From IMG/VR virus record IMGVR_UViG_3300029309_000160, positions 1 to 33,711 of that record: 33,711 bases of DNA; one strand, 5' to 3'. Both the position numbers and the translations under genes were made by a program. The notes beneath the pieces are model-generated. The model had not been told where the DNA came from and searched no databases. It saw nothing but the letters and a program-made list of their open reading frames with translations. The first letter of the stretch is position 1. Each line of letters begins with the position of its first letter. The DNA is from a virus. Of the stretch, positions 1 to 33,711 are shown in pieces.

Positions 1-91
1 GGTTGACCATAACCTTTTGTTGATCTGTAAGTTGATCTTCAGTGTAGTCAGTACCGTTTACCGTAATGGTTTGTGTTTTTTTCTCTACCAT
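1..91 (-). CDS. Small phage protein, DUF6447-like, partial at left edge
   Basis: Only the first 30 codons are inside the window; the gene runs off the left edge. The protein begins MVEKKTQTITVNGTDYTEDQ and continues with a Gln/Asp-rich stretch. The pattern ITVNGTxYTEDQLTDQQK matches what I remember of DUF6447, a small family of marine phage proteins of unknown role found next to tail fibre genes. A purine-rich Shine-Dalgarno (GAAAGGAAA) precedes the ATG. It is the last gene visible in the late operon, just after the 73-residue gene. No function is proposed. Confidence 0.6.
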   Translation of the reverse strand, partial: MVEKKTQTITVNGTDYTEDQLTDQQKVMVN

Positions 92-109
92 TTTGATTTC
101 CTTTCTAAG

Positions 110-331
110 TTACTTATTATCTGCAATAGCTTTATCTACTGCGCTCATATCTTCTGAAGTCCAGAAGTCTTTCGCTTTCATTAGTTCTAAATGCTCAACA
201 TTGCTTGACTTCATGTCAGTCCAGTCAGCGTCTTCCATGTCAGAGGGCTTTCCTGCGTTAAGCAGATCAACTGAGTGACCCATCGCTGTATAGTGTTGTG
301 CGATTTCTTCTTTAGTTATTTCATCAGACAT
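110..331 (-). CDS. Small acidic phage protein of unknown function
   Basis: A 73-residue acidic protein (starts MSDEITKEEIAQHYTAMG), probably largely helical, with no signal peptide or membrane segment. It sits directly downstream of the S74 fibre gene and upstream of the DUF6447-like gene, with short spacers, so it is expressed with the fibre module. Short acidic proteins containing a DWTDMKSSN-type stretch are common beside fibre genes in marine phages. A chaperone or accessory role in fibre assembly is possible, but nothing in the sequence proves it. Confidence 0.6.
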   Translation of the reverse strand: MSDEITKEEIAQHYTAMGHSVDLLNAGKPSDMEDADWTDMKSSNVEHLELMKAKDFWTSEDMSAVDKAIADNK

Positions 332-335
332 TTGT

Positions 336-2516
336 TTAGTTTCCTTCTAATGCTGCGACTTTGGTTTCGAGTGTTTCTATTTTAGTGATGGCTTCTTTTA
401 GTGCAGAGGTTAAAACAGGAACTAATTTAGAATATTCCATACTTTGATAAACAGGGTTGCCATCATCATCCACCGCACTTGCTTTACCATTTACTAACTC
501 TGGTACAACATTATCCGCTTCATCAGCAATAAAACCGTGTGATGGAAAAGTAGCATTTTCATTAGTTATCCACTCAAATGTACGAGGACGTAGCTTTTTA
601 ACTGTTTCAATGCCATTAGTTAAGTCTTGAATGTTTTCTTTCAATCTACGATCAGAACTTGTTTGAAATTCCGTAGCCGTTCCTGCAGCGTTACACCTAA
701 TATAACCTTTGGCACTGCCATTTACATTAAAATTTATAAATCTATTATCATCTCCACTGGAATAAGATATTTTATTGAGGTAAATATTAGACCAACCTCT
801 GTCAGCATTATTTGCTAGAATTATAGAGCCGCCTGAGTTGCCATCATCATTTCTGTAAACTAAGCTTCCGTTACCAGAAGAAATATTATAATTATTAGCA
901 CTTGTAGTATTCCAGTAAACACTCCCAGAACTATCAATTCGCTGCCTTGGATTACCATCCCCATCACTTAGCACGATGTTGTTGCTTCCTGTGCGGATGT
1001 CTAGGCCGTGTTGGTGACCGTTAAAGCGTCCAATAATAATGTTCTTTTGGCCAGTGGTCACAAGCCCACCCGCATCTGAGCCTAAAAATGTGTTTCTAGT
1101 GCCAGTTGTGTAGTATCCTGCTGAGTTACCAATAAAAGCATTATACGTCCCAGTAACATTACTATACCCTGCATTATATCCAACTGCTGTGTTGTAATTT
1201 GCAGTGGTATTTGCCTGTAATGCCCTATGACCCACAATAGTATTGGCAGCACCCGTGGTCATTCCTCCCCCTGAGTTATAACCCACGGCTACATTATGAT
1301 ACCCAGTAGTTGCTGGATAAAGAGCGTACGTACCTAGCGCAACGTTTTCACCGCCAGTAGTTGTTGAATACATAGACTGATACCCAACGGATGTATTCTC
1401 ATTTGCGGTGGTGTTGCTGTTGAGTGCTTGGCGTCCAACGGCTGTATTGCTACCCCCTGTAGTGTTACTGTATAAACTTCTTTGACCAAGCCCTGTATTG
1501 CTACCCCCTGTAGTGTTGGCTTGTAATGATTGATACCCCAATGCAACGTGGTTAGATGCGGTAGTGTTAGCTTCTAAAGCTTGATAGCCAACAGAAACGT
1601 TTCCTGTTCCAGTTGTAGTCGAATACCCTGCCTTAGCTCCAATAGCGGTATTAGGATTTCCCGGAGAAGTTTGAGAGTATGCTGCCTGATACCCAACAGC
1701 CGTGTTGTTGGATGAGGTGGTGTTGAATACTAAAGCTGCCTGACCGATAGCGGTGTTGTATTGTCCAGTAGTGTTGGTAAACCCTGCACTCTCACCCATA
1801 AAAGTATTACTATTTGCAGTGGTATTGTTTGCTCCAGAGTTATACCCAACAAAAGTGTTTAAGCGACCTGTTGTATTATCGTACCCAGAAGCACCGCCCA
1901 GACTTACGTTTTTATCACCAGTAGTATTACTATACCCTGCCTGATAGCCCAAGGCTGTGTTGTTACTAGCGGTGGTGTTGGAAAATAAACTTCTAAATCC
2001 TAAAGCAACATTACTAGCCCCAGTGGTTGTTTTTTGCATAGCATCATAACCGACTGCTGTATTTTCTGAGCCTGTGGTTATAAGTTTTCCTGCCTCACGC
2101 CCAACAATAACAAGACCTGTCGCAGTAGTAGCTGAAAAAGCAGACTGATACCCAACTGCCGTATTGTTGCTTGCGGTGGTGTTGCCGCTTAAAGCAAAGC
2201 TACCTAGCGCAGTATTACCGGCTCCTGTAGTGTTTGCATCTAGTGAGGCATAACCAACAGAAGAATTATGTGTACCCGTTGTGTTAGCCCTTAAAGAGTA
2301 AGTACCTACTGCCACACTATAGCCACTACCAGATTCAGTTGCTATTAACGCTTCATCACCTAAAGCTACATTTCTTGTACCAGTGGGGTAATTCCCATCG
2401 AGCTTTATTGTACCGCTATCAACCGATACGTTGCCTGCAACAGTCAAGCCATCAAGCGTTAATGTGCCTGTGATGTCCCCATCTGCAATGTTTGCAAGGT
2501 CTCTAGCTCTGGTCAT
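336..2516 (-). CDS. Tail fibre/spike with about 27 NTAVG-type repeats and C-terminal S74 chaperone-peptidase
   Basis: A 726-residue receptor-binding fibre candidate. Residues 1-45 form a short N-terminal domain (MTRARDLANIADGDITGTLT). From about residue 45 to 500 there are roughly 27 copies of a 22-24 residue unit of the form NTAVGYQAL.SNTTG, resembling the trimeric left-handed beta-roll repeats of YadA-like adhesin heads. The last 107 residues are a peptidase S74 intramolecular chaperone. The motif SDRRLKENI places the catalytic dyad at Ser621 and Lys626, with self-cleavage expected just before Ser621 after trimer folding. The protein ends in a short coiled coil. It follows two other fibre genes. 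It is likely the distal, host-range-determining fibre. Confidence 0.85.
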   Translation of the reverse strand: MTRARDLANIADGDITGTLTLDGLTVAGNVSVDSGTIKLDGNYPTGTRNVALGDEALIATESGSGYSVAVGTYSLRANTTGTHNSSVGYASLDANTTGAGNTALGSFALSGNTTASNNTAVGYQSAFSATTATGLVIVGREAGKLITTGSENTAVGYDAMQKTTTGASNVALGFRSLFSNTTASNNTALGYQAGYSNTTGDKNVSLGGASGYDNTTGRLNTFVGYNSGANNTTANSNTFMGESAGFTNTTGQYNTAIGQAALVFNTTSSNNTAVGYQAAYSQTSPGNPNTAIGAKAGYSTTTGTGNVSVGYQALEANTTASNHVALGYQSLQANTTGGSNTGLGQRSLYSNTTGGSNTAVGRQALNSNTTANENTSVGYQSMYSTTTGGENVALGTYALYPATTGYHNVAVGYNSGGGMTTGAANTIVGHRALQANTTANYNTAVGYNAGYSNVTGTYNAFIGNSAGYYTTGTRNTFLGSDAGGLVTTGQKNIIIGRFNGHQHGLDIRTGSNNIVLSDGDGNPRQRIDSSGSVYWNTTSANNYNISSGNGSLVYRNDDGNSGGSIILANNADRGWSNIYLNKISYSSGDDNRFINFNVNGSAKGYIRCNAAGTATEFQTSSDRRLKENIQDLTNGIETVKKLRPRTFEWITNENATFPSHGFIADEADNVVPELVNGKASAVDDDGNPVYQSMEYSKLVPVLTSALKEAITKIETLETKVAALEGN

Positions 2517-2542
2517 TTTTTAGTTTCCTTTCAACTGGGGTG

Positions 2543-4552
2543 TTATGATGCCGTTCTGTAAGTTCCAGTAATTCTTATTTGAAAACTATTATTAGCACTT
2601 GATGTTGATAGTTGATTGTATTTTACATTGACGTAGTTGTAACCTGTTCCGCTAACATGACCATATATTGTAATATTAGTAGAATTGTTGGCAATTAAAG
2701 CACCATATCCTTGAGTTGTTGATGTGTTATTTATTCCAGCTTGAGGCCAAACAGTTGGAGTCGGAAAGTTTTGACCTGTTGGACTTGAAGAAGCTAAATT
2801 AGTAAAAGGAAGTCCTGTTATTACAAGATCATTAGCTTGAACTTCAAGACTACTAGCTACACAAGAAACACATATATTAAATTCAACCATATTACCAATT
2901 TTGGTGTATAAACCTAGTTGAACATTATAAGTTGGATTACCGCCACTTGGTCTTGCACCAGAAAGTAATGGAGTAAAAGTTCCCTGTTCATAATCGTCGA
3001 GAGCATTGTCAGCAGCAGTATCTCCATTGAATGATATACCTCCAGTATTTTGAAACCGTACTTTTTCTGTCCAAGAAATATTAGTGTCTGCTGTTGTACT
3101 AGGCGCAGTAAAGAAACGAAAATCTCCATCATTAAATTGAAGTAAAGAACCCATTTCTGTATTTTTAGCTCTCCAATTACCATCAGATGCTAAATAGAAG
3201 TTATTACCTATATTAACATCGTCAGCACCTCCATTGGCATATATTGAACCAGAACGACCTAATTCTAAAGCGGTATAACTACTATAAGCGTTTTCTGGCA
3301 AAATACCAATTCCAACACTACCGCCTCCACTAATACGCAACCGCTCTGTGCCGCCAACTTCGAATTGAAAACCACCAGAGGCAGAATTAAAACCTAAGCT
3401 TGTTCCATTACCTCTAATCCAGTTTGCATTGTTTGTTCCTGCCGTTCCCTCGCTACCTAAAGTTAAGCGAACTTGTGATGCGCTTACTGCCTCTATGTAC
3501 CCTGTGCTTTTAATGGTCATTGCATTGTTTAGGCTTAAATCTCTAAATGCACTTGCGCCACGGTCATATGCCTGTACAAAACCAACAGAGCCGCCTCCTG
3601 ACCATCCTAATTCTACTGCGTCATCTCCTGCTGCATCGCTAAAACGTGCATCACCGATAACATCTAGCTTAAATCCAGATGTAATAGAGGACGTACCAAC
3701 CCCAACATTACCTGATGCATCAATACGCATACGTTCTTGCATTGATGCACTAGAATCGCTTGTGCGTATAACAAAATTACCTGTGTTAGTACCCGTACGA
3801 ATACCAACAAGTTCTGTTGAGCCTGAATTTGAACCTGATGATGTAGAGTTAACAAACTTGATTGTTGATGCTGTAGATGCAGCAGTTGCATTGTTTCTAA
3901 TTTGTAAAATGTCTGTTTCTGCACCAGAAGAGGTATTTTGTAATTCTACACCTGTGGAAGTAGTTTCAAACTTCTTAGCGTTGTCGTAATACAGTTCTAC
4001 CGCACCATCAGTCAAAAACCGACCCATGCTTTCAGTAGTGCTTTTGTTAAGTAATATGCCAGTGCCATCAGTAGTAATACGCAATGGTCCGTCACCAACA
4101 TCACTTATGTAGCTATGCGTACCGTCATGGTAAATCTGTAGGTCAGACCCTGCGCCAAAAATGGCTTTGTCGTTATCTCCAAAAGTTATATTGCCTGTAG
4201 TAGACAATGAAGAGACAGACACGGCCTGAGCCGTAAGTGTACCATTACTAATCGTAAAATCACCCAGAACATTGCCACCAAACACACTAAATGTATCGTA
4301 AACTACAATTTCAACAACATCACTAGCTGTTAAAGCCGCTAACCCCCCAATAGTGTTTGCTGTTGTTGTGTTATAATCCGAACCTGCAACTAGCGTAGCA
4401 CCGTTTAAACTTACGTCCACAAAATTACCATCTGTAAAGGTCAGAGTGTTTCCATTACTGTCATTACCACTAAGGGAAGTTTCTCCCCCAGAGGCGGTAA
4501 AGTAATACCTGCTTCGCGTGGCTTGTGATGGTGTTCTGCCTAGATATGCCAT
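2543..4552 (-). CDS. Tail fibre protein with LQIYHDG-type repeats
   Basis: A 669-residue fibre protein. The N terminus (MAYLGRTPSQATRSRYYFTA) leads into a beta-rich module of about 95 residues containing SLNGATLVAGSDYNTT and ALTASDVVEIVVYDTF, a layout common at the attachment end of marine phage fibres. The middle has shaft-like elements such as LQIYHDGTHSYISD and repeated RMRID.SGNVGVGT units. The last 130 residues (from YEQGTFTPLL) are paralogous to the end of the fibre encoded at 4887-6281. There is no S74 domain. Two fibre genes sharing a C-terminal knob suggest duplication followed by divergence. Confidence 0.8.
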   Translation of the reverse strand: MAYLGRTPSQATRSRYYFTASGGETSLSGNDSNGNTLTFTDGNFVDVSLNGATLVAGSDYNTTTANTIGGLAALTASDVVEIVVYDTFSVFGGNVLGDFTISNGTLTAQAVSVSSLSTTGNITFGDNDKAIFGAGSDLQIYHDGTHSYISDVGDGPLRITTDGTGILLNKSTTESMGRFLTDGAVELYYDNAKKFETTSTGVELQNTSSGAETDILQIRNNATAASTASTIKFVNSTSSGSNSGSTELVGIRTGTNTGNFVIRTSDSSASMQERMRIDASGNVGVGTSSITSGFKLDVIGDARFSDAAGDDAVELGWSGGGSVGFVQAYDRGASAFRDLSLNNAMTIKSTGYIEAVSASQVRLTLGSEGTAGTNNANWIRGNGTSLGFNSASGGFQFEVGGTERLRISGGGSVGIGILPENAYSSYTALELGRSGSIYANGGADDVNIGNNFYLASDGNWRAKNTEMGSLLQFNDGDFRFFTAPSTTADTNISWTEKVRFQNTGGISFNGDTAADNALDDYEQGTFTPLLSGARPSGGNPTYNVQLGLYTKIGNMVEFNICVSCVASSLEVQANDLVITGLPFTNLASSSPTGQNFPTPTVWPQAGINNTSTTQGYGALIANNSTNITIYGHVSGTGYNYVNVKYNQLSTSSANNSFQIRITGTYRTAS

Positions 4553-4555
4553 CTA

Positions 4556-4834
4556 TTACGGTAGCTCCTGTGCGTCCATTTCTTTTTCATATGCAGACTT
4601 AACATCGCTAGTCCAAACCGCGTTACATACGGCTTGCACTGATGCGTCTTCACCGCTTATATCTGTGTCACCCCATGTGTCGTCTGTCTTTGTACGACAG
4701 ACTAAAACGTGCCTGTGGTAAGTACGACTTATTTCTGCACCGTCTTTTTTAATGATTGTTGATTTTCGGACTTGCACATTTTTATGCGGTCCTCGTATCT
4801 CACAATCGTATTCTGTTTCTTCTGTTAGTGCCAT
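4556..4834 (-). CDS. Conserved small phage protein between fibre genes
   Basis: A 92-residue soluble protein (MALTEETEYDCEIRGPHKNV) with three cysteines and a conserved-looking core RTYHRHVLVCRTKTDD. It ends four bases before the next fibre gene begins. Similar small proteins sit beside fibre genes in marine myoviruses and podoviruses. The function is unknown to me; a fibre assembly or hinge role is a guess from position. The start is preceded by an AGGAG-like site (AAAAGGAGATAAACA). Confidence 0.6.
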   Translation of the reverse strand: MALTEETEYDCEIRGPHKNVQVRKSTIIKKDGAEISRTYHRHVLVCRTKTDDTWGDTDISGEDASVQAVCNAVWTSDVKSAYEKEMDAQELP

Positions 4835-4886
4835 TGTTTATCTCCTTTTGGCTGTGGACTGACTGCCCAGTAATCCAACTGGGGTG

Positions 4887-6281
4887 TTATGAAACTCTGT
4901 AAGTAATTGTTGCTCTAAGACCTATGCCGCCATTATTAAAATGTGCATGAGTTATAGAAGTATAAGTTCCACCTGCTTGTTGAACATAAAATCTCATTAC
5001 TGTAGCACCCCCGCCAATATAAGAATTTGTACCTATTTCTTCTGTTACACCTACATCAACATATCTAATCATTAGCGACCCTGCATTACTATCCATAGTT
5101 CCCGATCCTACTGAAGTAAAAGGAATACCAGTTACACCAAAATTACCTGAGTCTGTTGTATTAGTTATAGCAGGTATATAAAGACTAACAGTAACCAAAT
5201 TACCAATCTTAGTATATGTTCCTTGAGGAGATGTTAAAGAACCCGCATTTTCAGCAGCAGGCGTCCAAGTTCCTTCTTCATAATCTTCTAACTTATTACT
5301 AGAACCAGTGCCGCCAAGATAAGCACCGCCTGAGAGGTAGAGGTCTTTCCAACGAGTTCCAGATGCACCTAAATTTATTTCATTATCTTGTAATCCATCC
5401 TCATCACAAGGAAGAACACCACTGTTAGCACCGCCAATACCTGCACCTTGTCCAGTTGCAGTTCTAAGAATAACATTTGTTGCAACACCACCACGAGAAG
5501 AAATAGCCCCCACAGTAGAACTGTCTTTGCGGAAGTCTACTAAGTTCCCGTCTGAGGAAAGCCTATTTATTAAAAGACCTATATTACCGTCAACGGCTGC
5601 TCTAACACCTAGTGTTGAAGATATAGCTGTACCTGCTGTAGCAATACTGTCTGTAGTTTTATTAATTAATACTTTACCTGCCTCATCAATGCGGAGAGCC
5701 TCAGAAACACCTGCACCAGAGTTTGCCGCTGTATTAAATGTTATTTCACCACCACCGCCTGAACCTGCATATACAACCTCTATACTAGCTGTAACACCGG
5801 CCCCTGAACTAGAGTCACTAGCATAAAACTCGATACCACCCTGTTGATTTGCGGCGGTAGCAGTGGTGTCTGTATCAGTTATTCGTATGTAGTTTGCTTT
5901 TGCACCACCATTATTGTTTGCTGAAGTTTCTAATTTTCTATTTACGGTTGTTGTACCAATTCCAAAATTACCTGAGCTATCTATGGTTGCCCTAGTTGTA
6001 TTGTTGGTCATCAACTGTAAATTGTGATTAGACAACGAGCCAACATTTACAACTGTTCCACCACCAAAATTTATAGAACCAGTAGCAGTGCCATTAGATG
6101 TATTAATACGACCTGCGACTGTTAATTTAGTGTTGCTGTCAAAATGTGTTGAAGTTCCAATTCCAACTTGATTATTTGTGCTATCGACTACAAGTGTATT
6201 TGTATCGATCTGAGCATCGCCCGTTACAGTCAAACCATCTGCCGTATTAAATCTTGTAATGCCTGCCCCTAAGTACGCCAT
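4887..6281 (-). CDS. Tail fibre protein, paralogue of the downstream fibre
   Basis: A 464-residue fibre with N terminus MAYLGAGITRFNTADGLTVT and repeated shaft units of the kind VGIGTSTHFDSNTKLTVAG and ATIDSSGNFGIGT. The C-terminal 120 residues begin YEEGTWTPAAENAGS and contain GTYTKIGNLVTVSLYI, matching the end of the fibre at 2543-4552 (YTKIGNMVEFNICV). There is no S74 domain. Its start overlaps the stop of the 109-residue gene by one base, so translation is likely coupled. It probably forms part of the same fibre bundle or an alternative receptor-binding arm. Confidence 0.8.
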   Translation of the reverse strand: MAYLGAGITRFNTADGLTVTGDAQIDTNTLVVDSTNNQVGIGTSTHFDSNTKLTVAGRINTSNGTATGSINFGGGTVVNVGSLSNHNLQLMTNNTTRATIDSSGNFGIGTTTVNRKLETSANNNGGAKANYIRITDTDTTATAANQQGGIEFYASDSSSGAGVTASIEVVYAGSGGGGEITFNTAANSGAGVSEALRIDEAGKVLINKTTDSIATAGTAISSTLGVRAAVDGNIGLLINRLSSDGNLVDFRKDSSTVGAISSRGGVATNVILRTATGQGAGIGGANSGVLPCDEDGLQDNEINLGASGTRWKDLYLSGGAYLGGTGSSNKLEDYEEGTWTPAAENAGSLTSPQGTYTKIGNLVTVSLYIPAITNTTDSGNFGVTGIPFTSVGSGTMDSNAGSLMIRYVDVGVTEEIGTNSYIGGGATVMRFYVQQAGGTYTSITHAHFNNGGIGLRATITYRVS

Positions 6282-6610
6282 TAAGTAACCTCTAAAATAG
6301 ACAGTGCAACGTCAGCACTGGAAGCTGTATTACTTGTAACTTTTAAAACATCACTTGCGTTGAGGACAACCTTTTGTTCACCACCTACAACAACTAAACT
6401 AGAACCTACAGGTACAGGAGCCGCTTTAATAAGGTATATATTATCACCGTCATTATTCTCGATCTGGACATCCACCTCTATTTGAGAAGTTACGATATTA
6501 GATATGCTGAGACCGATAATCGTAGTTTCTGTCGAAGAAGCGCCAGTGTGTATGGTAGCCGCCGAAGTGCCTACTCCTGTGTCTGTTACTAATTTAAATG
6601 CGTTTGCCAT
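6281..6610 (-). CDS. Small virion-associated protein of unknown function
   Basis: A 109-residue beta-rich protein (MANAFKLVTDTGVGTSAATI) rich in Ser, Thr, Val and Ile, with no cysteine and no membrane segment. The fold looks like one beta-sandwich: alternating hydrophobic strands IIGLSISNIV, VDVQIEN and SSLVVVGGEQKVVLNA. Position between tail and fibre genes makes a virion component likely (baseplate, fibre base or decoration). I do not recognise a named family. Confidence 0.6.
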   Translation of the reverse strand: MANAFKLVTDTGVGTSAATIHTGASSTETTIIGLSISNIVTSQIEVDVQIENNDGDNIYLIKAAPVPVGSSLVVVGGEQKVVLNASDVLKVTSNTASSADVALSILEVT

Positions 6611-6624
6611 TTGTTACTTCCTAT

Positions 6625-7149
6625 CTAACCTAGAGCGATTGCCATAGCCACTGCTTGATTAGCAGCTTCTGTTGCAGCAAATGCAGTCGTAGCAATAGTC
6701 GTGTTGGTTGTTCCTGCGGCTTGAGTTGCGCCCGTTACTGAAGAAGATAAAGCACCGCTGCTCATCGTTCCGGTAAGCGCAAGGTCGCCTGTAATGGTAG
6801 CACCAGACGAAGTAGCTGCTACTTTGGTCGAACCTGCGTTCTGTAAACGATTGAGATCATCAGCAACTGCACTTATAAAAACTACCGCATTGCCAGATAA
6901 ATTAATAGCACTGTCCGAATTGGAACTTTCTGTCACCGCTGCCCTAGTTAAAGTAGTGCCAGAACTAGTGTATGTACCTGTTCCTATTTCAAAGTTGGAA
7001 CCATCCTCAATGACATACTGAATTACATCACTATTGCTTACACCCGCATCTTCAAAAGATTGAAACCCTGAAGAGGCGCTGCCTAAAGTAACGGTTCCAG
7101 TACCCGTTGTACTGGTTCCCATCTTTGCCCTGTTGAAGAGCTTTGCCAT
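6625..7149 (-). CDS. Tail fibre-associated structural protein
   Basis: A 174-residue protein beginning MAKLFNRAKMGTSTTGTGTV, then a Ser/Thr/Gly-rich beta domain with an FEIGTGTYTSSGTTLTRAAV element. This element is common in phage tail proteins, with the sense of 'virtual position plus uncertainty then value'. The C terminus is an Ala/Thr-rich helix (TIATTAFAATEAANQAV), as in many short tail fibre N-terminal adaptors. It probably links the fibres to the tail tip. The role is inferred from composition and neighbours. Confidence 0.65.
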   Translation of the reverse strand: MAKLFNRAKMGTSTTGTGTVTLGSASSGFQSFEDAGVSNSDVIQYVIEDGSNFEIGTGTYTSSGTTLTRAAVTESSNSDSAINLSGNAVVFISAVADDLNRLQNAGSTKVAATSSGATITGDLALTGTMSSGALSSSVTGATQAAGTTNTTIATTAFAATEAANQAVAMAIALG

Positions 7150-7158
7150 GTTCTTACC

Positions 7159-7623
7159 TTACGCTATTTGAATTACGCCGTTTGAAGGGCTAAAATCTAA
7201 TGTAAAAGTGTCTCCATTGTTTAATGTAACGCTAGCCCCATAGTCGTACAAACCGATTAAAGGGTCAGCAACAGGTGACGTAATCGTATCGTTGTAAATG
7301 TATATGTACCTAAAAGGCCCAACCGTCCCTGAAGCGGTCAACGTTAAATCATCTACAATGAGTTTAAAAGTCCCAGAAGCTTGAGTCGTAGCATTTGTAA
7401 TTGTCAAATTTCTTGAAGAGCAGTTTGAATAACTGATTTGCGTTACATTTGCCAATATTCCATTGCCGTCTGTAGTGGGGTTGTTTGATTCACTGCCCGG
7501 AGTTGTGTTGGACAACGCAATGGTTAGCTGATTGCCTGCAGGTGTAGCGCCAGAGTGATTTAAAATCATACCAGAGAAACATAAATTTTTAACAAAGTCG
7601 TTTACTTTTGTAAAAGATGCCAT
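7159..7623 (-). CDS. Tail-associated virion protein, related to the next upstream gene
   Basis: A 154-residue beta-rich protein (MASFTKVNDFVKNLCFSGMI). It appears distantly paralogous to the 145-residue protein at 7634-8071. Both open with a short helix, then a 'LTIALSNTTPG'/'FKIALYTSSAT' strand, an 'NEIT/TQIS' strand and a C-terminal 'FTLDF/FEIQF' strand. Such proteins are common between neck and fibre genes of marine podoviruses. A structural role is inferred; no enzyme motif is visible. Confidence 0.65.
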   Translation of the reverse strand: MASFTKVNDFVKNLCFSGMILNHSGATPAGNQLTIALSNTTPGSESNNPTTDGNGILANVTQISYSNCSSRNLTITNATTQASGTFKLIVDDLTLTASGTVGPFRYIYIYNDTITSPVADPLIGLYDYGASVTLNNGDTFTLDFSPSNGVIQIA

Positions 7624-7633
7624 TTTTTATCTC

Positions 7634-8071
7634 CTATATTATCCTTAGGATAGCAGACGAAGCATCCGCTATTGGGAATTGTATTTCAAAGGTGCTGTTT
7701 GAAGCAGACCTGTCACCCCCAAAGTCTAACACAGCAACGGCTGCTTTGGAAGAGTGTGTATCATTATAGATCAAAGCACCTCGTGCAGTGAAAGTTGCAC
7801 TTGCCCATTCTACGTTGTCAAAATCAACAAGAGCGGTTGTTCCAGAAGCCTTTGGAAATGTGCTTGCAAGAGTGAGAGGTTTTCCCGTCGCACTGTAGGC
7901 GCTACCTGATGTATTTGTAATTTCATTGGTAGAACTGTAAGCAGTAGTAGTTGCACCCAATGTTGCTGAACTTGTATAAAGAGCAATTTTAAAGGTGTGT
8001 GAATCAAAGTCATGCTCTCCTTTAAAAAGCTCAACTTTAAATGAAGTACATGTCGTTTGTGTAATAGCCAT
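7634..8071 (-). CDS. Tail-associated virion protein
   Basis: A 145-residue protein (MAITQTTCTSFKVELFKGEH) with a strand-rich pattern: TFKIALYTSSATLG, then a Ser/Thr linker, then VDFDNVEWASATFTARGALIYND. This is a recurring small virion protein of phages with the same neck-to-fibre layout. The motif FKGEHDF.SHTFKIALY is shared by many marine phage sequences I recall, without a described function. It lies ten bases downstream of the adaptor gene, so it is probably incorporated into the tail. Confidence 0.65.
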   Translation of the reverse strand: MAITQTTCTSFKVELFKGEHDFDSHTFKIALYTSSATLGATTTAYSSTNEITNTSGSAYSATGKPLTLASTFPKASGTTALVDFDNVEWASATFTARGALIYNDTHSSKAAVAVLDFGGDRSASNSTFEIQFPIADASSAILRII

Positions 8072-8080
8072 TATGCTGCC

Positions 8081-8728
8081 TTACTGTTTTGGTAGATTAA
8101 CGCGACCAACACGATAATCTTGAGTGTTTTCTTTAGATTCTCCAAATAATTTCAAACCAACTAAACTTTCTTGAAAACGTTTATCATACATTTGAAGAAT
8201 ATCCGACTCCCCTTTCATAAAAATGTAAGCTTCAATTAAACTACCGTATAAAAGAGTTAGTTCTGCATTTTCACTTAACCACGTTGTGCCCGATCCTGCT
8301 CCGGCAGTAAGACTTGCCGGACGATAAAAATAATGAATTTCAACGGTTAAGTTTTCGTTTGGGGTAGGACCTAAAATAAAATTATCAATATCAAAAACTG
8401 AATAATACTCCGGAGTGCCTGTAAGACTCTCATCTGGACTGAATGTTTGAACAAAACTAACGTCTTTAAATTCAATAAATCTAACAGATCCACCGGTTTT
8501 AAGAGATAAAGAAAAAGGAGCTAAAAAATCAGAAGGTTTTGCTAAATATTTATTAGAAGCCGTCATTGATCCGGCCACGTTCTTTTTAAAAAGATCAAGC
8601 TGTACCGTTTTTAATATTCTCTCTTCAGAAGCTTTAATAAAGGTATCTATATTAGCAACAAAAGACGTTTCGGTGTTCTCCGTGTAGTCCTTAATTGCCT
8701 GTGTTAATGAATCATATGTAAAACTCAT
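8081..8728 (-). CDS. SU10-like head-tail adaptor protein
   Basis: A 215-residue protein with strong resemblance to the phage adaptor family typified by SU10. The helical N terminus (MSFTYDSLTQAIKDYTENTE) is followed by ASEERILKTVQLDLFKKNV, then PSDFLAPFSLSL, an FDIDNFILGPTPNENLTVEI beta stretch, and a C-terminal helical part with LTLLYGSLIEAYIFMKGE. Adaptors of this kind form a dodecameric ring under the portal and start the short tail. Its distance from the portal gene (about 11 kb) is large, but the operon is continuous. Family membership rests on recognised sequence pattern. Confidence 0.75.
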   Translation of the reverse strand: MSFTYDSLTQAIKDYTENTETSFVANIDTFIKASEERILKTVQLDLFKKNVAGSMTASNKYLAKPSDFLAPFSLSLKTGGSVRFIEFKDVSFVQTFSPDESLTGTPEYYSVFDIDNFILGPTPNENLTVEIHYFYRPASLTAGAGSGTTWLSENAELTLLYGSLIEAYIFMKGESDILQMYDKRFQESLVGLKLFGESKENTQDYRVGRVNLPKQ

Positions 8729-8750
8729 GGCGTGTTCGCTTTACCCCCCA

Positions 8751-9401
8751 TTACACTATCGTTATGTTTCCAACCATACTACTATGATTTGTGCACTGGT
8801 ACACTAAAGAAGTATCAGAAGGTTCGTGAGGCACAATAAATTGTGTTAACCCTGTTGTTGAATTATAGTTTTCTGTAACGCCCGTAGTAAAAGCCGAACC
8901 ACCATTAGACGTTCTAATCTGTAGGGGATGGCTTCCCACATTAGCTGTGTTGTCAATTAGATAGGTATGACCTTTATAAAAAGTAAAGTTTGGATTATTG
9001 CCAGACGTAGCTCCGGGTCCAGTAAATGTGTATGCAGACGATCCATTTGTACCCGCAGTATATTTAGTTACAGGACCTGTTGTTTCATCATTTAGTCTTA
9101 TCCATACCCCACCATGTGCGAAATATAATCCACCGGTCGCATGAACATGCGCTACAGCACCGTGATATGTGGATGCACTCGGTAAGTCACTTAAAGCAGC
9201 GTAATAAAATACAATTTTATTTGCGCCAGAACTTACATCTAACAATCCATTTGAATCTATCAAATCAGTAAGAGCCGTGCCGTTTCCTATAGCCGCATAC
9301 ACTTCATTAAAATTATCATTTATTTTATCTGCACCAACACGGAGAGTATCGCCTGTTCCATCATTGGCTGATGAACCTATACCTACTATTTGTTTTGCCA
9401 T
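8751..9401 (-). CDS. Virion protein with C-terminal cupredoxin-like domain
   Basis: A 216-residue protein. Residues 1-45 (IGSSANDGTGDTLRVGADKI) are a short module seen in many phage tail proteins. Residues 110-216 look like a cupredoxin fold. They contain a late cluster YQCTNHSSMVG (Cys203, His206, Met209) and an upstream His158 in GSHPLQIR, the arrangement of a type-1 copper site. The same cluster occurs in the neighbouring 334-residue protein. Whether copper is bound is unknown; the domain may serve only as a stable beta-sandwich on the particle. A structural tail location is inferred from neighbours. Confidence 0.65.
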   Translation of the reverse strand: MAKQIVGIGSSANDGTGDTLRVGADKINDNFNEVYAAIGNGTALTDLIDSNGLLDVSSGANKIVFYYAALSDLPSASTYHGAVAHVHATGGLYFAHGGVWIRLNDETTGPVTKYTAGTNGSSAYTFTGPGATSGNNPNFTFYKGHTYLIDNTANVGSHPLQIRTSNGGSAFTTGVTENYNSTTGLTQFIVPHEPSDTSLVYQCTNHSSMVGNITIV

Positions 9402-9404
9402 ATT

Positions 9405-9884
9405 TTATCCTTCATCGAATGTCTCTGAAGTAGAGTCTAAAGTGTTTGATGTACTGTCAAAGGTCGGTACATTAGAAGATGTTAAAGTGGCGTTCTGACC
9501 TGTTAAGGTAAAACTACCTGCCGCCATCACTATTGTATCCGCTGCACTATCGGATCCTTGACCGGGAGGAATAACTGTTCCTACAACGCACGATGGAGCA
9601 AGTAAATTATCTGGAGACAACCCAGATATACCCGCAAAACCAACAGGGTTAAATCCGTGTTGAACCGCCCTTTCTTGGGTCAAATTCGGCTCCGGCCTCG
9701 CATCTTTTAAAGCTTGAGGGTCATCGACTTTTTTAAAAGGACCTAATTGAGGATGTTTTCGTTCATACTCATCTGGTCCAACTAAAAGACCATTCCATTC
9801 TCGCTTCATTTCACGATAGAGATACCTCTGACCACTTCGATCAGAAATACCGTAAGCGTGTTTTCCTGTAGCGAATCTTGCCAT
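9405..9884 (-). CDS. Conserved virion protein of marine podovirus-like phages
   Basis: I place the start at the ATG at 9884, which overlaps the stop of the upstream gene as TGATG; a TTG one codon earlier is the alternative. The protein (159 residues) opens with ARFATGKHAYGISDRSGQRY and LYREMKREWNGLLVGPDEYE, a strongly patterned stretch I recall from many uncultured marine phages. It then becomes Ser/Thr-rich and ends in a degenerate repeat (TFDSTSNTLDSTSETFDEG). It lies between two neck/tail genes, so it is probably a virion part. The function is not known to me. Confidence 0.65.
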   Translation of the reverse strand: MARFATGKHAYGISDRSGQRYLYREMKREWNGLLVGPDEYERKHPQLGPFKKVDDPQALKDARPEPNLTQERAVQHGFNPVGFAGISGLSPDNLLAPSCVVGTVIPPGQGSDSAADTIVMAAGSFTLTGQNATLTSSNVPTFDSTSNTLDSTSETFDEG

Positions 9885-10888
9885 CAACCGACCCTATAGT
9901 ATTCATATTTAGGGACAACATTAAAACTTGCCCTGTCTCTATCCTCTGTCATAGCTCTTTCAAATTCTTCTTCATAAACACTTTTTAAAAGCTGTGTTCT
10001 ATTTGGCGCTCTTTTAAGAGAAATATAATATGCAAGACCCGCCGCTAAACACGGATAAAATCTAAAAGGAACATCTAAAGTCCCATCTTGAGCAACAGCA
10101 TCATCCATTCTTGTTAATGCATTATAATAAACAACATCTGTGGCATTCTCAGGAACCGGCCACAGTTTTAAAACAGGCGCGACCTGCCTGTCTAAGAAAA
10201 ATTGATTTGGTCTACTTTGGGTGGTTTTCTCAGGAATGTTGAGATACTCATCTCTACTAAGCCTATCTAAAGAAAAATCTGTCCCATCTCTTCGTACAAC
10301 AACAGAAAGAATATCAATTGTGTCTGGGGCTATTGCGTAATTGCCGGTGCCCTGTGTTAGTTCCAAAGTTCTTTCTTTAATAGTCCATTGATTCAACCCT
10401 CGATTAGCCCACTCCGCTAACATTAAATTTAAAGACCGTTTAGCTGTTTTCAGGTCATAACCGGTGCGAACCTCAAGTCCACATCTTTCAAAAGCTTCTT
10501 CTACATAATCTGCAACGTTTAAAGCAAATTGAGAAAAACTCGATCCGCCGACGGTTTCAACTGTACCGCCCATACCAGAGTGATTAATACAGTAGTAAAA
10601 CAAATTTGGAGCATTATCTGCGACATTTATTTCAACGTACGCTCCTGTCTCTCCTGCTGTCCCATTTACAGTAACTCCTGTAGTGTAAGTTGACCCTGAA
10701 TTATGTGTGCCATCTCTTGTTTCTGAAAATCGAAAACCATGTGAAGACATAGTCGAATCCGATAAGTCAAAACGATATACAGATCCCTCCGTCAACGCTA
10801 ACGGCATCTGACGCATGTTGTTAATGTAATACTTATTTCCGTCGCCAGTGGATTTAACAGTAACGGTGAGATCTGTGTAATTAGGCAT
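9884..10888 (-). CDS. P22 gp4-like head-tail connector fused to N-terminal cupredoxin-like domain
   Basis: A 334-residue two-domain protein. Residues 1-118 look cupredoxin-like: His50 in SSHGFRFSE and a YYCINHSGMGG cluster giving Cys100, His103 and Met106. Residues 120-334 (NVADYVEEAFERCGLEVRTG, then SLNLMLAEWANRGLNQWTI) match the tail accessory/adaptor proteins related to P22 gp4, which extend the portal channel and close the head after packaging. Two domains in one chain would put the beta-sandwich outside the neck ring. It overlaps the next gene as TGATG. The connector assignment is from pattern recognition; copper binding is untested. Confidence 0.7.
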   Translation of the reverse strand: MPNYTDLTVTVKSTGDGNKYYINNMRQMPLALTEGSVYRFDLSDSTMSSHGFRFSETRDGTHNSGSTYTTGVTVNGTAGETGAYVEINVADNAPNLFYYCINHSGMGGTVETVGGSSFSQFALNVADYVEEAFERCGLEVRTGYDLKTAKRSLNLMLAEWANRGLNQWTIKERTLELTQGTGNYAIAPDTIDILSVVVRRDGTDFSLDRLSRDEYLNIPEKTTQSRPNQFFLDRQVAPVLKLWPVPENATDVVYYNALTRMDDAVAQDGTLDVPFRFYPCLAAGLAYYISLKRAPNRTQLLKSVYEEEFERAMTEDRDRASFNVVPKYEYYRVG

Positions 10889-10891
10889 TTT

Positions 10892-11575
10892 TTACTTCTT
10901 CTCTTCCTCGTTATAAAGATTATCAAATATTCTATTTACGTCGAGTGTATAGTCTAAATCACTTTTTGAATAGTGTATATGTTGAGAAGGTTTAAAATGC
11001 GGCGCTCCCTCGCCAGTTTCAAACCAAGCAGGGTGTGTCACACGCACTCTGTTATTCGGCAATGCAACAATATTACCCGTCCACTCTCCCGCATCAAGTA
11101 ATTGTAAAACGTGACTTTGTTTATGTTGCGCGGGATCGTCTGCTATTTCAGATTCCGCATAATCAACGGTAAAAAGGTATTTTGCAGGAAAAAAATTACT
11201 GTCTATTTTTGCCAACCAAGGGCACGGAGTAGCTCTGTCCATCACATAAACAGCATGATGGTACGACGAACAGTCCCATGGTTGAGCATCGTATGTATTC
11301 ATTGGTTGGGGCCATTCTTCTAATGGTATATCAGCAACCAAAGCGGTAATAGGCATTCTTGCCCACATTGCTCCGCCATGCACTGTATCCTCTTCCTCCC
11401 CCTCGGCCTCGTTTCCAGTAAACATAACTTGGAAACTCAAACATCTATTTGGCATAGACGTTACACCGATAACCATGGCATGTAAAAATTCGCCGTGATA
11501 ATCCTCGTGGTTGTGAGTATATTCACGGCGAACCCATGCCTTAAAATAAGGAATGTTGCTGTATAAATAGGACAT
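10892..11575 (-). CDS. Virion-associated protein of unknown function
   Basis: A 227-residue protein (MSYLYSNIPYFKAWVRREYT) rich in Trp, His, Tyr and acidic residues. The middle segment VHGGAMWARMPITALVADIP and a later VTHPAWFETGEG element look like an all-beta fold; the end is acidic and helical. Its ATG overlaps the previous stop as TAATG. In phages with this gene order it sits between the small basic proteins and the connector, so a head-tail or particle role is likely. I know no biochemical function. Confidence 0.6.
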   Translation of the reverse strand: MSYLYSNIPYFKAWVRREYTHNHEDYHGEFLHAMVIGVTSMPNRCLSFQVMFTGNEAEGEEEDTVHGGAMWARMPITALVADIPLEEWPQPMNTYDAQPWDCSSYHHAVYVMDRATPCPWLAKIDSNFFPAKYLFTVDYAESEIADDPAQHKQSHVLQLLDAGEWTGNIVALPNNRVRVTHPAWFETGEGAPHFKPSQHIHYSKSDLDYTLDVNRIFDNLYNEEEKK

Positions 11576-11823
11576 TAGGCTTTAGTTACTTTGTATCCCA
11601 TTTTTTTCGCAGCAGCGCGAAGTTGTGCAACGGTCATTTTTTTACCACCATTTGCTTTTCCTTTCGACTTCATTGCTTCGCCGCCACCCCTCATTTTTTT
11701 CACTTTACCACCGGCGGCACCGCCTTTTGACATTCTTTTAATCTTTTTTCCACCGGCGGCACCACCTTTTGACATTCGTCTCACTCTACCGCCTGCACGA
11801 TAGCCTTTTTTCTTCATAGCCAT
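11575..11823 (-). CDS. Small Lys/Gly-rich protein with internal repeats
   Basis: An 82-residue, very basic protein. The RMSKGGAAGGKK unit occurs twice in tandem (about residues 16-41), followed by a third degraded copy. The last 20 residues (MTVAQLRAAAKKMGYKVTKA) form a SAP-like or Rho-N-like helical tail of the type often seen at the end of nucleic-acid-binding proteins. A clear AAGGAGAAGAAC precedes the ATG. It belongs to a run of basic proteins (11575-13180) and is probably packaged or acts in DNA condensation; that is inference. Confidence 0.65.
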   Translation of the reverse strand: MAMKKKGYRAGGRVRRMSKGGAAGGKKIKRMSKGGAAGGKVKKMRGGGEAMKSKGKANGGKKMTVAQLRAAAKKMGYKVTKA

Positions 11824-11882
11824 GTTCTTCTCCTTATGACTGAGTTATCGCACCTTTGGTGCGCTTTTTAATATCGGCTGCA

Positions 11883-12260
11883 TTAAGATCCAACCGATCC
11901 AGACGTGTATTTACGCCTATTTGCCATTACTTTTCCACAACCTCTGGCGACTATTTTACCGTTTTTTGGTTTGGGGGTCTTCCTCTTCGCTTTGGTGCTG
12001 ACGATTTCTCCACCGAACGCTGCATATTTGACCTCTGCCGCTTTTGTGTTTTTGACGACTTGTTTGCCTGTCGCACCTTCTTTTTTCTTTTTTCGGGCTG
12101 TGGAGGCTCTTTCACTTTTTGAGAGACTGTTTGCTTTCGACCTCGGAAGGCACCTGTCAGGATTTTTTTTATCTTTTGAAGTACCACATTTACCTTTGAT
12201 TTCACCATCAGAACCAATCCTTACCCAATCCTGTTTCAACCATTTTTGAAGTTCTCCCAT
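11883..12260 (-). CDS. Basic protein, DUF5872-like
   Basis: A 125-residue Lys/Arg-rich protein. Residues 1-60 hold the recognisable core WLKQDWVRIGSDGEIKGKCG followed by SKDKKNPDRCLPRSKANSLS, which I associate with DUF5872 of marine phages. The Cys pair (GKCGT and DRCLP) may bind metal. The C-terminal part has PKPKNGKIVARGCGKVMANR, a separate tail motif seen in other small phage proteins. Its start overlaps the preceding stop by one base. No function is established. See the finding on a possible extra coding stretch after its stop. Confidence 0.7.
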   Translation of the reverse strand: MGELQKWLKQDWVRIGSDGEIKGKCGTSKDKKNPDRCLPRSKANSLSKSERASTARKKKKEGATGKQVVKNTKAAEVKYAAFGGEIVSTKAKRKTPKPKNGKIVARGCGKVMANRRKYTSGSVGS

Positions 12261-12502
12261 TATTTGCCCTTCCGTTTACCGCCTTTTGATTTTTTGGCGT
12301 AATTAGGATCTTTGCAATATTTAGACGCTGCTAAATTTGCATATGCAGAAGGGTAAGTATCAAAAGTTCTTTTTGCCCAAGCTTTTCCTTCAGGACAAAT
12401 TTTACTACCCTTACTTTTTTTTGAGGCTTCTCCACCTTTTCTAAAATAAGACAATCCTCTTGGAGTTTTCATTTTTTTCATTCCGGGCATTAGCATTTCC
12501 AC
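12260..12502 (-). CDS. Small basic Cys-containing protein
   Basis: An 80-residue basic protein; starts at Met1, Met4 or Met8 are possible. The core ICPEGKAWAKRTFDTYPSAY, followed by ANLAASKYCKDPNYAKK, is a conserved-looking module with two cysteines about 26 residues apart. I recall it from marine phage genomes next to DUF5872 and DUF6321 proteins. The Lys-rich tail suggests nucleic acid contact. It overlaps the upstream gene by 13 bases, which supports coupled translation. Function unknown. Confidence 0.65.
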   Translation of the reverse strand: MEMLMPGMKKMKTPRGLSYFRKGGEASKKSKGSKICPEGKAWAKRTFDTYPSAYANLAASKYCKDPNYAKKSKGGKRKGK

Positions 12503-12810
12503 CTTTTTCTTGCCTGTCTTAAACGAGAGTTAGGGTTCTTTGCGGCCTTTGGAAACTTTTTCATTTGGCCTGCAGAACGAGCGCAAAACGACTTTCTCCG
12601 TTTTGCGTCTTTACTCCCCTTCTTCACTTTACCTGTGACTGCGGTTTTAAGTTTTGAACCGGGATTTTTCTTTCTGTAAGCTTTTACGCCTGCCGCAGTC
12701 ATCCCCGCCCCTTTTTCTGTGGGGCGAAAATTCTTTTTATTGCGCTTGGGCATATTATCGCTTTTGCGCTTTTTATCCTTTGACGACTTCGTTTTAACCT
12801 TTGAAGCCAT
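12490..12810 (-). CDS. Basic protein, DUF6321-like
   Basis: A 106-residue, extremely basic protein. Residues 30-106 carry the block KGAGMTAAGVKAYRKKNPGS, then LKTAVTGKVKKGSKDAKRRK and FCARSAGQMKKFP, ending in RQARKRWKC. I recognise this as the DUF6321 type, found in marine phages and cyanophages. The N-terminal 25 residues are a Lys/Ser tail. The role is undescribed; abundance of Lys and Arg and its place among virion genes suggest a DNA-contacting particle protein. Confidence 0.7.
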   Translation of the reverse strand: MASKVKTKSSKDKKRKSDNMPKRNKKNFRPTEKGAGMTAAGVKAYRKKNPGSKLKTAVTGKVKKGSKDAKRRKSFCARSAGQMKKFPKAAKNPNSRLRQARKRWKC

Positions 12811-12818
12811 AACAATAC

Positions 12819-13097
12819 CTAACTAAAGAAAATCGTTAAAGCAGTAACATTGGTGGCAACGCTTATATGAACGTCACTAGTGCACAAGATACCCTCGTCT
12901 GGTATATTTACAGAGTGAGAATCTGACGCTTTAAAATCAAGATCTAAAACAGTGCTTCCACCATTTCCATCTGTAACTGTTAAACGACCTGCACCTGAAG
13001 AATTAGTCAAAACCTGAATCTGACGCAATCTGGCACGGCCTACAGAGGCCGCCCCAGTTCCGGTCAGACGTTTTGCTCGTACATCTGAATTAGCCAT
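12819..13097 (-). CDS. Small virion protein of unknown function
   Basis: A 92-residue protein with a basic N terminus (MANSDVRAKRLTGTGAASVG) followed by a small beta-rich domain (QIQVLTNSSGAGRLTVTDGN). The arrangement is typical of surface or decoration proteins of phage heads. Its ATG overlaps the stop of the 27-residue gene (TGATG). It lies between the capsid genes and the basic cluster. A structural role is likely; no family name is claimed. Confidence 0.6.
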   Translation of the reverse strand: MANSDVRAKRLTGTGAASVGRARLRQIQVLTNSSGAGRLTVTDGNGGSTVLDLDFKASDSHSVNIPDEGILCTSDVHISVATNVTALTIFFS

Positions 13098-13180
13098 CAG
13101 CTATCCTTTTTTGTTTGAGAAGGCTTTTTTTTGATTGGCGCAGACTTTTTAGCGCCTTTACTCATATTAAGCTTACCCAT
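13097..13180 (-). CDS. 27-residue Lys-rich microprotein
   Basis: A short reading frame with sequence MGKLNMSKGAKKSAPIKKKP and a seven-residue tail (SQTKKDS). An AGGTGA site lies five bases before the ATG, and the stop overlaps the next gene's ATG (TGATG), so the frame fits the operon. More than a third of the residues are Lys. The presence of coupling and of the other basic proteins nearby makes it credible, but a frame this short could be fortuitous. Confidence 0.5.
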   Translation of the reverse strand: MGKLNMSKGAKKSAPIKKKPSQTKKDS

Positions 13181-13187
13181 GTGTCAC

Positions 13188-13670
13188 CTATGAAACGGCC
13201 GCACTAAACGGCGTTGCCTCTGTGCCTGTAGCTGATTGATTGATTAAAACACGAAAGACACCTGAAGCAATATCTTGTAACTCAACTTGACCGCCTAAAA
13301 TGCCGCCCGTAGTGGTTCCATTTAAAGTAATTGTATCAGAAGCTGCCGCAGTCTCAAAAATAGAGGCTGTGTTGTCACTATCGTTTGCGACTACTGCAAT
13401 ACCGGCCATTGTGTCATCTGCGCTTGCTACCTGAATTTTATAATTGTTTGAGGTAACTGTTGTTTGAACAAAAAACCTATAAACATTACCCGTCCCCGAA
13501 GCTGCAGGAAGAGTGACAGTGGCACCAGAAGCCACATTTAAATTCATCATGCGCCCTGCATGAGCCGCAGATGTGAGTGTTACGTCAGCGGTTACAGAAA
13601 CTAAAGAATCTGATCCGCTTATAAATCCGGCCGTAGAAGTTACCGGACCTGAAAATGTAGTTGAAGCCAT
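13188..13670 (-). CDS. Virion structural protein
   Basis: A 160-residue beta-rich protein beginning MASTTFSGPVTSTAGFISGS. It contains VSVTADVTLTSAAHAGRMMN and ATVTLPAASGTGNVYRFFVQ, a pattern I recall from virion proteins next to capsid genes in marine phages. No enzyme motif, cysteine or membrane helix is seen. It is the first gene after the terminator that follows the capsid gene, so it may be made at a lower level than the capsid protein. A head decoration or fibre role is inferred. Confidence 0.65.
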   Translation of the reverse strand: MASTTFSGPVTSTAGFISGSDSLVSVTADVTLTSAAHAGRMMNLNVASGATVTLPAASGTGNVYRFFVQTTVTSNNYKIQVASADDTMAGIAVVANDSDNTASIFETAAASDTITLNGTTTGGILGGQVELQDIASGVFRVLINQSATGTEATPFSAAVS

Positions 13671-13781
13671 AATAATACCCCTTGCACAAGGTTTTGCCTA
13701 GCAGTCTGTGCAACGTCAGGTGGGGGTATATCCTGTCTGCAAGGCTTATGTTGCCCCCGCAAACACAATAACACAGTTTAT
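13671..13781. other. Leader region after the capsid terminator, no gene seen
   Basis: About 110 bases between the capsid terminator and the 160-residue gene. It holds a near-palindrome CCTTGCACAAGG close to the start codon, and the same CCTTGCA half-site again about 60 bases upstream. No near-consensus promoter was found by eye, so read-through from the capsid transcript is the simplest source of expression. Confidence 0.4.
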
Positions 13782-13812
13782 AAAAAAAGAAAGGGGCAAC
13801 CTTTGTTGCCCC
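13782..13812 (-). terminator. Factor-independent terminator after the capsid gene
   Basis: On the minus strand a perfect 8-bp stem GGGGCAAC / GTTGCCCC with a four-base loop is followed by TTTCTTTTTTT. It lies about 55 bases downstream of the major capsid gene stop. Its strength suggests that the capsid and upstream messages stop here in part, giving more capsid than downstream tail transcript. Confidence 0.85.
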
Positions 13813-13866
13813 AATCAACTGGGAGGAAAAATCAATATGAATTGATTATCCTCATTATAGCACAGT

Positions 13867-14775
13867 TTATGCTCCGGGTGTACCAAAAACACAACGCCAG
13901 TCAGAAACACCAAAGCTATAACGCTCTCGTGCCTTGAATCGCATGTTTCCTGTGTCAAAATCACCTTCCATAGCGGTTTTAATTGGTGAACGGTTAAAGT
14001 ATTTGAAACCGTTTGGTGCATCAGTCTTTATGAAATATGCATCTGTATCCGTTAGGAAGTGGTTCACAACCGCTCCTTCAGGAAGCATACCCATATTCTT
14101 CATTGCGTTCGCATCATTATCTGCGGTGCCAACACGCAGATTTGAATTCATAATACGCTCTGCAATAAATTGAAGCTCTTTTGGAATTATAAGCTTCATA
14201 CCGCGTACCGCAATTTTTAGACCACGCTCATCAGTAAAACCTGCAATGTCAATCAACATCTGCTCAAGAGAAGTCTCATTAAGATCAGCGGCTGTTGACA
14301 AAAGGTTTCTCTGATTACCAGATAATGAAGGGTGAGCCGAAGAACATAGAGCCGCCCCGTCACCAATCGCACTAGCACCTGTGCTGAACGCATTGTTCAG
14401 GATAGCTGCAGCTTTGATTTGCTTTGTTTGCGCCATAGAGCGAGCCAAAGCTTTTGTGTAACGAGAAGCAAGACGATCATAAAGGTTGTCTTCAACCGCT
14501 TCTTCCGTAATAGAAAACGCAAGAGCAATTGTCTCATGTGTGTAACGAGCAGTGTAAGTTTCCTGTGCATCGTCAAAGTTGATGGCTGCGCCCTCTCCTT
14601 TAACAGGTGCCGTGGAAAAACCACCAAGCATTACTTCTTCTTCGAATGCACGATCCGAAGACTCTTCTTCAAAGATTTCGGCATGTTCGTTTTCATAACG
14701 ATCATACTCAAGTCCGAACAAGGCGTTAAGGCCGGGTTCTAACTCTTTCGCTAATTGTGCGCGAGAAATAGCCAT
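13867..14775 (-). CDS. Major capsid protein, Mu gpT-like HK97 fold
   Basis: A 302-residue protein (MAISRAQLAKELEPGLNALF). The N-terminal acidic helix (EHAEIFEEESSDRAFEEEVM) and the segment FSITEEAVEDNLYDRLASRY, then RGMKLIIPKELQFIAERIMN and KYFNRSPIKTAMEGDF, fit the Mu-like prophage major head subunit type of HK97-fold capsid proteins. It is preceded by the decoration gene and scaffold and followed by a strong terminator, as expected for the most abundant virion protein. There is no separate protease gene in view and no obvious maturation-protease site. I am confident of the role, less so of the exact subfamily. Confidence 0.85.
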   Translation of the reverse strand: MAISRAQLAKELEPGLNALFGLEYDRYENEHAEIFEEESSDRAFEEEVMLGGFSTAPVKGEGAAINFDDAQETYTARYTHETIALAFSITEEAVEDNLYDRLASRYTKALARSMAQTKQIKAAAILNNAFSTGASAIGDGAALCSSAHPSLSGNQRNLLSTAADLNETSLEQMLIDIAGFTDERGLKIAVRGMKLIIPKELQFIAERIMNSNLRVGTADNDANAMKNMGMLPEGAVVNHFLTDTDAYFIKTDAPNGFKYFNRSPIKTAMEGDFDTGNMRFKARERYSFGVSDWRCVFGTPGA

Positions 14776-14788
14776 GTTTCAGCCCTCC

Positions 14789-15436
14789 TTAAATGCCAGT
14801 TGACGCTGCTGTCGTCTGAGAATCAGAACTTGAAGCAGGCGCGTTATGATGGAAATTAAAACGAACAACGTAGTTTACACCTGCTGCGTCAAAATCCAGA
14901 TTTGCTTCGTCGCCTGTTAGGCCGACTACACGCATGAATAATGTTGCTGTCGTTGCAACAGTAGAGATATCCATCTCTGCAGTCGAACGACCGGTGCTTG
15001 TTGAACCACTTGTTGCAGTCGCCAGTGAGACGTTTGCAAAAACGTTTGACAGAGCAGTTGCACGGTCTGTAGAAGATCCGTCCGCTGCAACCATAAACAA
15101 TTGGTTCGGATTGTCCGCCACGAAGGCTTTAACTGGATGGTTCGTATCAACGCTAACGTTGTTTGAACCGGGCCAAAAGTTCTTGAAAACTGGTTTCTTG
15201 CTAGAACTATCGACATATTCTACGCCCATAAGGACTCCAAGAGCGGGAACAGTACCACCGTTGGCATTGCCAACAATATCTATCACACCGGCAGCCAGTG
15301 GAATCACTGGCGAATACTGGAAAATAGCATTCGTATTGTTTGATGCAATCTCATACTGAGTTACACCAGTGGTATTTGCGCCTGCGCCGTTAAGCCCAAT
15401 AGGACGAAGACCAAAGGCAGTATCTTGATTTGCCAT
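14789..15436 (-). CDS. Capsid decoration or accessory head protein
   Basis: A 215-residue protein beginning MANQDTAFGLRPIGLNGAGA, with segments PVIPLAAGVIDIVGNANGGT and GVLMGVEYVDSSSKKPVFKN. This pattern is common directly beside capsid genes in marine phages. It has a beta-rich composition and a Ser/Thr tail. It is only 13 bases upstream of the capsid gene. The most likely job is decorating or stabilising the shell; a minor capsid role is the alternative. Confidence 0.65.
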   Translation of the reverse strand: MANQDTAFGLRPIGLNGAGANTTGVTQYEIASNNTNAIFQYSPVIPLAAGVIDIVGNANGGTVPALGVLMGVEYVDSSSKKPVFKNFWPGSNNVSVDTNHPVKAFVADNPNQLFMVAADGSSTDRATALSNVFANVSLATATSGSTSTGRSTAEMDISTVATTATLFMRVVGLTGDEANLDFDAAGVNYVVRFNFHHNAPASSSDSQTTAASTGI

Positions 15437-15462
15437 TTAATATTCTCCTTATCAGGGCGACC

Positions 15463-15930
15463 CTAACTTTTTCGAGGGCCACCGAAGGTTACACGAGATT
15501 GACGGTCGGGTTTAGCGATCGTCATGGTTGAATGTTGGTTTTGAGCCATCAACTCATAATCCACTGCTTCAACTTGATCCGCATTACGCGCTTGATAGTA
15601 CGCATTACGTTCATTTGCAGTTTCTTCTGGTATCCGAGCCAAAACTAAGCCACCAACGCCAAAAACACCTTCATATCTACCTGAATCAACTACCGGGGCC
15701 TCAAAATCAGGAAATTCGTCCTTACGAACTAATTCCCAACCTTCACGCATTTTTGCGCTAATGTTCTTCGTATCATCAAACCCACGCGTTTCTGCGCGAA
15801 TCCAACGATGCTTAAAACCGTCCGGTGCAGGCGGTGCATCTAACATTGTAGGAGGAGACCACGGCCTACGCTGCGCCGATTTCTCTCTCGTTTCATTTGC
15901 ACGAGAAGTTCGCTTTACTGTATCTGTCAT
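15463..15930 (-). CDS. Conserved head-region protein of unknown function
   Basis: A 155-residue basic/acidic mixed protein. The core PDGFKHRWIRAETRGFDDTK, then NISAKMREGWELVRKDEFPD and GVGGLVLARIPEETANERNA, is strongly patterned and known to me from head modules of marine podovirus-like phages, always between scaffold and decoration genes. No catalytic signature is visible. It may be a scaffold accessory or minor head protein. Confidence 0.6.
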   Translation of the reverse strand: MTDTVKRTSRANETREKSAQRRPWSPPTMLDAPPAPDGFKHRWIRAETRGFDDTKNISAKMREGWELVRKDEFPDFEAPVVDSGRYEGVFGVGGLVLARIPEETANERNAYYQARNADQVEAVDYELMAQNQHSTMTIAKPDRQSRVTFGGPRKS

Positions 15931-15935
15931 GTTGC

Positions 15936-16808
15936 TTACTCCTTAACGTGTTTCGCGTATGCTTCAAGCGGCACACCCAATTTTTTCGCTATTGCGACTT
16001 GGCTAGGGGTGAGTCTAACCTTCTTCCCACTACTGCGCCCAGAAGATCTTGAAACACCTGCAACCGTCTGAGCGGGGCGTTTGCCGGTGTTTTTGACAGG
16101 CATATTAAATTTTTCATTAATGCGTCTATCAAGTTCAGTATAATACTCATCTGTGTTCGGGTCAAACCCTTCGTTTTCGACAAGTCGTTTATGTATTCCA
16201 AATGCAGCAAAAGTCATGGCCTCATCTTGTCCAAACCAATCATTTCTTTGTGCCCAATCCTCTGCTTTTGGATCAGGACGACGCATTTGTTGTGGCTGTT
16301 GTTGCACCTGTTGCGGTTGCTCCACAACCTGTGACCGTTGTTCTTGTTGTAGTTTTGCTTGAGAAAGCCTGTCATTTTCAATAGATAATGAAGCAATCTT
16401 CTTATTTGCCTCAACCGCAGCCTGCGTATCACCAAGTTCCATAGCACGAGCTAAATCGGTCTCAGCTTGGGTCATCTGTGTGGTCACTCTAGACTCGTAC
16501 TCATTGACGTAATGAGTGTCTAGGTTATCCATACGCTTTTTAAGCCCTTCAGCCTCCTCCTGAACGCTCTTGGCGTATCTGAGAGCCTCTTCCTCACGCC
16601 TTTGAGCCTCTCTCATCTTCTTCGTAAGACGATCAATACGTTTTTGCGTATTACTTTCCGCTTTTTGGAATTCATCTTGCTCTGAATCAGAAGAAACCTC
16701 TACCGAAGGGGCCGGTTCCGGATCTTGCGGAGTATCCTCCGCCTCTGTATCAATAACGGTTTCTTCTGCACCGTCTAAATCTAATTCTACTTGCTGTTCT
16801 TCTGCCAT
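15936..16808 (-). CDS. Scaffolding protein
   Basis: A 290-residue protein with the usual scaffold profile. It has an acidic N terminus (about residues 1-50), a long Glu/Lys/Arg coiled coil (about 50-160), a Gln-rich linker (QPQQVQQQPQQ), and a basic C-terminal tail with KKVRLTPSQVAIAKKLGVPL that could contact capsid subunits. Position just upstream of the decoration and capsid genes supports the call. There is no protease domain, so the scaffold is either released intact or cut by an enzyme outside the window. Confidence 0.8.
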   Translation of the reverse strand: MAEEQQVELDLDGAEETVIDTEAEDTPQDPEPAPSVEVSSDSEQDEFQKAESNTQKRIDRLTKKMREAQRREEEALRYAKSVQEEAEGLKKRMDNLDTHYVNEYESRVTTQMTQAETDLARAMELGDTQAAVEANKKIASLSIENDRLSQAKLQQEQRSQVVEQPQQVQQQPQQMRRPDPKAEDWAQRNDWFGQDEAMTFAAFGIHKRLVENEGFDPNTDEYYTELDRRINEKFNMPVKNTGKRPAQTVAGVSRSSGRSSGKKVRLTPSQVAIAKKLGVPLEAYAKHVKE

Positions 16809-16817
16809 TTTTGCCTC

Positions 16818-17258
16818 TTAATAGTGTAAAATGTCTTCTGGATTAGTAATTTTTGCAAGAATTTCATCATCATTGAGAATTCTTACCTCTCCGCCGTCAA
16901 TATTGAAGCGAGAACCGGAGTATCGGGCGAACATCACCCAATCTTTCTCTGTACACCAAGGCCCGTCAGGAAACTTTTCCTTATCCTGATATGCCAGTGC
17001 ACCGACTTTTAAAACATAACCTACTTGAGTAGAGACTTTATTATCTTCCACAACTTGATCGGGCAAATATATTCCAGATTCCGTCTTACCTTTACCTCTA
17101 TAAGGCAAAATAAGTATGCGCCACCCCGTGGGACTAGGCATTCGGTCCAACAAGGAACCATCAATTGCGTCTGGGTTTAATACTTTTGGAGCTTCATACG
17201 CTTCCGAAAGGGTTTTTACTGCGTCTTTGACGCTTGCGAGGTCAACTTTAGTCAACAC
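16818..17258 (-). CDS. GroES-like co-chaperonin
   Basis: A 146-residue protein whose residues 40-140 fit the Cpn10/GroES fold. They include PTGWRILILPYRGKGKTESG and the mobile loop GIYLPDQ, with Ile63-Tyr64-Leu65 in the place of the GroES hydrophobic tripeptide. VGYVLKVG, DWVMFARYSGSRFNIDG and GEVRILNDDEILAKI follow. The first 40 residues are an extra helical extension. Phage co-chaperonins such as T4 gp31 replace GroES so that large capsid subunits fold in GroEL. The position directly before the scaffold and capsid genes fits that role. The start is GTG at 17258 (AGGAG four bases away) or TTG at 17255; there is no ATG. Confidence 0.8.
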   Translation of the reverse strand: MLTKVDLASVKDAVKTLSEAYEAPKVLNPDAIDGSLLDRMPSPTGWRILILPYRGKGKTESGIYLPDQVVEDNKVSTQVGYVLKVGALAYQDKEKFPDGPWCTEKDWVMFARYSGSRFNIDGGEVRILNDDEILAKITNPEDILHY

Positions 17259-17445
17259 TTTGCTCCTGTTTATCTAGCAGGCTCTTGAGTTCCTGTTCCA
17301 CATGATTGAGGGCGTCCATATTGCCCATAAGCTCACGATATTGCTCCATAGACTTAACATTGCCGTACATCATTAAATCAACAATGCTCTGTCTACGCTC
17401 TTTTATAATGCGAAAAACAGCTTCCGCAACAAAAATCTCGTTCAT
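17248..17445 (-). CDS. Small helical protein of unknown function
   Basis: A 65-residue helical protein (MNEIFVAEAVFRIIKERRQS) with a heptad-like second half (NALNHVEQELKSLLDKQEQS type). Its 3' end overlaps the co-chaperonin start by 11 bases, and its 5' end lies just after a stem-loop that follows the endolysin gene. Small coiled-coil proteins of this size are frequent before scaffold genes, but I cannot name a role. Confidence 0.6.
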   Translation of the reverse strand: MNEIFVAEAVFRIIKERRQSIVDLMMYGNVKSMEQYRELMGNMDALNHVEQELKSLLDKQEQSVD

Positions 17446-17450
17446 TTATT

Positions 17451-17482
17451 AAAAAATCCTATAAAGTCTAACTTTTTATAGG
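17451..17482 (-). terminator. AT-rich stem-loop after the endolysin gene
   Basis: CCTATAAA / TTTATAGG arms (8 bp) around a nine-base loop, followed on the minus strand by ATTTTTT. It lies about 28 bases downstream of the endolysin stop and ends only six bases before the next ATG. The stem is AT-rich, so termination is probably partial. Confidence 0.55.
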
Positions 17483-17509
17483 AAAATTTAAGAAGATATG
17501 CAAGAAGTT

Positions 17510-17986
17510 CTAGTCAATTAACTCAAAATGAGGTCCATCAATGAAAGGACGACGCCCTTGAGATCGTCTAAGGTCTATATACGCATTCATAGCCTCTTCC
17601 ATAGTTCCCTCCCACTTACGAATGTCCATAGGATAAGGCATTTCTGGTGTACCCCATGCTGCACCCCAACATATAGGCACGTTAAGGTTAATAGCTGCTT
17701 CTTTTATCGCGTCAGCCAAATCATCGTATAAATTCAACTCCCAACTTGCCCGGCCGTTCACAAAGGCCATGATGTCGAAAGCCTTACCTTCGAGGTGTTT
17801 TGATTTCATCGTTTGTGATGCACCGGAGGCTACTAACTCCTTCTGCTGTTCAAGGGTTCTCATACCCTGCACCACTCCGAAATCGGTTTTTGTGAGCGTA
17901 ATAGCCATTTTAATAACGGCTTGTAGCCCGTCATCAATTCCTTCTAGCCTGTCAAGGCTACGTCTACTTAGTTTAAATCCACTCAT
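17510..17986 (-). CDS. Endolysin, M15-family L,D-type peptidase
   Basis: A 158-residue enzyme of the VanY/M15 zinc peptidase group, expected to cut the peptide cross-bridges of peptidoglycan. The zinc and catalytic residues are visible: SKHLEGKAFD gives His64 and Asp71 of the SxHxxGxAxD motif, and GPHFEL gives His153. An upstream QGMRTLEQQKELVASG segment is the usual substrate-side helix of the family. There is no signal peptide, so the enzyme needs the holin. The ATG overlaps the holin stop as ATGA, which is strong support for a lysis cassette. Confidence 0.85.
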   Translation of the reverse strand: MSGFKLSRRSLDRLEGIDDGLQAVIKMAITLTKTDFGVVQGMRTLEQQKELVASGASQTMKSKHLEGKAFDIMAFVNGRASWELNLYDDLADAIKEAAINLNVPICWGAAWGTPEMPYPMDIRKWEGTMEEAMNAYIDLRRSQGRRPFIDGPHFELID

Positions 17987-18369
17987 TACTTTCTCCTAAC
18001 AAACTGTTTGTAGCCCTTCACACCAAAAGACGCCGAAATTGCAATACCCAAACTATAAAAATACCAGTCCGGGGCCTTATGAAGCTGTTCGAAACCTCTA
18101 TCTACAATGCCCTCGGCACCCGGTATGAAGGCCAAAATTAATGGAATTGACAAAACAATTACGAAAAATTCGTCTTTCCATGAACTTTTTGAATTTTCTG
18201 CCATTATGCGCTCCCAATCGGCAACGCTTGTTTTTTCTGACAAAAGTATCTTTGCTTTTGCTTCAGCCTCAGTTAGCTTTAACTTTGCTTCCGCCGCCTG
18301 TTTTGTGGTTTTTGCATCAAGCCAACTACTAGCTAACCCTGCAACAGGGCCTAATAACTGTCCGATCAT
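17986..18369 (-). CDS. Holin, GTA three-helix type
   Basis: A 127-residue membrane protein. The N-terminal part has an amphipathic helix (GPVAGLASSWLDAKTTKQAA) and a basic Ala/Lys region. Two clear membrane segments follow (FFVIVLSIPLILAFIPG, about 69-86, and WYFYSLGIAISASFGV, about 101-118), with the signature WKDEFF and the APDWYFYSLGIAISASFG pattern of the gene-transfer-agent holin family. It would open the inner membrane for the endolysin encoded right after it. Its start overlaps the preceding stop as TAATG. Confidence 0.8.
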   Translation of the reverse strand: MIGQLLGPVAGLASSWLDAKTTKQAAEAKLKLTEAEAKAKILLSEKTSVADWERIMAENSKSSWKDEFFVIVLSIPLILAFIPGAEGIVDRGFEQLHKAPDWYFYSLGIAISASFGVKGYKQFVRRK

Positions 18370-18485
18370 TATTTTAAAACCTTTTTAAGTTTTTTTGCTT
18401 GACCGGCGTGTAGTTTTGAAGCCTTGTTCAAACCCTTTATAACTTTTTTAACGCTTTTTTTCTTCGATTTAGTTAATTTTGTCAT
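18369..18485 (-). CDS. 38-residue Lys-rich microprotein in the lysis cassette
   Basis: The frame MTKLTKSKKKSVKKVIKGLN continues to 38 residues, nearly half Lys. Its ATG overlaps the previous stop (ATGA) and its stop overlaps the holin ATG (TAATG), so it is locked into the operon at both ends. Such a peptide could be an anti-holin, a toxin or a DNA-binding peptide; the sequence alone does not decide. Coupling at both ends is the main evidence that it is a real gene. Confidence 0.55.
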   Translation of the reverse strand: MTKLTKSKKKSVKKVIKGLNKASKLHAGQAKKLKKVLK

Positions 18486-18787
18486 TGTCCCTTACCCATG
18501 TTTGTAAAACCATAATATGCTGCGACTATGGCAGCAATGCTGACGTAGTATATGTTACTCATGCTTGATAGCATTTCAGATGCTTGCGGCAATTCCATCC
18601 ACTCTGTAAAAACAACGCCAAATGGAAATAAAAGCATACCAGTAAGGCTAAACCAAGCCATACGTCTTTGTGCATCACGCTTTGCATCTGCGTCCATCAT
18701 AATCCTACGACGATCCTCTAACATAATCTCCCGTTCTTCTGGATCAATCTTACCGTTATCATTCAAATCGTATTTTGCTTTGGGCAT
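18482..18787 (-). CDS. Membrane protein with N-terminal EF-hand loop
   Basis: The start is best placed at the ATG at 18787 (AGGAG seven bases away); an ATG at 18793 is only one base from that site. Residues 7-18 read DLNDNGKIDPEE, a textbook EF-hand calcium-binding loop (Asp1, Asn3, Asn5, Gly6, Ile8, Glu12). A charged helix leads to two membrane segments (LTGMLLFPFGVVFTEWM and IYYVSIAAIVAAYYGF). The gene sits just upstream of the holin and endolysin. It could be a second holin or a calcium-sensing lysis regulator. Function is inferred from position. Confidence 0.65.
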   Translation of the reverse strand: MPKAKYDLNDNGKIDPEEREIMLEDRRRIMMDADAKRDAQRRMAWFSLTGMLLFPFGVVFTEWMELPQASEMLSSMSNIYYVSIAAIVAAYYGFTNMGKGQ

Positions 18788-18965
18788 CTGCATACTCCTG
18801 TACTATCTTGCGATTATATCCCAATATTATTAGTTTACCATGTTTGTCGTAAGCCGCAAACTTTTTACCTTTTTCTATTATTGTTGGGCGTTCACTTCGA
18901 GGCAAGCTACTTTCATCGAGTTGTGTGTCACCATGATTTTTGCTTTTTCTGCCTGTGCTAGACAT
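18759..18965 (-). CDS. Small basic protein, start uncertain
   Basis: A 68-residue protein. Its second half (PTIIEKGKKFAAYDKHGKLI, then ILGYNRKIVQEYADAQSK) looks like a small folded domain. The first 29 residues are low in structure and overlap the 57-residue gene in another frame. No good Shine-Dalgarno precedes the ATG at 18965, and no internal ATG exists. It overlaps the EF-hand gene's start by 29 bases. I believe the second half is coding; the exact start is open. Confidence 0.55.
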   Translation of the reverse strand: MSSTGRKSKNHGDTQLDESSLPRSERPTIIEKGKKFAAYDKHGKLIILGYNRKIVQEYADAQSKIRFE

Positions 18966-19051
18966 TGTTGTTCGTCCGAGTAAGTGCCGATCTGATAATA
19001 ATACAAGTTATCTGTGTTCACGAAATGTAAAAATATTAATACATAAATCAT
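18878..19051 (-). CDS. 57-residue small protein with hydrophobic N terminus and Cys pair
   Basis: The frame begins MIYVLIFLHFVNTDNLYYYQ and ends with IGTYSDEQQCLAQAEKAK plus a second Cys near the C terminus (KVACLEV). Its ATG overlaps the stop of the previous gene as ATGA. The first ten residues are hydrophobic enough to be a short signal or anchor, and the Cys pair (30 and 50) suggests an exported, disulfide-bonded peptide. It overlaps the following gene by 88 bases in a different frame. Overlapping small exported proteins near the lysis genes recall spanins, but there is no lipobox, so the role is open. Confidence 0.55.
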   Translation of the reverse strand: MIYVLIFLHFVNTDNLYYYQIGTYSDEQQCLAQAEKAKIMVTHNSMKVACLEVNAQQ

Positions 19052-19503
19052 CTAAAATAATCCCTCACGTCCAACCAACCCATATAATGAAGATATCCGG
19101 TGGCACCCACAAATGTAAAAATCAATAGCACAATGATACCCACAATTGTAATAGCTATCTCTTGCCTCTGTATTGCGTCTCTTCTAGCCTGTGCTTCCGC
19201 CTCCCGTTTCTCTTGCAACACTTCTTTTCTTATGCGGAGCAAAGCCTGCCACTGGCTCAAACCTAAATTATTAGTGACCCATTCTCGGAGTTCCTCTTCA
19301 GCTTGAGCAGCCTCGCGTTCTTTAGCCCAACGGTCTAAGGCAACAGAGTTTACATCTTTAGTGGTAATACCCTTTTTTTGTAATTTTTTCTTTGCAGCAT
19401 CGGTAGCGTCGAAAAATTGTCCTATCTGCTTGGACAAAGAGGCAACGGTGCGGCCTGCCGCAAGTCCAGATTTCAGTCCGGCCAAAATTGTCAACGGGTC
19501 CAT
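19048..19503 (-). CDS. Membrane-anchored coiled-coil protein
   Basis: A 151-residue protein. The N-terminal hydrophobic/glycine part (LTILAGLKSGLAAGRTVASL) is followed by a long charged helix (about 30-120, rich in Glu, Arg, Ala, Gln) and a C-terminal membrane segment (ITIVGIIVLLIFTFVGATGY) with a short exposed tail. It forms a pair with the next gene and ends in an ATGA overlap. Proteins like this recur in marine phage lysis regions. A holin-like or spanin-like role is possible. Confidence 0.6.
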   Translation of the reverse strand: MDPLTILAGLKSGLAAGRTVASLSKQIGQFFDATDAAKKKLQKKGITTKDVNSVALDRWAKEREAAQAEEELREWVTNNLGLSQWQALLRIRKEVLQEKREAEAQARRDAIQRQEIAITIVGIIVLLIFTFVGATGYLHYMGWLDVRDYFR

Positions 19504-19505
19504 TT

Positions 19506-19901
19506 CTACATTCCGTCATTTCGTGTAAACTCAACGGTTTTCTCCAAAACAGCTATACGACCTTGTAATTTAACGATAGCCATCATATGAGAGGCCATTC
19601 CACCGACATCTTCGTGAATTTGGTCTACCTCCTCCCAAATTTCATTGTCGCCATCTTCCATATCCTCATAAAATTCAGCAAGTATATCAATTAATTCTTC
19701 AATGTTTTCTTTGTTTTGCTCCACGTCTCTTATCAAATTGGTCCTGTCTGTTGCATTATTCTCAACAGTAAGAATACTAACCGTCTCTTCAAGATTCTGT
19801 ATCGTGCTAGCTTGTTGAGCGGTCCACCAAATAAAACCTCCGATCTGGGCTATCACAACCCCAACTACAGCAATACTTACTTTGGGCAGCTTGTCGGACA
19901 T
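19506..19901 (-). CDS. Membrane protein with periplasmic coiled coil
   Basis: A 131-residue protein with an N-terminal membrane helix (VSIAVVGVVIAQIGGFIWW, about 9-27) followed by a long acidic helical segment predicted as a coiled coil (ATDRTNLIRDVEQNKENIEE onward). With the N terminus inside, the coil would lie in the periplasm, like an inner-membrane spanin. The two-base spacing to the next gene shows a tight unit. I cannot exclude that it is a holin regulator. Confidence 0.6.
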   Translation of the reverse strand: MSDKLPKVSIAVVGVVIAQIGGFIWWTAQQASTIQNLEETVSILTVENNATDRTNLIRDVEQNKENIEELIDILAEFYEDMEDGDNEIWEEVDQIHEDVGGMASHMMAIVKLQGRIAVLEKTVEFTRNDGM

Positions 19902-20105
19902 TTAGGCGTTAGTGAACCGTGCGCCGCGTAGTGCAGCCCCCATTCCACGCTTCTTTCCTGTTGTGACCTTGGCCTTTGCAACATTAGGAGTCGGTATCTC
20001 CTCCAACTTGCAATAAGGTATTCTACCCTGATCCTTAATATCAGCATAATTTTGCGGCGTTTGAGCCGCTTTTGGTGTATTCGTTACAATCTTAACACTT
20101 GCCAT
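19902..20105 (-). CDS. Small basic protein after the portal gene
   Basis: A 67-residue protein (MASVKIVTNTPKAAQTPQNY) with a conserved-looking core IKDQGRIPYCKLEEIPTPNV and a Gly/Arg/Lys-rich end (GKKRGMGAALRGARF). Its start overlaps the portal stop by one base. Small proteins of this kind often follow the portal gene in marine podovirus-like phages; the end resembles a membrane- or nucleic-acid-contacting tail. Function unknown. Confidence 0.6.
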   Translation of the reverse strand: MASVKIVTNTPKAAQTPQNYADIKDQGRIPYCKLEEIPTPNVAKAKVTTGKKRGMGAALRGARFTNA

Positions 20106-22513
20106 TACTGACCCCTTTGCTTCATTAGTTCGCGCTGCATTGCGCTATCAATTCGTGCCGCCGTCTGCGCTTCCTGACTCGCGAGCCTCTTATCAAACTG
20201 TTCGGCCCGCATCTGTTGATTCTGCGCGTCAAGCTGCAATTTTGCCTGATCCAGTTGTGCATCCGCCTGTTCGGACTGCGCCTTGATCTGCAACTCCTGT
20301 TCTTTCAACTTTACCAGAGGATCGGGTCCCTGACCAGATACTTGTGCACTTAACTTCTTTAATTGCTGCATACCCGCCGCAATACCCTGTGCAATCATCG
20401 CCTGCATCTGCATCTCTTGTTGCTCCGCAGGTACAGGCCCGGCTTGCGCCATCTGAGCCATTGCCTGTTCTTCGGCCTGCAATCTTACATGCTCCATAAC
20501 ATGTTTTTGTATAGACATTGCAACCGGAGGCATACCACCAATCATAGGACTAGATGCAAAAACTAAATGCGCCATAATATGAGCCTGATGATCCTGACCC
20601 TGAAACGCGTTCAACTGTATCATATCCATAGCATTGATGTTTTCTGACGCGGGGTCCGTGGGCACCGGTTCTTCGTCCGGAACCTTCTTCATCAAACGAT
20701 CCACATCCGTTACACCAATCGCCTCATACATATCACGATACACTTCATGCATATTATGCAACTCAGGAGCCGCACCCGCCAACTGCATCTTAGTCTGTGC
20801 CAACGCTATACGCTGCGCCTGACTAAACGTATTCGGATTACTAACAGGAACCACATCTACACGATCATCAAAATCAGACGCCATTATCGCCTGATCCCCA
20901 TTCTCCACAGAATAAGGGTACTCTTGAGGCAAAAACTCACTCATAACACGAGAAAGTATCTTAAACTCCATCCGCATCGCATAGTGTAAGCGCTTATGTA
21001 CAGCGCTCATTACCCGTGTGCCCTGTTCCAACATTGCCAAAGTTGTGCCGACAGCCGCGCTCTGATTGCCATCACCAACCTTCATATCAGTAATAGTCGC
21101 GAACCTCTGACCCGCCTGTACAACAAAACCCAATAAATTAAACAACGTCTGATCGGGACCCTTAAAGGGCAGCGGCATAAGACTATCTCTGATAGCCCCA
21201 CCGGGCGCGTCAACGTCCCTAAACTCGCCCGGCTGCAAAGGATCATCATCGTCACGAATCCTCAAACCACGCGCCTTAAAACCCGCAGGAAGATTTGACA
21301 ATGTACCTGCGTCGATCAACTGTCGCAGTGCCGCTGTGGCGGTTCGGGAGAGACCGCCAATCGTGTGTATCAAACCAAGACCATAAAAACCAAAGCCCGG
21401 TAAAAACTTGTAATGCACAAAATATTGTATCTTGCGCTTTAACTCATCATCCTCACGATAATTACGACGAATAGACAAAACTTGCCCATTATCTTGCGAA
21501 ACCGTTACAATGTAAGGAACCTTAACACCAGTAGGCTCCCCATCCTCATCAACGTCCTCATAACCCTCAAGGTCAAGATCCGCATGAAACTCCAGTAAAG
21601 TACAGTCATAATCCACGTTTCCGGGTTCAAAACCAGTAATCCGGTTCAATTCACCCTGTACCTCGTCAGAATCACCCTGTTGCGGTATAATAGGAATATC
21701 ACGATATATCCCCGCTAGTTGCTGCTTACGCAAATCATTCATATTCATACGAATAACATGCGCTATGTTAGAACATGTCTCTAAATCAGAGGTCTCATAA
21801 GGAACCACCAATTGCTCCGCAGGCACAAACTTACTAACCGCACGGCCCAAAACCTCATCGTAATATACCTTCTTAAACGTACTGCCCGCCAAAGGTAAAT
21901 AAAACAACATCTGATCCATGTCAGGCGTGTAATCTTCCATTACAGTCGTGATGTAATAGTTCATAAAGTTTCGAACGCGGGAAGCCTGTTCCTGTTTTTC
22001 CCGCGTCTCATCACCCATAATTGCTGTACGGACGGGACCCGACGAAGGTAAAAGTTCATTAAACGCCTGCGCCTGAAACTGAGTCGCAGCTTCCGCAAGT
22101 AACGGGTGAGTCACCCCAGAAGCACCGCGAAACGGCTCCGTCCGTTCCTCATAATTAAATCCAAGAAGCTCCAAACCATCCGTGTAAGCGTCTTCCCACT
22201 CCTGACGACTGGCCTTGTTTGCATCAAACTCGCCCATCAATTCAGAAGAAATCGCCCCTAACTCACGGTCATCCATGTTCTCAGCAAGATTCTCGCCAAA
22301 ACCCATGTCCTCTTTGTCTTCCGTAGGATCAAAATCTACAAGGACACTTCCGTCGTCCTCGGTTACAATCTCTATCTCCTCTTCGCCCTCAAGCATCAAA
22401 GGAGTCTCTCTAGAATCAGGTATCTCTAATTCTAACTCTGCAGACAGATCATCCTCATCCAATTGAGATGGAACATTCGTGTCCATTAGTCCGCCGATAG
22501 GTGCTCTCGCCAT
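20105..22513 (-). CDS. Portal protein, P22 gp1-like
   Basis: An 802-residue portal, longer than P22 gp1. The first 95 residues are highly acidic. The core (about 95-640) holds typical portal elements: RQEWEDAYTDGLELLGFNYE, EPFRGASGVTHPLLAEAATQ, GFYGLGLIHTIGGLSRTATA and a late DMKVGDGNQSAAVGTTLAML. The C-terminal 120 residues are Gln/Met/Ala-rich with a coiled coil (VKLKEQELQIKAQSEQADA), a possible barrel extending into the head. The protein forms the dodecameric DNA gate and docks the terminase. It follows the large terminase gene by nine bases, as usual. Confidence 0.85.
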   Translation of the reverse strand: MARAPIGGLMDTNVPSQLDEDDLSAELELEIPDSRETPLMLEGEEEIEIVTEDDGSVLVDFDPTEDKEDMGFGENLAENMDDRELGAISSELMGEFDANKASRQEWEDAYTDGLELLGFNYEERTEPFRGASGVTHPLLAEAATQFQAQAFNELLPSSGPVRTAIMGDETREKQEQASRVRNFMNYYITTVMEDYTPDMDQMLFYLPLAGSTFKKVYYDEVLGRAVSKFVPAEQLVVPYETSDLETCSNIAHVIRMNMNDLRKQQLAGIYRDIPIIPQQGDSDEVQGELNRITGFEPGNVDYDCTLLEFHADLDLEGYEDVDEDGEPTGVKVPYIVTVSQDNGQVLSIRRNYREDDELKRKIQYFVHYKFLPGFGFYGLGLIHTIGGLSRTATAALRQLIDAGTLSNLPAGFKARGLRIRDDDDPLQPGEFRDVDAPGGAIRDSLMPLPFKGPDQTLFNLLGFVVQAGQRFATITDMKVGDGNQSAAVGTTLAMLEQGTRVMSAVHKRLHYAMRMEFKILSRVMSEFLPQEYPYSVENGDQAIMASDFDDRVDVVPVSNPNTFSQAQRIALAQTKMQLAGAAPELHNMHEVYRDMYEAIGVTDVDRLMKKVPDEEPVPTDPASENINAMDMIQLNAFQGQDHQAHIMAHLVFASSPMIGGMPPVAMSIQKHVMEHVRLQAEEQAMAQMAQAGPVPAEQQEMQMQAMIAQGIAAGMQQLKKLSAQVSGQGPDPLVKLKEQELQIKAQSEQADAQLDQAKLQLDAQNQQMRAEQFDKRLASQEAQTAARIDSAMQRELMKQRGQ

Positions 22514-22522
22514 AGAACTCTC

Positions 22523-23980
22523 CTAGTAATATGCCCTCACTGTAGCAGACTTTTCATCATCTTGCCAATCATCTGTTGGTAATTGTACAAAATTACCCTG
22601 ACGATACCTCATCAAAGCCTGCGTCATGCTATCTACTAAATCGTCATACTCTCCCTCCGGAAAAGCCGCAACCTCCTCAATTAACTCCTCCGCCCAAGAC
22701 TCGTCAGGTGCCCAAACCATGCCCGCCTCAAACAAAGGACTTACCGAATGTACCCTCGTCATCTTGTCGTTACCCTTGCTCGGAGTGAAATTTACAACAG
22801 GTATACCCGTCTGCCGCATCTCGTGAGTTAAAGGCAGTCCGCTCGCTTTCGCCTCAATAATTACCGTGTCCGGCTCCCAATACTGATACTCTTCAAACGC
22901 AAGTGCCTTTAACTCAGGAAAATCATAACGCCCTTTCTTGGCATCTAAAAGGATTAAATTAGGCGGACCACCCTCCTCCGGAAAAAAAACACCCCACGTC
23001 GTTATCGCACTAAAATCAGAACGCTCCCTCTTCGTAAACGCCGTGTCCAAACTCTGTATCACATACTGTAACTGCGGGATCTTATCACCCTCCCAAACCT
23101 TCCACCAATCCCTCGGAATAATCGCATTCTCCTCACCCGTTGGATTCTGCTGATACTGCGCGTTCCACTTGCTCGTAGGAATTGATGCGCGAACCGCCGT
23201 CAAATCCTCAATACTCCAAAACTCCGGCCAACACGGATTACCATCCTCAAATATCGCCGGTAACTCCACAACCTCCCACTGATCCGCTAACGGATCTTTA
23301 GCCATCGCCCTCAATAACTGACCCGTCATGTCCTTCTCCGACCACCGCGTTTGTACCAAAACTATACTACCCCCCGGCTGAAGACGTTGTCGGGGACCCC
23401 CAGTATACCAATCCCACGCATCATCAAACCCACTACTGCTCATCGCAGTCTGCTCCGAATGCGGATCATCAATAATAACTAAATCACCACCACGCCCCGC
23501 TAAGTTCGACCCCACACCAACAGCATAATACATCCCACCACGGCTCGTGTCCCACCGACCAGAAGCCTTACTGTCCGCCGCAAGCTTAACCTCCGGAAAA
23601 ATCTCCTTGTACTCATCACTGTCAATCAAGTTCTTCGTCTTACGTCCAAAATTTACAGCAAGCTCCGTCGTGTGCGTCGCCTGAATAATCTTCATATTCG
23701 GGTTCTGTCCCATCATCCAAGCCGGAAACAAAAAGGACGCAAACTCACTCTTCGTGTGCCTCGGAGCCATGTTGATAATCAAGCGCTTTAGCTCGCCGCT
23801 CGCGACTCTCTGGAGCTTCTCGGCAATGATTTTATGGTGCCTGCCAGAGATAAACTCAGGCCACATAGAATGTACAAAATATAAAAAATTATTTTGCGCT
23901 AATTCGTTTTTCTCCAATTGCGCCAAACGCAACTGAAGTTTCATCATCTTATCTTCTACCGAACCTATGGTCTGATTCAT
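22523..23980 (-). CDS. terL: Large terminase subunit
   Basis: A packaging motor of about 485 residues. The ATPase part shows a Walker A-like INMAPRHTKSE (near residues 69-79), Walker B DLVIIDD (near 166-172) and coupling motif LVQTRW (near 207-212). The RNase H-like nuclease part has QSLDTAF (Asp near 311), VIIEAKASG (Glu near 375) and EYDDLVDSM (two Asp near 447-450). The protein cuts concatemeric DNA and pumps it through the portal. It is the first gene of the late operon, 40-odd bases after a near-consensus promoter. The small subunit gene is 4.4 kb away, an unusual separation. Confidence 0.9.
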   Translation of the reverse strand: MNQTIGSVEDKMMKLQLRLAQLEKNELAQNNFLYFVHSMWPEFISGRHHKIIAEKLQRVASGELKRLIINMAPRHTKSEFASFLFPAWMMGQNPNMKIIQATHTTELAVNFGRKTKNLIDSDEYKEIFPEVKLAADSKASGRWDTSRGGMYYAVGVGSNLAGRGGDLVIIDDPHSEQTAMSSSGFDDAWDWYTGGPRQRLQPGGSIVLVQTRWSEKDMTGQLLRAMAKDPLADQWEVVELPAIFEDGNPCWPEFWSIEDLTAVRASIPTSKWNAQYQQNPTGEENAIIPRDWWKVWEGDKIPQLQYVIQSLDTAFTKRERSDFSAITTWGVFFPEEGGPPNLILLDAKKGRYDFPELKALAFEEYQYWEPDTVIIEAKASGLPLTHEMRQTGIPVVNFTPSKGNDKMTRVHSVSPLFEAGMVWAPDESWAEELIEEVAAFPEGEYDDLVDSMTQALMRYRQGNFVQLPTDDWQDDEKSATVRAYY

Positions 23981-23990
23981 CGGGGGACCC

Positions 23991-24007
23991 TATGCGATTT
24001 TATGCAA
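23991..24007 (+). promoter_or_regulatory. Tandem TATGSGA operator in the terL leader
   Basis: TATGCGA, three bases, then TATGCAA: two heptads on a 10-bp period, the spacing of one helix turn. The pair lies about 10-25 bases downstream of the predicted start of the late promoter. The same heptamer marks promoters throughout the early region, so a phage regulator could hold the late operon off through this site. This is a proposed operator, not a proven one. Confidence 0.5.
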
Positions 24008-24022
24008 CTAAGCGCAAAACCG

Positions 24023-24051
24023 ATTCTATTTTGTATTTCATTATTTGTCAA
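24023..24051 (-). promoter_or_regulatory. Probable late promoter, sigma70 type
   Basis: On the minus strand TTGACA (24046-24051) and TAGAAT (24023-24028) are separated by exactly 17 bp. The -35 is perfect and the -10 has one mismatch. The predicted start near 24016 gives a leader of about 36 bases before terL. Nothing else in the window matches the sigma70 consensus this well, and no phage RNA polymerase gene is seen, so the host enzyme probably transcribes the late operon. Confidence 0.75.
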
Positions 24052-24372
24052 AAACATGGTCCTTGCCCACGCTGCCCACAGCCGCCTCCGCGCTAAAAAA
24101 ATCGCGATTTTTGGCAAATTTTCAACGGTTTCTGACCCGATATCAGAAGGGACCCGGCAAAAAATAAACGGTTCGCGAACCGAGATCCGGCGTCAAATTT
24201 CCACCGGCTGCCGGTGCCGGTTTTATTTTTCCGGCGTTGGATCTGGAGCACCGGCCGCGGATCTGGACCAAAGAACCGACGGCCAAGAACACCGGCCCAG
24301 TGTCCGCGGATCTGGGTCCATACGTTTTTAATCATGATCGAGGGAGGGAAGGCGGCAAGTTTTAAAAAGAAA
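24052..24372. other. GC-rich island with dyads and repeats, no gene assigned
   Basis: This stretch is visibly richer in G and C than the rest. It carries a 16-bp palindrome AAAAATCGCGATTTTT (24097-24112), a 14-bp palindrome CGGTTCGCGAACCG (24169-24182), the 12-mer CCGCGGATCTGG twice (24255-24266, 24304-24315) with a third GGATCTGG at 24239-24246, and CACCGGCC twice (24249-24256, 24290-24297). Open frames exist on both strands but have odd composition and no ribosome site. The place between the last early terminator and the late promoter suits a packaging site, a replication origin or a late control region. Confidence 0.6.
24203..24230 (+). terminator. Possible plus-strand terminator inside the GC-rich island
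   Basis: ACCGGC, seven-base loop, GCCGGT, then TTTATTTTT reads as a hairpin plus U-run on the plus strand. No plus-strand gene is known here, so this may end an antisense or non-coding transcript, or it may be a chance product of the repeats. The stem is short (6 bp). Confidence 0.35.
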
Positions 24373-24373
24373 T

Positions 24374-24402
24374 AAAAAAACCCCCAGTAATTAAACTGGG
24401 GG
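24374..24402 (-). terminator. Terminator closing the early region
   Basis: On the minus strand a perfect 8-bp stem CCCCCAGT / ACTGGGGG with a six-base AT loop is followed by seven U residues. It lies 23 bases after the 57-residue gene and insulates the GC-rich island and the late promoter from early transcription. Confidence 0.85.
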
Positions 24403-24424
24403 CCATAAAACAGATATAAAAGTT

Positions 24425-24598
24425 TTATTTATATATTTCTGGGAAAAGTTCTTTTGCTTTAAAACCGTTTGGAAATTCGGCCTTCATTTCGCTATCAATT
24501 TTATTTAAAACCTTCTGCGCTTCCAAATTTTGCGCTTCAAGTTCTGCGTTCCAGTCTTTCAACTCTTTTAAAAGTTTTTCAATTTCGTCATCAGTCAT
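24425..24598 (-). CDS. Small acidic helical protein
   Basis: A 57-residue protein (MTDDEIEKLLKELKDWNAEL) ending in GFKAKELFPEIYK. The first 40 residues form an amphipathic, coiled-coil-like helix with many Glu and Lys. An ATGAGGTTTAAAA Shine-Dalgarno lies just after a terminator. It is the last gene of the early region before the terminator at 24374-24402. No family is recognised. Confidence 0.6.
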   Translation of the reverse strand: MTDDEIEKLLKELKDWNAELEAQNLEAQKVLNKIDSEMKAEFPNGFKAKELFPEIYK

Positions 24599-24611
24599 TT
24601 TTAAACCTCAT

Positions 24612-24638
24612 AAAAAAGGGGCGGAAATACCCCGCCCC
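24612..24638 (-). terminator. Terminator placed directly before the 57-residue gene
   Basis: A 7-bp GGGGCGG / CCGCCCC stem, AT loop, followed on the minus strand by six U residues and then ATGAGGT, the Shine-Dalgarno of the next gene. It ends messages from the upstream gene pair. The -10 of the promoter upstream is only two bases from the stem, so transcripts from that promoter start inside it. Confidence 0.75.
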
Positions 24639-24640
24639 AA

Positions 24641-24669
24641 CTAATCGCATATTATCGCTTATTAGTCAA
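24641..24669 (-). promoter_or_regulatory. Promoter with TATGSGA operator, module 3
   Basis: TTGACT (24664-24669), a 17-bp spacer, and GATTAG (24641-24646). The -35 is good and the -10 weak. The spacer holds TAAGCGA, three bases, then TATGCGA (minus strand, 24645-24651) on a 10-bp period. The predicted start is inside the adjacent terminator stem. Confidence 0.45.
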
Positions 24670-24674
24670 ACTTA

Positions 24675-24872
24675 TTAAAAAACCTCCAGATCATCTATGT
24701 CAAATAGAACGCCGCCATTAACGGTGCAGTATTCTTGAACCTCTAATTGTTGGACGCGCTCTAAAACCTTCTGCGGGGTTTCATCATTTGACATGATCCC
24801 CTTTTCTCTGGCCCAGTTAACGCGCTCCAATGCGTCATCGGTTAATTGTAGCCATTGGTTAAACGTTCTCAT
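24675..24872 (-). CDS. Small protein of unknown function
   Basis: A 65-residue protein (MRTFNQWLQLTDDALERVNW) with two helical stretches and a C-terminal GVLFDIDDLEVF. Its ATG follows the stop of the upstream gene without a gap, so the two are probably translated together. No motif points to a function. Confidence 0.6.
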   Translation of the reverse strand: MRTFNQWLQLTDDALERVNWAREKGIMSNDETPQKVLERVQQLEVQEYCTVNGGVLFDIDDLEVF

Positions 24873-25277
24873 TTAGTTGACCTCCAAACTTACTGACACT
24901 CCGCCATAATTAAACAGATCCCTTACGGCGTCTTTTATTGTGTCATCATCAACCTCAAAACTGTCGAGGTTATCCCGCAATGTGTCAACGTCGCTTACTA
25001 AGCCTTCAATAGTTTGGTTTTCATCAATACACATTTCTATTTCGTGAGTAATAAAACTTTTAATTTGTGGCTTTAAATATTCGAATAAAGATTGGGAAAG
25101 ATTTTTTTCCCGTTCATTCAACTTTTCTTGCAAAGTGCGATATTCAAAAACTCTGTCTTTTAAAAGTTTTATATCTGCAACGGCATACTCCAGATCCCTT
25201 GAAGTGTTGGGGTGCGTCTCTTTATAATCTTTCGCCAGTGCTTCCAAATGTTCTGTATTGCTTTTTAAATCGTTCAT
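24873..25277 (-). CDS. Coiled-coil protein of unknown function
   Basis: A 134-residue, acidic, almost wholly helical protein (MNDLKSNTEHLEALAKDYKE) with a heptad-like middle (KLLKDRVFEYRTLQEKLNER) and a C-terminal DNLDSFEVDDDTIKDAVRDL segment. No cysteine or membrane helix. An ATGAGGT Shine-Dalgarno precedes the start. It could be an assembly or regulatory partner; nothing more can be said from sequence. Confidence 0.6.
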   Translation of the reverse strand: MNDLKSNTEHLEALAKDYKETHPNTSRDLEYAVADIKLLKDRVFEYRTLQEKLNEREKNLSQSLFEYLKPQIKSFITHEIEMCIDENQTIEGLVSDVDTLRDNLDSFEVDDDTIKDAVRDLFNYGGVSVSLEVN

Positions 25278-25291
25278 TTTTTATACCTCAT

Positions 25292-25319
25292 AAAAAAAGG
25301 GGCGGGATTGCCCCGCCCT
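25292..25319 (-). terminator. Terminator placed directly before the 134-residue gene
   Basis: A GGGCGGG / CCCGCCC stem (7 bp, plus a G-U pair) with a five-base loop, followed on the minus strand by seven U residues, then ATGAGGT and the next gene. It ends the DUF932 message. The upstream -10 lies two bases from the stem. Confidence 0.8.
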
Positions 25320-25321
25320 TA

Positions 25322-25350
25322 GTCATAATGGGATAAATCCCATATGTAAA
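25322..25350 (-). promoter_or_regulatory. Promoter whose spacer is a TATGGGA palindrome, module 2
   Basis: TTTACA (25345-25350), 17-bp spacer, TATGAC (25322-25327). The spacer itself reads TATGGGATTTATCCCAT, an inverted pair of the heptamer that exactly fills the gap between -35 and -10. A protein bound there would block RNA polymerase directly. Confidence 0.55.
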
Positions 25351-25362
25351 GTTTTAAAAAGT

Positions 25363-26472
25363 TTATGCTGCAATCCGGTTCCAATCCCGATCATTAAGAT
25401 TTAAAAGTTTTCCGCCCCGCTGCTGCCATGTGTCAACATTGTCGGCCTCGCAGTTATTGGCGACGGCCGTAAGAGCGTTAACCATTGTCGCCCGTGTGAT
25501 TGGTTTACCATGTTCAAAACCCGCTTGACCAATAGTTGACATGAGACCGTTTAAAATGTCGGTGTTTTCTTTTTTAGTAAGTTTAAGAACAGTTCCGACC
25601 CGCTCGGGTATTTCGTGAAAATCGCCCTCAATAATATCACTATGGGCGCGGTTCATTTTTTCTAAAATTTCGTCAAACAATTCGCGGCTAGAATAAGCAC
25701 GGGTAAGGTCTCTAAGTTTTAGCTCTAAAGCTTTGTTATCCGCGTCTTTGGCTTCCCCAGATAATAACCCATAGTCGGCGCTATCCCTTGCACTGGTGAT
25801 ATGACTAGAGCGGTTCCGGTTTTCTGTTTGCATACCATTGGTGCAAGCAAGCGTCCAGAATAGTTGATAAACTTGAACCGAACCCGCGCCAACTTCCGAA
25901 TTGCTTAACCCAATGCCGTTTGCCATTAGATCCCCTTTGGCCGCTTCCCCCGTTTGGATTTCACTTTTCAAACGGATGTACAAACGTTTATCCGTGACAG
26001 TACCATTTACGACCTTCCAACTAGCTTCACTTTCCATTAACTGGGGCAAGCTAGCTTGTAAAAGATTGATATTATCAAACGTTTTAAATTTATCGGATAC
26101 AAATGCCCGAACGGTCCCAGTTGTTTCACTTTCATCCAAAAACGTTCGAACCATGCGATTAGTTGGGTTTTTTTGAAATAAAGCATTTGTGACAGCGTCG
26201 AATTCCTTCGGAACCTCATTTTGTAAACGTCGGGCCGTTCTCGTATCTATGTCAACGTTCTGGGCAATTTGTCCAAAAGCATGATCATTAATATCTAGAG
26301 TTCGGGTTGGTTCGCCCCCCGTCGCTTCAATAACAAGTTGGGGTTTTCCTTGGTCGTTAGTATGTTTTTGCAAATTATCAGTAGAAGCCAAAAAATCCGC
26401 GCTACGGTTATTTTGTTCTTGAACCTTTAAAAGTAAGCTTTGCAATGTTCCGTTTTGATTTTCAATATTCAT
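25363..26472 (-). CDS. DUF932 family protein
   Basis: A 369-residue soluble protein of the phage/plasmid DUF932 group. The diagnostic pieces are VRAFVSDKFKTFDNINLL and GIGLSNSEVGAGSVQVYQLF followed by WTLACTNGM. Family members are widespread on phages and plasmids and their activity is not established; a role in DNA metabolism or in protecting incoming DNA has been discussed. The gene has its own terminator, promoter and ATGAGGT ribosome site, so it forms a single-gene unit. It is intact in length for the family. Confidence 0.8.
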   Translation of the reverse strand: MNIENQNGTLQSLLLKVQEQNNRSADFLASTDNLQKHTNDQGKPQLVIEATGGEPTRTLDINDHAFGQIAQNVDIDTRTARRLQNEVPKEFDAVTNALFQKNPTNRMVRTFLDESETTGTVRAFVSDKFKTFDNINLLQASLPQLMESEASWKVVNGTVTDKRLYIRLKSEIQTGEAAKGDLMANGIGLSNSEVGAGSVQVYQLFWTLACTNGMQTENRNRSSHITSARDSADYGLLSGEAKDADNKALELKLRDLTRAYSSRELFDEILEKMNRAHSDIIEGDFHEIPERVGTVLKLTKKENTDILNGLMSTIGQAGFEHGKPITRATMVNALTAVANNCEADNVDTWQQRGGKLLNLNDRDWNRIAA

Positions 26473-26485
26473 AATTTTACCTCAT

Positions 26486-26515
26486 AAAAAAAAGCGGGCG
26501 GTTTACCCGCTCGCT
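26486..26515 (-). terminator. Terminator placed directly before the DUF932 gene
   Basis: An imperfect 9-bp stem (AGCGAGCGG / CCGCCCGCT with one mismatch) and loop, followed on the minus strand by eight U residues, then ATGAGGT. It closes the message of the cysteine-rich gene. The -10 box upstream is one base from the stem. Confidence 0.75.
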
Positions 26516-26516
26516 T

Positions 26517-26545
26517 ATTATCTTTTATTCTCGCATATAATGCAA
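26517..26545 (-). promoter_or_regulatory. Promoter with TATGSGA in the spacer, module 1
   Basis: TTGCAT (26540-26545), 17-bp spacer, GATAAT (26517-26522; one mismatch from TATAAT). The spacer contains TATGCGA (minus strand, 26531-26537). The predicted start falls inside the terminator stem, so the promoter feeds DUF932 without being stopped by a full hairpin. Confidence 0.6.
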
Positions 26546-26554
26546 GTAGAAATT

Positions 26555-27289
26555 TTAAAAAGTTTTATTTGCCCCTATATCCCCCGCCACATGATGACGG
26601 ATAATTGATCGAACTGGCAATGATTTAACAAAACGTAAGAGTTTTTCTCCGTCGGTTTCGTCGGGTTGTTTGCTTTTGGCGGTATCGTTCCACCATATGC
26701 GGCAATTCCCTTGAGCGCCATAACATCCGCCTTGCTCGGTTTTACTTGCTGCTTTTCTTTTATTGGGACCGTGCGCGGTAAAACCAATAATAAAATTTCT
26801 ATTCATGCGAGCGCAAAGAGGTTCGCCATTGCCGCAATCATTGCAAGAGATATCTTTATATTCTGCGGGACAGCGCACGACCTTAACCGTCGAGACGGGT
26901 ATATCCGAACGTTGAACATGAAAATATTTAGATCCATTCCATTTAATTTCCGGAACAACTGTCACCGTAGGAACATTAGAAACAAAGCTATTGATTGCGT
27001 CGGCTAAATTATCCGCACTGTAATTTATAATAGTTTTCCCGACGGATCTCACTTTATCAATCCATTTTTCCCAATGGAAATGAGAATAAGTAAAAGAAAA
27101 ACCTTTTGTTGGTTTCGCATTTAATAGCGCGTCTAAATATTCTTTATCAACGTTTTCCGCGCCCTTGCCGCTATCGTTTAAATTGCAAGCAGCGGGACAT
27201 GTTCCAAACATGTCATTTTCTCCCGCTCTATAAGTGACAGCTATTCCGGCCGTCTTTTTAGCTCGCGACATTTCTACAGTTCTAATCAT
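26555..27289 (-). CDS. Cys-rich phage protein with C-terminal RHHVAGD motif (DUF7227/gp88-related)
   Basis: A 244-residue protein. In order: GTCPAACNLN (Cys31, Cys35), KGFSFTYSHF (about 62-71), VVRCPAEYKDISCNDCGNGE with PLC (Cys140, 149, 152, 159), FIIGFTAHGPNK (about 167-177), GGCYGAQGNC (Cys189, 196) and SIIRHHVAGDIG near the end (about 228-239). The same pieces occur in a phage family I know as DUF7227/gp88-like, where I recall the CYA and HxxGD pieces at the N terminus. The Cys clusters suggest metal binding. It stops five residues after GDIG. Function is unknown; it overlaps the upstream gene by 8 bases. Confidence 0.65.
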   Translation of the reverse strand: MIRTVEMSRAKKTAGIAVTYRAGENDMFGTCPAACNLNDSGKGAENVDKEYLDALLNAKPTKGFSFTYSHFHWEKWIDKVRSVGKTIINYSADNLADAINSFVSNVPTVTVVPEIKWNGSKYFHVQRSDIPVSTVKVVRCPAEYKDISCNDCGNGEPLCARMNRNFIIGFTAHGPNKRKAASKTEQGGCYGAQGNCRIWWNDTAKSKQPDETDGEKLLRFVKSLPVRSIIRHHVAGDIGANKTF

Positions 27290-27461
27290 TATCAGATCCC
27301 TTTAAATATTCTTCAAAAGACGTTGCACCACCATAAGTAAACCATTGCGAAAGTTTATTCATTTTCCATTGCACGTCTTTTAACTCTTGACGTAAATCAT
27401 TTGCTTTTCTTTCTGCGTTATGAATATCTTTGATAAATTCATCTACTGTATTTTCAATCAT
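27282..27461 (-). CDS. Small helical protein coupled to the Cys-rich gene
   Basis: A 59-residue protein (MIENTVDEFIKDIHNAERKA) with a central heptad-like helix and a C-terminal GGATSFEEYLKGSDND. ATGAGGT is found about eight bases before the ATG. Its stop lies inside the next gene (8-base overlap), so the two are probably translated together. No family recognised. Confidence 0.6.
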   Translation of the reverse strand: MIENTVDEFIKDIHNAERKANDLRQELKDVQWKMNKLSQWFTYGGATSFEEYLKGSDND

Positions 27462-27492
27462 ATAAACACCTCATATATAAGATTTCTCCCAT

Positions 27493-27521
27493 ATAGTAGG
27501 ATAGAAAAAACCCCGCGTCAA
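27493..27521 (-). promoter_or_regulatory. Promoter with TATGGGA operator before the 59-residue gene
   Basis: TTGACG (27516-27521), 17-bp spacer, TACTAT (27493-27498). The -35 sits in the loop and arm of the terminator at 27504-27528. TATCCTA, three bases, then TATGGGA (minus strand, 27487-27503) overlaps the -10 and start region with a 10-bp period. Confidence 0.55.
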
Positions 27522-27528
27522 GCGGGGT
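27504..27528 (-). terminator. Terminator after the 39-residue gene
   Basis: ACCCCGC / GCGGGGT (7 bp), five-base loop, followed on the minus strand by six U residues. A shorter U-run on the other side makes it possibly bidirectional. It also contains the -35 of the next promoter. Confidence 0.85.
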
Positions 27529-27534
27529 AATTTT

Positions 27535-27654
27535 TTACTTATCTTTTTTAGTGTCGGGCATATCAATAATTAGATGCTCATCTAGCCAATCTTTTGAACC
27601 TTTACCTAGATCCTTTTCTAATTTTTCCCGCAACGCTTTTTCAAGATCTTTCAT
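27535..27654 (-). CDS. 39-residue charged protein
   Basis: The frame MKDLEKALREKLEKDLGKGS continues with KDWLDEHLIIDMPDTKKDK. A strong GGAGGT site lies four bases before the ATG, and a terminator follows the stop by seven bases. The N-terminal half is a charged helix. The pattern 'S.DWLDEHLI' looks like a real folded element. Function unknown. Confidence 0.6.
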   Translation of the reverse strand: MKDLEKALREKLEKDLGKGSKDWLDEHLIIDMPDTKKDK

Positions 27655-27662
27655 TTTACCTC

Positions 27663-27761
27663 CTATCTCTTACGGCGTCTTTTTGGTTTATTTGCTTGCT
27701 GATACAAGCGGTCATATTCCTTGCCATATAACAGGCGGCCAATCCAATTAAGTAGGAACAT
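27663..27761 (-). CDS. Possible 32-residue basic microprotein
   Basis: The frame MFLLNWIGRLLYGKEYDRLY ends with QQANKPKRRRKR. Its start overlaps the end of the 94-residue gene, with a GGGGA about nine bases upstream. A short hydrophobic helix followed by an Arg/Lys tail could sit at the membrane or bind nucleic acid. Small size makes this a weak call. Confidence 0.4.
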   Translation of the reverse strand: MFLLNWIGRLLYGKEYDRLYQQANKPKRRRKR

Positions 27762-28032
27762 TTACATTATCCCCTAAATTTTGGAAACGGTTCAAAAGTT
27801 TTTCATGTTCCGCCTTAGTAGCACTGCGCCAGTTCACATGAGCAATCTCTAAATGCATGATGGCTTTCTGGCATGAATCCACAATAGTTTTTCTAAAGTT
27901 GACACCATGATCTCCGGCATCAAAAAAACTATCCAGATCTGGGCTATTTATAGCACCTTGCAATAACTGCAATTTTTCGTTCATAGCATTCAATTCATTT
28001 ATTAAATGCCGCTCCACTTCAAAATGGTTCAT
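27748..28032 (-). CDS. Small helical protein of unknown function
   Basis: A 94-residue helical protein (MNHFEVERHLINELNAMNEK) with GAINSPDLDSFFDAGDHGVN in the middle and NWRSATKAEHEKLLNRFQNL near the end. ATGAGGAAATA precedes the start. It is the first gene after a regulated promoter at 28065-28093. I do not recognise a family. Confidence 0.6.
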   Translation of the reverse strand: MNHFEVERHLINELNAMNEKLQLLQGAINSPDLDSFFDAGDHGVNFRKTIVDSCQKAIMHLEIAHVNWRSATKAEHEKLLNRFQNLGDNVNVPT

Positions 28033-28064
28033 ATCATTATTTCCTCATGTTTATGATGTATAGA

Positions 28065-28093
28065 AGTTTATGGGATTAGATAGGACAAATCAA
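28065..28093 (-). promoter_or_regulatory. Promoter with TATGGGA operator before the 94-residue gene
   Basis: TTGATT (28088-28093), 17-bp spacer, TAAACT (28065-28070). On the plus strand TATAGAA, three bases, TATGGGA (28059-28075) overlaps the -10 in the same way as at 32147-32163. The operator overlaps the 3' end of the nuclease gene. Confidence 0.5.
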
Positions 28094-28504
28094 GTCGAAA
28101 ACGTCATCCCACACAAACTTTTTTTCTTGATGCAGTTTTGGTTTAGTTTTTAAACCATTAGCTTTTAAATCCATTGCCTGTTCAGCATGATACAAAAAAA
28201 GAACCGGATCACTGTCCGGCTTGTTTTGTTTTTTAATTATGGTCCAACAGCTAGAATGCTTGTGCCTGATATGCCACGCAACTTGATGCGGACTTAAATT
28301 AACAGCATTAGCTTTTACAAATTTTAATTCTACAAAGTGAAACTTGCCCGTTTCGTCACAAATCAAAAGATCTGGAATTCCTTGACTAGCCCAGTTTTCG
28401 ATTCGCGTAAGTATAAGTTTACGCTTTGACCTCTTCGAAGCTGCCCTCAATTGTTGGTACAGGGCTGATTCCATCTTCGTCTGGGGTAATGTCAATTGCA
28501 CCAT
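28076..28504 (-). CDS. VRR-NUC/resolvase-like PD-(D/E)XK nuclease
   Basis: A 142-residue nuclease candidate. Glu36, the motif GIPDLL (Asp45) and FVELKF (Glu59, Lys61) form the catalytic PD-(D/E)XK signature, with the SPHQVAWH helix (about 71-78) typical of VRR-NUC and phage Holliday-junction-resolvase-like proteins. The enzyme would cut branched or replicated DNA, useful for clearing concatemers before packaging. The start at 28504 overlaps the small terminase gene by 86 bases; an ATG at 28474 (Met11) would shorten the overlap to 56. Confidence 0.75.
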   Translation of the reverse strand: MVQLTLPQTKMESALYQQLRAASKRSKRKLILTRIENWASQGIPDLLICDETGKFHFVELKFVKANAVNLSPHQVAWHIRHKHSSCWTIIKKQNKPDSDPVLFLYHAEQAMDLKANGLKTKPKLHQEKKFVWDDVFDLICPI

Positions 28505-29045
28505 ATGTTTTCTTTAATTCATCCAAAGCTTTTTGGACTTCCTCTTTGCTCATGCTATCAATGCTGCCGTGCCGGATCTCAGACTTACTTACATAAATGT
28601 CACCTTGTGCTTGTCCGCGTCTATATTCAGCTTGAACGGCTGCACTATAAGCGCCGTTCTCTAATGCATGATCTCTAATGCGTTGTAGATCTCTAACGTG
28701 TCTTGAGTAAGTAACACCAAATTTTGAGTCAAGTTCGTCCCGATACCTTTTTATAGCTGCACAAACATGTGGACTTATATGAGGGTTTGTCATTTGAGAT
28801 GCTCGAACAGGTGCCGACTTCGGAGTATACCCCGCACGTTCTGCCGCCTCGGACATTGTAATGGTGCCATCATTCGAAACCAGTTCTTTTACAAATTTCT
28901 CTTGTTTTCGAGTAAGTGGCGAGTTTTCGTTTAAACGTTTGCGGCCACGATGTTCATCTGGATTTTGTTTTGTGTATCGTTTTCCGGTGGGTTTTTTCTT
29001 AGGGCGTAACACCAAACCCTTTGGAATTGACGTTGTGGTAACCAT
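28419..29045 (-). CDS. terS: Small terminase subunit
   Basis: A 208-residue protein. The basic N terminus (about 1-40) is followed by a Terminase_2-type DNA-binding domain: LTRKQEKFVKELVSNDGTIT, then MSEAAERAGYTPKSAPVRAS and MTNPHIS. A helical oligomerisation region (VRDLQRIRDHALENGAYSAA) and an acidic end follow. The small subunit recognises the packaging site and loads the large subunit. It is 4.4 kb upstream of terL, separated by replication and orphan genes, and beside an array of GTAACACC repeats that could be its target. Confidence 0.8.
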   Translation of the reverse strand: MVTTTSIPKGLVLRPKKKPTGKRYTKQNPDEHRGRKRLNENSPLTRKQEKFVKELVSNDGTITMSEAAERAGYTPKSAPVRASQMTNPHISPHVCAAIKRYRDELDSKFGVTYSRHVRDLQRIRDHALENGAYSAAVQAEYRRGQAQGDIYVSKSEIRHGSIDSMSKEEVQKALDELKKTYGAIDITPDEDGISPVPTIEGSFEEVKA

Positions 29046-29142
29046 TTTAGCCTCTTTATTTTGCTATAAATCGAGACATAACAAGCAAAAAACATTAAAT
29101 CTAGTGTGAGAATATATAAGAATATATATAAGAAAGGTAAAA

Positions 29143-29244
29143 GTAACACCAATAAAATAAAGGTGTTACCCAAAAATGTTACCGAAAAACTGTTTATTTA
29201 TATATAGATAGATACAAAAGTAACACGGTAACACCGGTAACACC
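29143..29244. repeat. GTAACACC iteron cluster upstream of terS
   Basis: Six copies of a 7-9 base unit: GTAACACC (29143-29150), GGTGTTACC (29162-29170, inverted), TGTTACC (29177-29183), and three tandem copies GTAACAC, GGTAACACC, GGTAACACC (29220-29244). The first two face each other over 11 bp. The cluster fills the 275-base gap between the 30-residue gene and terS. AT-rich runs lie between the units. It could be an operator, a TerS-binding packaging site or a replication origin. Confidence 0.65.
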
Positions 29245-29286
29245 CCCTAAACGCAAATTTATTTTTTTTATTTTTTCCTCTATATA

Positions 29287-29313
29287 TATAAAAGGCGATA
29301 CCTTTGTACCGCC
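29287..29313 (-). terminator. Terminator after the 30-residue membrane peptide gene
   Basis: GGCGGTAC / GTATCGCC (8 bp with one G-U pair) and a four-base loop, followed on the minus strand by TTTTATAT. It lies seven bases after the stop codon. Confidence 0.7.
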
Positions 29314-29319
29314 CTCTAT

Positions 29320-29412
29320 TTACCAAATTTCTGTAACAACCCCGATAATCCAAATTAAAGTCATCAAAACTATCAACAGGGCCACGATCAGATCTTCGTG
29401 CTTTTTAATCAT
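29320..29412 (-). CDS. 30-residue single-pass membrane peptide
   Basis: The frame MIKKHEDLIVALLIVLMTLI continues with WIIGVVTEIW. After a charged start, residues 8-26 form one hydrophobic helix. An AGGAGGAGATAAAGG site precedes the ATG and hairpins lie on both sides, so this is a small, self-contained unit. Peptides of this kind can be holin-like, superinfection-exclusion or toxin proteins. The role is undecided. Confidence 0.55.
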   Translation of the reverse strand: MIKKHEDLIVALLIVLMTLIWIIGVVTEIW

Positions 29413-29433
29413 TCGTCCTTTATCTCCTCCTAT

Positions 29434-29460
29434 AAAAAGAACCCCGCCGTGAAGCGGGGT
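29434..29460 (-). terminator. Terminator after the 105-residue gene
   Basis: ACCCCGC / GCGGGGT (7 bp), six-base loop, then on the minus strand TCTTTTT. It directly precedes the AGGAGG site of the 30-residue peptide gene. Confidence 0.8.
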
Positions 29461-29472
29461 CCGTGGTTCAAT

Positions 29473-29790
29473 TTACATCGTATATACTTCGTACCACTCG
29501 TTTCCATCATCGTCCTTGTGCGTTATGACATGTGGATCGAATGGACACCCGTAGCTATAACCTACTAATCCTTGCATGAGATCACGAAGCGCGTGACACT
29601 CGGCGGCTAATAGGTCGGTGTAGCCAAAACGGCTTAGATTAAAACCGCTATACTCGCCGTCATCGAAGAAGTCCCGTTTACGTTTGGCCCTTATGCCGTC
29701 GGGAAATTTTTCCGCTTCGAACTTATCTAAATCTTCGATAGTGTTGATGACGACTTTTCCGTCGCGTGTTTCAAACTCATTTTTTGACAT
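29473..29790 (-). CDS. Protein of unknown function
   Basis: A 105-residue acidic protein (MSKNEFETRDGKVVINTIED) with DFFDDGEYSGFNLSRFGYTD in the middle and YSYGCPFDPHVITHKDDDGN near the end. It has two cysteines and no membrane segment. It is flanked upstream by a 250-base regulatory region with inverted repeats and downstream by a terminator. No family recognised. Confidence 0.6.
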   Translation of the reverse strand: MSKNEFETRDGKVVINTIEDLDKFEAEKFPDGIRAKRKRDFFDDGEYSGFNLSRFGYTDLLAAECHALRDLMQGLVGYSYGCPFDPHVITHKDDDGNEWYEVYTM

Positions 29791-30044
29791 TTTAATTTTT
29801 CCATAACTTTATAAAACTGACATGATCGGGCGTTTCCCTAGTCGGATGAAATATTCAATTGTCAAATAACGTTTTGCTGACAGTTGGCTACTTGAGGTTT
29901 AATCACTAATCATATTAATTGGTTATAATATAAACAGTCCTTAACGAGCTTCACCAACTGCCATGTATAAGATCTTATCATAAAGTCTTATACATTACCA
30001 TGCGACAAGTTGTCGCACCCTAACTAATTGTTTTTAAACGATTT
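29791..30044. promoter_or_regulatory. 250-base gap with inverted repeats, no gene seen
   Basis: The gap holds a perfect inverted repeat ATGTATAAGA / TCTTATACAT (29963-29972, 29986-29995), within it the palindrome ATAAGATCTTAT (29967-29978), and TGCGACAA-G-TTGTCGCA (30001-30017). A minus-strand TTGACA at 29860-29865 lies 17 bp from a weak -10 (ACTAGG). The repeats look like repressor sites. No ribosome site or open frame of note was found. Confidence 0.55.
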
Positions 30045-30251
30045 TTAATTTTCAAAGTGTTCGTCGAAGTAGGCCCGCATTTCGTTCATCTTTTCGAACG
30101 TCTTTGAAAAGTGGGGCGCGGGCAGTACGCAAGTGTATTGGTTGCCTGATTTGGTTCGGGTGACCATAATGTCGATTCGGTCTTGGTTGGGCATGACGTA
30201 AAAGTAATCGGGCAGTCGCCCTTCTTTTTTTATTTGTCTGATAGTTGCCAT
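30045..30251 (-). CDS. Small protein of unknown function
   Basis: A 68-residue protein (MATIRQIKKEGRLPDYFYVM) with a beta-like middle (QDRIDIMVTRTKSGNQYTCV) and a helical end. AAAGGAGGCCAAA gives a strong ribosome site. Another frame in the same stretch is longer but Arg/His-rich and lacks a good site, so I chose this one. Last gene of the unit that begins at 32120. Confidence 0.65.
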   Translation of the reverse strand: MATIRQIKKEGRLPDYFYVMPNQDRIDIMVTRTKSGNQYTCVLPAPHFSKTFEKMNEMRAYFDEHFEN

Positions 30252-30263
30252 TTTGGCCTCCTT

Positions 30264-30479
30264 TTATTTCATCCACGATCTTCGGCAGTGTTCTATGTTT
30301 ACGCCAGAAAGTTTTAAATTTTCTACATAGTCGTCTAATTCTTCGCGAGCGGCAAACAATTCTTGTTCGATCCGTGGCCGTGCATCATCTCTTTTACTTT
30401 CATCAGCAAGATCATCCACCTGTCTTTTTAAAAACTTCAACAGTGCTTCTTGCCAATCTGTTAACGCTTCATCGCCCAT
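30264..30479 (-). CDS. Small helical acidic protein
   Basis: A 71-residue protein (MGDEALTDWQEALLKFLKRQ) that is helical and acidic throughout, with ARPRIEQELFAAREELDDYV. Its ATG overlaps the upstream stop by one base. Probably coupled with the genes on both sides. No family recognised. Confidence 0.6.
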   Translation of the reverse strand: MGDEALTDWQEALLKFLKRQVDDLADESKRDDARPRIEQELFAAREELDDYVENLKLSGVNIEHCRRSWMK

Positions 30480-30685
30480 TATCTATACTTCTTTCGTGCT
30501 TTTGTTTTACCTTTTATTGGCGGGAGATCCGCGACTAATGCGTCGGGGTTATTGCGTTTCCAACGTGCGTTCACGCCTATATTGTGGTTAAGTTCACGCA
30601 AGAACTCTTCTGCCGTGATTTCTCCATCTACTATCTCTTGTAAACGGTCTGCGACATAAAACAAGCAAACTCTATCATCCATCAT
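30479..30685 (-). CDS. Small protein following the AcrVA2-like gene
   Basis: A 68-residue protein (MMDDRVCLFYVADRLQEIVD) with a basic C terminus (KGKTKARKKYR). The start overlaps the stop of the AcrVA2-like gene (TAATG), so the two are made together. The core EITAEEFLRELNHNIG is a helix-turn-helix-sized unit, but no clear motif is seen. A partner or co-regulator of the upstream protein is possible. Confidence 0.6.
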   Translation of the reverse strand: MMDDRVCLFYVADRLQEIVDGEITAEEFLRELNHNIGVNARWKRNNPDALVADLPPIKGKTKARKKYR

Positions 30686-31941
30686 TATTTATCCTTTCTT
30701 GGTACATGATAACTTTTTAAAACACCATATTTCGGATGTCCGGCTTCATAGCCGTGGATATATTTTTCCCAACGCAAGCGCGTTTCACTCCAACGTGCGC
30801 CCTCCCAGTGTGACTCGGCTTTGCGCCAATGTCCTCTTCTGTAATGCAGACCTTGCCTTGACCCTGTTCCTTCTTCACTAGTTTTAGCCACAACAGGTTC
30901 ATCAACATTCCATGAAATCATATTCCATGCGTCGGGGATGTATCTACCCAGTGCATTTTTTATACGTTGTCTTTTGATCTGCGACACATCACGTTGAGAT
31001 CTTCTAACGTATCTTGGTTGGTTTATCGTTTGGAGCATAGCAGCAACTATCCGAAGCATCTCTTCAGCTTCTTCTCTCATTCTATTCCAAACGTTTTCTT
31101 CGTAAAGTAATATGTTTTCAAAAGCATGGTCAGAACCTTGTTCTGTATCGGCTACTACAATATTTCCAAGGGGTAGGGGCATTGTAAATTCTGTGGCATT
31201 TCTATTTAAGCCAACGTAATTTAACGGGTCTGCATCACTTGTTGCGATTAAAAAAACGTGAAAATGTCTTCTAAAATAAGGATCATTTGGCTCCAAATTC
31301 GCAGTTTGCGGGATGCATAAAAACAAAACTTCTACTGGGTTTGTATGCAGTGAATCTTTCATATTCAAACCAGATAAATACAAAGCAACATTTTCAGCCG
31401 GAAGTACACAATCCGGACTTGGTGGTACATCTTCGTCTGGATATATGTTCTTATAATTTTCGTAAACATATTCCCATATTACATCACAATCAAAATATTG
31501 AGTCTGTCGAGATAATAAATTTGCCCAATCTGTAGTTAAAACCAAATTTCGATTGGATTCAAAGAATTCGTCTAAAATTTTATTTCCTCTTGGGTCCAAC
31601 CTGTAATCTGTGACCAAGGCTTCTAAAAAATGAATGCTATCTTTCTTACCTTTAAACCGAACAGCCTTTTTTTTACGACGCCCGTGCGCTGTTTTACGCC
31701 CATGACCACGCCCGCTATGTGTTACATTTCCCATAGCTCCAACGCTTAATCTTTGTCCCAAAGACATACCTTCTTTAGAGACTGAGGAACTGTACGCTTT
31801 TTGTTTTCCCTGTCTAGCCATTGTTGCCTCCTTTCCAAAATATTGTTCGTATTCATCAAAATGTTGAATCAAACCGGCTTTACTGCCTTTTTTGATCCCC
31901 GCGCCACTTGCCTTTGCTTTTCCAAAACCGCGTTTAGACAT
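30685..31941 (-). CDS. AcrVA2-like protein with extra Lys/Gly-rich N terminus
   Basis: I place the start at the ATG at 31941 (AGGTGG five bases away; TGATG overlap with the upstream gene), giving 418 residues. The last 55 residues contain HYRRGHWR (about 366-373) and RLRWEKYIHG, matching the C terminus of the type V anti-CRISPR AcrVA2 (HIRRGHWHGYW...RWQPAV). AcrVA2 lowers Cas12a by acting on its mRNA during translation. Homologues also exist in hosts without Cas12a, so the target here is unknown. Residues 1-95 are basic, Gly-rich and unlike AcrVA2. An in-frame ATG at 31821 with GGAGG five bases away may be a second start. Confidence 0.6.
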   Translation of the reverse strand: MSKRGFGKAKASGAGIKKGSKAGLIQHFDEYEQYFGKEATMARQGKQKAYSSSVSKEGMSLGQRLSVGAMGNVTHSGRGHGRKTAHGRRKKKAVRFKGKKDSIHFLEALVTDYRLDPRGNKILDEFFESNRNLVLTTDWANLLSRQTQYFDCDVIWEYVYENYKNIYPDEDVPPSPDCVLPAENVALYLSGLNMKDSLHTNPVEVLFLCIPQTANLEPNDPYFRRHFHVFLIATSDADPLNYVGLNRNATEFTMPLPLGNIVVADTEQGSDHAFENILLYEENVWNRMREEAEEMLRIVAAMLQTINQPRYVRRSQRDVSQIKRQRIKNALGRYIPDAWNMISWNVDEPVVAKTSEEGTGSRQGLHYRRGHWRKAESHWEGARWSETRLRWEKYIHGYEAGHPKYGVLKSYHVPRKDK

Positions 31942-32120
31942 CAATACCACCTGTATTCTTCATGACATAGAGTATCATCCTCTATAAACCGCCAAGCACT
32001 CTCGTATGCCGCATCCCAATTTGTGTGATAGCCTGTAGCTATATCATCATCAGCAAGCCTAGATGCCCAATGATCTAGGCTAGGCTCATGGTCCAAGTTT
32101 AATTGTAATTGAATTTCCAT
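31941..32120 (-). CDS. Small acidic Trp-rich protein
   Basis: A 59-residue protein (MEIQLQLNLDHEPSLDHWAS) followed by RLADDDIATGYHTNWDAAYE and a Trp-rich end. GATGAGGAGTAAGTT precedes the ATG. Its stop overlaps the AcrVA2-like start (TGATG). It is the first gene after the promoter at 32153-32181, so this promoter drives the AcrVA2-like protein as well. Function unknown. Confidence 0.6.
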   Translation of the reverse strand: MEIQLQLNLDHEPSLDHWASRLADDDIATGYHTNWDAAYESAWRFIEDDTLCHEEYRWY

Positions 32121-32152
32121 AACTTACTCCTCATCATAAGATAATGTATAGG

Positions 32153-32181
32153 AGTATATGGGAGAAATATTAGAAAGTCAA
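32153..32181 (-). promoter_or_regulatory. Promoter with TATGGGA operator driving the AcrVA2-like operon
   Basis: TTGACT (32176-32181), 17-bp spacer, TATACT (32153-32158). On the plus strand TATAGGA, three bases, TATGGGA (32147-32163) covers the -10. The -35 overlaps the stop of the 82-residue gene. This is one of the best sigma70 matches in the early region. Confidence 0.65.
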
Positions 32182-32426
32182 TGGATGTCTGATAAAATAT
32201 GTTCTTTTAGTTCTACATGGACAGATGCAGACGCCAGAGCGTTGCCAATTATGCCCGTTACGTCCTGTTTGTCAGGACTGCCTAAAAGTAATCTGTAAAA
32301 AGTCGCTACTAAAATGCCAGTATATGCTGCGCCCGCGTCAAAGTCCCCGTCGATTAGCTCATCAATCAAATCGTTTGTATGTTTTAAAGCTATTATGTAA
32401 TCGTCTTGGTTCGTATGGTCAGACAT
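32178..32426 (-). CDS. Small helical protein of unknown function
   Basis: An 82-residue protein (MSDHTNQDDYIIALKHTNDL) with helical segments IDELIDGDFDAGAAYTGILV and ATFYRLLLGSPDKQDVTGII. No cysteine; one weakly hydrophobic stretch (GILVATFYRLLLG) is too short to be sure of membrane insertion. No Shine-Dalgarno of usual form lies before the ATG; instead a hairpin ends five bases away. No family recognised. Confidence 0.6.
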   Translation of the reverse strand: MSDHTNQDDYIIALKHTNDLIDELIDGDFDAGAAYTGILVATFYRLLLGSPDKQDVTGIIGNALASASVHVELKEHILSDIH

Positions 32427-32427
32427 G

Positions 32428-32466
32428 AAAACGCCCCAGTATCCGTTATGGTAGATTACTGAGGCG
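32428..32466 (-). terminator. Hairpin just before the 82-residue gene
   Basis: A 10-bp stem (CGCCTCAGTA / TACTGGGGCG with one G-U pair) around a 15-base loop, followed on the minus strand by TTTTC and the start codon. It could end the upstream message or hide the translation start. The only GGGG near the start lies inside the stem. Confidence 0.5.
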
Positions 32467-32494
32467 CGTCCACATCTTTTTATGAGGTACGTCC

Positions 32495-32523
32495 CAGATA
32501 TATGAGTTTATGCGATAAGTCAA
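32495..32523 (-). promoter_or_regulatory. Promoter with TATGCGA operator before the 82-residue gene
   Basis: TTGACT (32518-32523, overlapping the stop of the ribbon-helix-helix gene), 17-bp spacer, TATCTG (32495-32500). On the plus strand TATATGA, three bases, TATGCGA (32499-32515) fills the spacer. Confidence 0.5.
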
Positions 32524-32666
32524 GCGTTTTCTTGTTCTTGCTTATATTTTTCAAATATTATTCGAAGTTGTCCGCTGATCGTGCGTCCTTCCTTTTGAGC
32601 AATAGATTTAATTTCTCTGTAAACCTCTATCGGAACGAGAACGCTCTTCCATTTTTCGGTGTCCAT
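32520..32666 (-). CDS. Ribbon-helix-helix DNA-binding protein
   Basis: A 48-residue protein: MDTEKWKSVLVPIEVYREIK, then SIAQKEGRTISGQLRIIFEK. The strand WKSVLVPIE, helix VYREIKSIAQKEG and second helix TISGQLRIIFEKYK are the ribbon-helix-helix pattern of Arc/CopG repressors, at a usual size for the smallest members. It would dimerise and read DNA with the strand. It is the only clear DNA-binding regulator in the window, and a TATGGGA site lies 30-50 bases before its start. That makes it the first candidate for the protein that binds the heptamers. AGAGAGGATTATAT precedes the ATG. Confidence 0.75.
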   Translation of the reverse strand: MDTEKWKSVLVPIEVYREIKSIAQKEGRTISGQLRIIFEKYKQEQENA

Positions 32667-32695
32667 ATATAATCCTCTCTACTTTTGTAAAAGAA

Positions 32696-32715
32696 TATAG
32701 GATGTTATGGGAAAT
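32696..32715 (+). promoter_or_regulatory. TATGGGA operator upstream of the ribbon-helix-helix gene
   Basis: TATAGGA, three bases, TATGGGA (plus strand) with the same 10-bp period as the other sites. Any -35/-10 pair here is weak (for example TTGCCA with TATATT at 15 bp). If the encoded regulator binds here, it controls its own gene. Confidence 0.55.
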
Positions 32716-32721
32716 GGCAAG

Positions 32722-32768
32722 AAAAAAACCGCCGAATCAGCAAACCAATGAAAAGCAGATTCGACGGC
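32722..32768 (-). terminator. Terminator after the DNA polymerase gene
   Basis: A 10-bp stem between CCGTCGAATC and GATTCGGCGG (one G-U pair) around a 19-base loop, followed on the minus strand by seven U residues. It lies about 65 bases after the polymerase stop and separates it from the regulator gene. Confidence 0.8.
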
Positions 32769-32833
32769 AGTTAAAACGAGGTAACTCAGGGATGAGACCC
32801 CGCCGAGCAGTTAACCCAAAGTCTCCGACGGAT

Positions 32834-33711
32834 TTAAAACGTGCAAACGGATGATTCCCCCCAAGAGGGGCCGATCTCAACGTCACAGAGACTAGGCACA
32901 CTTAATGGTACAGCATTTTCCATCATCTTTGCAACACTTTTTGCATCTTCGGTATCTTTTACTGACATTGCTATCTCGTCGTGGATCTGAATCAGGGGCA
33001 ATCTACCGCTTTCATATATGTCCACCATAGCTTTCTTTGTCATGTCCGCAGCCGACGCTTGGATCAAACGGTTCAAAGCCTTGTATGTATATGCACGTTT
33101 CAAACGTGTGGTATCTCCATAAGTTTTTACGGCCTCCTCGTAAGGTAAAGCTTTGTTCATTTCAAAACTATCTGGCTCCCACAAAGGAAACCGTAGCTTA
33201 CGTCCGAGCAAAGAACGTAAAGCACCCCGACTGTCCTTTTCGTTCAGTCTGTTCATAACACCGTTCATTAAAGCTTTTACAAACGGAACCCTATCGTGAT
33301 ACTGACTTACGATACCTTTTGCTTCATCTACGGGTATGTCTAGCTGATCGGCCAGTTTGTTAACACCCATGCCGTACATCATGCCAAGATTAATTGTCTT
33401 AGCTTGCTTACGAGGGATCTGCGCCATCTCCGCAACCATTGTATGGAAGTCTGTGCTACTGTCTTCGTTGTAACTGTCCACAAACTCTTTAGCTCCTTTC
33501 AACGGACGGTTCCTTTGTTCACCAAACAAATGTGCATAGTGAACCAAGATCCGTGGTTCTTGTTGCGAGAAATCTATAGCCGCCCACTGGTCTCCCTCTT
33601 CCGGTAAGAACAGGCTGCGTATCAATGGCCCCAGTTCTGGATCTCGTGCCGGAATTTGTTGGAGGTTGGGGTGGTTCATGGATATTCGCCCAGAAACCGT
33701 ACCGCCATCGT
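32834..33711 (-). CDS. polA: DNA polymerase I family protein, C-terminal part, runs off right edge
   Basis: The frame is open to the right edge; in-frame codons before the internal Met read DGGTVSGRIS, which joins NHPNLQQIPARDPELG as in family A polymerases (TGRLSSxxPNLQNIP). Only the palm and fingers are inside the window. Motif A is AAIDFSQQEPRILVHYA, motif B RKQAKTINLGMMYGMG and motif C QIHDEIAM, so the active site is complete (Asp in DFSQ, Asp in HDE). The residue equivalent to E. coli Phe762 is Leu (codon 33386-33388). It replicates the phage genome. Exonuclease and helicase parts would lie outside. Confidence 0.9.
   Translation of the reverse strand, partial: DGGTVSGRISMNHPNLQQIPARDPELGPLIRSLFLPEEGDQWAAIDFSQQEPRILVHYAHLFGEQRNRPLKGAKEFVDSYNEDSSTDFHTMVAEMAQIPRKQAKTINLGMMYGMGVNKLADQLDIPVDEAKGIVSQYHDRVPFVKALMNGVMNRLNEKDSRGALRSLLGRKLRFPLWEPDSFEMNKALPYEEAVKTYGDTTRLKRAYTYKALNRLIQASAADMTKKAMVDIYESGRLPLIQIHDEIAMSVKDTEDAKSVAKMMENAVPLSVPSLCDVEIGPSWGESSVCTF

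Follow-up and report, generated by a model that had tools for sequence, protein, structure and literature searches.

A single copy of an AcrVA2-like gene is found in the 33.7-kb virus record analysed here over its whole length (the window), at 30685–31941 on the minus strand, where it encodes 418 aa plus a stop codon. The coordinates given by the first-pass annotation are correct: over this interval the plus strand is crowded with stops, and the minus strand reads 418 aa to its stop codon. The reading frame is kept across relatives in numerous viral contigs, and comparison with two of these (L001 and L002) reveals more synonymous than non-synonymous change in each block of the protein, with a dN/dS of ∼0.08 in the C-terminus and ∼0.25–0.33 in the middle. 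Given the relatives in many viral contigs and the synonymous excess, the ORF is not a chance frame; it is real, coding, and under purifying selection. Relatives of the protein were not found in plasmids or in one bacterial/archaeal genome scan. By terminase and polymerase, the nearest cultured phages include the Pelagibacter phages HTVC027P and HTVC023P, at 53–60% and 46–51% identity. Elsewhere in the window, on the same strand, a 726-aa protein (336–2516) contains many NTxxGYxAG-type repeats and a C-terminus that by eye resembles the S74 self-cleaving chaperone domain of tail fibres, and two very Lys-rich small proteins of 125 and 106 aa (11883–12260 and 12490–12810) are encoded in the structural region.

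The DNA polymerase places the window in a large group of phages whose polymerases are closely related, and in these a stretch of variable small genes separates the polymerase from the terminase-small/VRR nuclease genes. In the window, this slot is anchored on one side by a conserved DNA polymerase A gene that is cut by the contig end (32834–33709, minus strand) and on the other by a conserved terminase small subunit-like gene (PF03592; 28419–29045, minus strand), while an 82-aa gene (32178–32426, minus strand) bounds it on the polymerase side. In a relative, a GIY-YIG endonuclease of 474 aa, which has several helix-turn-helix motifs, is encoded in the variable region downstream of the polymerase (L038:13198–14619). 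An AcrVA2-like gene occupies the slot in 2 of 27 informative relatives (L050 and L082). Contigs L143 and L145 are ∼97% identical to the window on both flanks and lack exactly the segment 30696–32117 (about 1.44 kb), representing an empty site; the junction shows short microhomology and coincides with the ribosome-binding site and start codon that the next gene uses. The flanks of L144 are as close (∼97%), and its slot encodes an AcrVA2-like protein of 294 residues, whose resemblance to the window protein (35% identity) is confined to the C-terminal third. Similar alleles also occur in phages with a very distant polymerase (26% identity in L204). The AcrVA2-like gene is accessory: at one slot it is present, replaced by a very different allele, or absent. 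The segment lacking in L143 and L145 also includes a 59-aa ORF of no known family (31941–32120, minus strand), which the L144 allele does not have; in L202, a copy 52% identical to this ORF precedes the AcrVA2-like gene by ∼1 kb.

Downstream of the AcrVA2-like gene lie a conserved 68-aa gene of the DDRVCxFYVADR family (30479–30685, minus strand), whose one-base overlap with the AcrVA2-like stop codon is as first described, and a 71-aa gene (30264–30479, minus strand) that is also found near the AcrVA2-like alleles of L201–L204. The initial proposal that the 68-aa gene is a coupled partner is weakened by its distribution. It does lie closely 3′ of the AcrVA2-like gene in nearly all clade relatives with the 3′ side present, L131 being the exception at a distance of 245 bases, and in L177 the order is reversed, so that the 68-aa gene comes first. 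This adjacency in either order, together with an XRE helix-turn-helix inserted in the small protein of L001, L129, and L177 (HTH_3, 1e-12 to 1e-14), would suit a two-gene unit of an effector and its antidote or regulator, comparable to an acr-aca operon or a toxin-antitoxin pair. Such a unit is very unlikely, however, as the small gene occurs without an AcrVA2-like gene in L143, L145, L178, and L184–L199, and L201–L204 carry an AcrVA2-like gene without the 68-aa gene beside it. Because it so often occurs alone, the role of obligate partner is rejected, and the most fitting view of the 68-aa gene is that it resides beside the slot, perhaps with a regulatory function. No helix-turn-helix regulator in an acr-aca arrangement was recognised beside the AcrVA2-like gene of the window; L002 has an AlpA-like gene and L003 a winged helix. 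The inserted XRE domain is complete at L001:4867–5478, L129:2490–3083, and L177:3998–4540, and L001 keeps the same basic C-terminal tail after the insertion. L183 carries an additional, diverged gene of the 68-aa family upstream of its AcrVA2-like gene (2354–2569), which suggests duplication within the slot.

The AcrVA2-like protein consists of three blocks, all encoded on the minus strand. Residues 1–98 (31648–31941) form a basic N-terminal tail (pI 10.98, with 23 Lys and Arg against 5 Asp and Glu), which is exchanged separately from the middle and contains the motif SGRGHGRKTAHGR at residues 76–88 (31678–31716), with GRGHGR present in 15 of 56 dereplicated members. Residues 99–290 (31072–31647) form an acidic middle (pI 4.48), variable by conservation, block identities, and recombination, and proposed here as a target-recognition module. 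The remaining residues, 291–418 (30688–31071), form a conserved basic C-terminal module (pI 10.09) that its conservation and charge suggest as a common effector. Conservation peaks at residues ∼296–418 (2–3.6 bits per column) and is lower in the middle; the LHYRRGHWR...RLRWEKYI block, to which the first-pass annotation had drawn attention, does lie in the C-terminus, and no part of the family is more strongly conserved. In a profile alignment, the motif HYRRGHWRKAESHW at residues 366–379 (30805–30846) is in register with PHIRRGHWHGxW of AcrVA2. The HxRR(G/A)HW motif of AcrVA2 is present, with an HxxRG core that is invariant in the family and a second His that varies in some clades.

The Lys/Gly/Arg-rich N-terminus had been described as a new extension of about 95 residues. 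Its basic character is real, but the tail is common to a clade of marine-type phages rather than unique to this one, and the figure of 95 is a difference in length only. AcrVA2 has an N-terminal domain of its own, of ∼80–95 residues (PMC10846135), and the counterpart of the AcrVA2 WxxS(K)xxYxFD stretch, found at about residue 94 in the Shewanella homologue, starts near residue 140 in the window protein. The true excess is therefore ∼45–60 residues.

The three blocks recombine separately, and the acidic middle is exchanged between the basic tail and the conserved C-terminal module. For instance, the proteins of L114 and L125 are 75% identical in the tail, 42% in the middle, and 81% in the C-terminus, while DNA identity starts at 83–88%, drops to 39–60%, and returns to 80–89%. 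L128 and L082 have middles that are 95% identical (97–99% in DNA) and ends that are more diverged; with dS at 0.048 in the middle against 0.67 and 0.48 at the two ends, this similarity is not accounted for by protein-level selection. Three further pairs (L001/L117, L128/L131, and L180/L181) have tails in common and middles that are not. A swapped middle is the pattern expected if the middle picks the target. In the phage-host conflict around type I restriction, the HsdS subunit likewise exchanges its specificity domains, keeping constant parts around a recombining variable part. The window protein has the same layout but is unrelated to HsdS, and target recognition by its variable part is what we infer.

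Basic ends, and a gene that sits among small genes next to the DNA polymerase, could also belong to an RNA- or ribosome-binding phage protein that alters host gene expression broadly, with no specific target and no role in counter-defence. A general function of this kind would not need recombination of the middle alone, however, and its clean loss in near-identical phages would not be tolerated; this explanation is improbable.

Searches of the protein against Pfam, NCBIfam, and PHROGs returned no significant match, phmmer found no match to the AcrVA2 structure 7CI1, and BLASTP against Shewanella AcrVA2 gave a non-significant E of 0.04 over 65 residues. When the PDB was searched by sequence, with the protein alone and with profiles of its family, the epsin and cytochrome P450 matches obtained were at noise level and were rejected. 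With the window protein as query, tblastn detects Paracoccus phage Shpa (1e-14), cyanophages (4e-6 to 1e-5), and a Citromicrobium phage ‘AcrVA2’ (2e-3). Profile HMMs compared with AcrVA2 sequences in both directions gave no significant E-value, and profile-profile comparison alone was significant. For this comparison, AcrVA2 was anchored on the published Shewanella phage homologue, chosen because it matches PDB 7CI1 at 1.5e-72, and the AcrVA2 profile comprised 17 proteins from Shewanella, Moraxella, Leptospira, Pasteurella, Erwinia, Klebsiella, Dickeya, Acinetobacter, and Lactobacillus phages. The window-family profile was built from ∼50 relatives without the bridging sequences of Paracoccus, Synechococcus, Citromicrobium, and Erythrobacter.

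Aligned with hhalign, the two profiles match at P 1.7e-6, with a local score of 53.3 and a global score of 28.8. All 60 column shuffles fall below these values (at most 21.7 local and 7.2 global), as does the reversed profile (17.9); the profile probability is 54–90% depending on the mode, not 99%. The aligned features are (W/A)xxxS(K/R)xxxxFD, PxxxxxLPxxxxxY, and LHxRRGHW, with the LPxx and LHxRRGHW segments in register. Two of the other profile comparisons pointed the same way. Early profile comparisons from few sequences were weak and inconsistent. Because the best local segment changed with the alignment, being C-terminal in one and LPxx in another, the argument rests on the global scores and the shuffles. 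An AcrVA2-family HMM also ranks the window family at the top among ∼2,500 phage ORFs, where it accounts for 8 of 11 dereplicated extra matches (p 8e-12), at weak absolute E-values.

As the full-length structure model was poor (pLDDT 61), a core-only model was made with a deeper alignment (residues 96–418; 56 sequences), and this model is confident (pLDDT 78.9, pTM 0.83). It begins with helices, continues with a beta-rich middle that includes a long helix, and ends in a beta-rich C-terminus, the same order as that published for AcrVA2, namely a helical N-terminus, a mixed middle, and a beta-rich C-terminus (PMC10846135). In Foldseek searches of the PDB, 7CI1 is absent among the best 50 matches listed for the core model and also among the matches listed for an earlier, poorer model. 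A blind search of viral models (BFVD) with the earlier model placed gp126 of Erwinia phage RisingSun, which by sequence belongs to the AcrVA2 family, at rank 4 (E 0.012, prob 0.80). Since Foldseek missed the AcrVA2 crystal structure even with the confident core model, the protein is filed as a distant AcrVA2-like relative and not as an AcrVA2. The label of AcrVA2-like holds in the sense of distant homology, which profile-profile comparison and the blind viral structure search support, and fails by BLAST, by curated models, and by Foldseek against the PDB.

The lack of a sequence match, of a curated family, and of a PDB fold among the matches listed could also mean that the protein is unrelated to AcrVA2, its HxRRGH motif being convergent in some other nucleic-acid-binding protein or nuclease; the hypervariable slot can, after all, hold selfish genes such as the GIY-YIG endonuclease of L038. 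Against this stand a profile score far above the shuffles in global mode too, the agreement of the LPxx and HxRRGHW segments, and the outcome of the rank test, and this reading is decidedly improbable.

AcrVA2-like proteins have already been reported in many phages, huge phages included (PMC7162821; PMC10846135). Like AcrVA2, the type V-A anti-CRISPR of a Moraxella phage (7CI1, 7CI2; ORF43 in Shewanella phage vB_SbaS_Y11), the window protein is phage-borne, has HxRRGHW and LPxx in register within a distant profile homology, and follows the same order of helical N-terminus, middle, and beta-rich C-terminus, by model for the window and by published description for AcrVA2. It differs in showing no pairwise similarity and no Foldseek match to 7CI1 among those listed, in its extra basic tail, and in its phage group; the conserved GYEAGHPxxGxxKSYHxPR end of its family is not seen in AcrVA2. 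The AcrVA2-family proteins of Erwinia, Klebsiella, Dickeya, Leptospira, and Lactobacillus phages, which have a C-terminal PHIRRAHWHxYWxG block, align with AcrVA2 by ordinary BLAST, whereas the window family does not. A protein of Citromicrobium phage vB_CbaS-RXM annotated by its submitters as ‘anti-CRISPR protein AcrVA2’ (L008) and its Erythrobacter, Paracoccus, and cyanophage relatives have the C-terminal module in common with the window protein but are without the basic tail. This group is detected from the window protein (E 2e-3 to 1e-14) and also by family HMMs built without it (E 3e-6 and 5e-9). In the open-licence literature, no report was found of this more distant family, of its exchangeable middle or basic tail motif, or of a presence/alternative/absence polymorphism at one slot.

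According to a review and a meeting report of a preprint, AcrVA2 reportedly recognises the nascent N-terminus of Cas12a (LSKT peptide), leading to translation-dependent decay of the cas12a mRNA (PMC13131331; PMC12908700). For the accessory protein of the window, the same principle is the most likely one and is given nearly an even chance. If the protein works like AcrVA2, its anatomy makes the middle the natural candidate for target recognition and the basic ends for contact with the ribosome or RNA. A specific nascent polypeptide emerging from the ribosome would be recognised by the acidic middle (residues ∼99–290), contact with the ribosome or RNA would fall to the basic N-terminal tail and to the conserved, basic C-terminal module with its HxRRGH motif, and the message under translation would be lost. 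A single host protein, probably one involved in defence, would thereby no longer be made. Recombination that places another middle between the constant ends could alter the target range, as could replacement or loss of the whole gene at its fixed slot.

In the crystal structure 7CI2, AcrVA2 is also bound to an internal peptide of the finished Cas12a protein (PMC13131331). A distant relative might accordingly serve counter-defence by binding and blocking a finished host protein, with no message destroyed, and the variable middle and the biology of the slot fit any specific binder. This mode of action nevertheless leaves unexplained both the strongly basic ends and the much higher conservation of the C-terminal module, relative to the middle, across the family, features that suggest a shared nucleic-acid or ribosome contact, and it is considered rather unlikely.

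Within the co-translational reading, Cas12a is only one possible target. A broader role in removing specific messages, as envisaged in the first-pass annotation, would fit the accessory location and the separately recombining middle. More tentatively, the family may represent a modular class of phage co-translational silencers, in which a constant frame acting on the ribosome or RNA (the basic tail and the HxRRGH module) is combined with recombined middles that recognise nascent chains, and for which AcrVA2 and Cas12a would be only the first known pair; this generalization is possible but carries distinctly less than an even chance. AcrVA2 is reportedly the first phage protein to remove a message by reading the nascent protein, and if the modular view is true, one family could shut off many different host proteins. 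The natural exchanges of the middle domain (L114/L125, L128/L082, and L128/L131) provide ready-made pairs for asking which part chooses the target, and the family suggests that marine bacteria may offer new targets of counter-defence.
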